Below are positions 1 through 64,000 of a stretch of DNA of 64,000 nucleotides, piece by piece. The stretch lies in assembly GCA_023954855.1 (NCBI GenBank), contig JAGSGY010000001.1:1-64000 (forward strand), given 5' to 3'. The translations under genes were made by a program, and so were the position numbers. Origin of the DNA: Pseudomonadota bacterium. Lineage in GTDB: Bacteria > Myxococcota_A > UBA796 > GCA-2862545. The notes beneath the pieces are model-generated. The model did not search any database, had not been told where the DNA came from, and was given only the letters and a program-made list of their open reading frames with translations. Within the stretch, counting starts at the first letter, position 1. Each line of letters starts with the position of its first letter.

Positions 1-29
1 TAGACGACGAGGTATTCAAAGCGGGTCAT
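1..29 (-). CDS. 5' end of a gene running off the left edge (possibly DUF4177-like)
   Basis: Only nine codons are inside the window, read on the minus strand as MTRFEYLVV. A GGAGG ribosome binding site lies four bases before the ATG, and the start is 18 bases after the topB stop, so it is probably co-transcribed with topB. A start of the form M..FEY.VV is typical of the small DUF4177 proteins, but nine residues cannot prove this. Confidence 0.4.
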
Positions 30-47
30 CGGGCCTCCAGAGGATGG

Positions 48-2459
48 CTAACGCTGCTTCAGCCGTCGCACAGCCTCTTCGCCGGTAATCCGCCGCCCGT
101 CTTCCTCGAAGGGCAGCACGACTCGACACCCATCACGCCATTGGTCGCATCCCCATGCCGCCCGACCGGCCACGATATGCCCGACCCCGCAGCGCGGACA
201 GCTCATCCCCACCGGCGAGACCCTCGACGACCGCGCGACGTCCCGAGGTGCAGGGTCCCCACCGCGCGGACTCTCGCGAGGGGCGAACACAAAGCGGACT
301 CGACCTTCGTCAACGTTGAACTCGAGCGCGGCCTCGAACTCGTTGCCCGCCTTGCTCCGAAAGCCCTTCACAAAGGCAGAGCGCCCTTCCTTGAGCATCT
401 GCTTGACCATGCGTCCGCTGATCTTGCGCTTCGACATCGTCTTGAACACAACGAAAGCGCAGGCACGACCGGCATCACAGGCGAACACGGCTCGATTCTC
501 GCGAACCGGTTTGCCGCAGACCGGGCACTCACCAAGTGGCTTACCCTCAGGCGCCGGGGCCGCGAACAACTCCGCGGGTGGCGGCTGGGCACCCTCGATG
601 GCCCGGACAATCCGCCCAACATGCTCTGCGACATCACGCATGAAGGCGTCGCGCGCCTCCTGTCCCTCGGCGATTCGAGCCAAGCGGGCTTCCCAGCTGG
701 CCGTCAACTCGGCGCTAGTGAGCTCATCGAGGGGAATCGCGAGGATCAGCGCCCGGCCGGCTTCGGTCGCCCACAGCTCCTTCGCCTTTCGCACCAAGAA
801 CTTCCGGTGCAGAAGGGTCTGAAGCACTGCCGCACGGGTCGCCGGTGTACCCAGACCCGCATTGCGCATGGCCCGCACCAGTTCCTTGTCGTCCAGATGC
901 TTCCCGGCGGTCTCCATGGCCCGCAGCAGCAGGGCATCGTCGAATCGCCGCGGCGGGCGCGTCTGACCCGCGTTGGCCGTCGCCTCCTCGACCGCTCCCT
1001 CGTCGCCGACCTCGACGCGCGGAAGGTCGAGGTCCTTCTTTGATTTCGGAGGGTCCACAGCCTGCCAGCCGCGCTCGAGGCAGACTCTTCCCTTCGAGTG
1101 AAAGCGAAGTGGTTCCGCCAAGCCATCTGGAATCGGACCCGTCGGAGGGACAGCCACCACCAGCTTGGTCAGCGCGAAAATGGCCGGCTCTGACAGTGCC
1201 GCCATCAATCGACGGGCCACTAAGTCATAGACCCGCTTTTCATCGGCTGAAAGCCGCACACCGGCCGCCTTCCGCGTCGTTGGAAGAATGGCGTGGTGGT
1301 CCCCTACTTCGGCCGCGTTGACGACCCGCTTTCCGGGCGCGATCGGCTTTGCCAGCAGTGCCGAGGCGAAGGGCTGGTAGGGCCCAACGGCCTCGAGAGC
1401 GCCAAGGATCTTCGACAGTTCCGGAACCTGGTCCTCGGTGAGGAAGCGGGCATCCGTTCTTGGATAGGACAGCAGCTTGTGCTTCTCGTAGAGTGCCTGG
1501 GCGATGTCGAGCGTCTGCTGCGCCGACAGCCCATAACGCTGGTTTGCACGGCGCTGAAGGCTGGTCAGGTCGTACAACAGCGGCGGCTTCTCGGTGCGCT
1601 TCTTCCGGTCGGCCTTCTCGACCGCGCCCACCGCCCCTGAGGCTGCCGCAGCAACCGCCTCGGCATCCGCCTCAGTGCTGAGCCGCTCACCCTTCGGTGC
1701 CGGCTGCCGCTCATCGTCGTCCGTCGGCTGACCGGGCTGGAAGAAACGCCCCTTCCAGGTCGCCGTAGCACCGTCCACAGTGGCCGAGAACACGGCGTCC
1801 ACCGTCCAGAAGTCCTCGGGCACGAAGGACTCGATCTCGAGGTCTCGCCGCACAATCAGTGCAAGCGTCGGCGTCTGCACCCGACCGACGGAGAGGAGGC
1901 CACCACCGCCACCCTTGCGAGCGAGGCAGGTCATCGCGCGCGTGGCGTTGAGGCCGACCAGCCAGTCCGCCTCGGAGCGGCATCGCGCCGCATCCCCCAG
2001 CGCATCGAGCTCAGGGCCCGGACGGAGCTGGCCCCAGGCCGTCTTGATCGCCCGGTCGGTCAGTGACGACGCCCAGAAACGCTGTACCGGCGCCGTCGCC
2101 CCCGCCGCCTGGTAGGCGTAGCGGAAGATCAGCTCCCCTTCGCGGCCGGCGTCACAGGCATTCACGATCTGACCGATGGCGCGATCAGAGAGAAGGCGCT
2201 TGACCACCCTCCACTGATCTTGAGCCGTCTGCCGAGGCCTGAGTTCGAACTGCGACGGCAACATCGGGAGCGAATCAAAGGCCCACCGTTTCCACGCCGC
2301 GTCGTAGTGGCTGGGCTCCTGCAGCTCGAGCAAATGCCCAATGCACCAGGTGATCCGCACGCCATCGCCCTCAATGAACCCATCACGCCGGCCGGTAATG
2401 CCGAGCACGCGAGCGATGTCGCGCGCAACAGAGGGTTTCTCAGTAAGGATCAGACGCAT
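48..2459 (-). CDS. topB: DNA topoisomerase III (type IA)
   Basis: An 803-residue type IA topoisomerase that cuts one DNA strand through a tyrosine, passes the other strand and decatenates DNA. The TOPRIM domain opens the protein (LILTEKPSVARDIA), and the catalytic tyrosine is in the SYPRTD motif near residue 335. After the core there is a TopB-type C-terminal part: a Cys-rich element (CPVCGKPV, then CDAGRACAF), a topoisomerase C-terminal repeat ending in FVFAP, and a final Cys element (SCPRCGVGH). The length and C-terminal build fit the long proteobacterial/myxobacterial TopB type rather than TopA. It is divergent from the M18 peptidase gene, with 68 bases between the starts. The identification as type IA is firm; the choice of topB over a second topA rests on the tail. 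Confidence 0.93.
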   Translation of the reverse strand: MRLILTEKPSVARDIARVLGITGRRDGFIEGDGVRITWCIGHLLELQEPSHYDAAWKRWAFDSLPMLPSQFELRPRQTAQDQWRVVKRLLSDRAIGQIVNACDAGREGELIFRYAYQAAGATAPVQRFWASSLTDRAIKTAWGQLRPGPELDALGDAARCRSEADWLVGLNATRAMTCLARKGGGGGLLSVGRVQTPTLALIVRRDLEIESFVPEDFWTVDAVFSATVDGATATWKGRFFQPGQPTDDDERQPAPKGERLSTEADAEAVAAAASGAVGAVEKADRKKRTEKPPLLYDLTSLQRRANQRYGLSAQQTLDIAQALYEKHKLLSYPRTDARFLTEDQVPELSKILGALEAVGPYQPFASALLAKPIAPGKRVVNAAEVGDHHAILPTTRKAAGVRLSADEKRVYDLVARRLMAALSEPAIFALTKLVVAVPPTGPIPDGLAEPLRFHSKGRVCLERGWQAVDPPKSKKDLDLPRVEVGDEGAVEEATANAGQTRPPRRFDDALLLRAMETAGKHLDDKELVRAMRNAGLGTPATRAAVLQTLLHRKFLVRKAKELWATEAGRALILAIPLDELTSAELTASWEARLARIAEGQEARDAFMRDVAEHVGRIVRAIEGAQPPPAELFAAPAPEGKPLGECPVCGKPVRENRAVFACDAGRACAFVVFKTMSKRKISGRMVKQMLKEGRSAFVKGFRSKAGNEFEAALEFNVDEGRVRFVFAPRESPRGGDPAPRDVARSSRVSPVGMSCPRCGVGHIVAGRAAWGCDQWRDGCRVVLPFEEDGRRITGEEAVRRLKQR

Positions 2460-2527
2460 CCTTGGGAGCTAACCCGACCGTCTGTCCGACGCGTGGGCGG
2501 GTTACAAGCGAGCCCACTGGAGTGCGC
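2460..2527. promoter_or_regulatory. Divergent promoter region between topB and the M18 peptidase gene
   Basis: These 68 bases separate two start codons on opposite strands, so they must hold the promoters or leaders of both genes unless transcription starts further inside. I see no clear -35/-10 pair. The only clear element is GGAG about six bases before the peptidase ATG. Confidence 0.4.
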
Positions 2528-3817
2528 ATGCCGACCCCCCTGCTCGACCGCTTCCTCGCCTTTCTCGACGACTCGCCATCGCCCCAGCACGCGGCCGCAA
2601 ACGTCGCAGAAGCCCTTGCCCAAGTGGGTTTTTCGGCGATTGATGAGCGGGCCAAGCCGGAGTCGCTGAAGGCTGGCGCAAAGCACTACATCCAGCGAAA
2701 CGGCAGCATTGTCGCCTTTCGCATTGGCAGCGGGCCGGTCGCCGAAGTGGGTTTCAGGCTGATCGCCGCACACACCGACTCGCCCAACCTTCGCATCAAG
2801 CCGAACCCCGAGATGAAGAAGCACGGCATGGTGCGGCTCGGCGTCGAGACCTATGGCGGCGTGCTTCAGGCAAGCTGGGCAGACCGCGACCTGGGCATCG
2901 CCGGACAGGTGGTTCTTCGCGACGGTTCACTCCGCCTCGTCGACCTTCGCCGTCCACTCTGCCGCATCCCCAACCTGGCCATTCACCTGAACCGCGGCGT
3001 CAACAAGGACGGGTTGGTCCTCAACGCGCAGACGCAGCTGCCGGCATTGCTCACCCTCTCTGACGAAGAGCGGCCACTGCATCGCCTGCTCGCGGCAGAG
3101 CTCGGCTGCGACGCCGACGACATCCTCACCTGGGACCTCGGGCTCTACGACCTCACGCCGCCGACCCTCGCCGGCGCGCACGATGAGTTCCTGCACTCTG
3201 CGCGCCTCGACAACCTCGCGTCCTGTCACGCCGGACTTGAGGCCATGGTCGCCGCCTGCGAAGGTGACGCTCCGTCCCAGACCGCCGTTCTCGGCCTCTT
3301 CGACCACGAAGAGATCGGGTCCCGCACCGCTCGCGGCGCCCAGGGGCGCATGTTCGAGGACGTGCTGAGCCGCATCGTTCGCGACAGCCCCCAAGCCGAG
3401 GGTGGACTGGCCCGCGCGATGGCCCACTCCTGGCTGATCTCTGCCGACATGGCCCACGCGGTGCACCCCGGCTTCTCTGAGAAGCACGATGGCGAGCACA
3501 TGCCCAAGCTCGGCAAGGGCCCCGTCATCAAGCGCAACGCGAACTGGCGCTACGGTACCGAAGCCGACTCGGCGGCGATGTTCATCGCGCTGTGCCAAGA
3601 GGTCGATGCCCCCTACCAGTACTTCGTCAACCGAAGCGACCTCAGCTGCGGCTCGACCGTCGGCCCCATCGTGGCCTCGAACCTCGGTGTTCGCACAGTG
3701 GACTGCGGCAACCCGATGCTCTCGATGCACTCCGCACGCGAGATGTGCGCGAGTGCAGATCACGAGCCGATGACCAAGGTCATGACCGCCTTCTTCCAGG
3801 GTGCTGGCCCAGCCTAG
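2528..3817 (+). CDS. apeB: M18 family zinc aminopeptidase
   Basis: A 429-residue dinuclear zinc aminopeptidase that removes N-terminal residues (family preference Asp/Glu) in the cytoplasm. Metal and catalytic motifs are in the expected order: AAHTDSPNLRIKP (His and Asp), SARLDNLASC (bridging Asp), LFDHEEIGSRT (catalytic and metal Glu), SADMAHAVHPGF (Asp), and near the end NPMLSMHSAREM (His). The chosen ATG has GGAG just upstream and gives the usual M18 length. An earlier TTG at 2462 would add 22 residues unlike the family. It is followed after 36 bases by the OmpA-type lipoprotein gene on the same strand. The gene symbol follows family usage. Confidence 0.9.
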   Translation: MPTPLLDRFLAFLDDSPSPQHAAANVAEALAQVGFSAIDERAKPESLKAGAKHYIQRNGSIVAFRIGSGPVAEVGFRLIAAHTDSPNLRIKPNPEMKKHGMVRLGVETYGGVLQASWADRDLGIAGQVVLRDGSLRLVDLRRPLCRIPNLAIHLNRGVNKDGLVLNAQTQLPALLTLSDEERPLHRLLAAELGCDADDILTWDLGLYDLTPPTLAGAHDEFLHSARLDNLASCHAGLEAMVAACEGDAPSQTAVLGLFDHEEIGSRTARGAQGRMFEDVLSRIVRDSPQAEGGLARAMAHSWLISADMAHAVHPGFSEKHDGEHMPKLGKGPVIKRNANWRYGTEADSAAMFIALCQEVDAPYQYFVNRSDLSCGSTVGPIVASNLGVRTVDCGNPMLSMHSAREMCASADHEPMTKVMTAFFQGAGPA

Positions 3818-3853
3818 CCCGATCTACGGTAGCGTCGCCTCCGAGGACCCCAC

Positions 3854-4666
3854 ATGCGCATCGTCGCAGTCACCATTACCATCGCGCTGCTCGCAGCTTG
3901 TGTTCCCAAGGGCCGGTACAACGAGGCCATCGAGAACAACGCCGAGTTGAGCGCCGAGATCGAGACCCTTCGTGGTCAGATCGCGGACCAAGATGAAGAG
4001 CTTTTGCGTCTTCAGAGCCAGGCTGAAGCCGCGCAGGCAGCGCTCGAGCAGACCAACCGCAAGCTCGCCGCCAAGGTCGCTGAGGCAGGCGCACTCGCCG
4101 AAGACATCGAGGCGATGAAGCAGGCACTGGCCGAGGCCGAGCTTCGCAAGGCGCGGGCCGATGCCGCCCTCGAGTCGTACCGGGACCTCGTGGCTCGCTT
4201 CCAGTCCCTGATCGACGCCGGCACGCTGCGCGTCAAGATCGTAGACGGCCGCATGGTGGTCGAGTTGGCCACGGACATCTTGTTCCCGCCCGGCTCGTCG
4301 ACGCTCTCGAGAAACGGCCGCACCGCGCTCACCGACGTCGCCAAGGTGCTCGCCTCGATTCCAGGGCGGACCTACCAAGTCGCAGGCCACACGGACAACG
4401 TGCCGATCTCGACCGAGCGTTTCCCGAGCAACTGGCACCTCGGCGCCTCGCGCTCCATCGCAGTGGTTCGCGTGCTCGAGCGAGGGGGTCTTGGTCCAGA
4501 CCGCGTGAGCGCAGCCTCCTTCGCCGAGTTTCAGCCCGTCGACACCAATCGAACGAGCGAGGGCAAGGCCGCAAACCGCCGCATCGAGATCGTCGTCGTG
4601 CCCGATCTATCCGACCTTCCCGGCTACGAAGAGCTGGAGTCCCTCTCTTCAGGCGACGAGATCTAG
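3854..4666 (+). CDS. OmpA-family peptidoglycan-binding lipoprotein
   Basis: A 270-residue predicted lipoprotein. The signal peptide ends in a lipobox, LAAC (Cys16). Residues about 25-125 form a heptad-rich coiled coil full of Glu, Ala and Gln. The C-terminal 130 residues are an OmpA/MotB domain with the peptidoglycan-binding signature AGHTDNVPI, then NWHLGASRS and NRRIEI. It probably tethers the outer membrane to the cell wall. GAGG before the ATG supports the start. Its stop codon overlaps the GTG start of the TetR gene by one base, so it lies at the head of the polyketide operon, perhaps by transcriptional coupling only. It is not a MotB because there is no N-terminal proton-channel helix. 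Confidence 0.88.
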   Translation: MRIVAVTITIALLAACVPKGRYNEAIENNAELSAEIETLRGQIADQDEELLRLQSQAEAAQAALEQTNRKLAAKVAEAGALAEDIEAMKQALAEAELRKARADAALESYRDLVARFQSLIDAGTLRVKIVDGRMVVELATDILFPPGSSTLSRNGRTALTDVAKVLASIPGRTYQVAGHTDNVPISTERFPSNWHLGASRSIAVVRVLERGGLGPDRVSAASFAEFQPVDTNRTSEGKAANRRIEIVVVPDLSDLPGYEELESLSSGDEI

Positions 4667-5247
4667 TGGCGACGCGGGCCGAGACCAAAGCGAAGACTAG
4701 GCGTGCTCTGCTGCGCGCCGGCCGGCGCCTCGTCGTCGAACAGGGACTCGACTCGCCCTCCCTCGACCTGATCTGCAAGACCGCTGGCTTCACCCGCGGT
4801 GCCTTTTACGTCCACTTCGAAGACCGGGACGACTTTCTCGCCTCGGTGATGGAGTCGATTCTCGCCGACTACACCGCATCGATCGTGCAGACCGCAGACC
4901 CAGCCGGCGACCTCGAGCGCAGCATCCGACGCTTTGTCACCTCCCTCGATGACCTCGGCAAGGACGCGCCACACTTGTCGCTCCTGCTCGACGGCTGCAC
5001 GCGCTCCGACCGCGTTCGGGACCGCTTCATCGCCGGAGTTCGCGCCTCCATCGTGCTCTTGGCCGGGGTGGGCTCCAGCGCCGCTGCCGCCGGCGAGCTC
5101 CGCGACGACGTTCCCGTTCACGCCATCTCCGAGCTCCTCGTCGCCACCGTGTTTGGCGTGCTCGCCACCCGGCAACTCGGCGTCCCCTTCGATCTCACCG
5201 CCGCCGCGGAGGCTCTGATCACATTGCTCCGCCCCATGGAGACCTAG
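4666..5247 (+). CDS. TetR-family transcriptional regulator
   Basis: A 193-residue TetR-type repressor. The N-terminal helix-turn-helix is clear (LDLICKTAGFTRGAFYVHF, about residues 33-51). The remaining 140 residues are the helical ligand-binding and dimer domain, which has no recognisable ligand signature. The GTG start overlaps the stop of the lipoprotein gene by one base. The polyketide synthase gene begins directly after its stop. Position makes it the likely local regulator of the type III PKS gene set, perhaps answering to a fatty acid or the lipid product; that role is inference. Confidence 0.88.
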   Translation: MATRAETKAKTRRALLRAGRRLVVEQGLDSPSLDLICKTAGFTRGAFYVHFEDRDDFLASVMESILADYTASIVQTADPAGDLERSIRRFVTSLDDLGKDAPHLSLLLDGCTRSDRVRDRFIAGVRASIVLLAGVGSSAAAAGELRDDVPVHAISELLVATVFGVLATRQLGVPFDLTAAAEALITLLRPMET

Positions 5248-6282
5248 TTGCACATCGCCGCCGTCGGTCGCGCCCTCCCTACGCATCGCTACGAGCAGGA
5301 CGAGCTTCTCGCCGCGTTCACAGCCTTTTGGACGCGAACCCACAAGAACCCAAGACGCGTCGAGCAGCTGCACAAGGCCGTTCGGGTCGGTGCCCGCCAT
5401 CTGGCTCTGCCCATGGAGCGTTACCCCGAGCTGGACTTCACCGAGGCGAACAACGCGTTCATCGAGGTCGGTACGGAGCTCGCGGCGAAGGCGCTCTCCG
5501 AGGGGCTCGAGGCCGCCGGTAAGAAGCCCGAGGACCTCGACGCCCTGTTCTTTGCGACCGTCACGGGCCTCGCGACGCCATCGATCGATGCTCGTCTCGT
5601 CAATCGCCTCGGCCTGCGCAATGACATCGTCCGCGTGCCCATCTTCGGGTTGGGCTGCGTCGCTGGAGCCGCGGGCACCGCGCGAGTCGCCGACTACCTC
5701 AAGGCCTACCCCGATCACACCGCCGCCCTCGTCTGCGTCGAGCTCTGCTCTCTCACGCTCCAACAGGGCGACCTGTCGATCCCCAACCTCATCGCGACCG
5801 GCCTGTTCGGGGATGGAGCAGCAGCCCTGATCGCGACGGGAAGCACAGGACCCAAGGTGTTGGCGAGTCGCAGCCGGTTCTACCCGGATACCGAGCGCAC
5901 CATGGGCTGGGACATCGGCGCGGAGGGCTTCAAGATCGTGCTCTCCGCCGGGGTCCCAAAGCTTGTCCACGAGCACCTCGGCGAGGACGTGCACGCCTTC
6001 CTCGCGGCGAATGGGCTGACCCGCAAGGACATCGACGTCTGGGTCTGCCACCCGGGTGGCCCCAAGGTCATCGATGCCTACCGCGACGCCCTGGACGTCA
6101 CCGACGAGGACCTGGCCCTGACGTGGCGATGCCTCGAACAGGTCGGGAACCTCTCGAGTGCCTCGGTGCTCTGGGTGCTCGCGGACACACTCGCCGAGCG
6201 TGACATCGAGCCGGGCTCCTACGGCCTTCTTGCTGCCATGGGACCGGGCTTTTGCGCTGAGCTGGTGTTGCTACAGTGGTGA
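5248..6282 (+). CDS. Type III polyketide synthase (chalcone/stilbene synthase-like)
   Basis: A 344-residue thiolase-fold enzyme that extends an acyl starter with malonyl-CoA and cyclises the chain to an alkylpyrone or alkylresorcinol. The catalytic triad is complete: Cys137 in GLGCVAGAAG, His268 in VCHPGG and Asn301 in NLSSAS. The FGDGAAA loop is also present. The sequence resembles bacterial BpsA/SrsA-type enzymes that use long acyl chains. The start is TTG, placed directly after the TetR stop codon. The 3' end overlaps the next gene by seven bases. The FAAL and ACP genes downstream suggest that the starter arrives as acyl-ACP. The product class is inferred. Confidence 0.9.
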   Translation: MHIAAVGRALPTHRYEQDELLAAFTAFWTRTHKNPRRVEQLHKAVRVGARHLALPMERYPELDFTEANNAFIEVGTELAAKALSEGLEAAGKKPEDLDALFFATVTGLATPSIDARLVNRLGLRNDIVRVPIFGLGCVAGAAGTARVADYLKAYPDHTAALVCVELCSLTLQQGDLSIPNLIATGLFGDGAAALIATGSTGPKVLASRSRFYPDTERTMGWDIGAEGFKIVLSAGVPKLVHEHLGEDVHAFLAANGLTRKDIDVWVCHPGGPKVIDAYRDALDVTDEDLALTWRCLEQVGNLSSASVLWVLADTLAERDIEPGSYGLLAAMGPGFCAELVLLQW

Positions 6283-6800
6283 GCCTGCTTGCCTACTCTG
6301 GCCTGATGGGCCTGACCGCGCTCGAGCGGTTGGCAGAGCTCGTCGTGTCCAAGCGCAACCTCGCGTGGAGCCTCACCCAAGGTGGCGTGGAGCACGGCTT
6401 CTCGCACTTTCCGTTCATGGTCGTGCTGCACACCGCCTTTCTCATCGGCTGCGTCGCAGAGCCATGGCTCATGGACCGCCCCTTCGTGCCTTGGCTCGGG
6501 TGGCCCTGCCTCGTGCTCGCGGTCGCGTGCCAAGGCTTGCGTTGGTGGTGCATCACCACTCTCGGGCAACAGTGGAACACCCGGGTTGTCATCGTGCCCG
6601 GCATGGAACGAGTGACCGGCGGGCCGTATCGCTACTTCAACCATCCGAACTACGTGGCGGTCGTGGTCGAGGGTTTGGTGCTGCCGCTGATCCACACCGC
6701 CTGGCTGACAGCCGCGATCTTCACCGTGCTCAATGCGCTGCTGCTCACCGTGCGCATCCACATCGAGAACCAGGCCCTGGCCTCGCTGGAGACAGCATGA
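6276..6800 (+). CDS. ICMT-family membrane methyltransferase (BpsB/SrsB-like)
   Basis: A 174-residue integral membrane protein with about four hydrophobic helices. It carries the isoprenylcysteine methyltransferase family signature GPYRYFNHPNYVAV (about residues 113-126), which binds S-adenosylmethionine. Small ICMT homologues next to type III PKS genes (BpsB/YpbQ in Bacillus, SrsB in Streptomyces) O-methylate alkylpyrones or alkylresorcinols, and this gene sits in the same place. The GTG start overlaps the PKS gene by seven bases, and its stop overlaps the ACP start. The specific substrate is inferred from this context. Confidence 0.85.
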   Translation: MVSLLAYSGLMGLTALERLAELVVSKRNLAWSLTQGGVEHGFSHFPFMVVLHTAFLIGCVAEPWLMDRPFVPWLGWPCLVLAVACQGLRWWCITTLGQQWNTRVVIVPGMERVTGGPYRYFNHPNYVAVVVEGLVLPLIHTAWLTAAIFTVLNALLLTVRIHIENQALASLETA

Positions 6801-7030
6801 CCGAGGGCGAGATCCGGGCCACGCTCGAGCAGCTCGCCGTCGACAACCTCGACGGGGCTACGCTTCCCGAGGGTGCGCTCGACGAGCACCTGGACAGTGT
6901 TCAGCGTTTGACGTTGGTGGTCTCGATCGAGGACCACTTCGACATCTGTTTTGAGCCCGAGGACGACGAAGCCGCCGCAAGCGTCGACGACGTCATTCGC
7001 ATCATCAAGCGCCACCTGGACGCGCCGTGA
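6797..7030 (+). CDS. Acyl carrier protein
   Basis: A 77-residue acidic protein with the carrier-protein motif HLDSVQRLTL. Ser34 in LDS is the expected site for the 4'-phosphopantetheine arm. The helix pattern and length are normal for a free-standing ACP, although the region before the Ser differs from the GxDS form of fatty-acid ACPs. It overlaps the upstream methyltransferase gene (ATGA) and the downstream ligase gene (GTGA), so the three are translationally coupled. It most likely carries the fatty acyl chain from the adenylating ligase to the type III PKS. Confidence 0.88.
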   Translation: MTEGEIRATLEQLAVDNLDGATLPEGALDEHLDSVQRLTLVVSIEDHFDICFEPEDDEAAASVDDVIRIIKRHLDAP

Positions 7031-8727
7031 GCGACACCCTCGTTCGTCGCCTGACGCGCGCAGCAGACCTCAACGTCGAGGGCGCAGGCATCCGCTTTCT
7101 CGACCTCAAAGAGAACGAGACCTGGCTGGGCTGGTCCGAGATCGCCACCCGTGCTGCACGCGCTGCTGGCACGCTTCGAGAGGCTGGAGTCCGCGAGGGC
7201 CAACGGGTCGCCATGGCCATTCCAACCAGCCCGCTGTTTCTCGATGCCTTCTTTGGAACGCTCTGGCTGGGGGCAACCCCCGTCCCGCTGTACCCACCGG
7301 TCCGGCTTGGCCGACTCGACGAGTACATCGCGAAGACCGCGCGGATGATTCAGATCGTCGGCGCCACCGCGTTGATCGCCGATAAGCGCACGCGTCGCGT
7401 GCTCGGGCAGGTCGTGGCGCGCACAGATGTACCGATGGTCCTGGCCGAGGACCTGGCGAGCGGAGCCGAGCGGCCGGCCCACATGACCCTGTCAGAGGAC
7501 TACGGCCTGGTGCAGTTCTCGTCCGGGACGACGACCGATCCCAAGCCAGTGGCGTTGACCCATCGCGCCCTGCTCGCAAACACCGAGTCGATTCTGGATT
7601 TCATGCCCGACGGTGCAGAAATCCCGCACGCAGGCGTTTCGTGGCTGCCGCTCTACCACGACATGGGGCTGATCGGCTGCATCTTCCCGGCGCTGCATCG
7701 CCCGGGAACGCTCACCCTCATCCCGCCCGAGATGTTCTTGCTCAAGCCAGCGCTCTGGCTGAGGGCTATCTCGAAGTACCGGGCTACCGTCTCGCCAGCA
7801 CCGAACTTCGCCTATGCCTACGCGACCGAGCGCATCCTCGACAAGGAGCTCGAAGGCGTCGACCTCTCAAGCTGGACTCTCGCACTCAACGGCGCTGAGC
7901 CGATCACCGAAGAGACCCTTGCAGGCTTTACGAAGCGCTTTGCCACACATGGCTTCGCCCCGACCGCGATGACCCCCGTGTACGGCCTGTCTGAGGCGGC
8001 CCTTGCGGTGACCTTCTCCCCGCCAGGTCGGGGTCCAAAGATTACGGCCGTGTCTCGCAGTGAGCTCGCCGCCGGGCGCTTCACGCCTGCTTCCGACGGG
8101 GTGAGCCTGGTGTCGGTGGGATTGCCCCTTCGCGGCTTCACCGTGGAGATTCGGGTTGACGATCAGCCCGTCGAGCCCGGTGTGGTCGGCCACCTCTTCG
8201 TGCAGGGTCCATCGCTGCTGTCTCGGTACCTCGGCCGAGACGAGCAACCTCTCGTGGATGGATGGCTCGACACCGGTGACCTCGCAGCCCTTCATGAAGG
8301 CGAGCTGTACATCGTCGGACGCGCGAAAGACATCATCGTGATTCGGGGACGCAATCACCACCCTGCCGACATCGAGACCGCTGTGGACGGCGTGGAAGGC
8401 GTGCGCACAGGCTGTGTGGCCGCCGTTGGGGACGTCACTGAGCACGGCGAGGAACTGGTCGTCTTCATCGAGGTTCGCGAAGCCATCGAAGGACTGGCCG
8501 AGGCCTGCGCGCAGGCGATTCGTTCGCGCAGTGGCGTCAATCCGGGCCTGGTGGTGCTGCTCGAGCCGGGGTCGCTGCCTCGCACCTCGTCGGGCAAGCT
8601 TCGTCGCTCCGAGGCCCTGAAGCGCTTCAAGGACGGCGTGCTGCTGCCGCCGTCGAGGGTGGGGCCGCTCTACCTCGCAGGCGCGCTCGCCAAGAGTGCG
8701 CTTGGGTACTGGGGCCGAAAGCTGTGA
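7027..8727 (+). CDS. Fatty-acyl-AMP ligase (FAAL)
   Basis: A 566-residue adenylate-forming enzyme of the FAAL type that activates a fatty acid as acyl-AMP and passes it to an ACP. Seen in order: the P-loop-like FSSGTTTDPKPVALTH, SWLPLYHDMGLIG, YGLSEAALAVTF, the DTGDL motif, VGRAKDIIVIRGRNHHPADI (the GRNHxPxDIE form is typical of FAALs, unlike acyl-CoA ligases), and a C-terminal PRTSSGK with the catalytic Lys. The GTG start overlaps the ACP stop. It is the starter-loading enzyme of this gene set. Type I fatty acid synthases do this job in Azotobacter, so a FAAL-ACP pair is a different solution. Confidence 0.9.
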   Translation: MSDTLVRRLTRAADLNVEGAGIRFLDLKENETWLGWSEIATRAARAAGTLREAGVREGQRVAMAIPTSPLFLDAFFGTLWLGATPVPLYPPVRLGRLDEYIAKTARMIQIVGATALIADKRTRRVLGQVVARTDVPMVLAEDLASGAERPAHMTLSEDYGLVQFSSGTTTDPKPVALTHRALLANTESILDFMPDGAEIPHAGVSWLPLYHDMGLIGCIFPALHRPGTLTLIPPEMFLLKPALWLRAISKYRATVSPAPNFAYAYATERILDKELEGVDLSSWTLALNGAEPITEETLAGFTKRFATHGFAPTAMTPVYGLSEAALAVTFSPPGRGPKITAVSRSELAAGRFTPASDGVSLVSVGLPLRGFTVEIRVDDQPVEPGVVGHLFVQGPSLLSRYLGRDEQPLVDGWLDTGDLAALHEGELYIVGRAKDIIVIRGRNHHPADIETAVDGVEGVRTGCVAAVGDVTEHGEELVVFIEVREAIEGLAEACAQAIRSRSGVNPGLVVLLEPGSLPRTSSGKLRRSEALKRFKDGVLLPPSRVGPLYLAGALAKSALGYWGRKL

Positions 8728-9761
8728 TGGATCTGGCCGTCATCGGTGGCGGCCCGGCCGGCCTGTGTGCGGCGCTCGCTGCGTCGCGGATGGGCCTGAG
8801 CGTGCGCGTGTACGAGCCGCGACAGGCGCCCATCGACAAGGCCTGTGGCGAGGGCCTCATGCCCGCCGGGGTCGCCGCAATCCGCGCCCTCGGCGTCGAG
8901 TTGGACGGCTACCCCTTCGTGGGCGTTCGCTATGTTCAAGGCAGTGCTTCGGCGGTGGGGACCTTCGCCACAGGCCCAGGCCTCGGCATTCGACGCACAC
9001 GCCTACACGCTGCTCTTCACCAGAGCTGTGTCGATGCTGGTGTTCACTTTGTCGACCGAGCCGTGCACACGCTCGACGTCGACGGTGACAGCGTCCCATT
9101 CACCGAGGGGCCGGCCCGCTATGTGGCCGTTGCGGACGGCCTCAGCTCGCCGCTGCGACGCTCCCTCGAACTCGAGCTTCCCACGCCCTGGCCGGAGCGC
9201 ATGGGTCTGCGGCAGCACTTCGCGACGGCACCCTGGACCGACCACGTCGAGGTGCACTGGTCAGCGCGCTGCGAGGCCTACGTCACCCCGGTCGCCGACG
9301 ACGAGGTCGGAGTCGCGCTGCTCGTCGCCAAGGCCGACCTGCCGAGCGGCAACACGCAGCAGCGCTTCGACACGCTGCTCCAAGACTTCCCGAAGCTTGC
9401 TGCCCGACTTGGAGACTCGCGCTCCTCGGTCCGCGGCGCCGGGCCCTTCGCGCGGAACACGCGCAGCCGTACTCGAGGACGGGCACTGCTGATCGGCGAT
9501 GCCGCAGGCTACCTCGACCCCCTCACTGGCGAGGGCCTGCGCCTTGCGGCAGAGTGCGCTGGTCCTCTGGCCCGCGCCGTGAGGGACGACGACCCCGCTC
9601 GTTACGAGCGCGAGTGGACCCGCATCATGGCTCCGTACTTTCGCGCCACAGGGGCGCTGCTCCGGCTGGCCTCCAACCGCTGGACCCGTCCCTGCATCGT
9701 TCCGGTGGCATCGCGAGTTCCAGGGCTGATGGACCGCTCCATACGTGTTCTGGGAGACTGA
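8727..9761 (+). CDS. FAD-dependent monooxygenase/oxidoreductase (SrsC-like role)
   Basis: A 344-residue flavoprotein. The N-terminal Rossmann motif is VIGGGPAGLCAAL, followed by KACGEGLMPAG, a motif shared with geranylgeranyl-reductase-like flavoenzymes. The second FAD motif, LLIGDAAGYLDPLTGEG, is near residue 250. ATG overlaps the FAAL stop (TGATG). A GTG one codon earlier is also possible. In Streptomyces the type III PKS gene srsA is followed by a methyltransferase gene and a flavin hydroxylase gene, and this gene fills the third role. Ring hydroxylation to a quinone or hydroxy-resorcinol is therefore likely but unproven. Confidence 0.85.
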   Translation: MDLAVIGGGPAGLCAALAASRMGLSVRVYEPRQAPIDKACGEGLMPAGVAAIRALGVELDGYPFVGVRYVQGSASAVGTFATGPGLGIRRTRLHAALHQSCVDAGVHFVDRAVHTLDVDGDSVPFTEGPARYVAVADGLSSPLRRSLELELPTPWPERMGLRQHFATAPWTDHVEVHWSARCEAYVTPVADDEVGVALLVAKADLPSGNTQQRFDTLLQDFPKLAARLGDSRSSVRGAGPFARNTRSRTRGRALLIGDAAGYLDPLTGEGLRLAAECAGPLARAVRDDDPARYEREWTRIMAPYFRATGALLRLASNRWTRPCIVPVASRVPGLMDRSIRVLGD

Positions 9762-9767
9762 GGTCCG

Positions 9768-10859
9768 ATGTTCTTCCTATTCGCTACCGCGCTGGCTCTC
9801 GAGCCCCTCCCGGTCAACGGCACCCTCGACGTGCTTGAGCAGAGTGCAGACCCACGGGCGGCCATGGCCCAAGCCGGCACCCTGCTCGCCGAGTGGAGCA
9901 TCCACGTTGCGGGCGAAGACATTGACGGCGCCTACCTCACCGAGCTTGCAGCGCTGCATCCCGACGAGCCGTTCACCCGTGTCGTTCGCGAGAAGATGGG
10001 ACGACCGGTCGACGTCGAGGACTTCGTGCTCTTCCTCGATGATGTGCTGGCTGCCGGAGTCGCCGGGCGACGCGGAGAGCCACTCTGGGTGAGCGCCGGA
10101 CGCTTGCGCAGCGCTGGGGCCTTCCTTCACCCCGACGATGTCTTCAAGGACAAGCCCCGACGCTGGGGCCGCAAGAGCACCCTCGCCGTGGACCAGCCCA
10201 CTCCGCAGGAGGGACTCGAGCCCGCCGAGGATGGAGCCCTACCGGATCCTCGATGGACGGCCCGGTACCAAAACCCCGCGGATGAAGCCGCGCAATGGAC
10301 GGCACTCGGGGCCGAGAACGCCACTTTTGCCGATCGACTTCAGCTCCTTGTCGCCGAGCTGCGCGCGCAAGACTGCGAGGTCTACCTGACGTCGACCGTG
10401 CGCTACCGCGAGCGCGGGTACCTGATGTGGGGGGCATTCACGCTGTCGCGCGCCACCAACGCTGAAGAGCTCGAGACCCGGGCCGCCGAGCTCGACGCCG
10501 TGCAGGAGCCATGGGGCCTGGCGGTGCCGATTACCTGGCGCCATCCAGACGGCTGGGAGGCGACCAGAGACGCTGCTCGCGCGATGGCAGACACCTACGA
10601 CGTGGTCTACGCCACCCGGAAGGGCGCGCAGTACTCCAACCACTACGGTGGGCAGGCCGCAGACCTCGTCGTGCTCCGGCTCCCACGCGAGCTGACGCTC
10701 ACCGCGCCAGGCGGCGAAGCCAAGACGTGGGACCTCTCGGGAGCTGATCAGGCCCGTGACCTGTCACTCACGCCCGAGATCATCGACTGGATCGAAGACG
10801 CCTTCGAGTTCCGGAAGCTGCGCGGCGACTACCCTCACTGGGGCGATGCGCGCCGCTAG
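9768..10859 (+). CDS. Exported M15-like peptidoglycan peptidase
   Basis: A 363-residue protein. A short hydrophobic start (MFFLFATALA) looks like a signal peptide. The middle has no clear domain. The C-terminal third has the zinc motif of M15 D-Ala-D-Ala peptidases/endolysins: SNHYGGQAAD fits SxHxxGxAxD exactly, and the last zinc ligand is probably the His of HWGD, four residues before the end. It probably cleaves peptide cross-links in the periplasm. AGG seven bases upstream supports the ATG. It begins six bases after the flavoenzyme gene, and its stop codon directly abuts the stop of the convergent PBP1B gene. Confidence 0.72.
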   Translation: MFFLFATALALEPLPVNGTLDVLEQSADPRAAMAQAGTLLAEWSIHVAGEDIDGAYLTELAALHPDEPFTRVVREKMGRPVDVEDFVLFLDDVLAAGVAGRRGEPLWVSAGRLRSAGAFLHPDDVFKDKPRRWGRKSTLAVDQPTPQEGLEPAEDGALPDPRWTARYQNPADEAAQWTALGAENATFADRLQLLVAELRAQDCEVYLTSTVRYRERGYLMWGAFTLSRATNAEELETRAAELDAVQEPWGLAVPITWRHPDGWEATRDAARAMADTYDVVYATRKGAQYSNHYGGQAADLVVLRLPRELTLTAPGGEAKTWDLSGADQARDLSLTPEIIDWIEDAFEFRKLRGDYPHWGDARR

Positions 10860-13376
10860 TTACTCGGGATCCGCGTCCGCGACGTCGTCTCGCTTCCTCG
10901 AGAACAGGCCCCGCAGACCCTCACCCAAGCCGCCGATGAGCGGGGCTCCGTGCACGTCGCACTTCGCTCTTGGGATGTGGCCCGGAGAGAAGTGCTCTTC
11001 ATAGGTCGTCTCGCAGGCTGGCCGTGCGAGACGGTGACTCTCGACGCAGACCGGAACCTGAGCGACGCCGTCGGGCACGAGGAAGTCGCCGGTTGCCGTG
11101 CCTGAAGCCACGGCGAAGCGTGCCCAAGTCGGCAGAGCCGCCTGACCGCCGCCGAGTTCCAGGCTGCGCCCCTTGTCGTGGCCAACCCAGACCGCCACCG
11201 CGAGCTCGGGGGTCAGACCGACAAACCAGGCGTCGCGATAGCCCGTGGTCGTGCCCGTCTTGCCGGCGACGCCCTCGACCGCCTCATAGCGAGCGGCTCG
11301 ACGCCCCGTGCCTCGCTCGATGACGCCCTCGAGAACCCCGACGGCAAGCGCAGCGGCCCGAGAGCTCGCAACCCTGTCTTGCTCGCCGTCGAGGGCCAAT
11401 ACTTGATCACCATTTCCGTCTTCGATGCCCGCGACAATCCACGGGGTGGAGGCGGTCCCGCCGCCGAACACGGTGTACGCGCCCGCCATCTCGAGAGGCG
11501 TGACTGAGAAGCCGCCAAGCGCGGCCGATGGAAGGTTCGTCGCCCGAGACAAGCCCGTGCTTCGGTAGAAGGCCTGCAATTCCTCCGCACCGACCTCTTC
11601 GGCGAGCTTCACTGCAGGGATGTTGCGGCTCTTCTCAATCGCTTCGCGAATCGTGATTTCGCCGAGGTATCGGCCGTCGTAGTTGGACGGGGTCCAGACC
11701 TTGCCGTCGACCTTTCGCGTAATGGCCTCGTCGGTGATTGGGTCGAGAGGCCCAAGGCCAGGGTCCGCGTCGAAGGCCGCGAGCAAGGTCAGCGGCTTGA
11801 CCGTGGAGCCTGGGTTTCGCCAGGCGTTCGAGGCGCGATTGAACGGCGAGACCGTGTAGTCACGCCCACCGACCATGGCGACGATGGCGCCATCCGTCAG
11901 ACGAACGGCGACGAGAGCAGCCTGGGCCCCCTTCGCAGATGCATGCTCGGTATCGAGCTCGTGCATGCCCAGGAAGACGGCCTGCTCGGCAGCGCGCTGC
12001 AGACTGGGCTGAAGCGTGGTGTAGACGCGGTAGCCGCTGTTGGCGAGAGCACCGGTACCCACGGCATCTTCGGTCGCGTCGATGGCGACATCGACGGCCC
12101 ACGGAGCGCGGCGAACCGCACCGGGAAGCTGTCCATCAATGAGGACCAGCTCCTTCTCAGCAGCCGCGGCCTGTGCCTCGGTGATGGCGCCGGTCTTCAC
12201 CATGCGCCCGAGCACAATCCGACGACGTTCCTTCGCGGCATCCGCGTGTCGTACCGGCGAATACGCGTTGGGCGCGCTGATGATGCCTGCGAGGGTCGCG
12301 CTCTCCGCCAGAGTGAGCCGCTCTGCAGACACGCCGAAGTAGGCCCGAGCCGCCTGCTCCACCCCGTGAATCGGCACACCGCCAACCTGCCCCAGATAGA
12401 CCTCGCCCAAGTAGAGCTCGAGGATCTGGTCCTTGGTCATCGTGTGTTCGAGGGCGGCCGCAAAGAAGGCCTCGCGAACCTTGCGTTGGTAGCTGCGCTC
12501 ACTCGAGAGGAACAGGTTCTTCGCGAGCTGCTGCGTAAGCGTCGAGCCCCCCTGGCTCTTGCGTCCAGCCACCAGGTTGGTCACCACCGCGCGTGCGATG
12601 CCAATGGGGTCGACGCCCATGTGGTCGCGAAAACGCGAGTCCTCGATCGCGAGCAGCGCCGGCTCCATCCACTGCGACACGTGTTCGAGTGAGACCTCTG
12701 TCCGCCGACCCTCGCGGTCACCTACGGCTGCAAGTACCGTCGGATGCAGCACCGCACCCTTGGCAGGCTCGGTGGAGACCACGACGCCATCGCGCACCAA
12801 GACGCGGCTCTTCCCAGCGGGGACCGAGCCTCCAGGGGATGTCAGCCCCGCACTCCACACGCGAACATCGCCGCCCGCGAGCGTGAACTGCCCAGCGGCT
12901 GTGAGCGTGTCGACCTTCTCGTATCCAGCAGAGAGCAGGTCGCCGGCGAGCTCCCGCGCGGTCATCGCCTGGCCGGTTCGCACCGACATCGGCGCCGAGT
13001 AGATCACGCCCGGCCAGGTCCTTGGGGGGTCAGCGAGGTACTGCTCCACATCGTCCGTCGCCCGGTTCCAGAGCACATACCCGGCGAGTGAGAAGCCGAG
13101 TGCAGCGCCAACCGACCAGGTGGCGGCCTCCCACATCGCCCAGCGGCGCCAGGTCATCGGGGTCGAAGGAACGACCGGCGCCTTCTTGCTCGAACCCTTC
13201 TTCTTGCGAGGCGCGCGCGGCTTCTTGGCCCGGGTGGCGCGTTTCTTAGGCTTGGCTGCACCTGCCGAAGCCCTCGTCGAAGGCTTCTTCTTCGTGGCGC
13301 GGGTACGCGTCGTACGCTTCTTCTTCGTCGTCGACGAACGACCCGCACCAGAGGCGGGCTTCTTCGGGGTAGCCAT
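10860..13376 (-). CDS. mrcB: Penicillin-binding protein 1B (bifunctional transglycosylase/transpeptidase)
   Basis: An 838-residue class A PBP. Residues about 5-66 are an extreme Lys/Arg/Thr/Ala tail in the cytoplasm. A transmembrane helix is at about 84-103. Residues about 122-205 fit the UB2H domain of PBP1B-type enzymes. The GT51 transglycosylase has AIEDSRF (Glu245), QGGSTLTQQLAKN and EVYLGQ. The transpeptidase has STVK (catalytic Ser), SRN and KTGT. The ATG start gives MATPKKPAS. A more upstream start would add an unlikely 17-residue extension. No strong ribosome binding site is visible. It polymerises and cross-links peptidoglycan. The cationic tail is discussed as a finding. Confidence 0.92.
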   Translation of the reverse strand: MATPKKPASGAGRSSTTKKKRTTRTRATKKKPSTRASAGAAKPKKRATRAKKPRAPRKKKGSSKKAPVVPSTPMTWRRWAMWEAATWSVGAALGFSLAGYVLWNRATDDVEQYLADPPRTWPGVIYSAPMSVRTGQAMTARELAGDLLSAGYEKVDTLTAAGQFTLAGGDVRVWSAGLTSPGGSVPAGKSRVLVRDGVVVSTEPAKGAVLHPTVLAAVGDREGRRTEVSLEHVSQWMEPALLAIEDSRFRDHMGVDPIGIARAVVTNLVAGRKSQGGSTLTQQLAKNLFLSSERSYQRKVREAFFAAALEHTMTKDQILELYLGEVYLGQVGGVPIHGVEQAARAYFGVSAERLTLAESATLAGIISAPNAYSPVRHADAAKERRRIVLGRMVKTGAITEAQAAAAEKELVLIDGQLPGAVRRAPWAVDVAIDATEDAVGTGALANSGYRVYTTLQPSLQRAAEQAVFLGMHELDTEHASAKGAQAALVAVRLTDGAIVAMVGGRDYTVSPFNRASNAWRNPGSTVKPLTLLAAFDADPGLGPLDPITDEAITRKVDGKVWTPSNYDGRYLGEITIREAIEKSRNIPAVKLAEEVGAEELQAFYRSTGLSRATNLPSAALGGFSVTPLEMAGAYTVFGGGTASTPWIVAGIEDGNGDQVLALDGEQDRVASSRAAALAVGVLEGVIERGTGRRAARYEAVEGVAGKTGTTTGYRDAWFVGLTPELAVAVWVGHDKGRSLELGGGQAALPTWARFAVASGTATGDFLVPDGVAQVPVCVESHRLARPACETTYEEHFSPGHIPRAKCDVHGAPLIGGLGEGLRGLFSRKRDDVADADPE

Positions 13377-13495
13377 AGGGAGCTGCGGGGGCGAGCGGGA
13401 GGTGGTGCGCACCAGGACGGCGAGCACCGGGGGATGCAGCAGTATCGCACACCCCTACGATCCGCGCAACAGGCGGCTCTCCGGCAAATCTCGGG

Positions 13496-15442
13496 CTAGC
13501 CGAGAGCGGCGACGACCTTGGCAGCGACCTGGTCGGCGGTGAAGCCGAACTTCTCGGCGAGCACAGCCGCCGGTGCGGAGGCGCCAAAGGTGTCGATGCC
13601 GATGGCAATGCCGTCGAGCCCGATGATCCGCTCCCATCCGAGAGTGGCGCCGGCTTCGATGCTGACCCGCAGCGCGCCGTCGAGCAGAACGCTCTTCTTG
13701 TAAGCGGGGTCCTGGGCCAAGAAGCGCTCGACGCAAGGCATCGAGACGACGCGCGCGGCGATGCCCTTGGCGGCAAGAACGTCGGCGGCGTCGAGGGCGA
13801 GCGGCACTTCAGAGCCGGTGCCAATCAGCACGACCGAGGCGTTGTCCGCATCGCGGAGGACGTACCCGCCCTTGTGCAGGCCAGTGGTGCTTGCGACCGC
13901 GTCACCGCCGAGGACCGGCAGGCCCTGACGGGTCAGGACAAGCGCGGCCGGCCCATCGTTTCGGGCGAGCGCCGCTTTCCAGGCCTCGACAGTCTCGGTG
14001 GCATCAGCGGGACGCCACGCTTCCATGCCCGGAATGGCGCGCATGGCCAGCATCGTCTCGATCGGCTGGTGGGTCGGGCCATCCTCGCCGAGGAAGATGC
14101 TGTCGTGGGTGTAGATGTAGACGACGGGCTGGTTCATCAGCGCGGACAAGCGCACCGACGGACGGTGGTAGTCGTGGAACACGAGGAACGTCGCGATATA
14201 GGGACGAAGGCCACCGTGGAGCGTCATGCCGTTGGCAATGGCCGCCATGCCGTGCTCGCGCACACCAAAGCGGATCGTGCGTCCACCAGCGAAGGCCTCG
14301 CGGGTGACGTCGCCGAGCTTGATCTCGGTGCCATTGCTGCCGCCGAGGTCCGCCGAGCCACCGAGAAGCCATGGGCAAGCGAGCGCAACGGCCTTGAGAG
14401 CTGCCGCAGAGGCCTTGCGGGTGGCGAGCTTGCTGCCGACCTCGAAAGAGGGCCACTCGACCGCATCGAGGTCGATGTCGCCATCGAGCCACTGGTTGAG
14501 CTCGGCCGCCCGTGGGTGGTCGGCGAAGCGAGCCTCCCAGGCAGCGCGCTGCTGGGCGCCATCGTGATCGCGGAAGTCCGCGCACACGGAGTCGGGCACC
14601 ACAAAGCTCGCATCGGGGTCCATGCCGAGGCGCTCTTTGGTGCCGCGGATGTCGTCGGCACCGAGCGGGGCGCCGTGGGTCTTCTCGGAGCCCTCCTTGG
14701 CGCTGCCCTTGCCGATGATGGTCTTGCAAGAGATCAACGAGGGCTTGTCGGTCACAGCACGAGCTGCTTCGATCGCCGAGGCCACGGCCTCGAGGTCATG
14801 ACCATCGACCGTCTGCACGTGCCACCCGTACGAGGCGAAGCGAGCATTGCGGTCTTCGGTGAAGGCGATGTCGGTCGAGCCTTCGATCGAGATCTCGTTG
14901 TCGTCGTACAGGTAGACGATGCGTCCGAGCTCGAGGTGCCCAGCGAGCGAAGCCGCTTCGGCCGCCACGCCTTCCATCAGGTCGCCGTCCGAGACAATGC
15001 CGTAGGTCCAGTGGTCAACCAGGTCGGCGCCGAAGGTCTCGCGCAGGTAGCGCTCGGTCATGGCCATGCCGACGCCCATGGCGAGCCCCTGCCCCAGCGG
15101 ACCGGTGGTCATCTCGACACCGGGGGTGTGGCCGTACTCGGGGTGTCCGGGGGTCTTCGAGCCCCACTGGCGGAATGCCTTGATGTCGTCGAGGGAGAGG
15201 TCGTACCCGGCGAGATGCAGCAGCGAGTAGATCAGCATCGATCCGTGGCCAGGCGAGAGCACGAAGCGATCGCGATCGGGCCAGCTTGGGTCAGCCGGGT
15301 CGTGCTTGAGGAAGCGACGCCAGAGAACGGTCGCGGCGTCGGCCATGCCCATCGGCATGCCTGGGTGGCCGGAGTTTGCGGCTTGGACGGCGTCCATCGC
15401 AAGTCCGCGGATCGTGTTCGCACACAGCTGCTCGTTGGCCAT
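13496..15442 (-). CDS. tkt: Transketolase
   Basis: A 648-residue thiamine-diphosphate enzyme of the pentose phosphate pathway that moves two-carbon ketol units between sugar phosphates. Seen: [14 protein letters not shown] with the substrate His, [16 protein letters not shown], the ThDP motif GDGDLMEGV-like (SDGDLMEG near residue 155), and the C-half motifs [11 protein letters not shown] and [16 protein letters not shown]. The ATG has an excellent site (GGGAGGGGAAAG) upstream; a start 17 codons earlier is not needed. It is 69 bases downstream of the FecR-like gene and 119 bases upstream of the PBP1B gene, all on one strand. Confidence 0.95.
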
Positions 15443-15511
15443 CTTTCCCCTCCCGGAGGCGCGCGAAGTACCGCGTCGAACCGAGCAGAGCAAAGGGCTG
15501 TCGCCGGGTCG

Positions 15512-16831
15512 TCACCTGGGCGCGTGAAGCTTGCGCAGCACTCGCGCCGCAAAGCGCTCGACATCTTCGGGCACGCCGAGCGCCCGAGCCCGCTCCACCG
15601 CCTCCAAGGCGCCGTCGGCATCCCCGAGGTGCAGCAGGCACAGCCCCAGGAAGACCTCGGACCGGGCGGCGAGCTCGCCATCACCTGACGCGGCGAGTCG
15701 GTACGCTGGAACCGCGCTCCCGCAATCCGCCAAATCACCTCGCAGCAGCGTGGCCTTGGCATAGGCGAGCTCGCGCTGGCGGGGGTGATTCGGGGTCTCT
15801 GCGAGGAACGCATCAATCGCATCCACCGCAGCTTCCGGCCGGAGCGACTCGAGTTGCGCTTCGAGACGGCGGACCTTGGCTTCCGACCGCAGTCCTACCG
15901 AAGCCTCCGGGTAGTTCCCGAGGAAGATGCTCCAGTCTGCAGCGAGAACCCCAGCGTCCCTGCCCGCATCGGCGCGGGAGAGCACTGTCGCGAAGGCCAT
16001 GGCGGCGGAGGGCCGCGACGCGGGGACCACGGGAGCCGGCGAAGGGGTAGCGTGAGGCTTGATCTGGAGCCGAGCCACAGGTGCCGAGAGAACGGCCTGA
16101 ACTGCGGGCATTGGCTTGGCCCGCGGCTTCCATCCAGGGGGCTCGATGCGTGGCTTGCGCACAGCCACCGGCGTTGGTTTCGCCCTCGCGGAAGGCTTCA
16201 CCGACGGCTTCGCCACGAGCAGAGGATCACGCTCGACCGCTGGCCAAACCTCTCCGGCCCTCAAGTCGGCGATCTGCACCCCGTCTCTGAAGACCTCGAC
16301 ATGCCCGCGTTCCACCTCGACGGAGGGAGCGTCGGACACCGTGAAACGGGTGCCACGAACGCGCACTTCGATGTCGTCACTGACGACGCGCACGTCACGG
16401 AACCGAGCCTGCGGATCCACTTCGAAGGTGAGCGCGCCGTCGACAACCTCGACCACAGTGGCGGTGCGATCTGCGCGCAGCAAGCTGGCATCGCCACTTC
16501 CGGAGATGGTCGTCGCGTGGCCGATAGCCACCGGGCCCTCAATGTGGGCCACCTCGCCTGCATCTAGATCGATGGGTCCAAAGCGGAGCGGCCAGGCGAA
16601 CAGCGCCGCTGCAGCGACCGCGCCGGCGAGCGCCAGCCCGCGACCCCACGGAGCCGGTGTTCTGCGCCTGGCCATTGCCACGGCGACGACCCGAGCCACC
16701 TCGGCGTCGGTGGGCGAGCTCGCGATGCGGAGCGCGTGCAGGGAGGCATCGGGCAAACGGCCGTCCACCGCGTCGATCTCGGCATCGGTCGGTTCGGTCG
16801 CCGTCTTCATCCACTCGGGAATGCGGCTCAA
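15512..16831 (-). CDS. FecR-domain membrane protein with C-terminal TPR, probable anti-sigma factor
   Basis: A 439-residue protein. The first 60 residues are cytoplasmic and acidic. A transmembrane helix at about 65-80 (LALAGAVAAAALFAWPL) follows. Residues about 90-200 form a FecR-like beta domain. A Pro/Lys/Ala-rich linker spans about 205-275. The last 150 residues look like tetratricopeptide helices (for example ELAYAKATLLRGDL and SEVFLGLCLLHLGDADGALE). The ATG overlaps the sigma factor stop by four bases, the standard layout of an ECF sigma factor and its membrane regulator. No classical zinc anti-sigma motif is seen. It probably senses an envelope signal and holds or activates the sigma factor. 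Confidence 0.78.
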   Translation of the reverse strand: MSRIPEWMKTATEPTDAEIDAVDGRLPDASLHALRIASSPTDAEVARVVAVAMARRRTPAPWGRGLALAGAVAAAALFAWPLRFGPIDLDAGEVAHIEGPVAIGHATTISGSGDASLLRADRTATVVEVVDGALTFEVDPQARFRDVRVVSDDIEVRVRGTRFTVSDAPSVEVERGHVEVFRDGVQIADLRAGEVWPAVERDPLLVAKPSVKPSARAKPTPVAVRKPRIEPPGWKPRAKPMPAVQAVLSAPVARLQIKPHATPSPAPVVPASRPSAAMAFATVLSRADAGRDAGVLAADWSIFLGNYPEASVGLRSEAKVRRLEAQLESLRPEAAVDAIDAFLAETPNHPRQRELAYAKATLLRGDLADCGSAVPAYRLAASGDGELAARSEVFLGLCLLHLGDADGALEAVERARALGVPEDVERFAARVLRKLHAPR

Positions 16832-17424
16832 AGCACACCTCCAGCCGCTGTCAGCGTCCCGATGAGCTCGGCCTGGCCGAGCCCCATTTCGTCGAGGGAG
16901 GCCGAGAACGACTTTCTTGCGTAGTGAAGGCGCGAGTAGACCGTCCCAGGAGGAATTCCGAGCATTTCACCCGCCTCGGGCGCGCTGCGCCCTTCCAGAT
17001 CACAGAGCACCAGGACCTCGCGATAGCGCGGCTTGAGGGTCTCGAGAGCTTCTTGCACGACGCGGCGGCGACGCTGCGCATCGAGCTGGGCGTCGGGACC
17101 CGCGTGCCGTTGCTCTTCGAGTTCTGGAACATCGTCGAGCCCCACCCAGCGTCGGATGGCCGAGCGCCGGCGCGCGTTCTGGATCACGTTTCGGGTGATG
17201 CCGTAGAGCCAGGTTGACACCGACGACTCAAAGCGAAAGGTGTGCAGTCGTCGAAACGCGATCGCGAACACATCTTGAGCGATGTCTTCTGGATCGAGCC
17301 GGGTCCCGCCCAAGCGAATCGCCCAGCCGAGGACCTTGCGGGAATGCTCCCGGTAGAACTGATCCAGCGCCCAGGGCTCGCCGGCTCGCAGAGCCTCGAG
17401 AGTTCGCTGTGAAGGTGTCGCCAT
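16828..17424 (-). CDS. ECF-type RNA polymerase sigma factor
   Basis: A 198-residue sigma-70 family factor with regions 2 and 4 only. Region 2 shows LDPEDIAQDVFAIAFRRLHTF and the helix STWLYGITRNVIQNARRR. Region 4 shows ALETLKPRYREVLVLCDLEG and the DNA-reading helix EMLGIPPGTVYSRLHYARK. GGAG about 11 bases before the ATG supports the start. It is divergent from the thiC riboswitch and translationally coupled to its FecR-type partner. Targets may include its own operon and perhaps the downstream transketolase and PBP1B genes; no promoter motif could be confirmed by eye. Confidence 0.9.
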   Translation of the reverse strand: MATPSQRTLEALRAGEPWALDQFYREHSRKVLGWAIRLGGTRLDPEDIAQDVFAIAFRRLHTFRFESSVSTWLYGITRNVIQNARRRSAIRRWVGLDDVPELEEQRHAGPDAQLDAQRRRRVVQEALETLKPRYREVLVLCDLEGRSAPEAGEMLGIPPGTVYSRLHYARKSFSASLDEMGLGQAELIGTLTAAGGVL

Positions 17425-17580
17425 CGCCGCTCCAGACTCCTGTGGTGTGTCCGGTTCGCGGACCCTTCAGTGCCTCGTGAAAACAAGGTCTGTCGCCAAC
17501 CTTCGGCCCTGTGACGAAAGTGCCTCGGGATCCTGTGAATCGCAAGCGGCATGCGAGCGGTTCCCCCGTTACACCCACGA
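17425..17580. promoter_or_regulatory. Divergent promoter region between the sigma factor gene and the thiC leader
   Basis: These 156 bases lie between the start of the minus-strand sigma factor gene and the thiC riboswitch. Promoters for both directions are expected here. I could not pick out a convincing sigma-70 pair or an ECF-type GGAAC/GTC pair on either strand. Confidence 0.35.
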
Positions 17581-19307
<1,727 letters not shown>

Positions 19308-19853
19308 CTAGGTCGCCTGGGTCAGCCAGTCGTGCATGATCGTGACGTCGAACCAGACGTCGCGGTCACCCTTCGGCGATGTCGCCTCGACCCGGTCGTA
19401 CCAACGCCCCTCGATCTCGACTTGGTACGACCGAAGGGCCCTACATCCGAGCAGGTCGAGCGCGAGCTTGATCTCGCTTGGGTCGTGCACCACCAACGCG
19501 TTGGCCTGGCTGCGTCCGTCTCCACTTCGGAGAATGGCCTTGCAGATCCCGTGTGCCACCGCGCGCTGGTCGCCAGCCTCCCAGCGGTCGCCCGAGCCCG
19601 CTAGCGCCTGCGCGTAGAGAAGGCGGAGCGACACCGACAGCGGTGTGATGTCCAGCAAACGCTTGGCGAGCTCGACCGCCTTGTCCCAGGACTCGGTCGC
19701 CACCCGCATGTGCAGCTCTTCGATCCCCTCGGCGTCCCGGCCGTACGGCTGGTACCGGGGACATGCCGTCCAGGCGTCGCGGAGACTCGAAAAGTCCGCG
19801 CGCGTGGGGTCCGCAAGCGCCTCGAGAAGATCGGACTCAAAGCGCGAAGCCAT
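19308..19853 (-). CDS. DUF4919-like protein
   Basis: A 181-residue cytoplasmic protein with no signal or membrane segment. The middle is helical, TPR-like (WDKAVELAKRLLDITPLSVSL). The C-terminal half has a pattern I recognise from DUF4919: an ILRSGDGRSQANALVV strand, then YQVEIEGRWYDRVEA, then a DVWFDVTI strand at the end. Function is unknown for this family. It starts 16 bases after the cyclase gene on the same strand, so the two are likely one operon and the protein could act with the cyclase. Its stop codon abuts the thiC stop codon. Confidence 0.6.
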   Translation of the reverse strand: MASRFESDLLEALADPTRADFSSLRDAWTACPRYQPYGRDAEGIEELHMRVATESWDKAVELAKRLLDITPLSVSLRLLYAQALAGSGDRWEAGDQRAVAHGICKAILRSGDGRSQANALVVHDPSEIKLALDLLGCRALRSYQVEIEGRWYDRVEATSPKGDRDVWFDVTIMHDWLTQAT

Positions 19854-19869
19854 GGGGCGAAGATCCGGT

Positions 19870-21399
19870 CTAGGACGGATCGCGCAGGCCGATCACCGTC
19901 GTGCCTGCGATGATCATGTCGTTGAGGTCGACGTGAACCAGCGTATCGGCCCGCTCAAGCTGCGAGGCGTTCTGGCGCAGCACGTAGGTCGGGCACCGCG
20001 CATGCAGCGGGGAGACCTGGACACCACCGCCCACCATCTGCACCGCCGCCTGGCGACGTCCGGCGAGGGCACGGTCAAGGGTGAAGCCGCCGGCACGAGC
20101 GCGAGCAGCTCGGGCACCGGAGCACCAGCGAATGTTGTCCTGACCGCGGCGATCCGGGAACGCCAAGCCGGGATGGTTCGGCTCACGACCGAGCTCTGCG
20201 GTCTGGCCTGCGGTCACGCCGAGACGCATCTCGGTGTCGGCAATCATCAGTCCGGCGTAGCCCATGCCTGCACCGCGGAACTCGATCGAGCCACTCGGCG
20301 TGGAGACCGCCATGCGGTCGGTCAAGCGAATCGACTCGCCAGAAGCGAGACCGCGACCGGCTGCGGACACGCCAGGAGACAGCGCTTGCAGGCGAGCTCC
20401 GTCAGCAGTGACCTCGACGCGCACGATGGAGCGATCCGAGCGGTTCACCCAGCGCCGATCCGGCAGCAGGTCGTAGCTGTAGCTGGAGACGACATCGGAA
20501 AGTGGCACGGCAGGCAGCGCCAAACCGCAGATGACCAACTCGAGATCGGCCTGCGTACCCACGTCGAGGACGATGGTGTCGGAGCCACTCGAGCGGGTGA
20601 CCGCCTTGAGGGTCTCTTGAATCGCGAATTCAATCGCGTCGGGCTCACCAATCACGAGGCCGCGGCCGGAGCTCGTCCAGGCCTGTCGGTCGCTCGGAGC
20701 GATGTTGTAAGTCGAAAGCCAGAGCGACGCGGGGTCGAGCACGGGAAGCGTGTCGATGGCTTGCTCGAGCGCCGGACTTCCGGGCGTGAAGCCTTCGAGA
20801 AGGATCACCGGGTCGGGCGGAAGAAGCGGCGGACGTGCGCCGCGCCGAAGGCGAACGAGGTTGCCGACCTTGGCCGCAGAGGACACACGCTCGGGCAGCC
20901 AGCAACGATGCTTGGGAACCGAACGGAACGCCTGCTGCTCGCCGGGGATCCCCTTGAGCGCGAAGCGACCGACCTCCTCCCACGGGATCTCGGCCTCGTT
21001 CATGCACACCTTGGTGCCGAGGCCAAACCAGATCTCGCCAGCCGGGGTCTTCGAGAGAATTCGCGCAGCCAGGTTGACCGACTCGCCGAACGCATCGCCG
21101 GCGATCTCTTCGACGTCGCCGGTGGTCATCGCCAGGCGGATCGAGATGCCGCCTTGCTCGCTCACGTGGTGCTGCACATCGAGCGCCGCACGCAGGCCGT
21201 CAGTGGCCGAGGTGAACAGGCACATGAAGGAGTCGCCGAGGTTCTTCACCACGCGCCCACCGCGTGCTTCGACGATCGGTGTCACGAGCGCTTCGTGCTC
21301 TTCGAGGATGCGCCGCAGCCCCTCGCGATCCGAGCGGCTGACCTTGGCGGTGTAGTTCGCGAGGTCTGTGAAGACGACTGTACGAGTGACGGTGCTCAA
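19870..21399 (-). CDS. Class III nucleotidyl cyclase with FHA-like C-terminal domain
   Basis: A 509-residue protein. Residues 1-160 form a class III adenylate/guanylate cyclase domain that appears catalytically complete: metal-binding Asp12 (VVFTDLANYT) and Asp56 (NLGDSF), base-selecting Lys52, and transition-state Asn109 and Arg113 (ESVNLAARI). Residues about 195-385 have no known domain for me. The last 110 residues look like a divergent FHA fold: LGREPNHPGLAFPDR, then VQVSPLHARCPTYVLRQ, then AGTTVIGL. FHA domains bind phosphothreonine, and two PP2C phosphatases are elsewhere in the window. The start is TTG with GGAG about 10 bases upstream. Confidence 0.82.
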   Translation of the reverse strand: MSTVTRTVVFTDLANYTAKVSRSDREGLRRILEEHEALVTPIVEARGGRVVKNLGDSFMCLFTSATDGLRAALDVQHHVSEQGGISIRLAMTTGDVEEIAGDAFGESVNLAARILSKTPAGEIWFGLGTKVCMNEAEIPWEEVGRFALKGIPGEQQAFRSVPKHRCWLPERVSSAAKVGNLVRLRRGARPPLLPPDPVILLEGFTPGSPALEQAIDTLPVLDPASLWLSTYNIAPSDRQAWTSSGRGLVIGEPDAIEFAIQETLKAVTRSSGSDTIVLDVGTQADLELVICGLALPAVPLSDVVSSYSYDLLPDRRWVNRSDRSIVRVEVTADGARLQALSPGVSAAGRGLASGESIRLTDRMAVSTPSGSIEFRGAGMGYAGLMIADTEMRLGVTAGQTAELGREPNHPGLAFPDRRGQDNIRWCSGARAARARAGGFTLDRALAGRRQAAVQMVGGGVQVSPLHARCPTYVLRQNASQLERADTLVHVDLNDMIIAGTTVIGLRDPS

Positions 21400-21589
21400 A
21401 CGCGCTCCGCTGCCCTGGGTCCTAGGGCGATGGCCGCAGGCTACCGCGGAGGAACGTCAACGTCGAGTGGCACCTTTCCGCGCTCGGCACAGCCCACCGG
21501 AGACCCGCACGCAGGGCCCCCCAATGGGACATGTCACTGTCGGTTTCGGCCTCACCCCGAGGCGAGTTACCGGGGCGTCCGGAGGCCCC
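21400..21589. promoter_or_regulatory. Divergent promoter region between the cyclase gene and pdxJ
   Basis: These 190 bases separate two divergent starts. A GGAGG ribosome binding site at 21581-21585 serves pdxJ with a short four-base gap. I see no clear promoter pair, long repeat or RNA structure in the remainder. Confidence 0.35.
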
Positions 21590-22327
21590 ATGGCACGTCC
21601 CCTACTCTCCGTAAACATCAACAAGTACGCCCTGCTGCGCAACTCGCGCGGACGCGACGTTCCCAACCTGTTGTGGGCGGTGGACACCTGCCTCGCAGCC
21701 GGGGCTCACGGCATCACCGTGCACCCGCGCCGCGACGAACGTCACATTCGGTTGCGGGACGTCCCCGAGATTGCGGCGCACTTGCGCAAACGTCATCCCG
21801 GCGTCGAGTTGAACGTGGAGTGCGAGAATCACCCACAGCTGATCGAGCTCGTGCTGGAAGTGCTCCCGGCCCAGTGCACCCTGGTTCCCGTCACGCCCGG
21901 CGAGATCACGAGCGATCACGGATGGCGGCCCGCCGAAGACGCGGAGCTTCTCGCCCCGAATCTCGAGTCCCTTCGCAAAGCGGGCGTTCGCAGCTCAGGC
22001 TTTCTCGACTGCGACCCGGAGCTTGCCGCAGGCATGGCTGAGGTCGGCTTTGACCGCGTCGAGCTCTACACCGGTCCCTTTGCCTGGGCGCACGGCACGG
22101 CAGATGGCGAGCGAGAGACGGCACTTCTTCGCGACACGGCCACAGCGGCCGCTGCGCTGGGGCTTGGCGTGAACGCGGGCCACGACCTCGACCGCCACAA
22201 CCTCGGCGCCATTGCAGATGTCGAAGGTCTGCTCGAGGTGAGCATCGGCCATGCGCAGATCTGCCGCGCACTCGAAGTCGGCACGCACCAAAGCATCGGA
22301 GAGCTACTCAGCGCACTTGGATGGTGA
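21590..22327 (+). CDS. pdxJ: Pyridoxine 5'-phosphate synthase PdxJ
   Basis: A 245-residue TIM-barrel enzyme that condenses deoxyxylulose 5-phosphate with aminoacetone 3-phosphate to make pyridoxine 5'-phosphate (vitamin B6). Family motifs are present: SVNINKYALLRNSRG, GAHGITVHPRRDERHI, LNVECE with the catalytic Glu, and VNAGHDLDRHNL with a conserved His near the C-terminus. The N-terminal NINK form replaces NIDH of the E. coli enzyme and matches the Bacteroidota-like PdxJ subgroup. The 3' end overlaps the convergent sfsA gene by 20 bases. Confidence 0.94.
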   Translation: MARPLLSVNINKYALLRNSRGRDVPNLLWAVDTCLAAGAHGITVHPRRDERHIRLRDVPEIAAHLRKRHPGVELNVECENHPQLIELVLEVLPAQCTLVPVTPGEITSDHGWRPAEDAELLAPNLESLRKAGVRSSGFLDCDPELAAGMAEVGFDRVELYTGPFAWAHGTADGERETALLRDTATAAAALGLGVNAGHDLDRHNLGAIADVEGLLEVSIGHAQICRALEVGTHQSIGELLSALGW

Positions 22328-23021
22328 GGTCGACCGGAACGGGACCCCCAAGGGCAAGCTCTGTCTCGCCGACCAGGCCGCGGTACGCGATGACCTCGAC
22401 GCCTTTGGCCACCGCATCGCGCAGTGCTGCGGCGTACGCCGGGTCGATGTGGTCCGCGGGCCTCAGTACGGATGGGCCACTGCGACCGACGTGAAAGAAG
22501 AGAATCGCTCGATCTCCGGCAGCGACGCGCTCTGCGAGCTCTCTTGCGTGCTTCGCCCCCCGGCTCGTGACGGCGTCGGGGAAGTAGCCCACGTCGCCAT
22601 CGACCAGGGTCGCGTTCTTCACCTCGAGCCAGGTGACGCCAACCCCTTCTTCAAGACGGAAGTCGAAGCGACTGCCTCCGTCGACCGCGCGCTGCTCCGG
22701 CTGAATGCGCGTGGCGCGAACCTCGGTAATCTGGTCGTTCGCCAGGGCCGCTCCGACCACCGCATTCGGACGACCGGTGTGCACCAGGACCCACCCGTCC
22801 TCCATCTCGACCTGCTCGAGCGTCCACGCCAGCTTGCGTTTCGGGTTGTCGCTGAACGACACGCGGCACCGCGCCCCTTCTCGCCAACACGAGGTCATCC
22901 GCCCGGGGTTCGGGCAGTGCACGGTCAGCTCGGTGCCATCGGCAAAACGAACGTCCGCGAGAAAGCGCTTGTAGCGCCTGAGAATGACCGCCTCGGTCAG
23001 TGGAGGCAGCACCACGCTCAC
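22308..23021 (-). CDS. sfsA: SfsA family protein (sugar fermentation stimulation homologue)
   Basis: A 237-residue protein close to the 234 residues of E. coli SfsA. An OB-like N-terminus (FLADVRFADGTELTVHCPNPG) is followed by a nuclease-like core with WLEVKNATLV and YFPDAVTSRGAKHARELAE. SfsA proteins are linked to sugar use and nucleic-acid binding, but the biochemical role is unsettled. The GTG start overlaps the TGA of the upstream RlmI-type gene (GTGA), which decides this start over a much longer upstream reading. The gene tail overlaps pdxJ by 20 bases. Confidence 0.9.
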   Translation of the reverse strand: MSVVLPPLTEAVILRRYKRFLADVRFADGTELTVHCPNPGRMTSCWREGARCRVSFSDNPKRKLAWTLEQVEMEDGWVLVHTGRPNAVVGAALANDQITEVRATRIQPEQRAVDGGSRFDFRLEEGVGVTWLEVKNATLVDGDVGYFPDAVTSRGAKHARELAERVAAGDRAILFFHVGRSGPSVLRPADHIDPAYAAALRDAVAKGVEVIAYRGLVGETELALGGPVPVDLTIQVR

Positions 23022-24202
23022 AGAACGCGCCAAATCTGGACCTTGAGGTAGCGGCCCTCGGGAAAGCTCGCGAGCGCGGGAAAATCGGAGGCCTGTCCCA
23101 TCGCACGCAACAGCTGGGCGTCTCGGCCAGCCTTTTTCAGACCCGAGAGAATCCAGCCGGTGAACTCCCGCGGCGACACGTCTCCCTTGTTCGACGCGGC
23201 AATCAGCCAGCCACCAGGCTCCATGACCCGGGCACTGGCCGCCACCAGCCGGGGATAGTCCTTCTGCGCGGACCACATTCCAACGTCGGAGTGGCTAAAG
23301 GACGGCGGGTCCAGCACCACCACGTCGAAGCTGCGCTTCTGTCGACGAAACCGGTCGAGGGCCTTGAAGGTGTCGAGGGCGAGAAACTCGTGCGGCGACA
23401 CATCGAGTTCGTTGGCGACGAAGTTGTCTTCGGCCCGGTCCAGGTATTTCTCGGACAGATCGACAGTGACGACCTCGCAGGCCCCACCCAGGGCCGCAGC
23501 CACAGAGAAGGCTCCAGTGTAGGCGAAGGTGTTGAGCACGCTTCGACCGCCCCAGAACGGCTCCATCCACGCGCGAACCTCCCGCATGTCCGCATAAAGG
23601 CCAACGTCTGGACCGTCGGCGGGAAGCACGCGAATCGCCATGCCCCGCTCGGTGACTCGAACGGGCCCGACTGGGGCATTGCCTGCAATCAGGCCGGGCT
23701 TCGGGCTGAAGTTCTTCGCGTTTCGTTCGTCGCGTGGGTCCGGCCGATAACAGAGGTAGACGCCTCGCGGGTTGCGGCGCTCCTCGAGCCAGGCCACCAG
23801 ATCACGGAGCAGGAAGGAAACCGCCGGCGAGTCGAGAATGACCACCGCGTAGTGCCCCCACCAGTCCACGCGAAGCCCAGGCAAGCCGTCGTTCTCGCCA
23901 TGGACAAGCCGAAAACCGTCCGTCTCTGGCTCGACCACGACATCACGTAGCTGCTGGGCGCGATCCAAGCGCTCCCAGAGCCAGGCGCGGTCGAGTGGCC
24001 CGTCGTCGTGGCGAAACACACGCGCAGCCAGAAAGCCCACGTCGCCGACGCCCATGCCGAGCACCTTGCCAGACGCGCTGCGGATCTTGACCTTCTGGCC
24101 CACCTTCGGCTTCTTGCCGACGACTTCTTTTGGGTAGACCCATGGGAAGCCCTGGCCCAGCCAGCGTTCGGAGTAGCCATTCACTCGAATTTCGCCGCTC
24201 AC
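23018..24202 (-). CDS. RlmI-type 23S rRNA (cytosine-C5) methyltransferase
   Basis: A 394-residue SAM-dependent methyltransferase. It begins with a PUA-type RNA-binding domain (residues about 1-75). Then comes a linking domain with LPGLRVDWWGHYAVV and the Rossmann methyltransferase with SVLNTFAYTGAFSVAAALGG (SAM loop), EVVTVDLSEKYLDRAEDN and the catalytic-site motif VVLDPPSFS. This layout matches RlmI/RlmK-like m5C enzymes acting on 23S rRNA, though the exact target base is not visible. It overlaps the deacylase gene before it and the sfsA gene after it by four bases each, so all three are coupled. Confidence 0.86.
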   Translation of the reverse strand: MSGEIRVNGYSERWLGQGFPWVYPKEVVGKKPKVGQKVKIRSASGKVLGMGVGDVGFLAARVFRHDDGPLDRAWLWERLDRAQQLRDVVVEPETDGFRLVHGENDGLPGLRVDWWGHYAVVILDSPAVSFLLRDLVAWLEERRNPRGVYLCYRPDPRDERNAKNFSPKPGLIAGNAPVGPVRVTERGMAIRVLPADGPDVGLYADMREVRAWMEPFWGGRSVLNTFAYTGAFSVAAALGGACEVVTVDLSEKYLDRAEDNFVANELDVSPHEFLALDTFKALDRFRRQKRSFDVVVLDPPSFSHSDVGMWSAQKDYPRLVAASARVMEPGGWLIAASNKGDVSPREFTGWILSGLKKAGRDAQLLRAMGQASDFPALASFPEGRYLKVQIWRVL

Positions 24203-25176
24203 GCGTCCTCCATGATGCCTACGGTTCCGACCACCTGGCCCGCTTCAATCCAGCACGAGTCCACCCAGCTGACCACCACTCCCGGTGACTGAGCGCGAAC
24301 TTCGTCGAGCGGCTGCCCCGCGAGGTCACGAACCACGCCGAGGACCACGCCCGGCCGGAAGGTGTCGCCCGCGCGAAGCGAAGGCACGAAGACTCCAGCC
24401 CTGCGCGTGCGAGCGGTGGTGCTGCGCCGCCAGTGGCCCTTGGGGCTGTCGACCCGGGTGTCGGACACGACGACGCCGTGCTCGATCAGTCCTAGGCCGC
24501 CAAGCACCCCCCGAAGAGCCTGCTGCATCACCCCCACAGCGTCCCAGTCCACGACGCCTCGCGGACCGGCCTCGATCGTGAGTGCAGGGCGCGCAAAGCG
24601 GTTCACGACGGCACCGGCAAGACTGCGATCGAGCCCGAAGCGTACGTAGAGGTCGTCGGGGTATTCGAGAAGGACCGTCAGGCCTGAGTTCTCTGCCAGT
24701 TCCACGAGTTTTGCGTCGAGGATTCGCCGGGCGTCGCCCTTGAGAGCCACGGCGCGATCGACGATGGAGTACGGGATCGAGCCCGCCGAATCGGTGTGCA
24801 GGTCGACAAGCACGTCGAGGCCCCAGCCATCGAGGGACTGCCAGATCGCGGCCGCCAGGCGCTGGGATGCTGCCCCGCCAGAACCTCCCGGAAACGCCCG
24901 ATTGAGGTCTGCCCCATCGTGGGGAACACGCCGGGTGTTGAGGGCAAGCCCGCGGGGGTTCAGCGACGGGTAGAGCACGACCCGTCCGGCGAGCAGGTTG
25001 TCCTGAAGCCACTTATCGAGCGCGTGCACGGCGACCACACCGCTGGATTCGTCGCCGTGCACGTTGGCGGTGACCACAACCGTGGGCCCACGCTCCTGCG
25101 AGTCGACGACGATGACGGGCAGATGTGCATGGTCATCGCCCATGTCGATCTGAAGCCACTCGGAGGTACGCACCAT
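24199..25176 (-). CDS. Succinylglutamate desuccinylase/aspartoacylase family deacylase
   Basis: A 325-residue M14-type zinc hydrolase. Zinc-binding motifs are VTANVHGDESSG (His and Glu) and VLVDLHTDS (second His), with the arginine/asparagine region NPRGLALNTRRVPHDGADLNR between, as in aspartoacylases. The C-terminal 80 residues form a beta (hammerhead-like) domain. It would remove an acyl group from an amino-acid or peptide substrate; no specific substrate can be read from sequence. The ATG comes two bases after the TcdA-type stop codon, which supports this start. Confidence 0.8.
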   Translation of the reverse strand: MVRTSEWLQIDMGDDHAHLPVIVVDSQERGPTVVVTANVHGDESSGVVAVHALDKWLQDNLLAGRVVLYPSLNPRGLALNTRRVPHDGADLNRAFPGGSGGAASQRLAAAIWQSLDGWGLDVLVDLHTDSAGSIPYSIVDRAVALKGDARRILDAKLVELAENSGLTVLLEYPDDLYVRFGLDRSLAGAVVNRFARPALTIEAGPRGVVDWDAVGVMQQALRGVLGGLGLIEHGVVVSDTRVDSPKGHWRRSTTARTRRAGVFVPSLRAGDTFRPGVVLGVVRDLAGQPLDEVRAQSPGVVVSWVDSCWIEAGQVVGTVGIMEDA

Positions 25177-25178
25177 GC

Positions 25179-26075
25179 TTAGGAGGTCGCCTCGTCGCCC
25201 GACGTCAGGACGCCAGCGGCACGCATCAGCGCTTTCTTCTTCGCCTTTGAGGGCTTTCCGACCGCAGCCTTCATGCGCACGATCTTGCTCGAGAGATCGC
25301 TGCGGACCTCGCGCCCAAGCAGCTCGTTCGCCACGACGCCGGCCATCGTCAGGCCAAAGATCGACGGCATCCAGGCCACCGAACCCTGAATCTGAAGCCG
25401 CTTCTCGCACTGGTGCACGGTGTTCTCACCACGGTTGCTGCAGATGCAGCTGAACTCGGCCTGCGCGAAGGGATCGAGATCATTGGGAGCCTCTTGGGAC
25501 CACACGCAGGGCACCCCCTCCGTGATCCCCTTCTGACGTAGAAGATCGCGCACGATCCGCGCAAAGGGGTCCATGTTGGTCTCGGAGATATCGCTGACCC
25601 GGACCTTGGTGGGATCGAGGCGCCCACCGGCACCCATGGCCGAGATTACGCGCTGCCCCTTCTTCACGCACGTGCTCAGCAGGTGCACCTTCGCGGTCAT
25701 GTTGTCGATGCAGTCGAGCACGAAGTCGTAGGGTTCCTCCCCCAGGATCTCGTCGTGGTTCTGCGCGTTGTAGAAGGTGCGCAGTGCCCGGATCTCCGCC
25801 TTGGGATTGATCGCGGCGGCACGCTCGGCCATCAGGTCGACCTTGGGCTTGCCCACGACCTTGCGGGTCGCGTGAAGCTGCCGGTTCACGTTGGTGACGC
25901 AGACCAGGTCAAAGTCGACCATGGTGACGTGGCCCACGCCGCTACGCACGAGCGCCTCGGCAGCGTAAGAGCCGACACCGCCCAGACCAATGACGCAAAC
26001 GCGCGCGTCCTGAAGGTTCGCGAATCCCTCGCGTCCGACAAGAAGCTCGGTTCGATGAAGTGGATGCATCGCCAT
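25179..26075 (-). CDS. tcdA: ThiF/MoeB-type E1-like enzyme, probable tRNA t6A dehydratase TcdA
   Basis: A 298-residue adenylating enzyme. It has the ATP-binding loop VIGLGGVGSYAAEALVRSGVG, then DFDLVCVTNVNRQLHA, DCIDNMTAKVHLL, and a Cys-rich end (EFSCICSNRGE). The arrangement and the N-terminal RTELLVGREG match TcdA (CsdL), which cyclises t6A37 in tRNA using ATP, rather than MoeB or ThiF. The ATG has AGGAGGG five bases upstream. It is followed by the deacylase gene after two bases, and preceded by the unknown membrane protein gene after 34 bases. Confidence 0.87.
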   Translation of the reverse strand: MAMHPLHRTELLVGREGFANLQDARVCVIGLGGVGSYAAEALVRSGVGHVTMVDFDLVCVTNVNRQLHATRKVVGKPKVDLMAERAAAINPKAEIRALRTFYNAQNHDEILGEEPYDFVLDCIDNMTAKVHLLSTCVKKGQRVISAMGAGGRLDPTKVRVSDISETNMDPFARIVRDLLRQKGITEGVPCVWSQEAPNDLDPFAQAEFSCICSNRGENTVHQCEKRLQIQGSVAWMPSIFGLTMAGVVANELLGREVRSDLSSKIVRMKAAVGKPSKAKKKALMRAAGVLTSGDEATS

Positions 26076-26109
26076 CAGAACCCTCCTGACGCCGCTATCT
26101 AGCGCTCGA

Positions 26110-27183
26110 TCAGCGCTTGGACAAGACCAGTACGCCCACCGTCGCCGCAAGGGCACGAACCAGCAGAGCCGGTGCCGTGTCGAGGGGAACCGGACCGAGG
26201 TCCACGGACTCGATGCGCGGGGCCTCGGTGAGCCCCTTCGGAGGCCCAAACCGCGCGGAGGCAAGGCCGATGCCACCGGCACCTGGAGGGTCCGCATTCC
26301 AGTCGAGGAACTGCACCGCACAATAGGGCGTCAGCCGCTGGGCTTCCGTATCCAGGCGTTCATGCCGGAAGTGCGCATCCATCCAGTCGCGACGTGCCCC
26401 TTCGGACAGCGCTCCCTCGGCGCCCGGCCTGCCCCAGAGCGGTACGCCGAGCGCGACCACCGCAAGAGTCCGGTCTCGCAGACCTGCGTGGTCGCGGAAG
26501 ATGTCGAGTGCGGGAAGACCCTCGTCCCCCTCGAGGACCAGGATGATGCGAGCGTCCGCAGCTTCGGTCAGCGGCTCAACGGTCTCGACCAGGGTCTGCG
26601 CCGAGCAGCACACGCCCGAGAGTTCGCCTTCGAGAGCCTTGGCATGTGCCTCGGAGAGACCCACGCCGACCCATGTCGCCCGGAGCTGGCGACGCAGCGT
26701 GCTCGAGAATGCGGTGTCCCCGCCCGACCAGCCGGCCAGGGCGTCCCAGCTCGCCTCGGGTGCAATCCAGCGCGCCGGATCCCACGCGTCACCGAGTTCA
26801 TTCGGGTCCCCGGCGCGAGCCTCGAAGCCCGCCTCGGACTGCTTGTACATGTAGTCAAGGCGCTCGGGCACCGTGTTGAGCTGCGCAAGCCGCTGGACGA
26901 GACCCAGCTCACCGTCGAGAGCGTCACCCGGTGCCTTGAAGAGCTCAGGTCGCAGGAGCTTCTGCTCGGGAAGGCGCCCGGCGGGATGATAAGGCACGCC
27001 CTCTCGCACCGCGCGCTCCCAGGCCACAGCATCCCCGCCGTCGCTCTCGACCTGACCGAGCAGCAGGGTAGACATGGCGAGCTTGAACAGCCTCTCGCCG
27101 TCGAGGTCGGGAGGACTCGGCACACTCATCCAGCCCGCCGCGACGCCAACGCCAACCGCGAGAGACGCGAGCGCGATGGACAA
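26110..27183 (-). CDS. Unknown exported or membrane-anchored protein
   Basis: A 357-residue protein I do not recognise. A hydrophobic N-terminus (residues 1-19, ending GWMSVP) could be a signal anchor, and the last 20 residues (ALLVRALAATVGVLVLSKR) could be a second membrane helix. Between them is a mostly acidic domain with a strand-rich stretch at about 215-250 (ARIILVLEGDEGLPALDIF, then RTLAVVALGVPLWG). There are two adjacent Cys at about residue 190. Strong G/C at codon third positions on this strand supports it as the real frame over the antisense reading. It follows a possible 44-residue gene by eight bases. Confidence 0.7.
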   Translation of the reverse strand: MSIALASLAVGVGVAAGWMSVPSPPDLDGERLFKLAMSTLLLGQVESDGGDAVAWERAVREGVPYHPAGRLPEQKLLRPELFKAPGDALDGELGLVQRLAQLNTVPERLDYMYKQSEAGFEARAGDPNELGDAWDPARWIAPEASWDALAGWSGGDTAFSSTLRRQLRATWVGVGLSEAHAKALEGELSGVCCSAQTLVETVEPLTEAADARIILVLEGDEGLPALDIFRDHAGLRDRTLAVVALGVPLWGRPGAEGALSEGARRDWMDAHFRHERLDTEAQRLTPYCAVQFLDWNADPPGAGGIGLASARFGPPKGLTEAPRIESVDLGPVPLDTAPALLVRALAATVGVLVLSKR

Positions 27184-27191
27184 CGGGTCGG

Positions 27192-27326
27192 TCAGTGCCG
27201 GTCGTCTCCGGAACGGGGCCGGCGCCGGCGCACGGGCACAGGAACCGGAACCGGCTCTGGAGCTGGCCGGAGCAAACGGTCTAGCGCCGCTGCCCAGTCT
27301 CTCAGCTTGTCCATCAGCCGGTCCAT
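27192..27326 (-). CDS. Possible small protein of 44 residues
   Basis: A short reading frame opening with MDRLMDKLRDW and ending in a Pro-Val repeat followed by an Arg-rich tail (RRRRPRSGDD). A GGGAG element lies about eight bases before the ATG. The stop is eight bases before the start of the unknown membrane protein gene, so it looks like the first gene of that operon. The N-terminal part could form an amphipathic helix. No family is recognised, and the call rests only on position, ribosome binding site and open frame. Confidence 0.42.
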   Translation of the reverse strand: MDRLMDKLRDWAAALDRLLRPAPEPVPVPVPVRRRRPRSGDDRH

Positions 27327-27400
27327 GCCCACTCCCTAAGGGTAATGTACGTCACGCTTTGCTGAACGCCAACCCCCTCGGACAAAGGGAACATCCTTCG

Positions 27401-27724
27401 ATGCTGTGGACCCGCCCCGAGACCGTGTGGAGAGACCGCCTGCTTTCTGCGGTTCTTCCGGAGTCCTCGCCGCTGGACGGTTTTCACGACCGCTTCGAGG
27501 AAGCCGCCCCGGCCATGCTGCGCTGGGGCTTTCGCGCGTCGTTGATTGCCTTGTGGCTGAGTCCGGCGCTCACTGTGCGCAGGTGGACGGTAGCCTCCCA
27601 GCTGAGCGAAAAGCAACTCGACGAGCACTTGCTGCGTTCCCGCGGGTCCTCCAACTATCTGCTTCGCCAATGCGCGACCGTGGTTCAGCTTGTCGCCTGC
27701 TTCGCGTCCTGGGAGCAGCCTTGA
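27401..27724 (+). CDS. Small helical partner of the GMC oxidoreductase
   Basis: A 107-residue, mostly helical protein. The pattern (LLSAVLPESSPLDGFHDRF, then RWGFRASLIALWLSPALT, then SSNYLLRQCATVVQLVACF) resembles the N-terminal region found fused to long-chain fatty alcohol oxidases and the small subunits of membrane dehydrogenases. It has one hydrophobic stretch at about 45-58 that may pack on the flavoprotein or the membrane. AGGGA lies upstream of the ATG. Its TGA overlaps the TTG start of the GMC gene, so the two are translationally coupled and probably form one enzyme. A longer reading back to 27074 crosses another gene and is unlikely. Confidence 0.65.
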   Translation: MLWTRPETVWRDRLLSAVLPESSPLDGFHDRFEEAAPAMLRWGFRASLIALWLSPALTVRRWTVASQLSEKQLDEHLLRSRGSSNYLLRQCATVVQLVACFASWEQP

Positions 27725-29217
27725 TCGCCGTGGACGGAAGCACGGTGACCGGCGCCTTGGAGGCGAGCGCCCAAGTCGTCGTGGTTGGCAGCGGCCCCGC
27801 GGGATCGGCCTTCGCCCTGGCCCTTGCTGAGGCCGGCGTAGACGTGCTTGTTCTCGAGGAGGGCCCGCATATCCAAGCTTCGGAGTATCACCCGGACAGC
27901 TTCGGGGGCATGCGACAGCTCTACCGAGGCATGGGCGCGACTGTGACACGTTCGCGGGCCCCGCTGCCGGTGGTGCAAGGACGCGCAGTCGGCGGAACCT
28001 CCGTGATCAACGGCGCGATCAGCTGGCGCCTGCCCGAGGACGTCTGGAAGCGTTGGATCGCGAACGACCCAGCGCTCGAAGAGACGCTGCCATGGCAGGC
28101 TCTGCAGACCACCACCGACACCATCGAACGGCGCTTGAGCATTCGTCCGACGCCCGTCGAGCTCACGGGCGCCAACGACCGTCTCATGGCGGCTGGGGCC
28201 GAGGCACTTGGCATCGACCACCGGCCGATTCGCCGGAATGTTCGCGACTGCGAAGGCGCTGGGCGCTGCCTTCAAGGTTGTCCGACGAGCCGCAAACAGT
28301 CGATGGACGTGGCCTTTCTACCGGCTGCAGCGACGGCTGGCGCCCGAATCATCTGCGGGGCTGAGGTCATCGCCATCACGCAAGAGCGGGGTTCGGTGTC
28401 GGGCTTGACGGGAAGCATGGCTGGAGGAGGCCGCTTCACGGTGCGGTGTGACACCGTAGTGCTCGCCGCCAGCGCCGTGCAGTCCCCTCTCCTCTTACAA
28501 GCGTCCGGACTCAAGCGCGCTCCGGTGGGGGCTCACTTCCGGGCGCATCCGGGATTCTCGATGCTCGGGCGCTTCGCCGACCCCGTGAACGCCTGGGAGG
28601 GCTCTACACAGGGCCACGAGGTGACGGGTCTTCGCGCAGACGGGCTCAAGTTCGAAGCGCTCGGGCTCGACCCGGGCATGCTCGCCGCGCGCATGGGCGT
28701 GCTCGGCCGAAACCTGCGTCGCGCCGTTGACGAGGATCTTCCCCACATGGCCAGCTGGGCCGTCGCGCTGAAGGCGCAGTCCGAGGGCCGCGTGAAGCGC
28801 TCTTGGTTCGGACCTCCCGTGCGCTACGACCTCCACGACGCCGACCTGGCCCTTGCACGCAGGGGCATCCGCGTTCTCGGCGAGATGATGTTCGCGGCGG
28901 GGGCCGAGTACGTGCTTCCCGGCGTTGCCGGCTTCGACAAGCGCGTCGAAGATCCCTCACGCCTTGCTGCTCTGGAAGAAGAGGGACCACGCGATCCGCG
29001 GTGCTACACCGGCGTGATCACCCACCTCTTCGGTAGCTGCCGCATGGGATCCGATCCGAAAGACAGCGTGGTGGGCATCACCGGAGAGCACCACGATCTG
29101 CCTGGACTCTATGTCGTCGACAGCTCCATCTTCCCCACAAACACCGGCGTGAACCCGCAAACGTCCATTCTCTCGGTAAGCAGCTTGCTCGCAGACCGAT
29201 GGATCCGCGAACATTGA
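27721..29217 (+). CDS. GMC-family flavin oxidoreductase
   Basis: A 498-residue glucose-methanol-choline family flavoprotein. It has the FAD motif VVVGSGPAGSAFALALAEAG near the N-terminus, the family signature GRAVGGTSVINGAISWRLP, a four-Cys-like patch (DCEGAGRCLQGCPTSRK) as in fatty alcohol oxidases, and the C-terminal block FGSCRMG ... LYVVDSSIFPTNTGVNPQ with the catalytic pair. The start is TTG with GGGAG five bases upstream, overlapping the previous stop. With no oxygen-type context and a tetraheme cytochrome gene downstream, it may be a dehydrogenase that gives electrons to that cytochrome. The substrate (alcohol, sterol or sugar) cannot be read. Confidence 0.86.
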   Translation: MIAVDGSTVTGALEASAQVVVVGSGPAGSAFALALAEAGVDVLVLEEGPHIQASEYHPDSFGGMRQLYRGMGATVTRSRAPLPVVQGRAVGGTSVINGAISWRLPEDVWKRWIANDPALEETLPWQALQTTTDTIERRLSIRPTPVELTGANDRLMAAGAEALGIDHRPIRRNVRDCEGAGRCLQGCPTSRKQSMDVAFLPAAATAGARIICGAEVIAITQERGSVSGLTGSMAGGGRFTVRCDTVVLAASAVQSPLLLQASGLKRAPVGAHFRAHPGFSMLGRFADPVNAWEGSTQGHEVTGLRADGLKFEALGLDPGMLAARMGVLGRNLRRAVDEDLPHMASWAVALKAQSEGRVKRSWFGPPVRYDLHDADLALARRGIRVLGEMMFAAGAEYVLPGVAGFDKRVEDPSRLAALEEEGPRDPRCYTGVITHLFGSCRMGSDPKDSVVGITGEHHDLPGLYVVDSSIFPTNTGVNPQTSILSVSSLLADRWIREH

Positions 29218-29267
29218 TGGAACCACCTGTCCGGTACGAGGTCCACCCTCTCATCCCGGGAGGATCC

Positions 29268-29537
29268 ATGTTCCGCATCGCCGTTCTGCTCGCCGTCTTC
29301 GCTCCGTCTGTGTCCTTGGCTTGCGGCATGAAGCGGCCGCCCGTTCAGGTCGCCGAGCTGACCCTTGCGGACGCGTTTGACGCCATTGACCTCGACGAGG
29401 CCCCCGCCGAGAAGGCTGCAGACAAGCCTGCCGACGCCAACACCGCAAACGCTGCCGCCGCTGACCAGGCCGCGACCGACACCAAAGAAGAAGAGGCCAC
29501 CGTGGACGCGGAAGAGCCCGCCGAACCGGCCAGCTGA
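29268..29537 (+). CDS. Small exported Ala/Glu-rich protein, possible lipoprotein
   Basis: An 89-residue protein with a signal peptide (MFRIAVLLAVFAPSVSLAC). Cys19 could be lipidated, though Ser at -3 is off the usual lipobox. The mature part is low-complexity, rich in Ala, Glu, Asp and Thr (about residues 48-89), and probably unfolded. GGGAGG is upstream of the ATG. The stop overlaps the cytochrome start (TGATG), which couples the two. It may be a tether or a folding partner for the cytochrome; this is inference from context. Confidence 0.72.
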   Translation: MFRIAVLLAVFAPSVSLACGMKRPPVQVAELTLADAFDAIDLDEAPAEKAADKPADANTANAAAADQAATDTKEEEATVDAEEPAEPAS

Positions 29538-30682
29538 TGCGGTACTGGTGGGCCTTGCTCCTTCCCGTCGCAGGGCTCGCCACGATTCCAGGAGCGGTCG
29601 CCGACCCCGTTCCACCCCAGACGACTGCGTTCGTCGAAGGCAGCTGCGCGCTCTGTCACGCCGTGCCCGGGCTACCTGCGGAGCCGCGCACCACCTCGTG
29701 CACCGACTGCCACATCTGGATCAAGGCGGTCGCCTCTGACCCCCGCAAGCGCGAGAAGGCCAAGGAGATCTTCCCGCTCTGGGAGCGGTACGAGAAGAAT
29801 GTGCACTCGTACCTGGAGGTTCCAAACCTCGAAGCGGCGATGGCCAGACTCGAGCCCGAATGGGTTCGGGGCTACCTGCAGGACCCCCATGACCTGCGGC
29901 CAAATCTCGACGAGAGCATGCCGCGATTCGCGCTCTCAGAGGCCACACTCGACAGCATCGAGCAGGCCTTCGAGCAAGCGCGCGTCGACGTCGAACCCAC
30001 CCCGAAGCCACGGCGCAAGAACGTCGAGGCGGGCGAGGCCCTCTTCACGTCGGCCGGATGCGCCGCCTGCCATAGCTTGGGCCCCCACCACACCAGCGTG
30101 AGCCTTCCGATGGCGCCGGACCTTGCCCACACCCGCGCTCGGATGGACCCCGACGTTGCGGTGGCCTGGATCGCAAACCCGAAGGCCGTGTCCGAGCACG
30201 CGACGATGCCGGCTCTCGGCCTCGACCAGGACCAAGCGGTGCTGCTGAGGGACTACATCTGGCTCGCACGTCTCGACTGGGAATCCAGCCAGGTCACCCA
30301 GGCCGTGATCGAGCCCACCACCCAGCCGGTCACGTGGGAAGACGTCGAATCGCGCGTTTTTGGACGGATCTGCGCGCACTGCCACATGAATCCCGAGCTC
30401 AATCAGGGGCGCGCCGGGCCAGGAAATGCAGGTGGATTTGGCTATGCCCCAACGGGCATCGAACTTGAGACCTATGAGGGCGTTGTGGCCGCTATTGACG
30501 CCATCCCCGACGCCCTGCAGCGGCGCAGAGACGAAGCGGACCGCGACTGGGTCAAGCCCGGCAGTGCGCCTAGGGTCTTGACACGCCCCGATCAACCTGG
30601 CATGCCTCTAGGGCACCCTCCGATTCCCGATGAGGACATCTCCCTCGTCCTCGGCTGGATCGACCAAGGCATGCCGCGCTAG
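29537..30682 (+). CDS. Tetraheme c-type cytochrome
   Basis: A 381-residue exported cytochrome with a Sec signal peptide (residues 1-22, ending AVADP). It has four CXXCH heme sites: CALCH and CTDCH close together near residues 37-59, CAACH near 178 and CAHCH near 278. The first pair sits in a short Cys-rich domain; the third is within a mono-heme-like domain that ends with a possible Met ligand (ATMPALG). It would move electrons in the periplasm. It is coupled to the small exported protein gene and follows the GMC oxidoreductase gene. No homologue of known role is recognised. Confidence 0.85.
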   Translation: MRYWWALLLPVAGLATIPGAVADPVPPQTTAFVEGSCALCHAVPGLPAEPRTTSCTDCHIWIKAVASDPRKREKAKEIFPLWERYEKNVHSYLEVPNLEAAMARLEPEWVRGYLQDPHDLRPNLDESMPRFALSEATLDSIEQAFEQARVDVEPTPKPRRKNVEAGEALFTSAGCAACHSLGPHHTSVSLPMAPDLAHTRARMDPDVAVAWIANPKAVSEHATMPALGLDQDQAVLLRDYIWLARLDWESSQVTQAVIEPTTQPVTWEDVESRVFGRICAHCHMNPELNQGRAGPGNAGGFGYAPTGIELETYEGVVAAIDAIPDALQRRRDEADRDWVKPGSAPRVLTRPDQPGMPLGHPPIPDEDISLVLGWIDQGMPR

Positions 30683-30738
30683 CGGTCGGCCTCCTTCCTC
30701 TCTCCCCTCCCTCCCCAAAGCCCTCCCGGAGCTTCCCA

Positions 30739-31755
30739 ATGCGCCTCCAGAACCCGCCCGGCGGTCTGCCGTGGGCCTTGTACGCGATCACCGCGTCGAG
30801 CCTCATCCTGAACCTCGTCCTTCTCGTCAAGGTGGGCAGCCAAGACGCCCAGAGCGAGGCGATGGTCTCTGCTGAGGCCGCGCCCGTCGCCGAGGCGCCT
30901 GCCATCGTCGACGCCGCCGCCACCGAGCATGTTCCCGAGCCGGTTCCGGCCCCGATCGAAGAGGCCCCCGTGGCCGTGCCCGGCGACTTGAACGTCGTCC
31001 AAGCCTCGGTCACCCACAGCCTGGCGCGCACTTTCCAGAACGCACTTCCGGCGGAGCATGCCGACGTCGTCAGTGCCGTCTACGCCCGGCCCTTCTTCTG
31101 GGACCTCAACCTGCGCTCTGACCTACAGAAGGGCGACACGGTCCAGGTCGCCTACGCCTGGGACGGCGAGCTCGCGCGCGTTGATGCCGCGACCTACCAC
31201 AGCAAGAAGCTGGGCCGTACGCTGACCGCCTACAGCTTCATGACCACCGGCGATGACTATGCTTCCTACTGGTCCGTGGACGGGGTCGAGGCCGCAGAGC
31301 GTCTCGTGGACGGCCCGCTCAACCAGTACGAGCAGGTCACCTCGCTGCTCAAGGACCGCCCGACCCACAAGGGCATGGACTTCAAGGTCGCCGTCGGCAC
31401 CGATGTCGTCTCGCCTCGCAACGGCACGGTCACCCGTGCGGACTGGAACTGGAAATACAACGGGAACTGCGTGGAGGTTCGCTACAGCGACGGCACGATG
31501 GCCCGCTTCCTCCACCTCTCCGAGACTAAGGTCAAGGCCGGCCAGAGCATCAGCAAGGGCGCTGTCCTCGGTCTCTCCGGCAACACCGGCCGCAGCACCG
31601 CACCGCACCTTCACTATGAGCTCGAGAAGAGCGGCCGAGTCGTCGATCCGATCGACTACCACGGCACCGTGCGCCGCTCGGTCCCCGACAGTGACGTCGC
31701 AGCCTTCTCGACCGAGGTCGAGCGTCTTCAGGCGATTCTCGACACCGCGGGGTAG
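30739..31755 (+). CDS. M23 (LytM-type) peptidoglycan endopeptidase
   Basis: A 338-residue membrane-anchored protein. The N-terminal anchor is at about 12-32 (ALYAITASSLILNLVLLVKV), followed by an Ala/Pro/Glu-rich linker to about 85. Residues about 90-195 match the pre-catalytic OapA/Csd3-like part of M23 enzymes. The LytM domain has the zinc motifs HKGMDFK (His, Asp) and HLHYEL (HxH), so it appears active. It would cut peptide cross-links in the periplasm. The leader 30689-30726 is almost all pyrimidines. A good terminator follows the stop codon. Confidence 0.9.
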   Translation: MRLQNPPGGLPWALYAITASSLILNLVLLVKVGSQDAQSEAMVSAEAAPVAEAPAIVDAAATEHVPEPVPAPIEEAPVAVPGDLNVVQASVTHSLARTFQNALPAEHADVVSAVYARPFFWDLNLRSDLQKGDTVQVAYAWDGELARVDAATYHSKKLGRTLTAYSFMTTGDDYASYWSVDGVEAAERLVDGPLNQYEQVTSLLKDRPTHKGMDFKVAVGTDVVSPRNGTVTRADWNWKYNGNCVEVRYSDGTMARFLHLSETKVKAGQSISKGAVLGLSGNTGRSTAPHLHYELEKSGRVVDPIDYHGTVRRSVPDSDVAAFSTEVERLQAILDTAG

Positions 31756-31774
31756 TTCTCTCGTGAAGAGCAGC

Positions 31775-31799
31775 AGCCCGGCTCCGGCCGGGCTTCTTT
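31775..31799 (+). terminator. Rho-independent terminator after the M23 peptidase gene
   Basis: A perfect seven-pair stem, GCCCGGC and GCCGGGC, with a four-base loop (TCCG) is followed by TTCTTT. It lies 20 bases after the peptidase stop and 15 bases before the cupin start. It is the only textbook intrinsic terminator I found in the window. Confidence 0.85.
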
Positions 31800-31814
31800 G
31801 CTCAGGGAGTGTGC

Positions 31815-32266
31815 ATGCACCGCTGGCAGCAGCTGATCAGAGACCTCGACCTCGCGCCACACCCAGAGGGCGGCTTCTACCGAGAGACCTTTCGGTCGAT
31901 GGCGAGCGTCGACACGCCGCGAGGGCAGCGTTCTGCCTCGACGGCCATCTACTTCCTGCTTCCGCCCGATACCTTCTCGGCGTGGCATCGCGTCGTCAGC
32001 TCGGATGAGGCCTGGCACCTGTACGAGGGCGAGCTAGACCTGCACACCCTCGACGCCAACGGCCCAGGCGTCCAGCGTCTAACTGCCGACAATCCGCAGT
32101 TCGTCGTCCCTGCAGGACTCTGGCAAGCCGCCAAGCCCGTGGGGTACGCCCTGTGCGGCTGTACCGTGGCGCCAGGGTTTGACTTCGAGGACTTCGAGAT
32201 GCCCACCCGCGCCGAGCTCCGAGAGCTGTTCCCCTCGTACGCCGACGCGGTGGACGCCCTGACCCG

Positions 32267-32270
<4 letters not shown>
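31815..32270 (+). CDS. Cupin family protein (DUF985)
   Basis: A 151-residue single-domain cupin. The family start is clear: LDLAPHPEGGFYRETFRS, then STAIYFLLP, SAWHRVVSSDEAWHLYEGE (the cupin metal or sugar site), and PAGLWQAAKP. Some DUF985 proteins bind metal or sugar-like ligands, but their reaction is unknown. ATG at 31815 has AGGGAG five bases upstream; the GTG two codons earlier is less likely. The last four bases overlap the convergent aldehyde dehydrogenase gene. Confidence 0.87.
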
Positions 32271-33811
<1,541 letters not shown>

Positions 33812-33871
33812 TCACCCTCCCCTTAGAAGAGGGCGCAATTAACATAGGCGCCAGACCTATGGAGATCCTCG

Positions 33872-34159
33872 ATGCGATTCGCGTTCCTCGTTGCACTCGC
33901 CGGCTGCCAGCCAGCCCCCATTGAGTTGCCGCCGGCTCCGCCACCAGCGCGTGCGGTGGTGGAGCTCTACATGCATGCCGACGGAAAGACGAACTGTGTG
34001 GAACAGAGCGAGGGTGAGTGGCGCGCGAACGCGACCTGCTGTCCCGACGGCTTCTCTCCCGCTGGTTTTTCGGCCCCAGCCGCGACTCTCTACCTCGACG
34101 CCGACGGCAAGCCCGCCCGACGTCTGTTCCGCCACCTCGTCTGCATGGAGAACGGGTAA
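33872..34159 (+). CDS. Small lipoprotein of unknown function
   Basis: A 95-residue lipoprotein with a short signal and a textbook lipobox (LAGC, Cys12). A Pro-rich linker follows (about 14-26). The small folded part has a repeated pattern, LYMHADGKTNCV and LYLDADGKPARR, and three Cys at about 47, 61 and 62 that may form a disulfide. GGAG precedes the ATG. It stands alone between convergent or divergent neighbours. No family is recognised. Confidence 0.68.
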   Translation: MRFAFLVALAGCQPAPIELPPAPPPARAVVELYMHADGKTNCVEQSEGEWRANATCCPDGFSPAGFSAPAATLYLDADGKPARRLFRHLVCMENG

Positions 34160-34187
34160 ATACCGGTTCTTTCATGCAAATTCGCCC

Positions 34188-34210
34188 AACCTAATAAATC
34201 ACTTTAGGTT
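34188..34210. terminator. AT-rich inverted repeat between convergent genes (weak bidirectional terminator)
   Basis: AACCTAA and TTAGGTT form a seven-pair stem with a nine-base loop in an unusually AT-rich patch for this genome. It lies between the lipoprotein stop and the lpxA stop and overlaps the latter by two bases. There is no T-run, so a terminator role is uncertain. Confidence 0.4.
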
Positions 34211-34994
34211 AGCGCCGACCCACTGCTCGCGCGATCCCGCGCTTGCTCTCGGCGAGAAAGGCAAGCAACTCGTCGACCTCTGCGACGCTGTCCTGTGCCC
34301 GGACTCGGCCCATCGCGACCCGGAGTGGGAGTCCGTCGGTAAACAGCACGCGCCATGCATCCTTGAGCGCCGAGACCGCATCGGTCTGGACCTTCTCGCG
34401 ACGCAAGCCGGCCACATTGAGGCCAAACAGACGGGCGCGATCACCCTGTGCGAGCGTAAACGGCGGGACATCCTGGGTGCACATGGCCCCCTGGCCCACC
34501 ATCGCAAGCCGACCGATGCGGCAGTATTGGTGAATGGCCGCGCCGACACCGAGCACCGCTCCATCCCCGACGTCGACATGGCCCGCCAGGGTAGCGGCCG
34601 TAGACAAGGTCACGCCGTTTCCGACCGATGCGTCGCAGGCCACATGGGTCTGGCTCATGAAGTAGTTCTCGTCGCCGATCCGCGTCACGCCGCGTCCAGC
34701 GGAGCTCCCGCGGTGGACCGTCGTGAACTCGCGAAACTGGTTGCGCGCGCCAATCTCGAGTCGTGTGGCTACCGACGCGTCGTGCTGGTTGTCCTGGGGC
34801 GCACCACCGAGCACGGCATGGGCGTCAATCCGAGTGCCTTCACCCACTGAAGTTGGGCCCATCACCACGGCGTGGGGGCCTACCGAGACGCCATCTGCCA
34901 GCGTGACGCCCGCGCCGATAACGGCAAACGGACCAATCTCTACGTCGCCCAGCTTGGCTGTTTCATCGATGACAGCCGTGGGGTGAATCGCCAT
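34209..34994 (-). CDS. lpxA: LpxA-like acyl-ACP--UDP-GlcNAc O-acyltransferase, catalytic His replaced by Cys
   Basis: A 261-residue left-handed beta-helix protein with the LpxA layout: hexapeptide repeats from IHPTAVI to about residue 190, then a helical end. Aligned with E. coli LpxA at a constant offset of five, His117, His139 and His155 match His122, His144 and His160. However, the catalytic base His125 is Cys120 (THVACDASVGN; codon TGC at 34635-34637). The rest (QDVPPFTLAQGDRARLFGLN) is LpxA-like, not LpxD-like. It may be a slow, altered or inactive enzyme. The ATG has GAGGAGA upstream and is 11 bases after fabZ. Confidence 0.82.
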   Translation of the reverse strand: MAIHPTAVIDETAKLGDVEIGPFAVIGAGVTLADGVSVGPHAVVMGPTSVGEGTRIDAHAVLGGAPQDNQHDASVATRLEIGARNQFREFTTVHRGSSAGRGVTRIGDENYFMSQTHVACDASVGNGVTLSTAATLAGHVDVGDGAVLGVGAAIHQYCRIGRLAMVGQGAMCTQDVPPFTLAQGDRARLFGLNVAGLRREKVQTDAVSALKDAWRVLFTDGLPLRVAMGRVRAQDSVAEVDELLAFLAESKRGIARAVGRR

Positions 34995-35005
34995 GCGTTG
35001 TCTCC

Positions 35006-35440
35006 TCAGGCCTCTCGTGGGGCCATGACCGCCATCAGAGTACCGTTTGCGGCCCTCTCCCCGTCTACCGTCGCCGACGCCGTGAAGGTCACAAGGCCCC
35101 GCCGCACGCCCTGAAGTGACGCTTTGAGCGTGAGTGTCTCGCCAGGGCGAACGGGTCGCCTGAAGCGCAGCTTGTCGAAACCTACGAGGTAGACGACGTT
35201 GCCCGCGAGCGCAGCATCCCCACTCATCGCAGCGATGGCCGCCGTCTGGGCAAGCGCTTCGGCGATAAGGACCCCCGGCATCACCGGGTGTCCGGGGAAG
35301 TGCCCCCGGGTCCAGAACGCGTCATCGCGCACGTGGTGCACCGCCGTGGCGCTCGCACCGGGCTCGAGCTCAGTGACCTCGTCAACGAAGAGAAACGGCT
35401 CCCGGTGCGGGAGAAGCGCTTCGATCTGGTCGCGATTCAC
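35006..35440 (-). CDS. fabZ: 3-hydroxyacyl-ACP dehydratase FabZ
   Basis: A 144-residue hotdog-fold enzyme that dehydrates 3-hydroxyacyl-ACP in fatty acid synthesis. It has LLPHREPFLFVDEV, the catalytic His in RGHFPGHPVMPGV and the catalytic Glu in LIAEALAQTAA. The GTG start overlaps the skp stop by four bases (GTGA). In most relatives lpxD lies between skp and fabZ; here the two genes touch. Confidence 0.94.
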   Translation of the reverse strand: MNRDQIEALLPHREPFLFVDEVTELEPGASATAVHHVRDDAFWTRGHFPGHPVMPGVLIAEALAQTAAIAAMSGDAALAGNVVYLVGFDKLRFRRPVRPGETLTLKASLQGVRRGLVTFTASATVDGERAANGTLMAVMAPREA

Positions 35441-35931
35441 TTGGCGTTGTAGCGCTGAATGAGCGTGTCCGTCATGTCGACGGTGTCGCCACCGCTGTAC
35501 ACGACCGCAGCCTTGTCGACGACGAGGGCGTAGCCATTCTCGCTCGCAATCGTGCCGGTCAGCGCGCGCATCTTCTTGTCGAGGTCCGCGAGCAGCTGGT
35601 AGTACGTCGTCTGCATTTCCTGCTCGTACTGCTGGTATAGCTGCTGGAAGCGCTGCTGCTTCGCGACAATTCCGGCCTCGAGCTCGGCACGGGCCGCATC
35701 GGTCATCACCTGCGAGCGGGTCTGGTAGTCCGCGAGCTCGCCCTCGAGTTCCTTGCCCATGGCATCGAGCTCGGCCTTACGCGTCGCGTACATGGTCTCG
35801 AGCTGGGTCTGCGCGGACTTACCCTCGTCGGTCTCGTTGACGGCGCGCTCGAAGTCCACCACGGCAAGGGTGCCGGCCTGGGCGACCGTGGCGAAGAGCA
35901 GCGCGAAGAGAAGAGTGAACTGACGAAGCAT
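35437..35931 (-). CDS. skp: Periplasmic chaperone Skp/OmpH
   Basis: A 164-residue exported chaperone for outer membrane proteins. The signal peptide (residues 1-19) ends at VAQAG. The mature protein begins with the family strand LAVVDFERAVNET, then a long helical hairpin rich in Gln, Glu and Arg (about 40-125), and ends with the strand YALVVDKAAVVYSG, as in Skp. GAGG before the ATG supports the start. It is downstream of bamA, separated by 127 bases that hold an imperfect GTGTC/GACAC hairpin but no gene. Confidence 0.92.
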   Translation of the reverse strand: MLRQFTLLFALLFATVAQAGTLAVVDFERAVNETDEGKSAQTQLETMYATRKAELDAMGKELEGELADYQTRSQVMTDAARAELEAGIVAKQQRFQQLYQQYEQEMQTTYYQLLADLDKKMRALTGTIASENGYALVVDKAAVVYSGGDTVDMTDTLIQRYNAK

Positions 35932-36058
35932 AGAAACCTCTGAAGTTTGCGAGTCGCGGGCTTAACCGCTCGACCTCGGCCTTACCAACGCACGAAGTGC
36001 CGGCCACCTTCCCCTGTGTCCCGCGACACGGGAACCCTTCAGAGTCGGCGGCGCTGCT

Positions 36059-38515
36059 CTAGAAGAACGAACCAATCGAGAAGTCGAAGACTTGCTTCTT
36101 CTCACCCTCTTGCGGCTTGAGCGGGAAGCCCCACTCGAAGCGGAGCGGGCCGATGGGCGAACGCCACCGAACGCCGGCGCCCACAGCCGTGCGAAGGCCG
36201 AGCGGGTTGATGTGCCCGTTGCCCCACGGGTCGCCGAAGGTGTTGCCTGCATCGAAGAACACGACTGCGGTGACGCCGGCGGCCTTGATGATGGGGCTCT
36301 CGATCTCGATGTTGTTGACCCACGTCTCGCTACCGCCGACAACCAGGCGGTCGTCCCCGACAATCGGGTCATCGGTCTGCGGGCTGCGAATCGACGGCCC
36401 GAGCGAGAACCAGTTGAAGCCGCGCACACTGTTGATACCGCCAGCGCGGAAGCGGTGGATGAACGGAATGGCCCGCCCATCCGTCGAGTCGATCCGCCCG
36501 AGGGTGGAGTTCAAGCGGAACACCAGAATGTCGCTGTTCGGGATGATCGGTTGGTACAGACGCAGGTTGGCGCGGCTCTCGATAAAGTTGAACTCGCCAC
36601 CGAGTAGCGAGAGGACCTTATCGTCCGAGACGCGGAAGCCGCCTGCCAGTTCTGTCGAGACAGACGCGAGGAAGCCCTTGGTGGCCTGAATCCGGTTGTT
36701 CCGCTTGTCGATGGTGAGGTTGATGCCGATCGAGCTGGTCAGGCCGTTCCGGTACAGGTCCCCGCCGAGCATTGCCTTCTTGAACGGGTCGAGCGAGGTG
36801 AGACCCACATCCTCGATGGTGTACTCGAAGGCCAAGCGCATGTCGTCGCGCTGATCGAGGTACCGGCCGAGTTCAACCGAGCCACCGCGCTGGAACTCGT
36901 TGAGCTGGAACTGCCGCTGCACGTTGAAGCCGTCGATGCGGAAGGTCCAGCGGCTGTCCAAGAAGTACGGGTCGAACAGGCTGACGTTCCACTGGCGGCG
37001 AATGCCGGACCAGTTGATGGCCGCCGACATGAGGTAGCCCATGCCCAGGAAGTTGTTCTTCTGGACATTGCCGGTAAGCACGAAACTCTCGAGGTTGCTG
37101 TAGCCAATGCCGAACGAGAAGCTGCCGGTGGGCTGCTCAGACACGCCGATGGACAGATCAAGCGTGTTCTCGCCCTCTCCTCGCGGCGTGGTGATGTTGA
37201 CCTCGTCGAAGTAGCCAAGGCGCTCGAGACGCTGACGTGAGGCCTTGATGCGGCTGCCTCGGTAAAACTCACCCTCGTTGATGACGAGCTCCCGGCGCAC
37301 GATCTTGTCGAAGGTCGGGTCGTTGCCCGTGATCTCGATGCGGCCGATGCGCATCTTCTCGCCCTTGTCGATCTGGAAGGTGACGTCGACCCTCTGCGTC
37401 TCAGGGTGAGTCTGGGTGAGCGGAATCACGTTGACGAAGGCGTAGCCCTGGTCGCTGTAGAAGTCCTGAATCGACGACATGACCATCTGAAGCGTCGAGT
37501 ACTTGAAGGTGTCGTCCGTCGCGATGCTCGGACCCTTGTTCTCGACGGCGATACGCAAGCCCTTGCGGTCGGTCGCCTCGCGCCACTGCTCTTCCTGCAC
37601 GTCGGCGACCATGCGGCCCCCGATGATCTCGAGCAATGCGTCGCGCGTCAGGCCTTCTTCCTCGATGAAGTCGCCGGACACGTCGATGGTGCCGATCTCG
37701 TACTTCTCGCCCTCTTCGACGTGGTAGCTGATGAAGATGGAGCGCTTGTCAGGGGAGAGGTAGACGTTGGGCTCTCCGACCTGGACGTCGACAAAGCCCT
37801 CTTCGAGGAAGACGTAGCGAATCGTGAACACGTCTTCGTCGAGGGCCTCGGCCCGGAAGTTTCCGCGGGACGAGAGCCACGGGATGATTCCGCCCTCTTT
37901 CAGCTGCAAGAACCGCTCGATCTTCTTGTCGGGGACGCTGTCGTTGCCGGTGAAGTCGATGCGCTGGATGACGACCTTGCGGTTCTCTTCGATCTCGAAG
38001 ACAACCTCGACCTGCTCATTGCCGAGGTCGCGCACCACGGGCGTCACGTCGGCCAGGTAGAAGCCCTTCTCGACATACACGTCGCGGATACGATCGGCGT
38101 TGATCTGCAGGTCGGCGTCGTTGAGCACCGAGAACGCGCGAATGTCGATGGCCTCGGAGACATCGTCGTCGTTGACCTTCTTGTTGCCCGAGAAGCGCAC
38201 GTCGCGGACGGCGGGCTTCTCATCGACGATGAAGATCACGGCGACACCGGTGCCCTTGAGTTCGATGTCGATCTGCACGTCGTCGAACCAGCCCGTTCCG
38301 TACACGCTCCGCAGGTCACGACGGACCTTGGACGGCGACAGTTCTTCGCCAGCGCGCATGCGGATCGAGGTCATCACACTGGCTTCTTCGATCCGCCGGG
38401 TCCCCTGGACCTCGACGGATACGATGGTGCCGCGGGCAGGTACAGGAGCACCCGCCTCGGCCACTGAGCCAAGGATGAAGGTCAAGACGACAACGAGTGC
38501 GGCTAGGAGCCTCAC
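36059..38515 (-). CDS. bamA: Outer membrane protein assembly factor BamA
   Basis: An 818-residue Omp85 protein that folds beta-barrels into the outer membrane. After a signal peptide (1-21, ending AEAG) come five POTRA domains to about residue 440. Typical POTRA strands are VRDVRFSGNKKVNDDDV, VVIQRIDFTGNDSVPDKKI and IGRIEITGNDPTF. The barrel ends the protein and has the lid-lock motif SVRGF (about 695) and a terminal Phe (FSIGSFF) as the barrel signal. The gene overlaps lolD by four bases. Its start has no room for a separate leader, so it depends on the upstream operon. Confidence 0.96.
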   Translation of the reverse strand: MRLLAALVVVLTFILGSVAEAGAPVPARGTIVSVEVQGTRRIEEASVMTSIRMRAGEELSPSKVRRDLRSVYGTGWFDDVQIDIELKGTGVAVIFIVDEKPAVRDVRFSGNKKVNDDDVSEAIDIRAFSVLNDADLQINADRIRDVYVEKGFYLADVTPVVRDLGNEQVEVVFEIEENRKVVIQRIDFTGNDSVPDKKIERFLQLKEGGIIPWLSSRGNFRAEALDEDVFTIRYVFLEEGFVDVQVGEPNVYLSPDKRSIFISYHVEEGEKYEIGTIDVSGDFIEEEGLTRDALLEIIGGRMVADVQEEQWREATDRKGLRIAVENKGPSIATDDTFKYSTLQMVMSSIQDFYSDQGYAFVNVIPLTQTHPETQRVDVTFQIDKGEKMRIGRIEITGNDPTFDKIVRRELVINEGEFYRGSRIKASRQRLERLGYFDEVNITTPRGEGENTLDLSIGVSEQPTGSFSFGIGYSNLESFVLTGNVQKNNFLGMGYLMSAAINWSGIRRQWNVSLFDPYFLDSRWTFRIDGFNVQRQFQLNEFQRGGSVELGRYLDQRDDMRLAFEYTIEDVGLTSLDPFKKAMLGGDLYRNGLTSSIGINLTIDKRNNRIQATKGFLASVSTELAGGFRVSDDKVLSLLGGEFNFIESRANLRLYQPIIPNSDILVFRLNSTLGRIDSTDGRAIPFIHRFRAGGINSVRGFNWFSLGPSIRSPQTDDPIVGDDRLVVGGSETWVNNIEIESPIIKAAGVTAVVFFDAGNTFGDPWGNGHINPLGLRTAVGAGVRWRSPIGPLRFEWGFPLKPQEGEKKQVFDFSIGSFF

Positions 38516-39195
38516 GCGCCCTCCACGAAGCGGCCATCCTCGAGGACGAGTCGGCGCGGGAAGCGGGCAGCGAGTTCGTGACTGTGTGTCACGACGATCA
38601 GCAAACTGCCCAGCTGTCGGTTCAGGTCGAGCAACAACTCGAAGACGCCACCAGCGGTCTTCGGGTCGAGGTTTCCGGTCGGTTCGTCGGCCAAGATCAT
38701 GTCTGGGCCCATCACCATCGCTCGCGCAAGCGCGACACGCTGCTGCTCTCCGCCGGAGAGCTCGCCAGGCTGGTGGTTGAGGCGGTGCCCAAGGCCCACG
38801 GCCTCGAGAAACGCCTTCGCACGAGTAGAGGCCACGGCCTTCGAGTTGCCCGCAAGGCGTACGGGCAGCATCACATTGCCCATGGCTGTCAGCTCGGGCA
38901 GCAGGTTGTGGGCCTGAAAGACAAAGCCCACTCTCATGTTCCGGGTCCGCGCCCTCTCACCGTCCGAGAACGACGTGACGTTGCGACCGAACAGCTCCAG
39001 TGAGCCCGCCGAAGGTCGGTCGAGCAGCCCCAGCATGTGCAAGAAGGTCGACTTGCCCGTGCCCGAGGGGCCAAGCACCGCGACCATCTCACCCTTGTGC
39101 AGGTCTAGCGTGACATCGCGCAGGACCTCGATGTTCTCGCCGCCCTTCACGAACGACTTCGACAACCCCTCACAGCGGACAAGGACCTCGTTCAC
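38512..39195 (-). CDS. lolD: Lipoprotein-releasing ABC transporter ATP-binding protein LolD
   Basis: A 227-residue ABC ATPase. It has Walker A GPSGTGKST, the Q-loop FQAHNLLPELTAMGN, the signature LSGGEQQRVALARA, Walker B MILADEPTGNLD and the switch His in VVTHSHE. It powers release of outer-membrane lipoproteins from the inner membrane. The GTG start overlaps the stop of the permease gene (GTGA) and gives the normal LolD length; the frame is open further upstream but lies inside the permease gene. Confidence 0.95.
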   Translation of the reverse strand: MNEVLVRCEGLSKSFVKGGENIEVLRDVTLDLHKGEMVAVLGPSGTGKSTFLHMLGLLDRPSAGSLELFGRNVTSFSDGERARTRNMRVGFVFQAHNLLPELTAMGNVMLPVRLAGNSKAVASTRAKAFLEAVGLGHRLNHQPGELSGGEQQRVALARAMVMGPDMILADEPTGNLDPKTAGGVFELLLDLNRQLGSLLIVVTHSHELAARFPRRLVLEDGRFVEGA

Positions 39196-40550
39196 TCGTA
39201 CCTCAGCCCCTCGACCGGGTCGAGAGATGCGGCGCGGTACGCCGGGTAGAGGGTGGCGACGAAGCAAACGAGCACGGTTCCAATCGCAATGGTCACCACG
39301 TTGATGGGCTCGACCACGACGGGAAGCTCGGAGAGGTAGTACACGTCGGTCTCGAGCGGGTAGCCGTACTCGGAGAGAACCCAGCACACGATCAGCCCGA
39401 GCACTGTGCCGAAGGCAGTGCCTACCAGACCGATGATGGCGCCTTCCATGAAGAAGATGCGCATGATCGAGCCAGACGATGCCCCCATGGCCTTGAGAAT
39501 CGCAATCTCGCGGCCCTTGGTGAGCACGAGCATGGTGAGCGTGATCACGATGGCGAGGCCGGCGACGAGAACGATCATCCCGAGGATGAGTCCCATCACG
39601 AACTTCTCGAGCTTCAGCGCTTCGAAGAGCTTGGCGTTCAGGTTCTTCCAGTGCCGGGCGTAGTGCGGGTAGCCAATCTTCTCTTCGATCAGCAGGGAGA
39701 TACGCTCGACATCGTCCATGTCGTCGACGCGGATCTCAAGCCCGGTGACCGTGTCGCCGAGCTTGAGGAACTTCTGCGCTTCGGTGTTGGTGACGTACGT
39801 CCACTTGGTGTCGTACTCGTACATGCCCGAGTAGAAGGTGCCGCCGACGCGGTAGGCGCGGACGGTCGGCGTGGGCATGCCCATGAGCCCGGCGCCGCCA
39901 CCGAGTGGGTTGATGACCTGCACCTTGTCGCCCGGCTCGACCTGCAGCGAGCCCATCAGCTCGCGCCCCAAGAAGATGCCCGGAAGCGCGTCTTCCCCTG
40001 CTTCGTCGGGAATCGGGTCGACCATGCTGGCGTAAAGCGCTGCGCGGACGTCCTCGGAGTCAATCTCTCCGTCCGGCCCGTACACGAGGTCGCCGCGGAG
40101 ATGCGTGACATCACCGCCCATCTCGGGGTCGTAGCCCTTGAAGATGATGCCCTCGGTCCCGAAGGCCGAGCGGATCATCATCTCGGAGTACACGAAAGGA
40201 GCCACGCCCTCGACACCGTCGATCTCGCGGACCTGTTCGGCCACCGCGTCGTAGTCGACGATGTTTCCGCCGTAGCGGAGCACGACGATGTGGGAGTTGG
40301 CGCCGAGAATCTTGTCGCGAAGATCGACCTCGAAGCCCGTCATCACCGCGATCACGGCGTTGAGAACCGCGACGCCCACCAAGACGCCGAGAATCGAGAG
40401 CACCGTCACCACACTGATGAAGGCCTCACTCTTCTTCGCGCCGAGGTGTGACATGGCGATGGCCCACTCCGCGGCACGCGGGGAGCCCTGCTGCACGGAC
40501 GGCAGGGAGGCAATATCCACCCCCACTGGTGTCTCGTGCGCGTCGTTCAC
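39192..40550 (-). CDS. lolC: Lipoprotein-releasing permease LolC/LolE
   Basis: A 452-residue FtsX/MacB-type permease. One transmembrane helix is near residues 45-70 (SVVTVLSILGVLVGVAVLNAVIAVMTGFEVDLRDKI region), then a large periplasmic domain, then three helices near 318-345, 362-392 and 412-440. The first helix and the exit motif ILGANSHIVVLRYGG match LolC/E. There is only one such gene here, so it may act as a LolF-like homodimer with LolD. It overlaps lysS (ATGA) and lolD (GTGA), so this is one translationally coupled operon. Confidence 0.93.
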   Translation of the reverse strand: MNDAHETPVGVDIASLPSVQQGSPRAAEWAIAMSHLGAKKSEAFISVVTVLSILGVLVGVAVLNAVIAVMTGFEVDLRDKILGANSHIVVLRYGGNIVDYDAVAEQVREIDGVEGVAPFVYSEMMIRSAFGTEGIIFKGYDPEMGGDVTHLRGDLVYGPDGEIDSEDVRAALYASMVDPIPDEAGEDALPGIFLGRELMGSLQVEPGDKVQVINPLGGGAGLMGMPTPTVRAYRVGGTFYSGMYEYDTKWTYVTNTEAQKFLKLGDTVTGLEIRVDDMDDVERISLLIEEKIGYPHYARHWKNLNAKLFEALKLEKFVMGLILGMIVLVAGLAIVITLTMLVLTKGREIAILKAMGASSGSIMRIFFMEGAIIGLVGTAFGTVLGLIVCWVLSEYGYPLETDVYYLSELPVVVEPINVVTIAIGTVLVCFVATLYPAYRAASLDPVEGLRYE

Positions 40551-42097
40551 TCGGCCTCACTCTGGCTGCGCTCGGGGCGCAGCGTCGGGAAGAGGATGAC
40601 TTCGCGGATCGACGTGCGACCGGTGAGCAACATGACCAGGCGGTCAATGCCGATACCCTCGCCCGCTGCGGGCGGCATGCCGTAGGTGAGCGCGCGAATG
40701 TAGTCGGCGTCGAAGTACATCGACTCGTCGTCGCCGGCCTCGCGAGCCGAGACCTGGTCCTCGAAGCGCTGTGCCTGATCGACGGGGTCGTTGAGCTCGG
40801 AGAACGCGTTCGCAATCTCCCAGCCGTTGATGATCAGCTCGAAGCGGTCCGTGCGGAAGGGATCTTCGTCGTTTCGACGCGCCAGGGGCGAGATCTCTGC
40901 CGGGAAGCCCGTGACGAAGGTCGGGTCGATGAGCGTCGCCTCGACGTACTCGTCAAAGTAGAGCTCCCACCACTTTCCGATGCTGCTGGGAAGCTTGGCG
41001 TCGTCGCCCACGCGGTGCTTCGAGCGCCAGAAGGCCTCCATCGCTGCGACGTCCATGAGGTCGGCGCGAGGCATGCCCGTCTTCTCGGCGATAAGCTCGT
41101 CCATGTCCGCGCGGCGGAACGGAGGCGAGAAGTCGAGCGTCTTGTCCGCGAAGGGCACGGTCGACGACCCAGTCACCTCGACAGCTAGGCCCGACAGCAG
41201 CTCCTCGGTGAGGTCCATCAGGTCGTGGTAGGTCGCCCACGCCATGTAGAACTCCAGCATCGTGAACTCGGGGTTGTGCTTGACGCTCACCCCTTCGTTC
41301 CGGAAGTTCCGGTTGACCTCGAACACGCGCTCGAAGCCGCCGACCACGAGGCGCTTTAGGTACAGCTCAGGCGCGATGCGCAGGTAGAGCGGCATGTCGA
41401 GCGCATTGTGATGCGTGACGAACGGCCGCGCGGCAGCTCCGCCCGGAATCACCTGCATCATCGGGGTCTCGACCTCGAGGAAGTCGCGGTCCTCGAAGAA
41501 GTCGCGGACGGCCCGAACGATGCGCGAGCGCTTGCGGAACACGTCGCGCGTGCCCTCGTTCATGAACAGGTCCACGTAGCGCTGACGAGCGCGTAGCTCG
41601 ACGCTGGACATCTCGTGGTAGCGGTCCGGGAACGGCGAGAGGATCTTGCCAGCCCGCTGGGCTTCTTCCGCAAAGACCGTCAGCTCACCCGTGCGGGTGC
41701 GCATCATGTGGCCCTTGGCCCAGACGAAATCGCCGATGTCGAGCTTCTTGAAGATCGCGTAGGCTTCTTCGCCGATCTCGTTCTTGCGGATCCAGATCTG
41801 GATCGTGCCACCGAGCTTGACGGCATTGCCGTCCTTGTCGGTGCTGTCGACGGTGGGCTCGCCACGGTCCTGTAGGCGAAGGAACATCGCCTTGCCGAAC
41901 ACGTTGCGGAACATCACGCGACCGGCGACGGAAATGCCCTTTCCATCCTCGGCTTCTGTGGGGTCCTCGACGTCCACGAAGCGCTCGTGAAGCTGGGTCG
42001 AGAGATGGGAAACTGTAAATCCGTTCGGGTACGGCTCGACTCCGGCCTCGCGAAGCTGGTCGAGCTTTGCGAGCCACGTCGGATCGAAGGTGTACAT
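40547..42097 (-). CDS. lysS: Lysyl-tRNA synthetase (class II)
   Basis: A 516-residue class II synthetase that charges tRNA-Lys. The N-terminal OB-fold anticodon domain has [21 protein letters not shown]. Class II motif 2 is [22 protein letters not shown] and motif 3 is [14 protein letters not shown]. The ATG has GGAGGG seven bases upstream; a longer frame back to 42283 would add 62 residues with no family match. It is the first gene of the lol-bam-skp-fabZ-lpxA operon, an order typical of deltaproteobacteria. Confidence 0.96.
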
Positions 42098-42246
42098 CGG
42101 CCCTCCGGTAGGGCCGGACCCATAAGGGTTTGGGGGCGGGAGGGCAACGGACAGAGCGACTCCAAGAAGTTCGCAACCCTGGTGTAAGCAACCGACCAAA
42201 CCCTTCGTTGTGGAGACGAATTCAGTCCGAACAACGCAGGTGCCCC
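42098..42246. promoter_or_regulatory. Divergent promoter region between lysS and the exported repeat protein gene
   Basis: These 149 bases hold the leaders of the large lysS-to-lpxA operon on the minus strand and of the exported prenyltransferase-fold gene on the plus strand. GGAGGG serves lysS and AGGTG serves the other gene. I see no convincing -35/-10 pair on either strand. Confidence 0.35.
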
Positions 42247-43413
42247 ATGACACGCCTTCTCCCAGCCCTCGCCTTCCTCGCACTTCTCGGCTCCGCCTCG
42301 GCGAGCGAGCCCATGCCCAAGCGTGGTGGCCCGGCCTTTCCCGGGGTGAGCATCGCCAACGTTCCGACGTCCACGGACACCACCGGAGTGGCCGCAGACC
42401 CGGCCGAGTCCCGGCAGCTCGGCGCCGCCTGGCTCAAGAAGACCCAGCAGAACAGCGGAGGCTGGGCCGCCGGCGTCTGGGGCGAAGCCACGTCTGATGC
42501 CCAAGCGGACACCGCCACCACCGCATTCGTGACGCTCTCGCTCCTTCGCGACGCAAAGGGCACGCGCATCCACGACGAGGCCATCGCTCGTGGTGTGGAC
42601 TACGTGCTCACCTCGATTGAGACGGCACCCGCTGACTCCCCTCGCCTCAACACCCCCGAGGGCACCCAGATCCAGTACAAGCTGGGCACGCTGGTCGACA
42701 CGCACCTCGCCTCCCTGCTGCTCGGCGAGGTGTACGGAAAGATGGGCCCGGAGCGCAACCGCCGCATCGGCAAGGCCTACAGCACCGTGCTGCGCAAGGT
42801 CGAGATGGCGCAGCAAGCCGACGGCAGCTTCGACTCGAACGGCTGGGCGCCTGTGCTCTCGAGCTCGATTGCGTCGCAGGGCCTGTACCGGGCCGCCGAG
42901 AACGGCCAGAGCGTGGATGCCGCGGTTCTTGACCGCGCCGACCAGTACTCGGCCCAGCAAGTCAGCGCGACGGGCTCAGCAGACGCTTCTGCAGGCGCCG
43001 GCGTCGCCCTCTACGGGGTCGCTACGGCGCTGGCGGGCAACACCAAGGCCAAGCGCCGGGCGGGTAGCACCGCAGCTCCCGCGGCCGAGGAGAAGGCCGA
43101 GGCGATGGCTCAGCAGGTCGCGGGCGACACAGGTGCTCTGGTGGCCGGCTTCGGCTCGATCGGCGGCGAGGAGATGCTCTCCTACATGATGATCTCGGAC
43201 TCCCTCGCCTCTGATGGCGGAGAGCGCTGGGACGACTGGGACAAGCAGATTGGCGACTACCTCGTGCAGATCCAGAACCAGGACGGGTCCTGGGTGGGCC
43301 ACCACTGCATCACCAGCCCGGTGTTTGTGACCGCAGGCGCCCTGTCTACCCTCGCGGCGCGGGACTTCGCCGACCAAAAGCAGCAGCGCTCCGACGCTGC
43401 GACGGGCTCCTAG
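42247..43413 (+). CDS. Exported protein with prenyltransferase/squalene-cyclase-type repeats
   Basis: A 388-residue protein with a Sec signal peptide (residues 1-20, ending SASASEP). The mature part shows the repeats of the alpha/alpha-barrel terpene-cyclase/prenyltransferase fold: AAWLKKTQQNSGGWAAGVW with an ADTATTAFVTLSLL helix, AQQADGSFDSNGW, and IQNQDGSWVG with VTAGALSTLAA. The DxDD acid motif of class II cyclases is not seen, so it is probably a binding protein or a different enzyme. An Ala/Lys-rich insert is at about 255-290. The ATG has AGGTG upstream. It is paired with the next gene. Confidence 0.7.
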   Translation: MTRLLPALAFLALLGSASASEPMPKRGGPAFPGVSIANVPTSTDTTGVAADPAESRQLGAAWLKKTQQNSGGWAAGVWGEATSDAQADTATTAFVTLSLLRDAKGTRIHDEAIARGVDYVLTSIETAPADSPRLNTPEGTQIQYKLGTLVDTHLASLLLGEVYGKMGPERNRRIGKAYSTVLRKVEMAQQADGSFDSNGWAPVLSSSIASQGLYRAAENGQSVDAAVLDRADQYSAQQVSATGSADASAGAGVALYGVATALAGNTKAKRRAGSTAAPAAEEKAEAMAQQVAGDTGALVAGFGSIGGEEMLSYMMISDSLASDGGERWDDWDKQIGDYLVQIQNQDGSWVGHHCITSPVFVTAGALSTLAARDFADQKQQRSDAATGS

Positions 43414-43502
43414 CCCAACCGCTTCTGCCCTTCTCCGAGGACACCTTTCCTTGCGCCCCGTGACACGTCTTCGGGGAGGGGCACTCGCGTTACCCTGCGG
43501 TC

Positions 43503-44621
43503 ATGCCGACACGACGTGACCTGATCGCCGGACTTGGAGCCACCGCCCTGCTCTCTGCATGCGGTGCGCCCGTTCAAGAAGACGCCCCCACGCCCACGTG
43601 GAGGGTGCGCGCCCGCGAGGCCCTCGCCAAGGGCGCAGGCTGGCTCTGGCAGCAACAGAGCGAACACGGGCACTGGCGCTCAGCGATGTATGGCCCCCTT
43701 CGCAGCGGGCAGTCGCTCACCCCCTTCGCGCTCCTGGCGCTGACGCAAGTGCCCGCCGAGGCGCACGAGTTCCAAGCCGACAAGGCCTCGCTCTCACTTG
43801 GCTGGCTGAAGAACGTCCGGAGCAAGGACGGCGCGATTGGTTTTGCGAGTTCCGCCGCGGACTACCCGGTCTACGCGACGTCTTTGGCTCTGTCAGCCGC
43901 GAAGCGCCTCAATCCCGCCGGCGTCGACCACCTCACCGCTCCGATGCACCGATGGCTACTCTCACAGCAGCTCCTCGCCGGATGGGAAGACCATCCCGCC
44001 CACGGCGGCTTTCCGATGGGCACGGATGGCGAGAAACCCTCCCCTCCGACGCCAGGCCACGTCGACCTGTCGATGACACGAAGGGCCGTCGAAGCCCTGA
44101 TGGCCGCCGGCGAGCACGTCGACTCCGCAGCTCTGACCGCGGCCCAAGCCTTCATCCGCAAGGGCCAGCGCAGCTCGGGGGCCTTCGTCTACTCCCACGT
44201 CGAGGATGCGCTGAACAAGGGCGTCCGCATCGAAGAGGAGGGCTCGTCGGACGGCTACGGCACCGCCACGGCCGATGGGCTTCTCGCGCTGATGGCGCTC
44301 GGAATCACCAAGGACGACGCCGCGATCACCCACGGCTTGGCGTGGCTGCACGCTCACCACCGCGTCGATGAGAACCCCGGCGTCGGCCGTGCCCATGCCA
44401 GCTTTGGCCCCGCGATGAAGTTCTGCTACCGGGCCGCTAGTGCCCGCGTGTTCTCAGCCCTGGGCGGACCCACGGACTGGCAGGTTTCGCTCTGTGACGC
44501 GCTGCGCGAAGACCAGGCTGACGACGGTTCCTGGGCCAATGCGCAGGTTCTTCAGAAAGAGGACGAGCCCGTGATCGCCACCGCTTTCGCCATCACGGCG
44601 CTCAGCGCTGCGCTGGCCTAG
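43503..44621 (+). CDS. Tat-exported lipoprotein with prenyltransferase/squalene-cyclase-type repeats
   Basis: A 372-residue protein. The N-terminus joins a twin-arginine motif (TRRDLIAGLG) to a lipobox (LSAC, Cys20), which marks a folded lipoprotein exported by Tat. The mature part has repeats like its neighbour: AGWLWQQQSEHGHWRS with SLTPFALLALT, VRSKDGAIGF, TADGLLALMAL and DQADDGSWANAQV with ATAFAITAL at the end. No DxDD or CxxC motif is seen. Use of Tat suggests folding or cofactor binding in the cytoplasm. Its stop abuts the stop of the convergent unknown gene. Confidence 0.72.
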   Translation: MPTRRDLIAGLGATALLSACGAPVQEDAPTPTWRVRAREALAKGAGWLWQQQSEHGHWRSAMYGPLRSGQSLTPFALLALTQVPAEAHEFQADKASLSLGWLKNVRSKDGAIGFASSAADYPVYATSLALSAAKRLNPAGVDHLTAPMHRWLLSQQLLAGWEDHPAHGGFPMGTDGEKPSPPTPGHVDLSMTRRAVEALMAAGEHVDSAALTAAQAFIRKGQRSSGAFVYSHVEDALNKGVRIEEEGSSDGYGTATADGLLALMALGITKDDAAITHGLAWLHAHHRVDENPGVGRAHASFGPAMKFCYRAASARVFSALGGPTDWQVSLCDALREDQADDGSWANAQVLQKEDEPVIATAFAITALSAALA

Positions 44622-45494
44622 CTACCAGGCCTCGAGCAGCCCGGCGAGGCTCTCGTCGTCGATGTACAGCTCCTCCACGGCATCCTGCTCAAGGAACCAG
44701 TTCGAGAGCGCCGAGGCCTTGGAGACCGGTCCCACCCCCGCCGCAAGCAGCGGCGCGAGGCCAGACACCAGCTCGTCCATCGTGTGCCCCTCGACAAGCT
44801 CGAGGTGCTCGTGCTCGAGCAACAGGGCCAGGAAGCTCTTCGCCTCCTGCTCGACCGAAAACGCCGGACTCGGCGGCTCGAGGTCGGGAAGCGGGTCGTT
44901 CTGAAACGGCGCTGGAGACGGCCTGGCCACCTCTTGCGTCGCATGGTGGCCATCGGGATCTGCTCCCGCCAGCGCCTTGAGCAGGGCCGCAAAGCCGCCA
45001 CCGGCTGGGCCGGGCTCGGGCTTGGGCTTGCGTACCTCGGAGGTGCTCATGGGCATGACGTCGCCGAACAGCTGCTCGAGCGTGTTCTCGTCCTCCCAGT
45101 CGAGTTCCTCTTCTTCCACACTTGCGGCGATCTTTCCGCCTGCCTTCGGTGCGCCAACGGCGACCTGGAGGGCCGTCTCTGAAGCGAAGTCTTGCGACTC
45201 ACCCGTCTCGGCATCCTCGATCTTGGCGGTAAACGCCAGCTTGGAGCCGCGGATTTGGATGGTGGCTTCTTGAAGCTGCCCAGGCGTGCCCGAGATGTCG
45301 ACGTCCGCCTTGAACAGGATCTCGAGACGATGGAGCTCAATCGCATTTGCGGTGAGCGCGTCGGTTCCGTCCGCGGCGACCGGCACCCCGGTCATGCGCA
45401 CCAGGACGCCGTCCTCGTTGGCCGCGAGGTCGAGTTCAAACCCGCGCTTCTCTGTCCAGCCCAGGCGGGCATAGGGCTCGATGTGTTCGATCAT
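44622..45494 (-). CDS. Unknown acidic cytoplasmic protein at the end of the prfB operon
   Basis: A 290-residue protein I do not recognise. Residues about 1-130 look like a strand-rich domain (GFELDLAANEDGVLVRMTGV, then LEILFKADVDISG, then TIQIRGSKLAFTAKIED). An acidic Pro-rich linker follows (about 135-205). The end is helical (about 210-290) and very acidic. There is no signal, membrane segment or cofactor motif. The ATG has AGGGGG upstream and lies eight bases after the prfB stop. Operon membership with ribosome-related genes suggests, but does not show, a link to translation. Confidence 0.68.
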   Translation of the reverse strand: MIEHIEPYARLGWTEKRGFELDLAANEDGVLVRMTGVPVAADGTDALTANAIELHRLEILFKADVDISGTPGQLQEATIQIRGSKLAFTAKIEDAETGESQDFASETALQVAVGAPKAGGKIAASVEEEELDWEDENTLEQLFGDVMPMSTSEVRKPKPEPGPAGGGFAALLKALAGADPDGHHATQEVARPSPAPFQNDPLPDLEPPSPAFSVEQEAKSFLALLLEHEHLELVEGHTMDELVSGLAPLLAAGVGPVSKASALSNWFLEQDAVEELYIDDESLAGLLEAW

Positions 45495-45502
45495 GTGGCC
45501 CC

Positions 45503-46613
45503 CTATTCGCCCAGCGCGCCGTCTGCACGAGCAGCGAGCCACGCTTCCATGAACGGCAGCACTGCCCCGTCGAGCATTCCGCTGACGTCACCCGACACGT
45601 GCTCGGTACGTAGGTCCTTGACCTGCTGGTACGGCTGCATGACGTAGCTGCGGATCTGGCTACCGAAGTCGATCTTCATCTTCTTCGCGTTCTGTTCGGC
45701 CTGGGCCTCGAGACGCTTGTCGAGCTCGAGCTGGTACAGCTTCGCCCGCAGCATCTTCATCGCCTTGTCGCGGTTCTTGTGCTGGCTACGCTCGGCGCGG
45801 CAGAGCACCACAAGCCCCGTAGGCTCGTGCGTGAGTCGCACCGCCGAGTCGGTGGTGTTGATGTGCTGACCACCCGCACCGGACGCCCGCATCGTGTCCA
45901 TGCGGATGTCGGAGGGGTTCAGGTCGATCTCGATGTCGTCGTCGATCTCGGGATAGGCTGCTACCGCTGCGAAGCTGGTCTGGCGAATCGGCTTTCCAAA
46001 CGGAGAGATCCGAACCAGGCGATGCACACCGCTCTCGGCCTGCATGTAGCCGTAGGCGTACTCCCCTCGAATCGCGAGCGTCGCGGACTTGATGCCCGCC
46101 TCCTCGCCTGGACTGCGGTCGAGAACCTCGACGGTGAAGCCGTGCTGCTCGGCCCAGCGCGAGTACATGCGCGTGAGGAGCTCTGCAAAGTCGCAGGCAT
46201 CGGTGCCTCCCATTCCGGGATTCACTTCGACGATGGCGTCGAGCCTGTCCTCGTCCTCGGAGAGCAAGCGGCGGGTCTCGAGAGTGCGAACCCGGGTGGC
46301 GAGCTCTTGGACCTGCTCCTTCGCCTCGACCGCCGTCTCTTCGTCATCCATCTCGACGGCGAGCTCAATCAGGGTGCCGACCTCTTCGACGAGCTCGTTG
46401 AGGGCCGCCCAGTCCTTGACCACGCGCTCGAGCTGGCCCTTCTCTTTGAGGAGCGTCTGCGCCTGCACGTTGTCATCCCAAAAGCCCGGCATGGTGGACT
46501 GGGACTCGAGCTCATCGACGCGGTTCTGCTTGCCCTCTACGTCAAAGATGCCTCCACAGCTGGGAGACACGACTCTGAAGCGGTTCAAGCGCCGTGCGCA
46601 CCTCGTCGACCAT
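45503..46613 (-). CDS. prfB: Peptide chain release factor 2, expressed by +1 programmed frameshift
   Basis: RF2 ends translation at UGA and UAA. The gene opens at the ATG at 46613 (GGAGGAAAG upstream) and reads 23 codons to an in-frame TGA at 46544-46542. After a +1 shift at CTT it continues from 46543 to the stop at 45503, for about 369 residues in all, the usual RF2 length. The joined sequence runs from WRHL into DVEGKQNRVDEL, as in other RF2 proteins. The stop-codon reader SPF (VRISPFGKP) and the catalytic GGQ (GAGGQHIN) are present. The apparent break is a regulatory site, not a mutation. ybeY lies 22 bases upstream. Confidence 0.95.
46542..46555 (-). promoter_or_regulatory. prfB programmed +1 frameshift site
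   Basis: Read on the minus strand the site is GGAGG CAT CTT TGA C. The internal Shine-Dalgarno-like GGAGG stands three bases before the slippery CTT and the UGA stop, the same spacing as in E. coli prfB. Low RF2 lets the ribosome slip forward and make more RF2, an autoregulatory loop. Confidence 0.95.
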
Positions 46614-46635
46614 CTTTCCTCCGTAGGAGGCGCAG

Positions 46636-47082
46636 CTAACCCGCTGGCGTCGGCTTCGCGTCGATCCGCGCGTGGATGGCGCGCTCGATGGCCTCCATCT
46701 CTTCGGCTTCGTCGTCGTCTTCGTGGTCGTAGCCAAGCAGATGCACGATGCCGTGGACCAGTAGGATCTGGAGCTCGCGTGCGAGCGAGTGTCCACGTTC
46801 GTCCGCCTGGCGAGACGCCGTCTCAACGCTGATGATCACGTCGCCGAGCATCAGCGGCGCCCCAGGAATCGGCTCCCCTTCGACCTGAGAGAACGAGAGC
46901 ACGTCCGTCGGCCTGTCTTTGCCCCGCCAGTCGCGATTGAGCGGATGCACCGTGGCGTCGTCGGTGAGGAGAACCGAGAGTTCGCCTTCGGCAACATCGA
47001 GATGGGCCATGGCCGCTGCTGCAATCCCCGTCAGCGTCGGCTCGTCCACATGCACACCCTCGTCCACCGAGATGTCGATCAC
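46636..47082 (-). CDS. ybeY: Endoribonuclease YbeY
   Basis: A 148-residue metalloprotein needed for 16S rRNA 3' maturation and ribosome quality control. The zinc motif HGxxHLxGxDH is complete (HGIVHLLGYDHEDDDEAEEM, about residues 110-129), and RDWRGKDRPTDVLSFS is the family signature. The GTG start overlaps the HD-protein stop (GTGA). The order phoH, 7TM-HD gene, ybeY is widely conserved. Confidence 0.95.
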   Translation of the reverse strand: MIDISVDEGVHVDEPTLTGIAAAAMAHLDVAEGELSVLLTDDATVHPLNRDWRGKDRPTDVLSFSQVEGEPIPGAPLMLGDVIISVETASRQADERGHSLARELQILLVHGIVHLLGYDHEDDDEAEEMEAIERAIHARIDAKPTPAG

Positions 47083-49457
47083 GAGGTCTCACCGGGGAGG
47101 TGTTCCACCGACTCGTAGTCCACAGCGCCGTCGGTGCCCGTGGGTCTCGGTGCGCCACCAGGCAGAACCTCGAGCGTGATCACCGCGTTCGCTGGCACCT
47201 GTTCGCGAAGCTTGCCGCGAGAGACATCCTTGGTGTCCGCGTACTCGATGCGTTGGTGGTAGATGCCCATGAGCACCTTTACAAAGGTGTCTGCGACCGT
47301 GTGAATCTCCTTGAAGGTCAACGGGCACTCCGAGAACTGACCATCCGCCATCACCGAGTTCACGATGCGGTTGATCATGTTCCGGATGCTCTCCTCGTTC
47401 GGCTCCTTGATGGTGCGCGTTGCCGCCTCGACCTTGTCTGCCAGCATGATGATGCCGGCCTCTCGCGTGCTCGGCTTCGGGCCGGGGTAGCGGAAGTCCG
47501 CCTCGTCGATCGTGCTGGGATCTTCGGCATTCTCTTTGGCCTGCCGCATGAAGAACGAGAGCACGCCGGTGCCGTGATGCATGTAGATATTGTCGATGAT
47601 CGGCTGCGGGAGGTTGTACTCCTGCGCCATCTTCGCCCCGTCGATGACGTGGTTGATGATGACCTGGGCCGACCGGGTCGGGTCGAGCTTGTCGTGGCGG
47701 TTGGGCGCTCCGCGCTGGTTCTCGATGAAGTACTGGGGTTTCACCGACTTCCCGATGTCGTGGAAGTAGCTCGCCACCCGCGCCATCAGCGAGTTCGCCC
47801 CGACCTCTTGCGCTGCGGCCTCGGCCAATGAACCGACGATCACCGAGTGGTGGTAGCTACCCGGAGCGCGCACCATCAGCTGGCGAAGCAGCGGGTGGTT
47901 GAGGTTCGCGAGCTCGAGCAGGCGGTAGTCCGTGACAAAGCCGACGGCCTCGAACACCGGAACGAGCCCGAGCACCAAGAAGCCTGAGAGCACGCCCCCA
48001 GCGAGGCCGAGCGACATCGCCCAAGGCAGGCGGGTCGCCGTCTCGAGCGAGAGCTCTGCGACGCCTTGGTAGAGCAGCACGAAGTGAATCAGGCCGACCG
48101 TGACCGCGTTCACCAAGCCCGTGAAAGCGCCGGCGAGCAGAATGCCCATGCGCTCACGCACATTCTCGACCGCTCCAGCCGCCGTCATTCCCGAGATGAG
48201 GAAGAACAGGACGTGAAGTGCCTGAAGATCCATCGCGAGTCCGCACAGTGCCGCAGCCGCCACGACGTAAACCGAGGTCCACGCCACGCCCATCAACAGC
48301 CGAACCAGCATGGCGAGTCCGGCAACGGGGACCGCAAACCCGATCCAGGTGGGGTCGATCTCGAGCCCGACGAGCGGAGCTAGCGCAGGCCCTGCGAGAA
48401 CGGAGACTCTCGCCATGATTGCGGTGAGCACCAGCAGCACGCCGACCGAGCTCGCATCGCGGAAGCGGTTGGTCAGCCCACGCCGAACAGAGCCGGTGAA
48501 CTGGTAGAGCGTGGCGACCAACACCGACAGAAGAAGCGCGAGCGCACCGACCTCCATGGGCTTGGTGCCATCGCCACGCATCGACTGAAGCGCGCGGTAG
48601 CGCAGCACGTGACTCTCGGTGAGGATGTCGCCCTGCCGGAACAGGGTCTCGCCGCGCTTGACCGTAATGGTCTCCATCTGCACGTTCGAGGCGGCCTCTT
48701 CACGTCGGCGCTCGGTCTCGAGGGCGTCGAAGGAGAGGTTGGGACGGATGGACGCACGCGCCACCCGCGCTGCAGCATCGACCCACGGACCACTCATCGA
48801 AGCGAACTCGACCAAGCCGAGGCTCACGCGTTCGTGCGCGGCTTCGACCGTGCTGATGCCTTCGCGGTCCTGAAGAAACAGTTCTTCGCGGTCGAGGCCG
48901 CGAAGCTCAATCACGCGGGTCGGACCATCGGGCAGTGCACCGCGGTCGAGCACCACATACCCGCGCATGCCCCTCGCGAGGAGATCGCGGGACAGCTGCT
49001 CGGCGCCAATGGGGAAGCGCGCCTGCACCAATGGAAGCAAGTCGGCATTGGGCACGTGGCTGCCGAGAGCGGTGCGGAAAGCTCCCGTCGCCTCGGTGAT
49101 CTGCTCTGCGGTCAGCTCACCTTCAGAGCCGTCAAGAGCGGTGCGTCCTGCCACGTACGCGCGCTCGATGCGCAGCTGGAGCTCATGGCTGAGCGACGCA
49201 CGGTGCACATATACCGACGCCACGCCGTCGCGCGCCTCGAGCTGACGACGCTCACGCGCTCCGAAGTCCTGGTAGATGAAGTCGGAGGGCGCCTCGATCG
49301 ATCGCGGTGCCACATCTCCGACCGCGAGGGTCTCGAGCGGGGCGCGGGCCCAGTCCACGAGGACTAGCGCGCAGAGCACGCTGATGGCTGCGAGGAGTGC
49401 CACCAGTCCAAAGTCTCGCCGTCTGAGCGGGCGCGCCTCGAGCCGTGGAAGTCTCAT
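47079..49457 (-). CDS. 7TM-HD family membrane phosphohydrolase (PgpH/YqfF type)
   Basis: A 792-residue membrane protein. A first helix (about 18-36) is followed by a large outer 7TMR-HDED domain to about 305, then about seven transmembrane helices (to about 525), and a cytoplasmic HD domain: SYHHSVIVGSLAEAAAQEV, then SYFHDIGKSVKPQYF with the HD metal pair, then INHVIDGAKMAQEYNL and MHHGTG. Members such as PgpH hydrolyse c-di-AMP to pApA; the HD metal residues appear intact. The activity on c-di-AMP here is inferred from the family. It is coupled to phoH and ybeY by four-base overlaps. Confidence 0.88.
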   Translation of the reverse strand: MRLPRLEARPLRRRDFGLVALLAAISVLCALVLVDWARAPLETLAVGDVAPRSIEAPSDFIYQDFGARERRQLEARDGVASVYVHRASLSHELQLRIERAYVAGRTALDGSEGELTAEQITEATGAFRTALGSHVPNADLLPLVQARFPIGAEQLSRDLLARGMRGYVVLDRGALPDGPTRVIELRGLDREELFLQDREGISTVEAAHERVSLGLVEFASMSGPWVDAAARVARASIRPNLSFDALETERRREEAASNVQMETITVKRGETLFRQGDILTESHVLRYRALQSMRGDGTKPMEVGALALLLSVLVATLYQFTGSVRRGLTNRFRDASSVGVLLVLTAIMARVSVLAGPALAPLVGLEIDPTWIGFAVPVAGLAMLVRLLMGVAWTSVYVVAAAALCGLAMDLQALHVLFFLISGMTAAGAVENVRERMGILLAGAFTGLVNAVTVGLIHFVLLYQGVAELSLETATRLPWAMSLGLAGGVLSGFLVLGLVPVFEAVGFVTDYRLLELANLNHPLLRQLMVRAPGSYHHSVIVGSLAEAAAQEVGANSLMARVASYFHDIGKSVKPQYFIENQRGAPNRHDKLDPTRSAQVIINHVIDGAKMAQEYNLPQPIIDNIYMHHGTGVLSFFMRQAKENAEDPSTIDEADFRYPGPKPSTREAGIIMLADKVEAATRTIKEPNEESIRNMINRIVNSVMADGQFSECPLTFKEIHTVADTFVKVLMGIYHQRIEYADTKDVSRGKLREQVPANAVITLEVLPGGAPRPTGTDGAVDYESVEHLPGETS

Positions 49458-50428
49458 CGGTGGTCCCCCGAACGCGCGCGGTCGTCTCGCTCGTAGGCTT
49501 CGATGATCTCAGCCACCAGCGGGTGCCTCACCACGTCGGCAGAAGTGAAGCGGTTGGTCTCGATGCCCTCGATGCCCTCAAGAAGGCCGACAGCATGGGC
49601 GAGTCCGCTTCGACGCCCACGGGGAAGATCGACCTGCGTCGCGTCTCCGGTGATCACCATGTGGGACTCGGTCCCCATCCGGGTGAGGAACATGCGCATC
49701 TGCTCGACCGTCGTGTTCTGCGCTTCATCGAGGATGACCCAGGCCGCCTCGAGCGTGCGACCGCGCATGAAGGCAAGCGGGGCCACCTCAATCTCGCGCC
49801 GATCGAACAGCCGTTGCAGACGCTCGGCTGGGATCATGTCCGCCAACGCATCGAAGAGTGGTCGCAGGTAGGGGTCAACCTTCTCGGTGAGGTCGCCGGG
49901 TAGAAAGCCAAGCTTCTCGCCAGCCTCGACCGCAGGCCGCGTGAGGATGATGCGGCGAACCTTGCCGGCACGTAGGGCCGCGACCGCCATCGCCACCGCC
50001 AGATAGGTCTTGCCAGTACCAGCGGGACCGAGGCCGAACACGACCCGTCCGCTGCGCAGCGCGTGCACATAGGACCGCTGACCCGCTGTACGCGGCGAGA
50101 TCGCGCGACCGTCCACCGCCGTAAGAATCTCATCCGAGAACAACTCCACCACGTCGGCGCCAGGGTCGTCGGCAAGAAGCCGCACGGCATGCCGAACGTC
50201 GCGCGGACGCACACCATGCCCCTGCTCGACGTAGCGATACAGCTGCCGCAACACGCGCTCGGCGTCCCCTGCCGCCGGGCCCTCGACGAACAGCGTGTCG
50301 CCGCGCTGCACGATCTCCGCATCCAGGGCTTTCATCAGGATTTTGAGGTGGGAGCCAAACTCTCCCACCAGCTCCCTTAGGGCCTGATTGTCGTCGAACG
50401 TAAGGCTTCGCGCGAAGGCTTCTGACAA
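49454..50428 (-). CDS. phoH: PhoH-like ATPase
   Basis: A 324-residue PhoH/YbeZ-type protein. A short N-terminal KH-like region (about 1-110) precedes the ATPase: Walker A GLGPAGTGKTYLAVAMAV, TRPAVEAGEKLGFLPGDL, Walker B WVILDEAQNTT and the final GDATQVDLPRG. It is thought to act with YbeY in RNA processing. The start is TTG with AGGGG about 10 bases upstream; no better in-frame start is nearby. It overlaps the HD gene by four bases. Confidence 0.93.
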   Translation of the reverse strand: MSEAFARSLTFDDNQALRELVGEFGSHLKILMKALDAEIVQRGDTLFVEGPAAGDAERVLRQLYRYVEQGHGVRPRDVRHAVRLLADDPGADVVELFSDEILTAVDGRAISPRTAGQRSYVHALRSGRVVFGLGPAGTGKTYLAVAMAVAALRAGKVRRIILTRPAVEAGEKLGFLPGDLTEKVDPYLRPLFDALADMIPAERLQRLFDRREIEVAPLAFMRGRTLEAAWVILDEAQNTTVEQMRMFLTRMGTESHMVITGDATQVDLPRGRRSGLAHAVGLLEGIEGIETNRFTSADVVRHPLVAEIIEAYERDDRARSGDHR

Positions 50429-50465
50429 GCTCGATCACCCCTCTGGGACAGTGTTCTGCCTGATC

Positions 50466-52568
50466 TTAGCCCGATGACAGCGCGGGAGCCCGCTCGGTGG
50501 CCTGGGTCGGCCGTCGCTGACGCACTGGATGAGGCGACTCTTGCATGGCTTGCGCAATCGCTCGTTCTGGCACCGGGGCCATCCGGCGCTGTGCCGCCTC
50601 GAGCTTCGACTCTCCACTGGTCAGGGCCTCGAGCCTGGGCGCGAGGGTACGCAGCTCCCGGTACGCCATTTCGGCGGAGATTCGGGTGTGTTCGCCCGGA
50701 GACTCGAGCCCAATGACCCGACCTCCTCGCTGTGAGATCTCGGTGAGCACGTCCCCTACTCGGCCGGCGGGTGCCTCCACGACAACCTCGAACAACGGCT
50801 CGAGGAGCTCGGTGCCCCCGCGCTCGAGCGCCGCCTGCATGGCTTCCTGGCCAGCGATCTCGAAGTAGGGCTCGTCGCTTGCGAACAGGTCGTAGTCCCC
50901 ATCCACGCAGACGACGTTGAGTCCGTCGACGGGGTAGCCGGCTCGCGGCCCGCTGTGCAGCGCCGTTCGCACGCCTCGCTCGATGGCTTCGTGCCACTTG
51001 GTTGGAAGTGCTTCATCGTCCGCGGTCACGCTAAACGCGAGTCCAGGACGACCGCGGGGTGTGATCTCAAGCACCACGCGCGCGAACTCGACGGGATCGA
51101 CGCCGACAGTCTTCAGGTGCTCGAACTCGGCCGTAGCGGTACCCAACGGCGCTTCCCGGTACGGAACCATGGGCAGCGATGTCTCCACGGGCACGTCTTC
51201 GCGAATCTGCTCAAGCAGCCGCTCGAGGTGGGAACTGTTCACCCCACCCAAGATCGCCGAGCCTGAAGAATCGATGCGAACCACGGCCCCGGCATCCCGC
51301 TTCATCAGTGCCTGAAGCACCCGATGGAGCCGTTCGGCATCACGCGGGTTGTCTGGACTCACGCGACGCTCGATGGCGGGGCGCAAGCCCGACGGACGGG
51401 CAGGGCGCGCCAGCTGCCCCTGAAACACCACTCCACCAGGACGGACATCCAGCGGTTCCCAGGTAGCGACAATGGCCCCAGGTCCGACGTAGTCGGCGAC
51501 CTTCCGGCGGGGTCCGCGCAAGCTGTACATGCGGCGCACCGCCCGTGAGCCACCTTCCCACTGCCACGCCCCACGGGACGGAGCGGTACCAGACCACACG
51601 CGGAGGATGTGGAAGGGCTCTCCGTCGCTCCCGATGTGGCTCGCGAGAACCTGCGCCGCAAATGCCCCGTCGGCGCTCGCGATCAGGGGTGCACCGTCGC
51701 CGTCCATCAGCGGGACGGGCCGAGCAATCGGAGGCGGCCCGAATCGAGCCAACACGTCGAGGAGCGGCCCGGCGCCGACCGGTCCGTGGGTCGAGGCGAA
51801 GCAGACGGGCAGGATGCGACCAGACTCAACGGCCCTCGCAAGTCCCTCTTCGAGCAGCGCGTCGTCGAGCTCGAACAACTCCAGATAGGTCTCGAGGAGC
51901 GCATCGTCACCGACCGCCACACTCTCGACGATTGCTTCGCGGGCAGCGTTCACCTCGCGTCGCATCTCCTCGGGTACCGGCTGCTTACTCACTGCACCAT
52001 CGGCGTCGCTGCGAAACAGCGAACGCGAGAGAAGGTCAACGACACCGCGGAGCTCGTTCTGCTCGTAGAACGGCAGCTGCAAGGGGAGCACCTTTCGCGC
52101 TGGCGTGGCGGCGGCCAGGGAGTCGACGACCCCTTGCCAACCGTAGGCGTGCGTGCGGTCCATCTTGGTGAGCACGGCCATGAGCGGACGGTGGGTAGAC
52201 GAAGAGAGGACCCGCCGAACACCTTGTTCGACTCCGTCCGTCACGCCGACGACCAGCACCCCCAAGTCGGCGCCCGCCCCGGAGATTTCCCGCTCGGGAG
52301 CCGCGGCAGCGCCACCGGGTACATCGATCATGAACAGGAGCTGGCCCTCGTGGGCAAACCAGGCAAACCCGGCCTCGAGACTCATTTTCCGCCGACGCTC
52401 CGCGGGAAGGAAGTCGAGAAGCGACGTGCCTTCGTCGACGCGGCCCACACGCCGGGTCACCCCTGCCTGCTGCAGCAGCACCTCAGCGAGTGAGGTCTTT
52501 CCGCTCGACCGATGCCCTACGAGAGCGAAGGTTCGAGCTTGGCTGGGCGCAAATGCCAGCTTCCCCAT
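50466..52568 (-). CDS. EF-G-like translational GTPase with altered switch residues
   Basis: A 700-residue paralogue of elongation factor G. The P-loop GHRSSGKT (18-25) and the guanine motif TKMD (134-137) are intact. However, the switch II DTPGH motif reads DVPGG (82-86), so the catalytic His is Gly, and no switch I RGITI block can be found. Domains II to V follow: SRAVRRMYSLRGPRRKVADYV, GGVNSSHLERLLEQIRE and the C-terminal EPLFEVVVEAPAGRVGDV. It may bind GTP but hydrolyse it slowly. ATG is at 52568. It leads an operon with phoH, the 7TM-HD gene, ybeY and prfB, so a role in ribosome rescue or quality control is plausible. Confidence 0.84.
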   Translation of the reverse strand: MGKLAFAPSQARTFALVGHRSSGKTSLAEVLLQQAGVTRRVGRVDEGTSLLDFLPAERRRKMSLEAGFAWFAHEGQLLFMIDVPGGAAAAPEREISGAGADLGVLVVGVTDGVEQGVRRVLSSSTHRPLMAVLTKMDRTHAYGWQGVVDSLAAATPARKVLPLQLPFYEQNELRGVVDLLSRSLFRSDADGAVSKQPVPEEMRREVNAAREAIVESVAVGDDALLETYLELFELDDALLEEGLARAVESGRILPVCFASTHGPVGAGPLLDVLARFGPPPIARPVPLMDGDGAPLIASADGAFAAQVLASHIGSDGEPFHILRVWSGTAPSRGAWQWEGGSRAVRRMYSLRGPRRKVADYVGPGAIVATWEPLDVRPGGVVFQGQLARPARPSGLRPAIERRVSPDNPRDAERLHRVLQALMKRDAGAVVRIDSSGSAILGGVNSSHLERLLEQIREDVPVETSLPMVPYREAPLGTATAEFEHLKTVGVDPVEFARVVLEITPRGRPGLAFSVTADDEALPTKWHEAIERGVRTALHSGPRAGYPVDGLNVVCVDGDYDLFASDEPYFEIAGQEAMQAALERGGTELLEPLFEVVVEAPAGRVGDVLTEISQRGGRVIGLESPGEHTRISAEMAYRELRTLAPRLEALTSGESKLEAAQRRMAPVPERAIAQAMQESPHPVRQRRPTQATERAPALSSG

Positions 52569-52593
52569 ATGTAAGGTCCCCCGGACATCATCA

Positions 52594-52623
52594 AGCGTAC
52601 CGGACGCACGCACTCCCGGTCAA
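52594..52623 (-). promoter_or_regulatory. Candidate sigma-70 promoter for the EF-G-like/phoH/ybeY/prfB operon
   Basis: Read on the minus strand, TTGACC (52623-52618) and TACGCT (52599-52594) are separated by 18 bases. The -10 element is 25 bases before the ATG at 52568. The -35 box is good; the -10 box matches only T, A and the final T. It lies in the 168-base divergent region (52569-52736) shared with the PP2C gene. Confidence 0.4.
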
Positions 52624-52736
52624 GCGCCGCGTTCATGTGCTCCTCCACAACGCTGTTCTCGACCAGATCATGCGCAAAGCTCTCGCGTTGCGTATGCTGC
52701 ACGCACACTTCGTCCTGTGGTGAAGGCTTGTCAGAA

Positions 52737-53759
52737 ATGCTGCCGATGAGAGTGGGTTGGGCGACCGACCCGGGCCGCGTCCACCCGACCAACGAGGATA
52801 GCTACGCCGTCTTCTCGGCGCCTCACGGAACCCTGCTTGTTGTCTGTGACGGCATGGGGGGTATGGGTCGGGGCGATGAGGCCAGCCAGCTCGCCGTCAA
52901 GAGCATCTATGAGAGCGTGCAGAACAGCAGCCTCAGCCCGCCTCGAGCCCTGTCGGAGGCCATGCAAGCCGCCGACTACAGCATTCGCCGACGCCTGTGC
53001 TCCTCGGGACGTGTGCGGCCCGGCAGCACTGCAGCTCTTGCCTACGTGACCAAGAAAGGTGCGTACATTGGGTGGATCGGCGACAGCCCGACCTACCACC
53101 TACGCGGCCCAAAAGTCATTGCCCGCACGCGCGACCACAAGCTGGTCGAGGACCTGGTCGACCAGGGCGAGATCACACGCGAAGAAGCCGCGGCTTCTCC
53201 CCTTTCCTCTGTGCTCACGCGGGCCCTTGGCGGACGGCCGCCCAGTTCGATTGAGGTCGAGCCCGCTGCCATGCCCAAGGTCTGGAAGCCCGCAAACGGC
53301 GACCACATCGTGCTCTGCAGCGACGGGCTCTGCGATCTGGTCACGGGCGAAGAGATCGCGGGTGTGGTCGAAGAGCTGACACCGGAGGACGCCGCGCATG
53401 AGCTTGTGCGGATGGCCAACAGCCGCGGCGGCCACGACAACATCACCGTGATCGTGGCGAAGTGGGGAGAGCACACGGAGCTCTCGGGGGTGGTCTCGAA
53501 CACCGAGCTTGAGAACTGGCTGGACGGCCCAAACGAACACGCGACCGATCCACACGGCCTCGCCATCGAGCGCGACACCCTGCCCCCAGACCAAGATCTC
53601 GACCAGGCCCTCGACAATCGTACCTTCGAGTTCGCGCCGCTCCGGGACCTCAACCCTGACGACCCCGCGGAGCCGCCCGAAGAAGGCGCCGCTTGGGCGG
53701 CAGTTCTCGCCACAGGCCTCATCGTGGTGGCCGCAATCGCCGCAGCAACCCTCGCATAG
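52737..53759 (+). CDS. PP2C-type Ser/Thr protein phosphatase with C-terminal membrane anchor
   Basis: A 340-residue metal-dependent phosphatase. PP2C motifs are in order: TNEDSYAVF, VVCDGMGGMG, GSTAALAYV, GWIGDSPTYHL, LCSDGLCDLV and GGHDNITVIV; the metal Asp residues are kept. An acidic Pro linker follows at about 250-315, then a terminal membrane helix (AAWAAVLATGLIVVAAIAAATLA) with nothing outside. ATG at 52737 is preferred, with GAAGG about 13 bases upstream; ATG 52746 is also possible. It would dephosphorylate targets of Hanks-type kinases near the membrane. No kinase gene is in the window. Confidence 0.9.
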   Translation: MLPMRVGWATDPGRVHPTNEDSYAVFSAPHGTLLVVCDGMGGMGRGDEASQLAVKSIYESVQNSSLSPPRALSEAMQAADYSIRRRLCSSGRVRPGSTAALAYVTKKGAYIGWIGDSPTYHLRGPKVIARTRDHKLVEDLVDQGEITREEAAASPLSSVLTRALGGRPPSSIEVEPAAMPKVWKPANGDHIVLCSDGLCDLVTGEEIAGVVEELTPEDAAHELVRMANSRGGHDNITVIVAKWGEHTELSGVVSNTELENWLDGPNEHATDPHGLAIERDTLPPDQDLDQALDNRTFEFAPLRDLNPDDPAEPPEEGAAWAAVLATGLIVVAAIAAATLA

Positions 53760-53815
53760 CGAGGCTTCCGCGAGCCCGAACGTCTGAGCAGAGGACCGGC
53801 TCGCCGCCGCCCGTC

Positions 53816-54919
53816 CTACTCCATGTTCATGAAGACGAGGCCGGCAATCGCCGCGAGAGCGACAAGCAGACCCAGGCCGACGACCACGACGGCTGCAACG
53901 ATGATCAGCGCCTTGTTGCCATTGGCAGGCGCTGCCGCTTGCGGCATCGGTGCCGGCGGCGGAGCGTAGGCCGGCTGTGCGGCCGCCGCCGGTCGCGCAG
54001 CACCCGCACCCTCGCTGGGCTCGTCATAGGTCTGGTCCGCGCTGACAGGCAGTCCGTCCGCGGCGGGCGTCGGCACTGCACCCTGATCTTCATCAAGAAG
54101 AGAAAGGTGGTAGGCCTCGGGCTGGTAGTCGGGACCGTACGCCGATGCGCGCAGTCCTGCATTGACCACAGCCACGGTCACGTTGTCGTGGCCGCCGCGG
54201 TCACAGGCCGTGTCGACTAGGATCTCGGCGGCTTCGTCTGCAGTCTTGCCGGCGACGAGCTGTCCAATCTCCCAGTCTTCGACCAGGTCGTGGAGCCCAT
54301 CGGTGCTGAACACCAGGGTGTCGCCCTCTTCAAGGGGGAGGCACTGCGCAAAGACGTCAGGCACCAGCGGTCGGCCATCGGCCATCCGCGCATGGCCGAG
54401 GGCGCGCGTGAGCATGCCAGCCTCGGGGTGGTACCGGGCCTCTTCCTCGTCGATATCGCCACGGTCGAGCAGCATCTGGACGCGGGTATGGTCCGTGGTG
54501 CGCCAGAGGATTCGACCATTGCGGATGTGGTAGATGCGGCTGTCGCCGATCGTGCCCACATAGCCGTCAGCTCCCTTGAGAATTGCAGCCACACCTGTGG
54601 TGCCCATTCCCCGCGTGCCGGACCGGCTTCCTTCTTCGAGAATCGCGTCGTTCGCGTCGAGGAAGGCGTTGTAAAGACGATCTCGCGGATCGGCATCGAG
54701 GTCCTGGTTGACCGAATCTTCGACCACCTGAACCGCAAGTCCGGACGCCACCTCTCCCGCCTCGTGCCCACCCATGCCGTCTGCGACGATCACGAACAGG
54801 CTCTCGTCGGAAAGCCAGGCGCTTCCATGAGAGTCTTCATTGTTTGTGCGTACGCGTCCCACGTCGGTCAGCGAAGCGACCGAGAGAGGGAAACCTAGGC
54901 TTCTACGAAGCTCGGCCAA
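53816..54919 (-). CDS. Second PP2C-type phosphatase with Pro/Ala linker and C-terminal anchor
   Basis: A 367-residue PP2C protein. Motifs include RTNNEDSHGSAW, VIVADGMGGHEAGEVAS, MGTTGVAAIL, GTIGDSRIYHIRNG, VFSTDGLHDLVED and GGHDNVTVAVV, which are closer to the classic Stp/PstP type than those of its neighbour. The linker (about 260-330) is rich in Pro and Ala, followed by a terminal helix (ALIIVAAVVVVGLGLLVALAAIAGLVF). It is convergent with the other phosphatase gene, with 56 bases between the stops. The pair could be an old duplication, but the two catalytic domains are clearly different. Confidence 0.92.
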   Translation of the reverse strand: MAELRRSLGFPLSVASLTDVGRVRTNNEDSHGSAWLSDESLFVIVADGMGGHEAGEVASGLAVQVVEDSVNQDLDADPRDRLYNAFLDANDAILEEGSRSGTRGMGTTGVAAILKGADGYVGTIGDSRIYHIRNGRILWRTTDHTRVQMLLDRGDIDEEEARYHPEAGMLTRALGHARMADGRPLVPDVFAQCLPLEEGDTLVFSTDGLHDLVEDWEIGQLVAGKTADEAAEILVDTACDRGGHDNVTVAVVNAGLRASAYGPDYQPEAYHLSLLDEDQGAVPTPAADGLPVSADQTYDEPSEGAGAARPAAAAQPAYAPPPAPMPQAAAPANGNKALIIVAAVVVVGLGLLVALAAIAGLVFMNME

Positions 54920-54967
54920 CGAGTGCCGATCTCCTCCACCCGAGGAGCAGGTGGGGTTCGAGGTGAG

Positions 54968-54988
54968 GCAGGGATCAAGTGTCCCTGC
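54968..54988. repeat. Inverted repeat in the leader of the second phosphatase gene
   Basis: GCAGGGA and TCCCTGC form a perfect seven-base inverted repeat with a seven-base spacer, 49 bases upstream of the start at 54919. It could be an operator or a leader hairpin. Confidence 0.5.
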
Positions 54989-55016
54989 GGTGTGAGCACG
55001 TACCCTTCATACACTA

Positions 55017-55050
55017 GAGGGGCGCGCGAGCACAGTGCCCGGCGCCCCTC
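55017..55050 (-). terminator. Strong hairpin after the small membrane protein gene
   Basis: GAGGGGCGC and GCGCCCCTC form a perfect nine-pair stem with a 16-base loop, 22 bases after the stop of the minus-strand membrane protein gene. No T-run follows, so it is either a poor intrinsic terminator or an RNA-stabilising end. It also separates that gene from the phosphatase gene downstream. Confidence 0.55.
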
Positions 55051-55071
55051 AATGCAAGGGCAGGCGCAGAA

Positions 55072-55485
55072 TCAGCCAGCGAAGGCGCTCTTCACTTCTT
55101 CATCTTGCATGGTGACGATCGCCCAGATGCCGATGGGAAGTCCCAGACAGCAACACGGGACGCCAACGCCACAGCACGGAAGCATCGCAATGACTGCTCC
55201 CGCGTAGACGATGCCCGCTCCGGAGAGCTGACGCATCTTCACGCCGGCAAACACGACGATGAACGCCATGAAGATGCCGATGAAGGTCATCGCAAGGCCC
55301 CAGCCCTGCCCCATCGCGAACGCAATCCAGTCACCAGAGGTGCCGTACTCGAGCAGCGACATCATCGCGGGAATCGCGGTCAGGCCCTGCCAGATTAGGC
55401 TGCCAATGTTTCCGAGGATCGCCAGCACGCCAACGACGAGCAGTGCGATGCCTGGGAGGTTGACCTTTTCTTCGACATTCGTCAT
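55072..55485 (-). CDS. Small membrane protein of unknown function
   Basis: A 137-residue integral membrane protein with about four helices: LPGIALLVVGVLAILGNIG, GWGLAMTFIGIFMAFIVVFAG, AGIVYAGAVIAMLP and the Cys-rich CCGVGVPCCCLGLPIGIWAIV. The last helix pair with five Cys and the tail MQDEEVKSAF occur in many small planctomycete and myxobacterial membrane proteins of unknown role. ATG at 55485 has AGG nine bases upstream. It is 31 bases after the TM2-like gene in the same direction. Confidence 0.75.
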   Translation of the reverse strand: MTNVEEKVNLPGIALLVVGVLAILGNIGSLIWQGLTAIPAMMSLLEYGTSGDWIAFAMGQGWGLAMTFIGIFMAFIVVFAGVKMRQLSGAGIVYAGAVIAMLPCCGVGVPCCCLGLPIGIWAIVTMQDEEVKSAFAG

Positions 55486-55516
55486 CGGTGTCCTCACTTC
55501 ACGGCGCGAGCCGAGA

Positions 55517-55804
55517 CTAGTCCTTGAAGATGGCGTCGAGGAACGACAAGCCGTTCTCGTTCATGCCAATCGACTCACCCTGCTGCAGCTTCTGACCGAG
55601 CAGGTAGGCGTCATAGACAACGATGCCGGCCCAGACCCAGAAGCCGAGTCCGAGGGTACAGAGCGACGCGACGAAGCCAATGACGAGGGACATGATGCCC
55701 TTCTTGGTCTGGCCCATCACGAAGTATCCGACCGAGCAGAAGAACAAGTTCAGCACGGCGAAGAGGATGGGGTTGGCATCGGGCTTGTGAATCATTTCGC
55801 CCAT
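55517..55804 (-). CDS. TM2-domain-like small membrane protein
   Basis: A 95-residue membrane protein with two or three helices (NPILFAVLNLFFCSVGYFVMG, then KKGIMSLVIGFVASLCTLGLGFWVWAGIVVYDAY). The pattern of a G-Y-F turn, QTKKG, and a W...D second half is like the TM2 and TM2-related families. ATG at 55804 has GGAGG seven bases upstream. The C-terminal tail NGLSFLDAIFKD is soluble. Function is unknown; TM2 proteins often accompany membrane signalling genes. Confidence 0.75.
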   Translation of the reverse strand: MGEMIHKPDANPILFAVLNLFFCSVGYFVMGQTKKGIMSLVIGFVASLCTLGLGFWVWAGIVVYDAYLLGQKLQQGESIGMNENGLSFLDAIFKD

Positions 55805-55920
55805 AGGGGGGCCTCCAAACGATGAGGTACGGCGGGACAACGGCCCGCGACGAAGGGGACGTTAGGCCATTGAAAGAGGCCGCACAACCGATGACCGCCG
55901 CTTTTTTCCAGATCAGCGGT

Positions 55921-56712
55921 CTAGAGGTTCATCAGACCGGAATCCATCAGGAACGGAAACCGCGGCGCAACGGTCGCTTCGTCGACGTAGATAGAGGTCG
56001 CAGACTGCGCGGTGAACTCCCCCGGCAAGGCGTTCTCAACCACGAGGGTGAAGAGGCCGGGGGGCACGCCGGGAATCGCGAACATACCTGTCTGACCTGT
56101 TTCGGTGGCGTTGGGGTCATAGGCGAGCCCCTCGTCATCAAGAAAACAGGCCGAGTAGACATCGTTCCCATTGACCGAGACGAGCTCGGCCGAGGCCCGG
56201 TTCATGATCACGTGTTCGTCCGTGGTCGGATCCACCAGGTCGTTGGCCCGCACCTCGCCCAAGACGACCAGGCCCTCGCCGAAGTCGGGGCATCCGTCGA
56301 AGCGTTCGGCCCATTCTTCGAGTTCGAGAAGGTTGAAGCCGTAGATGTCTGGCGACTCTGCGCCGTTGACGATCAGGGGCGAGCTGAAGCCGGACACCCC
56401 GTTGAAGGTTGCGGTCGCCAGATGCTCTCCGCCAAGCTCCAAGAAGACCTTCTCACCCCGGGGGGCGCGCACACGGAAGCGTCCGTTGCTGTTGGTCGTC
56501 GTGCTGTTGTAGAGCACACCGTCCTGGTCGAAGAGATCCAGATCTCCATCCACCAGCGTGAAGGCCTTGTCGAAGCGGCTTCGCGGAACCGAGCCAGTGA
56601 TCAGGATCTCCTGGCTGCAGCCGGTGAGCACCAATGCAGCCACGCCGAGGCGAAGTCCACGGGACCAGATGCCCGTCAGGTCAGCCTTCGATGGCGAGAG
56701 TGCTTCGTTCAT
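55921..56712 (-). CDS. Lipoprotein of unknown function with carboxypeptidase-regulatory-like segments
   Basis: A 263-residue lipoprotein. A long N-region is followed by the lipobox LTGC (Cys32). The mature part is beta-rich: NSNGRFRVRAPRGEKVFLEL and TGMFAIPGVPPGLFTLVVEN look like the turns of carboxypeptidase regulatory-like (Ig-like) domains seen in surface proteins. A pair of Cys (about 141 and 189) could form a disulfide. AAGGAG before the ATG supports the start. It lies 79 bases after recO on the same strand. The role is unknown; surface or envelope location is likely. Confidence 0.72.
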   Translation of the reverse strand: MNEALSPSKADLTGIWSRGLRLGVAALVLTGCSQEILITGSVPRSRFDKAFTLVDGDLDLFDQDGVLYNSTTTNSNGRFRVRAPRGEKVFLELGGEHLATATFNGVSGFSSPLIVNGAESPDIYGFNLLELEEWAERFDGCPDFGEGLVVLGEVRANDLVDPTTDEHVIMNRASAELVSVNGNDVYSACFLDDEGLAYDPNATETGQTGMFAIPGVPPGLFTLVVENALPGEFTAQSATSIYVDEATVAPRFPFLMDSGLMNL

Positions 56713-56791
56713 GGCGACTCCTTCGAAGACCGGGCCTATCCCGTCACCCGCGACGCGCGCACACATGAAGTGTCGCCCAACTCCGTGCTGT

Positions 56792-57511
56792 TCACAGCCC
56801 GAGTTCGTCCACAAGGCCCCGGCTCCGAATCGCGCGCCCGAGGTGGTACTCGATGAAGTCGGCGAGAATGGGAGCCACGACCGGGGGGACAGCGAGCCCG
56901 GGCGTCTCGGCCAGTGGGGTCCGACGGAGGCCCTCCATGACCTGTGCCCAGCGGTCGGAGAGTTCCCGTCCCGTCCCGCAGTGCTGATGAAGCGCGCCAC
57001 CCGACTCGGGATCGAACACGAGCGGGTCCTCGGCGGGTAGACCACATCGCGCGCAGCGCACCAGCTGTGGCGAGAGTCCCGCAAAGGTCAGCGCCTTCGC
57101 CTCGAGGGCGATGCGAGAGCCATTGTGCAGGGCCCCCTCCCCCTCAAGCACGTCCAGCCAGGTGACGAGCAGCTTGTGGAGGCGCTGTGCTTCATGGTGT
57201 TCGGGGGCGAGCGAAGCGCAGACCTCGCAGCCGTAGGCCAAGAGCGCCACCCGTTCAAGTTCCTTGCGAGCCCGTCGTGGGACGGCGACAGCCTCTGCTT
57301 CGGACACCGACGCGAGGTTCCCTTTGCTGCGACCTAGGCGATACCGAACCCGGTTGCCCACGTCGAACACACCGCCCCAACGCCGCTTCGACGCGCGAAC
57401 GCGACGCGCCACGACCGAGACCCTCCCTTGCACAGGAGAGAGAAGACGCAGGATCCGGTCCGATTCGCCCAGGTCAAAGGACCCGACCACCACAGCCTCG
57501 GACCAACTCAC
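56792..57511 (-). CDS. recO: DNA repair protein RecO
   Basis: A 239-residue RecO. The N-terminal OB fold has AVVVGSFDLGESDRILRLLSP and GRVSVVARRVRASKRRWGG. The helical part has a zinc-like site, RCARCGLPAEDPLVFDPESGG with a later HQHCG. RecO anneals single-stranded DNA and loads RecA with RecR. The GTG start overlaps the mgtE stop (GTGA). Confidence 0.92.
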   Translation of the reverse strand: MSWSEAVVVGSFDLGESDRILRLLSPVQGRVSVVARRVRASKRRWGGVFDVGNRVRYRLGRSKGNLASVSEAEAVAVPRRARKELERVALLAYGCEVCASLAPEHHEAQRLHKLLVTWLDVLEGEGALHNGSRIALEAKALTFAGLSPQLVRCARCGLPAEDPLVFDPESGGALHQHCGTGRELSDRWAQVMEGLRRTPLAETPGLAVPPVVAPILADFIEYHLGRAIRSRGLVDELGL

Positions 57512-58875
57512 GCGGGGAACAGCAGGTGGGCGACGCCGAAGTACACGCCGATGCCGAGAATATCGACGGCTGTCGTCACGAAGGGGCCGGTGGCGATCGC
57601 CGGGTCGATGCCGAGTCGGGACAGACCCACCGGCAAGGATGAGCCCAGTACCGAGCCGATGCCGATCGCGAGGAAGACGCCAATGCCGACCGTCATGCCG
57701 ACATAGGGGTCCGGCCAGCCAGACGCTAGGCCATAGGCGCCAAGAAGCACTCCGTAGAGCACACCGAGCATGACGCCTACCTTGGCCTCGCGCACGATGA
57801 ACGGCACCGCACCGCCAATCTGAACCGATCCGGTGGCCAAGCCGCGCACCGCCAGTGTGGTGCTCTGAATGCCCACGTTGCCGCCCATGCCCATGACGAC
57901 GGGAATGAGTCCCGCCAGGACTTCGACCGGCAGGCCCCCAGAGAAGGCGTGGATGATCCGATCCGCGAGGATGCCGCCGAACGCCGTCGCGAGCAGCCAG
58001 CCGCTGCGCATGCGGGTCATCTCTACCGCCGAGCGACCGGAGTGGTCGAGGGCGTCGCCCGCACCACCGTGGACACCTGCCATCAGCATCATGTCCTCGG
58101 CCGCTTCTTCGCGGATGACGTCGAGCACATCATCGACGGTGACGAGGCCAAGTACGCGACCGCTCTCGTCGATCACGGGAACGGCCAGCAGATCGTAGCG
58201 AGCGACGTAGCGAGCCACTTCCTCCTGGTCCTGCGTAGGGCCCACGGAGATCACGTCGCTGTTCATGATGCTGACGAGGGGCGTGTGCTCGGGGTGCGTC
58301 AGTAGCGAGCGCAGCGACACCACACCGACAAGACGCTCTGAGGCATCCACGATGTACAGGTAGTAGAACGTCGGCAGGTCTTCCGAGTACTGCTGAATCG
58401 ACTTGATGGCGCTGCCCGTCGTCGCGGTCTGTGGCAGCACGAAGACCTCGGGCGACATGATGCCGCCGGCGGAGTCGCTCGGCCACGCCAGCAGAGAGCT
58501 GACGTCGTCATCGTCGCCGTGTACCAGCTGCCGTAGAACCCGATCGCGCAGCTCATGGGGAAGCACCTCCACGACGTCGGTCGCGTCATCCGGCTCCATC
58601 ATCTCGAGGAGCTGAACGATGTGGTCACCCGTCATCTCGCCAGCGACCTCACGCACGGCATCATCGGGGAGATTCGCAAGCACCGCAGCCGCGAAGTCTA
58701 CGTCCTCGATGATGCTGTAGAGCCGGCGCATCTCAGTGCCGGTCAGATGCGTCATGACTGCAGCAACGTCTTCGGCGCGCGTCTTCGCCAGAACCTTCCG
58801 CAGTGCAGGAGCTGCATCACGCCGAACCAAGCGGCGAAGGATGGTCTCGGTCCTGCTGTGGAGGTTCGCGGCCAT
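57508..58875 (-). CDS. mgtE: Magnesium transporter MgtE
   Basis: A 455-residue MgtE channel. The cytoplasmic N domain (about 1-130) is a superhelix with PDDAVREVAGEMTGDHIVQLL. Two CBS domains (about 135-260) include IMSPEVFVLPQTAT and VVDASERLVGVVSLRSLL. Five membrane helices follow, with the pore motif GMGGNVGIQSTTLAVRGLATG. Mg2+ bound to the cytoplasmic part closes the channel. The ATG overlaps the stop of the RodZ-like gene (TGATG). Confidence 0.95.
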   Translation of the reverse strand: MAANLHSRTETILRRLVRRDAAPALRKVLAKTRAEDVAAVMTHLTGTEMRRLYSIIEDVDFAAAVLANLPDDAVREVAGEMTGDHIVQLLEMMEPDDATDVVEVLPHELRDRVLRQLVHGDDDDVSSLLAWPSDSAGGIMSPEVFVLPQTATTGSAIKSIQQYSEDLPTFYYLYIVDASERLVGVVSLRSLLTHPEHTPLVSIMNSDVISVGPTQDQEEVARYVARYDLLAVPVIDESGRVLGLVTVDDVLDVIREEAAEDMMLMAGVHGGAGDALDHSGRSAVEMTRMRSGWLLATAFGGILADRIIHAFSGGLPVEVLAGLIPVVMGMGGNVGIQSTTLAVRGLATGSVQIGGAVPFIVREAKVGVMLGVLYGVLLGAYGLASGWPDPYVGMTVGIGVFLAIGIGSVLGSSLPVGLSRLGIDPAIATGPFVTTAVDILGIGVYFGVAHLLFPA

Positions 58876-59513
58876 CAGGGGCCCACGTCGTCGATGAAGA
58901 CGAGTCGCCGTCCGACATCCTGGCGGCCCTGTGGCGCGATGCCTTCGCCGTTGTAGACGACGCGTGCCGCCCCGGCCGTGTGCAGCTCGACCTCGACCCG
59001 GTCATGGCCAACGACCTCGATGCGCTCGCCCTCTCCGAGGCGCTTGTCGAGTACAGACTCCCCATCGACCCAGATCCTGAACCGGCCGGCATCGAGCACG
59101 CGAAGGGCGACCTCTTGGTCCGGGGAAGCCCGTTCCACCAGAGCCGCTTCGGGGATCTCGGCCCTCGGCGCACTGGGGCGGTTCATCCAGTCCCGGAGCT
59201 GCATGCCGAGCAGCAGGATGGCCAACGCAGCAGCACCCAGCGCCACGCCCCGCACGGCCCCTCCAGGGAGCTCGGGCGCCGGCGGAGCCTCGGGAACGAG
59301 CAGCTCGGCCACCGCTGACTCCTCCACGTCGAGAAAGGCGGCGTAGGACAGCACGTAGCCGCGGCGCCACGGCCCCTCGGGAAGCTGCTCGATGCGCCCA
59401 TGCTCGATCGCCTCGAGATGCCGCACCGGAATGCGCGTCGCGCCCGAGGCCTCGTCGAGGCTCAGCCCAAGCGCCTCGCGGCGTTCTCTCAGCAGAAGGT
59501 GCGCGCGTTCCAC
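58875..59513 (-). CDS. RodZ-like helix-turn-helix membrane protein
   Basis: A 212-residue protein with the RodZ layout. An N-terminal HTH_25 domain (ALGLSLDEASGATRIPVRHL) is followed by one membrane helix (about 88-106) and a C-terminal DUF4115 beta domain (RFRIWVDGESVLDKRLGEGE). RodZ links MreB to the wall-making machinery. The start is GTG with GGAG eight bases upstream inside the end of the phosphorylase gene. It is two bases downstream of that gene. Confidence 0.85.
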   Translation of the reverse strand: MERAHLLLRERREALGLSLDEASGATRIPVRHLEAIEHGRIEQLPEGPWRRGYVLSYAAFLDVEESAVAELLVPEAPPAPELPGGAVRGVALGAAALAILLLGMQLRDWMNRPSAPRAEIPEAALVERASPDQEVALRVLDAGRFRIWVDGESVLDKRLGEGERIEVVGHDRVEVELHTAGAARVVYNGEGIAPQGRQDVGRRLVFIDDVGP

Positions 59514-59517
59514 AGTG

Positions 59518-60378
59518 TCACTCCTGGTACTTGTCGAGCAGCAGAGCCAGCCGTTCACGCGTGTCTGCGCGCATGGCATCGGGCTGAGTGATCACAGCGT
59601 ACTGGAGTGCGTTCGCATAGGGCGCATCCCCTTTGTGGGCCGCGATGCGCCGGACGGCTCCCTTGAGGATCTGCTTGGCGAGAGAGACGTTCGCTTGAAT
59701 CACGGCGATGACGCTCTCGACGCTGACTTCGTCGTGTCCGCGGTGCCAGCAGTCGAAGTCGGTGGACATCGCCAGGGTCGCGTAAGAAAGCTCTGCTTCA
59801 CGGGCGAGACGCGCCTCGGGAAGGTTGGTCATGCCCACCACATCGCAGCCCCAGGCGCGAAACAGGTTGGACTCGGCCCGTGTCGAAAACGTCGGTCCTT
59901 CGATGCAGACATAGGTCCCGCCGTTGTGGACGGTCGCCCCGGCCTCTACGGATGCCTCGTACAGGTAGCCGCGAAGCGCATCGCAGACGGGATCGCCAAA
60001 CGAGACGTGGGCCACGATGCCATCGCCAAAGAAGGTGCCTTGCCGGCCGCGCGTGCGGTCGATGAACTGATCGACAGTCACGACGTGCCCTGGAGCGATG
60101 TCGCCGCGAAGCGAGCCTACGGCGCTGACGCTGATCACCCACTCGCAACCGACCTGCTTGAGGGCATGGATGTTTGCGCGGTACGGCACTTCTGAAGGCG
60201 AGAGCCGATGCCCCTTGCCGTGCCGAGGAAGAAAGGCCAGCTCGACGCCATCGAGTGTGCCGAGAACCAATGCGTCGGAGGGGGCGCCAAAGGGAGTGTC
60301 GACGACCTGCTCACGCACATCGACCAGGCCATCCATCTGATACAGGCCAGAGCCTCCGAGAATTCCAATGCGCGCCAT
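59518..60378 (-). CDS. mtnP: S-methyl-5'-thioadenosine phosphorylase
   Basis: A 286-residue purine phosphorylase of the MTAP family that splits methylthioadenosine to adenine and methylthioribose 1-phosphate (methionine salvage). Motifs include IGILGGSGLYQM, PRHGKGHRLSPSEVPYRANI, TYVCIEGPTFSTRAESNLFR and GMTNLPEARLAREAELSYAT. The STDFDCW motif is typical of MTAP rather than of purine nucleoside phosphorylase. The ATG has GGAGG seven bases upstream. Confidence 0.92.
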   Translation of the reverse strand: MARIGILGGSGLYQMDGLVDVREQVVDTPFGAPSDALVLGTLDGVELAFLPRHGKGHRLSPSEVPYRANIHALKQVGCEWVISVSAVGSLRGDIAPGHVVTVDQFIDRTRGRQGTFFGDGIVAHVSFGDPVCDALRGYLYEASVEAGATVHNGGTYVCIEGPTFSTRAESNLFRAWGCDVVGMTNLPEARLAREAELSYATLAMSTDFDCWHRGHDEVSVESVIAVIQANVSLAKQILKGAVRRIAAHKGDAPYANALQYAVITQPDAMRADTRERLALLLDKYQE

Positions 60379-60427
60379 GGGTCCTCCGTGGCCCGGGTAA
60401 CCGTCCCCGCCCAGCGAGGCCCCTCCC

Positions 60428-61558
60428 CTAGAGAGCGGGAAGGCCGGCGATGTCACGAGCTACGCGCAGCCACTCAGCATCGAGTGCGCGCCGTGAGGCC
60501 TTGCCGAGCTGTCCACACGCCGCCGAGATGTCTCGACCGCGCGACACGCGAATCGTCGCATTGAGGTGACGGCCGACGAGGTGCTCTTGAAATGCGACCA
60601 CTGTCTCGTCCGCGGGCCGCTTGAGATCCCGGTCGGGGTTCTCGTTGTACGGAATCAGATTCACCTTCGCCCGCACGCCGGCGAGCAGGTCCACGAGCCG
60701 GTCCGCGTCCTCGAGAGAGTCGTTGAAACCCTTGAGCATCACGTACTCGAAGGTGATCATCTTGCCGCGCCGGAGCGGGAACTTGCGACAGGCCTCGAGC
60801 AGCTCTTCGACCGAGTACTTCGACGTGATCGGCATGATCTCGCGCCGCTGCGCATCCGAGCTCGCGTTGAGACTCACCGCGAGGTTCACAGGCAATCGCT
60901 CTGCGAGCTCAGCAATCCTCGGCACCAAGCCCACCGTCGACACCGTGATCTTGCGGTGCGAGAAGTTCTGGGCGTTCTCGTCGAGGCAGATCTCGAGGGC
61001 CGAGACGAGGTTTTCGAAGTTGTGTAGAGGCTCGCCCATACCCATGAGCACGATGTTCGTGATGCGCTCACCCTCGGGCAGCTGGCGGCCGATCTGAAGA
61101 GGCTGGTTGGCGATCTCGCTGATCTTCAGCTGCCGCTTCAGTCCGAGGTCTCCGGTGAGACAGAAGGTGCATGCCATCGCACAGCCGACCTGACTCGAGA
61201 TGCACAACGTGAGCCGCTCACCGTCGGGGATGAGCACACTCTCGATCGTGAGTCCGTCTTCAAGCGTCCAGAGGTACTTCACGGTGCCGTCTTCGCTGCG
61301 CAAGACCGTCATCGGAGTGAGAAAAGCGATGTAGGCGCGCTCGGCGAGGAGCTTGCGGATCGGTTTGGCCACGTCGTCGACTTCATCGAAGCTGCGGGCC
61401 CCGTGCTGCCAGATCGACTTGTACAGACGAAGCGCGTGTCCCTCGTTCGCGCCGAGTTCATCGACCATCCACCGCGTCAGCGAGGGCAGGTCAAAGGACT
61501 TGATGTCCACGCGTCCGTGCTCGTCCTTGAGCAGCTGGCGAGCGGAGCGGCGGGGCAT
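60428..61558 (-). CDS. rlmN: Dual-specificity RNA methyltransferase RlmN
   Basis: A 376-residue radical SAM enzyme that makes m2A at 23S rRNA position 2503 and at tRNA position 37. The cluster motif is CAMACTFC within SSQVGCAMACTFCLTGDLG. Other signatures are NIVLMGMGEPLHNFENLV and FEYVMLKGFNDS. The methyl-carrying Cys is in ISAACGQL near the end. The ATG at 61558 has GGAG about 11 bases upstream. A frame open further upstream crosses the divergent promoter region and is not used. Confidence 0.95.
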   Translation of the reverse strand: MPRRSARQLLKDEHGRVDIKSFDLPSLTRWMVDELGANEGHALRLYKSIWQHGARSFDEVDDVAKPIRKLLAERAYIAFLTPMTVLRSEDGTVKYLWTLEDGLTIESVLIPDGERLTLCISSQVGCAMACTFCLTGDLGLKRQLKISEIANQPLQIGRQLPEGERITNIVLMGMGEPLHNFENLVSALEICLDENAQNFSHRKITVSTVGLVPRIAELAERLPVNLAVSLNASSDAQRREIMPITSKYSVEELLEACRKFPLRRGKMITFEYVMLKGFNDSLEDADRLVDLLAGVRAKVNLIPYNENPDRDLKRPADETVVAFQEHLVGRHLNATIRVSRGRDISAACGQLGKASRRALDAEWLRVARDIAGLPAL

Positions 61559-61721
61559 GGTGCGGTCGAGCTCCACGGGATCTCCAGAAGGCACTGCCCA
61601 TAACCCAGCCCCCGGGCTGGCAGAATGGCCAGGCAGGATCGTTCTCGGAGGCCGAGGTGTTTTTTCTTTTCCGACCTTCGGCCTTGGCGGGTCGAAGAGA
61701 TGAACCCCAACCGGGGACGCG
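61559..61721. promoter_or_regulatory. Divergent promoter region between rlmN and the ECF sigma gene
   Basis: These 163 bases hold a perfect six-base inverted repeat, CCAGCC CCCG GGCTGG (61605-61620), a T-rich run at about 61659-61670 and a CCCC/GGGG mini-hairpin just before the sigma gene start. The inverted repeat could be an operator or a leader hairpin for rlmN. No confident promoter boxes were found, including no GGAAC-type ECF box. Confidence 0.45.
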
Positions 61722-62261
61722 ATGTCACTGACGGACCAGGAACTCTCGGAGCTGTACGACCGGTATGCCCACGTGCTCTTCCACCGCGCGCTCTCGATTC
61801 TCAAGAACGAAGAGCTCGCGCACGATGCCGTACACGAGACGTTCGCGCGCGTGATCCAGAAATCCGACGAGTTCCGCCATCAGTCCAGTCCCCTCACTTG
61901 GATGTATCGAATCTCCACCAACTACTGCCTCAACCAGATTCGAAATCGGAAGCTCCGAACGAAGAAGCACGAGGACCACACCGAGGACATCATGGGCTCA
62001 CGAACCGCGGACCCACATGAAGGTGGCACCGACCAAGCCCGCATGATGCGTCTGCTGGAGACGGTCGACGACGAGACCCGCGCCTGCGTGATGTACAGCT
62101 TCTTCGACGACTGCACGCGCCAAGAGACGGCAGACCTGGTTGGGCTCTCGGTGCCGACCGTGCGTAAGCGCATCAACGCGTTTCTCGATCTCGCCCGCAA
62201 GGACCTCGGCCGCGGGCTCGTTCTCACCGCCATCGCGCTGCTGGCCTGGAGCCTGTCATGA
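61722..62261 (+). CDS. ECF-type sigma factor with a hydrophobic C-terminal tail
   Basis: A 179-residue sigma factor. Region 2 is ELSELYDRYAHVLFHRALSI with EELAHDAVHETFARVIQ and TWMYRISTNYCLNQIRNRK. Region 4 is LLETVDDETRACVMYSFFDD and ADLVGLSVPTVRKRINAF. Unusually, the protein ends in a hydrophobic stretch (LVLTAIALLAWSLS, residues 166-179) long enough to touch or enter a membrane. GGGGACG is upstream of the ATG. It overlaps the next gene (ATGA) and so is coupled to it. Confidence 0.88.
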   Translation: MSLTDQELSELYDRYAHVLFHRALSILKNEELAHDAVHETFARVIQKSDEFRHQSSPLTWMYRISTNYCLNQIRNRKLRTKKHEDHTEDIMGSRTADPHEGGTDQARMMRLLETVDDETRACVMYSFFDDCTRQETADLVGLSVPTVRKRINAFLDLARKDLGRGLVLTAIALLAWSLS

Positions 62262-63040
62262 TGCCTCGCACCCGCGAAAACACCGGGGACCGGCCCTCTC
62301 GACTCACGCTGGCGCGCTTTCACACCGGAGAGCTCAGCGCGGCCGAGAGCGCAGAAGTCGAGATCTGGATTCGCGACAACCCCGCAGACTCGTTCCTCGA
62401 CGAGCTCGAAGCCAGCCGTTCCAGCGTTCGGCCCGTCGACATCGCCTCGCTACGGGCCGCCAGTCTGACGCTGGTCGACGAGCCCGCCCCCCTTCCCGAG
62501 CCCGCCAATCAGGCTTGGCGTTGGGCGCTGCCGCTCATCGTTCTCGCCGCCGCCCTGCTGTTCTTCGCTCGCGGCACACCCGAGCAGATCGCGACGACGG
62601 CGGATCCTGCGGGCGTCACCTACAAGGGCACCGCCTCACTCGAAGTCTTCCGCCTCACCGGAGAGGTGCTGACCCCCTATGAGGGCGAGGCACTCGGCGA
62701 GGGCGACACCATCGGCTTTCGGGTGGTTCCGGGCGACCACGACCACCTCGTTCTGCTCTCTGTCGAAGTCGACGGCACCGTGAACATCCTCTACCCGGAC
62801 CCATTCGTGAGTGGGGACGCCTCCGAGCCCATCCGCCCAGGAGGACATCCGACTGAGCTTCCCGGCTCGATCATCCTCGATGGTGCCGGTGACCCCGAGG
62901 TGTTCGTGGCGGTGTTCGGCGGCAAAGTGTTGACCGCCGCCGCGCAGGCTCGAGAGTCCTTCGATGAAGGCGGGCTCGAGGCCGTGATGGACCTTGCGGA
63001 CGAGCCTCACATCGATGCCGTCGAGGTGGTGCGCAAATGA
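62258..63040 (+). CDS. Single-pass anti-sigma-like protein with DUF4384-like outer domain
   Basis: A 260-residue membrane protein. The N-terminal 60 residues (LTLARFHTGELSAAESAEVE) resemble an anti-sigma domain without its zinc Cys. A transmembrane helix (88-104) follows. The outer part (about 115-260) has the pattern of DUF4384, a domain often found next to caspases: GEALGEGDTIGFRVVPGD, LVLLSVEVDGTVNILYPDP and EVFVAVFGG. The gene overlaps its neighbours by four bases on both sides. It most likely holds the sigma factor at the membrane. The zinc-free anti-sigma assignment is by pattern only. Confidence 0.75.
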   Translation: MMPRTRENTGDRPSRLTLARFHTGELSAAESAEVEIWIRDNPADSFLDELEASRSSVRPVDIASLRAASLTLVDEPAPLPEPANQAWRWALPLIVLAAALLFFARGTPEQIATTADPAGVTYKGTASLEVFRLTGEVLTPYEGEALGEGDTIGFRVVPGDHDHLVLLSVEVDGTVNILYPDPFVSGDASEPIRPGGHPTELPGSIILDGAGDPEVFVAVFGGKVLTAAAQARESFDEGGLEAVMDLADEPHIDAVEVVRK

Positions 63041-64000
63041 GCTTGCTTCTCGCCATCCTGCTGGGTGCAGCCTCCGCCGAGGACGTGCGGATCGGCATCT
63101 TCGTCGGAAACGACGATGGCGGCGCAAGCCAGAAGCCACTGATCTTCGCGACTTCCGACGCCGAGAAGATGCGCGACCTCTTTGTGCAGCATGGCCAGAT
63201 CGCCGAGAAGAACGCCCTACTCCTCACTGACGAGCCGACTCGCAATGTCGAGAGCGCGTTCGTCATCGCGGGCCAGCGCCTTGCAGAGGCCGAAGCGCGA
63301 GGGGCACACACGACGCTGATCTTCTACTACTCGGGCCACGGCGACGACCACGGCTTGAAGCTCGGCAACAGCACTCTGGAACACGAGGCGCTGCGCGGCT
63401 GGCTCGAGTCCTCTGGCGCAGATGTCCGAGTGGCCTTCCTCGACGCCTGCCAGTCCGGGGGGGCCGTCCGTGAAAAGGGCGGAACCCGAGGGCCGAGCTA
63501 CGCATTCGCGGTGGATGCCTCGAGAATCGAGGGGACGGCCTTTGTGACGTCCTCGGCGGCGACCGAGTTCTCGCAAGAGTCCGACGAGATCGGCGGCGGC
63601 TTCTTCACTCATTACCTGCACGGCGCGCTCGCGGGAGCCGCGGACGCCGATGGCGACGGCGATGTGACCCTCGCCGAGACCTACGCCTACGTTCACACCG
63701 AGACCGCCTTCGCCACGCGTGACGCCCCCGGCTCGCAGTCTCCAGTGGTGGACCTCGACCTCACCGGCGAAGGGTCGGTGCGCCTCACGAGGCTCGATGC
63801 CGAGAGCGCCTTCATCCGCTTCGGTGGAGGCATGGAAGGCACGTACGCGGTGTGGGATGAGACGCGCCGACGCTACGTCGCCGAGGTCGACGGTGCCCGC
63901 GCCTCAAAGCTGGCCGTGCGTCCCGGGACCTACTTCTTGCATCACCGCATGCCGGGCTGGGTGGACCAGGCCGAGCTCCAAGTCGGGCGTGGCGAGAGCG
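63037..64000 (+). CDS. Exported caspase-like (C14) peptidase, cut by the right window edge
   Basis: At least 321 residues, and the frame is open to the end of the window. A short signal peptide (MSLLLAILLGAASAED) is followed directly by a p20-like caspase domain. The catalytic dyad is complete: His101 in FYYSGHGDD and Cys138 in FLDACQSGG. A calcium-type loop DADGDGDVTLAE (203-214) fits the EF-hand pattern exactly. After about residue 230 comes a beta-rich domain of unknown type. The ATG overlaps the anti-sigma stop (ATGA). It would act in the periplasm on proteins with basic or acidic residues, the class preference of bacterial orthocaspases. Confidence 0.88.
   Translation, partial: MSLLLAILLGAASAEDVRIGIFVGNDDGGASQKPLIFATSDAEKMRDLFVQHGQIAEKNALLLTDEPTRNVESAFVIAGQRLAEAEARGAHTTLIFYYSGHGDDHGLKLGNSTLEHEALRGWLESSGADVRVAFLDACQSGGAVREKGGTRGPSYAFAVDASRIEGTAFVTSSAATEFSQESDEIGGGFFTHYLHGALAGAADADGDGDVTLAETYAYVHTETAFATRDAPGSQSPVVDLDLTGEGSVRLTRLDAESAFIRFGGGMEGTYAVWDETRRRYVAEVDGARASKLAVRPGTYFLHHRMPGWVDQAELQVGRGES

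Follow-up and report, generated by a model that had tools for sequence, protein, structure and literature searches.

A putative FtpA-type polyketide pathway, with fatty acyl-AMP ligase and carrier protein, encoded in a less studied lineage

How a type III polyketide synthase (PKS) is supplied with its starter when the genes of a fatty acyl-AMP ligase (FAAL) and an acyl carrier protein (ACP) stand beside its own, and whether such an arrangement is new, are the questions raised by six genes lying head to tail on the forward strand at 4666-9761 of the window (the whole stretch of 64,000 nucleotides that was analysed). They encode, in this order, a TetR-family regulator, a type III PKS, an ICMT-family methyltransferase, an ACP, a FAAL and a flavoprotein.

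Gene layout and enzyme identities

Table 1. Features of the locus and its flanks (positions are those of the window)
Feature	Position	Strand	Details
OmpA-family gene	3854..4666	+	PF00691 3e-16; directly 5' of TetR
TetR-family regulator	4666..5247	+	GTG start; TetR_N 2.9e-09 (Pfam)
Type III PKS, FtpA/PKS11-like	5248..6282	+	TTG start; PKS11 match 3.9e-104; Cys137, His268, Asn301; Trp221
PKS residues 34-40 (N34, R37, Q40)	5347..5367	+	numbered from the 5248 start
ICMT-family (membrane) methyltransferase	6276..6800	+	PF04140 7.5e-27
ACP, 77 aa	6797..7030	+	phosphopantetheine Ser34 within LDSVQRL; profile versus solved ACPs 1.7e-10
Fatty acyl-AMP ligase (FAAL)	7027..8727	+	FAALs are the top solved matches; NCBIfam model 1.7e-116, below its cut-off
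FAD-dependent oxidoreductase, geranylgeranyl-reductase superfamily	8724..9761	+	TIGR02032 3e-27; FAD_binding_3 3.7e-12
Protein without family match, 363 residues	9768..10859	+	6 bases 3' of the flavoprotein gene

The six genes had been described in the original prediction as contiguous, with overlaps of at most seven bases, and this is borne out by the positions of the open reading frames. The overlap amounts to 7 bases at the PKS/ICMT joint and to 4 bases at each of the ICMT/ACP, ACP/FAAL and FAAL/flavoprotein joints, the last shrinking to 1 base should the ATG at 8727 be the true start of the flavoprotein; the TetR and PKS genes abut with zero overlap, and the OmpA-like and TetR genes have one base in common. 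Since the OmpA-like gene lies directly 5' and another gene follows 6 bases 3', all on the same strand, the transcript may exceed the pathway. The OmpA-like gene may thus be transcribed together with the cluster and is probably outside the pathway, and a common transcript may likewise include the gene at the 3' side, whose protein gave zero Pfam or NCBIfam matches at 0.01. The TetR protein is probably the controller of the cluster. Among the 109 rows annotated by profiles (see below), a TetR gene adjoining the PKS gene was found only at the window's own locus, and weak TetR matches on the opposite strand were noticed in L026 and L031.

The nearest solved relative of the PKS is PKS11 of M. tuberculosis (named an alpha-pyrone synthase), and CylI is the third-best solved match. 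The Cys-His-Asn triad was kept in 108/108 related PKS loci and the Trp in 107 of them, the window's Trp221 being aligned with a Trp of PKS11. In the FAAL the AMP-binding domain was recognised in Pfam (1.5e-52), matches to solved FAALs went down to 1.3e-80 and the top solved matches are FAALs, by which the enzyme is classified, from its sequence, as a FAAL rather than an acyl-CoA ligase. The ACP taken alone gave zero Pfam matches, and NCBIfam ACP matches only below cut-off; the match in Table 1 was obtained with a profile built from 15 related ACPs and then run against solved ACPs. The Asp-Ser of the carrier site was kept in 61/61 related ACPs, and this conservation together with the profile match rules out a chance open reading frame. 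Judged from the sequence, the catalytic and carrier residues of the cluster are intact.

It can be said that the predicted gene identities fit overall, the matches being far above chance (PKS 3.9e-104, ICMT 7.5e-27, FAAL 1.3e-80), with two of them in need of rewording. The ACP stands on its profile match of 1.7e-10 and is less strongly supported than had been claimed, being without a Pfam match of its own. The supposed FAD monooxygenase is indeed a FAD flavoprotein, with its best assignment in the geranylgeranyl-reductase superfamily (TIGR02032, below cut-off), and a monooxygenase reaction is not fixed by its sequence.

Gene order among relatives and the proposed supply of the starter

Scanning genome contigs with the PKS yielded 231 relatives, and the 80 best were retained. 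Adding the window itself and 28 longer stretches from its genome's relatives makes 109 rows, which were annotated with profiles from the window's proteins and their matches. Rows L001, L002 and L083-L112 (short, or own copies) were dropped before counting, the longer stretches L113-L140 being substituted for dropped rows (L109 and L112 have no substitute); L116, which equals L003 throughout the 11000 bases that were compared, was dropped as well, which leaves 108 distinct loci. The order PKS-ICMT-ACP-FAAL-FAD was present in 46 of these 108 loci, FAAL in 60 and ACP in 61, all three counts including the best 80 of 231 relatives. In every one of the 60 FAAL loci the ACP and FAAL genes stand behind the PKS gene on the same strand, with ACP 5' of FAAL. 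Intervening genes are found between the two in L126 (a thioredoxin-like protein, 4087-6632) and L131 (AAA-type ATPase, PIN-like and ParA-like proteins, 6260-8999), all named by eye; they look unrelated on reading of the open reading frames and were set aside as pathway members. An ACP without a FAAL occurs in the 108-locus set only in L024, from an Armatimonadetes MAG, where the PKS is followed by the ACP (8001-9262) with neither FAAL nor ICMT within 2983 bases downstream; its PKS carries the N34/R37 pair discussed below.

The same order was seen in Myxococcus (complete in L026, L031 and L059, truncated within the FAD gene in L028), Corallococcus and Archangium. Among the sources of FAAL loci are these three genera, Citreicoccus, Pyxidicoccus and Hyalangium, and MAGs labelled Acidobacteria and Gemmatimonas; FAAL is absent from the actinobacterial and planctomycetal loci of the set, which carry at most PKS-ICMT-FAD. 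Compared with Myxococcus dinghuensis (L059) the window's proteins are identical at 56% (PKS), 55% (ICMT), 30% (ACP), 52% (FAAL) and 45% (FAD) of positions. Distance matrices of the five proteins over the 46 loci are correlated at 0.88-0.95, an agreement that joint inheritance of the genes would produce. The window's branch in the PKS tree stands outside a supported Myxococcaceae-rich clade, among loci of its own order which are mostly FAAL-linked. Within the window's class, 35 of 71 genomes carry the PKS subfamily, the window's genome among them, and the sole other genome of its genus lacks it. Two variants of the layout were also met. L003, L033 and L042 (Hyalangium versicolor) have PKS-ACP-FAAL without an ICMT gene between, the contig of L003 (in G003) belonging to Deltaproteobacteria bacterium isolate GEM2.Bin11, which is Myxococcota according to NCBI. 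A more distant set (L140:4945-9726, also L181, L183, L187 and L188), with PKSs 47-50% identical to the window's, is a second copy in G029.

The enzyme families, the active-site and carrier residues, and the gene order with its conservation are established by the sequence. The simplest reading of them, because the genes overlap as in an operon and the ACP accompanies the FAAL in 60/60 loci, is the route from fatty acid through FAAL and ACP to the type III PKS, as had been predicted. The FAAL would adenylate a free long-chain fatty acid and load the resulting acyl-AMP's chain onto Ser34 of the small ACP, from which it would pass to Cys137 of the PKS; the PKS would extend the chain with malonyl- or methylmalonyl-CoA and then cyclise it, with an alkylresorcinol or alkylresorcylic acid as the likeliest outcome. 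The ICMT-type enzyme would add a methyl group to the ring or to its oxygen, and the flavoprotein would hydroxylate or oxidise the ring toward a quinone. In M. xanthus the acyl donor to FtpA is an ACP. Altogether we infer the ACP-to-PKS transfer, the chain length, the ring type and the methylation and oxidation steps, and a probability of about 0.85 is assigned to an FtpA-type (alkylresorcylic acid / alkylpyrone) pathway, leading from fatty acid via acyl-AMP, acyl-ACP and the PKS to a phenolic lipid which is methylated and oxidised.

Several reports are consistent with single steps of this pathway. The title of Hayashi et al. 2011 (cited in PMC10896814, PMC5916927, PMC8460268, PMC5006271, PMC6497799 and PMC11837247) names a FAAL coupled to a type III PKS in M. 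xanthus and alkylresorcylic acid, and Table 2 of PMC11837247 gives for this FAAL/type III PKS alkylresorcylic acid, C18:0 and "in vitro data". FtpA is stated to use malonyl- and methylmalonyl-CoA (PMC5916927), and its alkylresorcinols are described as converted to alkylquinones by oxidation in M. xanthus (PMC10896814). Loading of an M. xanthus ACP by an M. xanthus FAAL in vitro is reported in PMC8460268, the pair being not necessarily the ftp pair, and acyl-ACP is accepted by the type III PKSs germicidin synthase, SCO7671, ArsB and ArsC (PMC6274091).

The same pathway may end in a methylated alkylpyrone, a variant of the FtpA-type reading rather than its competitor, and one to which somewhat lower than even odds are given. 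Myxobacterial type III PKS clusters were tied to alkylpyrones 407 and 393 (Hug 2019, via PMC12766979 and PMC11837247), and the nearest solved relative bears the name of a pyrone synthase. Against it stands Trp221, since the resorcinol-linked Trp is described as kept in FtpA, SrsA, PKS10 and PKS11 (PMC5916927); this residue points to a resorcinol, yet PKS11 shares it, so the ring type is not decided by it.

It is improbable that the PKS draws its starter, as in an operon of the srsABC/bpsAB type, from acyl-CoA or from the ACP of housekeeping fatty-acid synthesis, with the FAAL-ACP pair serving another step or pathway. The FAD gene was found in 37 and the ICMT gene in 38 of the 48 FAAL-free rows (9 of which have too little flank), so the core exists without FAAL elsewhere, and in three genomes a PKS with the N34/R37 signature has no adjoining FAAL while an ACP-FAAL pair lies on another contig. 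The same-strand position of ACP and FAAL downstream of the PKS in 60/60 FAAL loci, the overlapping joints in the window and the FAAL that the M. xanthus study names in its title (Hayashi 2011) argue for the FAAL-fed route instead. A cylindrocyclophane-like scheme, with a type I PKS lengthening the FAAL-ACP starter ahead of the type III enzyme, is suggested by the rank of CylI among the solved matches and by a pathway that also opens with FAAL and ACP and reaches CylI through a type I PKS (PMC11837247), but is highly improbable here, as no type I PKS was found among the genes translated at 48-13427 (read by eye) or in the conserved five-gene set.

A residue pair in the FAAL-linked synthases

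When 60 FAAL-linked PKSs were compared with 39 FAAL-free ones (the 9 with too little flank being excluded), the most divergent columns lay mostly in residues 25-46. Asn at position 34 was present in 60/60 FAAL-linked and 13/39 FAAL-free PKSs, Arg at position 37 in 60/60 and 9/39, and Arg at position 40 in 11/60 and 33/39. N34 and R37 occur together in 60/60 versus 5/39, a difference which is not a test, because the signature was chosen from about 340 columns after the labels were known. A prediction rule fixed in advance was applied to fresh loci: 26 were fetched and 20 scored (L165, L166, L172 and L173 were training duplicates, L170 and L182 too short), and FAAL was predicted correctly in 19 of the 20, all of them relatives of the training set. 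The one miss, L167, comes from a genome that is 68% complete.

The FAAL labels follow the PKS tree closely, with 9 changes on 99 PKSs versus 31.1 in shuffles. When residues 20-50 were removed before tree building (119 rows), 11 changes of the FAAL label and 7 of the signature were counted; in a tree-aware test on 6 supported independent pairs, a mean of 3.7 agreed in direction and 0 ran the opposite way (p about 0.125, not significant). The aligned residues of CylI are Asp and Gln, by which N34/R37 is rejected as a general rule for ACP-fed type III PKSs. The signature may mark this FAAL-ACP partnership or only its ancestry.

Five training PKSs bear the signature with no adjoining FAAL (L132, L118, L024, L004 and L074). 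In the genomes of L132 (G043) and L118 (G027) an ACP-FAAL pair lies on a separate contig, the FAAL sharing 54 and 44% identity, respectively, with that of the window; the same holds for G056 (L134, a locus too short to call; FAAL 54% identical). The off-locus pairs (L191:4224-6265, L192:4480-6827, L193:3193-5695) give the impression of a starter pair that was relocated or split off. A search for FAAL elsewhere in the genomes gave only a 36% match in G030 and none at 1e-60 in G282 and G345; for L004 and L074 the data offer no explanation.

Residues 37, 40 and 44 of the window PKS align to Arg68, Arg71 and Lys75 of 7cb3, which have the same spacing as K55, R58 and K62, residues said to line the CoA-binding tunnel of a plant enzyme with K55 at its entrance (PMC11093982); Lys50 and Arg53 of another plant enzyme are reported to bind CoA (PMC5713876). 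By this step from the 7cb3 numbering, window position 37 would fall on K55 and position 40 on R58 of the plant tunnel. N34-x-x-R37, usually with Arg40 lost, is put forward tentatively, as a rather unlikely candidate determinant of ACP docking or acyl delivery in FAAL/ACP-fed type III PKSs. ACP recognition by type III PKSs is called unresolved in a 2016 review (PMC6274091), and among the papers covered by the literature search no ACP-docking motif was found for these enzymes, which does not exclude a published one; this by-product of the analysis may be new. If the proposal were true, ACP-fed type III PKSs would be predictable from sequence alone, even where the ACP-FAAL pair is elsewhere in the genome. 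As FAAL-linked and FAAL-free members share one fold and are mostly separated by two residues, ACP recognition becomes testable by point changes.

Comparison with known systems

The dedicated FAAL and ACP had been regarded as the distinguishing feature of the locus, and a characterised cluster with the same gene order as the measure of its novelty. Such a precedent is the M. xanthus FtpA cluster (PMC5006271, PMC11837247), the window's order being found here in Myxococcus congeners, and with the same order in 46/108 loci the FAAL-ACP arrangement is ruled out as new. The window very probably holds a member of the myxobacterial FtpA-type cluster family, mostly familiar, in a less studied lineage; as such the cluster adds one more lineage to a known family and little beyond.

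Like the window, the M. xanthus FtpA cluster is described with a FAAL-fed type III PKS and with methyltransferase and monooxygenase genes; the gene order was matched in the Myxococcus congeners. As to differences, the window's proteins share 45-56% identity with those of a Myxococcus set (30% for the ACP), and a TetR gene precedes the window's cluster. The Mor1 cluster (PMC5006271) resembles the window by description, with PKS, methyltransferase, AMP-dependent synthetase and monooxygenase; these four are likened there to the M. xanthus alkylresorcylic acid pathway in ORF organisation and identity (58, 54, 54 and 47%, respectively), and the description there mentions no ACP and gives no product. 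Myxobacterial alkylpyrone clusters (BGC0001831; Hug 2019) also join a type III PKS with a FAAL and are widespread in Myxococcota, an alkylpyrone-type cluster being described as conserved across much of the phylum (PMC12766979); they were likened to the window by description, and differ in product class.

The cylindrocyclophane cyl cluster (CylA FAAL, its ACP and the type III PKS CylI) begins, like the window's pathway, with FAAL and ACP and ends with a type III PKS, and differs from it by the type I PKS step between them and by CylI at the N34/R37 positions. Streptomyces srsABC is a trio of PKS, ICMT and flavoprotein. Such an operon is matched by the window, where PKS, ICMT and flavoprotein genes stand together, and the predicted likeness to the srsABC and bpsAB trios fits. 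Operons of the srsABC type and the FAAL-free relatives found here are without FAAL and ACP, whereas the window has both.

Follow-up and report, generated by a model that had tools for sequence, protein, structure and literature searches.

A conserved operon of an ECF sigma factor, an anti-sigma-like membrane protein and a caspase with a predicted barrel, proposed to link the cell envelope to gene expression in the Myxococcota

Gene content and conservation of the operon

The stretch of DNA analyzed here (64,000 nucleotides; hereafter, the window) ends in three genes on the same strand, which encode an ECF sigma factor, a single-pass membrane protein (hereafter, the middle protein) and a caspase-like peptidase (Table 1). 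All three frames are open, and consecutive genes overlap by four bases (ATGA at 62258 and 63037). The caspase gene is truncated by the end of the window and its remainder was read from contig C2 of the host assembly (G000), where a 284-aa lipoprotein-like gene begins on its last base. Within the window's order, nearly every locus encodes a lipoprotein of this family, defined by the pattern C-G-x-[IL]-S-N-x-x-F-x-[ED]-D-x-x-F, behind the caspase, and the unit therefore comprises four genes. The preliminary description of this locus had reported three genes with four-base overlaps. This holds, the ECF sigma factor gene being complete, and the trio stands as described; the fourth gene, beyond the end of the window, had been missed. 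The sigma factor matches Sigma70_r2 (3e-13) and Sigma70_r4_2 (5.8e-8) in Pfam and TIGR02937 in NCBIfam, all over cut-off, and contains only sigma2 and sigma4 domains, as expected of an ECF factor. Upstream, a divergent rlmN-like gene occupies 60428-61804 (- strand); the TTG listed as its start falls within the sigma factor gene, and translation probably begins elsewhere.

Table 1. Positions of genes, domains and sequence elements of the operon in the window.
Feature	Position	Strand	Description or basis
Operon promoter, TTTTC-N16-CGGGTC	61667-61693	+	Conserved; sole match in window, 0.01 expected
ECF sigma factor gene	61722-62261	+	179 aa; sigma2 and sigma4 domains
C-terminal hydrophobic tail of sigma factor, GLVLTAIALLAWSLS	62214-62258	+	Hydropathy; possible membrane anchor
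Middle gene, single-pass membrane protein	62258-63040	+	260 aa
Anti-sigma-like helical domain, no zinc motif	Residues about 1-80 of middle protein	+	Model, homology
Transmembrane helix of middle protein	62504-62569 (residues 83-104)	+	Model helix and hydropathy
K123-G124, candidate caspase cut site at linker/outer-domain junction of middle protein	62624-62629	+	[KR]G conservation
Ig-like/DUF4384-like outer domain	Residues 124-260 of middle protein	+	Model, VIA
Caspase-like (C14) peptidase gene	63037-64000 in window	+	Full gene ends at G000:C2:64602; 521 aa
Catalytic His101 (SGH)	63337-63339	+	Invariant in 32-row caspase alignment
D136-A-C138, catalytic Cys and Asp two before	63442-63450	+	C138 at 63448; invariant in 32-row alignment
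K147-G148, loop after catalytic Cys	63475-63480	+	Invariant in 32-row alignment; R at -3 in 66/71
EF-hand-like Ca2+ loop, DADGDGDVTLAE	63643-63678 (residues 203-214)	+	Loop pattern

With start codons set by rule, a protein search of 94 relatives, most of them metagenome assemblies, recovered the middle gene in 43. The sigma factor and caspase genes flank it in 38/40 relative loci, mostly with identical four-base overlaps; the two exceptions are an orphan middle gene and a locus broken by a contig end. Since this flanking is kept across relatives, the association is more than a chance neighborhood, which we ruled out as an explanation. A phylum-wide profile search identified the caspase in 97 of 284 sampled Myxococcota genomes (E <= 1e-20), and a sigma factor gene lies upstream of it in 32 of the 34 testable distant Myxococcota loci (those with at least 1.55 kb of upstream sequence among 40 taken). 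The linkage whose absence from relatives the preliminary description had named as refuting its proposal is thus conserved. In 63 genomes of the order, at least 112 of 122 middle-protein matches adjoin a caspase, a lower bound that adds up 98 with a caspase among the matches listed, 13 of 20 inspected exceptions and one further locus. Pairs of sigma factor and middle protein without a caspase also exist (L185-L189, L193 and L200).

Four of the five C14 proteins of the host genome sit in operons of this type. The three further operons (L107, L108 and L109, at G000 C128, C2:122000-130000 and C86) include two with a zinc-motif middle protein, and in the L107 caspase the SGH and DAC motifs are replaced by STH and ATC. 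The fifth C14-type protein (L110:3522-4694; G000 C2:219521-220693) lies outside such an operon and its active-site motifs look degenerate. An orphan middle protein (L036:5182-5997), with neither sigma factor nor caspase, retains R-G after the transmembrane helix.

Predicted architecture of the three proteins

The AlphaFold model of the middle protein (pLDDT 87) predicts three to four N-terminal helices, a disordered linker (residues 110-122) and an Ig-like domain from residue 124. VIA likewise aligned the protein to an Ig-like domain (Z 8.4), in a comparison that barely covered the N-domain. Foldseek returned no PDB match at E <= 0.001 for the whole protein and only immunoglobulin-like folds for the outer domain, and a profile search of the PDB with the middle protein found no relative. 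The Pfam match to DUF4384 (PF14326) is weak for the window protein (E 0.068, 13.7 bits against a cut-off of 27) and reaches 28.3 bits in its homolog L033. Among 72 related middle proteins, an H-x3-C-x2-C zinc motif is kept in 20, all distant relatives, and is absent from the window protein and its clade; zf-HC2 scored above cut-off in two of five zinc-motif relatives scanned. Homology links the middle protein to proteins combining zf-HC2 and DUF4384, and it appears to be a DUF4384-type anti-sigma factor that has kept its zinc motif in distant relatives alone. One homolog from the same genus matches DUF4880, the N-domain of FecR, below cut-off (E 1.4e-4); the window protein has no DUF4880 match in Pfam.

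The sigma factor ends in a short hydrophobic tail of about 15 residues, which may act as a membrane anchor. Its hydropathy (1.58 over 18 aa) is the highest among the ECF sigma factors parsed in the host genome (next, 1.05), and other members of the clade have clearer tails, with values up to 2.6. When a tail was called at an 18-residue hydropathy of at least 1.6, a threshold that the window's sigma factor falls just below, none of the 20 zinc-bearing loci had one, against 24 of 52 zinc-less loci. The caspase-domain tree, which labels the host's phylum as Myxococcota, unites the window-type loci in a single clade of 33 rows with support of 100/99. Lowering the tail threshold to 1.5 gives 28 tailed sigma factors in this clade, and the zinc motif occurs in none of its loci. 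Because window-type loci group in a single clade and zinc-bearing loci are tailless, the tail looks like a derived feature of the window's clade.

In Pfam, the caspase matches Peptidase_C14 (2.3e-8), and C13 is the only other match at E up to 1. VIA aligned its catalytic domain to metacaspase 4 with a Z score of 21. The His-Cys dyad is retained in nearly all of 72 caspases, which argues that catalysis is under selection. A DAC, DSC or DGC motif is present in 71 of the 72 and aligns with the DSC of metacaspases; Asp136 is accordingly expected to be the S1 acid that accommodates a basic P1 residue. An EF-hand-like loop matching the strict pattern occurs in 58/72 caspases, and its profile weakly matches calcium-binding proteins of the PDB, so the enzyme is probably Ca2+-dependent. 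We also considered K147-G148 as a self-cleavage site and rated it down after aligning it with the KG of a solved metacaspase, since a dipeptide shared with that structure may be structural. Orthocaspases and metacaspases cleave after basic residues (PMC5756287), and judging from its motifs the window caspase probably does so too, after Arg or Lys.

The hydrophobic N-terminus of the caspase (MSLLLAILLGAASA, followed by E) resembles a signal peptide. In the model of the full-length protein, residues 16-240 form a caspase domain and residues 249-332 a small beta domain; eight long strands at high pLDDT follow (354-520), and Foldseek assigned them to OmpA/OmpX (E 5e-8). The protein is thus predicted to end in an eight-stranded barrel of the OmpA/OmpX type and to be located in the outer membrane. 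A C-terminal Phe, the usual ending of outer-membrane barrels, is found in 32 of 39 caspases. Given an eight-stranded barrel, the N-terminal, catalytic part of the caspase would be expected to face the periplasm, by analogy with OmpA. The notion of a plain secreted protease was dropped once the full gene revealed the predicted barrel. In one related caspase (L070:1884-3965, - strand), a C-terminal part composed of repeats such as GVVNIAG replaces the usual barrel ending.

Several points of the preliminary description are borne out by these analyses. It had proposed a secreted caspase with an intact dyad, and H101 and C138 are indeed invariant in 32 aligned rows and accompanied by a signal-peptide-like N-terminus. 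It had also proposed a zinc-free anti-sigma-like N-domain, now linked to distant relatives that keep H-x3-C-x2-C and in some cases match zf-HC2, and a DUF4384-like outer domain, which is Ig-like in the model and matches DUF4384 weakly in Pfam. Its placement of the caspase outside the inner membrane is likewise retained; the predicted outer-membrane barrel and the Ca2+-type loop had been overlooked.

Candidate cleavage site and predicted regulon

At the junction of linker and outer domain, where K123-G124 lies in the window protein, a [KR]G dipeptide is kept in 82 of 85 caspase-linked middle proteins (69/72, plus 13/13 that are more distant), with Arg at -3 in 51 of the 69. It is kept in five and missing in three of eight caspase-less relatives, a difference with a Fisher P of 0.008 computed on rows that are not phylogenetically independent; the pairs of sigma factor and middle protein that lack both the caspase and the site are L187, L188 and L189. 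R-x-K-G is rare in the other proteins of the operon (1/35 lipoproteins and 1/41 sigma factors). This pattern points to K123-G124 as the putative cut site of the caspase, although the motif that caspase and middle protein have in common may be partly structural, five caspase-less relatives keep it too and the site sits directly against the outer domain's first strand.

The promoter of the operon is similarly conserved. Instances of TTTC-N13-20-GGGTC lie upstream of 25 of 38 sigma factor orthologs (shuffled sequences: mean 0.17, maximum 2), so that the operon looks autoregulated. Across five genomes, TTTC-N16-CGGGTC yielded 73 matches, compared with 15 for a reversed control. Among 44 genomic matches inspected, 11 precede lipoprotein genes under a crude lipobox rule that was relaxed after a stricter version, which gave 5/44, had missed real lipoproteins. 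The extended form CGGGTC[CT][AG] is present in 17 of the 44, and nine of these 17 immediately precede a lipoprotein gene, compared with 1.55% of random sites, an enrichment that is optimistic because the form was selected after viewing the matches. Four families of the predicted regulon recur between genomes (L211/L223, L214/L221, L215/L243 and L228/L245); they include a beta-lactamase-like protein and, in L228/L245, paralogs of the lipoprotein encoded by the fourth gene of the operon. Single matches include CotH and pectinacetylesterase-like proteins. The sigma factor thus probably switches on genes for surface lipoproteins.

A proposed envelope-to-gene signaling route

We propose that the operon encodes an envelope-to-gene signaling system in which the outer-membrane caspase cuts the middle protein and thereby frees the sigma factor, a reading to which we assign a probability of roughly one half. 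The exported caspase would be anchored by its C-terminal eight-stranded barrel in the outer membrane and would project its catalytic domain into the periplasm, and the middle protein would cross the inner membrane with its Ig-like domain outside and its anti-sigma-like domain inside, where it would bind the sigma factor. An envelope or surface signal would trigger the caspase; Ca2+ is a possible candidate because the Ca2+-type loop is conserved. Reaching across the periplasm from the outer membrane, the caspase would cleave the linker site of the middle protein C-terminal to its conserved Lys/Arg. Housekeeping proteases acting within the membrane would then remove the inner part of the middle protein and release the sigma factor, which would read the TTTTC-N16-CGGGTC promoters of its own operon and of a group of lipoprotein genes. 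For loci of the window's clade, membrane retention may have passed in part to the sigma factor itself through its hydrophobic tail, since the zinc site has been lost and the sigma factor carries a tail of its own. We hold more tentatively to the full form of this proposal, in which the outer-membrane-anchored caspase is a dedicated site-1 protease that cuts the anti-sigma factor at the basic-Gly site and induces lipoproteins, and the sigma factor of one clade became self-tethered as zinc was lost.

A somewhat unlikely alternative is that the sigma factor and the middle protein form the sensor pair, and that the caspase is simply one of its products, an outer-membrane protease that has prey or other envelope proteins as its substrates and spares the middle protein. 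The apparent autoregulation of the operon would fit such an arrangement, as would the other predicted targets, which are likewise surface proteins, and the sigma/anti-sigma pairs that exist without a caspase (L185-L189, L193 and L200). The near-constant adjacency of the middle-protein family to a caspase (at least 112/122) and the retention of the linker [KR]G in 82/85 caspase-linked proteins, however, are harder to reconcile with a caspase that spares its neighbor. We consider it improbable that the barrel instead retains or shields the middle protein through direct contact, with another protease (Prc, an unknown site-1 protease or RseP) making the cut and the caspase acting elsewhere: TonB-dependent receptors do shield FoxR by contact (PMC11637429), and the layout of outer-membrane barrel, inner-membrane anti-sigma factor and ECF sigma factor is shared, but the retention of the His-Cys dyad in nearly all of 72 proteins indicates that catalysis is selected. 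Trimming of the sigma factor's hydrophobic tail by the caspase, instead of or besides a cut in the middle protein, is very improbable: the tail does mark the window's clade, which also lost the zinc site, but few tail residues would extend into the periplasm, 40 of 41 sigma factors have no R-x-K-G and caspase loci with tailless sigma factors are common.

The proposed release of the sigma factor by the caspase has partial parallels in known systems. FecI/FecR/FecA and FoxI/FoxR/FoxA (PMC11637429) also combine an outer-membrane barrel, a single-pass inner-membrane anti-sigma factor with a zinc-free helical N-domain and an ECF sigma factor. The window's barrel, in contrast, is predicted to be of the eight-stranded OmpA type and carries a caspase in place of a TonB-dependent receptor with a signaling domain, its middle protein has an Ig-like/DUF4384-like outer domain, and its predicted regulon consists of lipoproteins. 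With RseA/DegS/RseP in the sigma-E response it would share the logic of a periplasmic cut that starts the release of an ECF sigma factor, with the PDZ serine protease replaced by a C14 caspase whose predicted anchor lies in the outer membrane. The preliminary description had drawn a likeness to type III-E CRISPR, where a protease of the caspase clan cleaves a protein that inhibits an ECF sigma factor (Csx29/Csx30/CASP-sigma; PMC10028731), a cut that here is proposed. That likeness stands as an analogy of logic; kinship was ruled out by the protease family (C14, with no TPR-CHAT match) and the signal-peptide-like N-terminus, Csx29 being a cytoplasmic, RNA-triggered TPR-CHAT protease and the window's enzyme a secreted C14 peptidase. 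FecI/FecR-type cell-surface signaling is the closer comparison. Sigma factors with a C-terminal segment that tethers them to the membrane, as may be the case in the window, are known from IutY and in ECF48, ECF52 and ECF53 (PMC8999054), where the anti-sigma factor is fused to the sigma factor; the window has a short bare tail, and its anti-sigma-like protein is encoded separately.

The linkage of sigma factors with caspases is itself already known, having been reported for sigma-70 genes in four metacaspase operons of Myxococcus xanthus, covering four of its five caspases, and for operons in Anaeromyxobacter, Haliangium, Sorangium, Ralstonia and Fibrobacter (Asplund-Samuelsson 2012, PMC3501461). 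Going by the pairing of sigma factor and caspase, which is the basis of the comparison, the window's operon is very probably of the same kind as those of M. xanthus, and the host genome shows the same ratio of four in five. The operon section of that paper names the sigma factor alone, with no anti-sigma factor, barrel, tail, lipoprotein gene, promoter or mechanism. Caspase/ECF neighborhoods have also been described in EACC2 systems (PMC8195603), and ECF54 occurs with CHAT proteins (PMC8999054). In the open-access literature, we found nothing that describes the barrel, the anti-sigma partner or the regulon.

To this known linkage, the present analysis adds an apparent DUF4384-type anti-sigma middle protein, with the zinc motif retained in distant relatives alone, a hydrophobic C-terminal sigma factor tail in the window's clade, a basic-Gly site at the linker/outer-domain junction of caspase-linked proteins and a conserved promoter that recurs before lipoprotein genes in related genomes. 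The preliminary description had already envisaged a proteolytic circuit in this operon; its linkage is upheld, and the sigma factor tail, the promoter with its lipoprotein regulon and the candidate basic-Gly site had escaped it.

The function of bacterial caspase homologs is a long-standing question, and these results provide a large, conserved caspase family of the Myxococcota with a candidate substrate, a testable residue, a promoter and predicted targets. If the proposed cut is true, the site-1 step performed elsewhere by proteases such as DegS would fall to a caspase domain, and a protease, not a transporter, would read the outer membrane. The unit may thus be a signaling line that carries a signal from the envelope to genes by way of a caspase.
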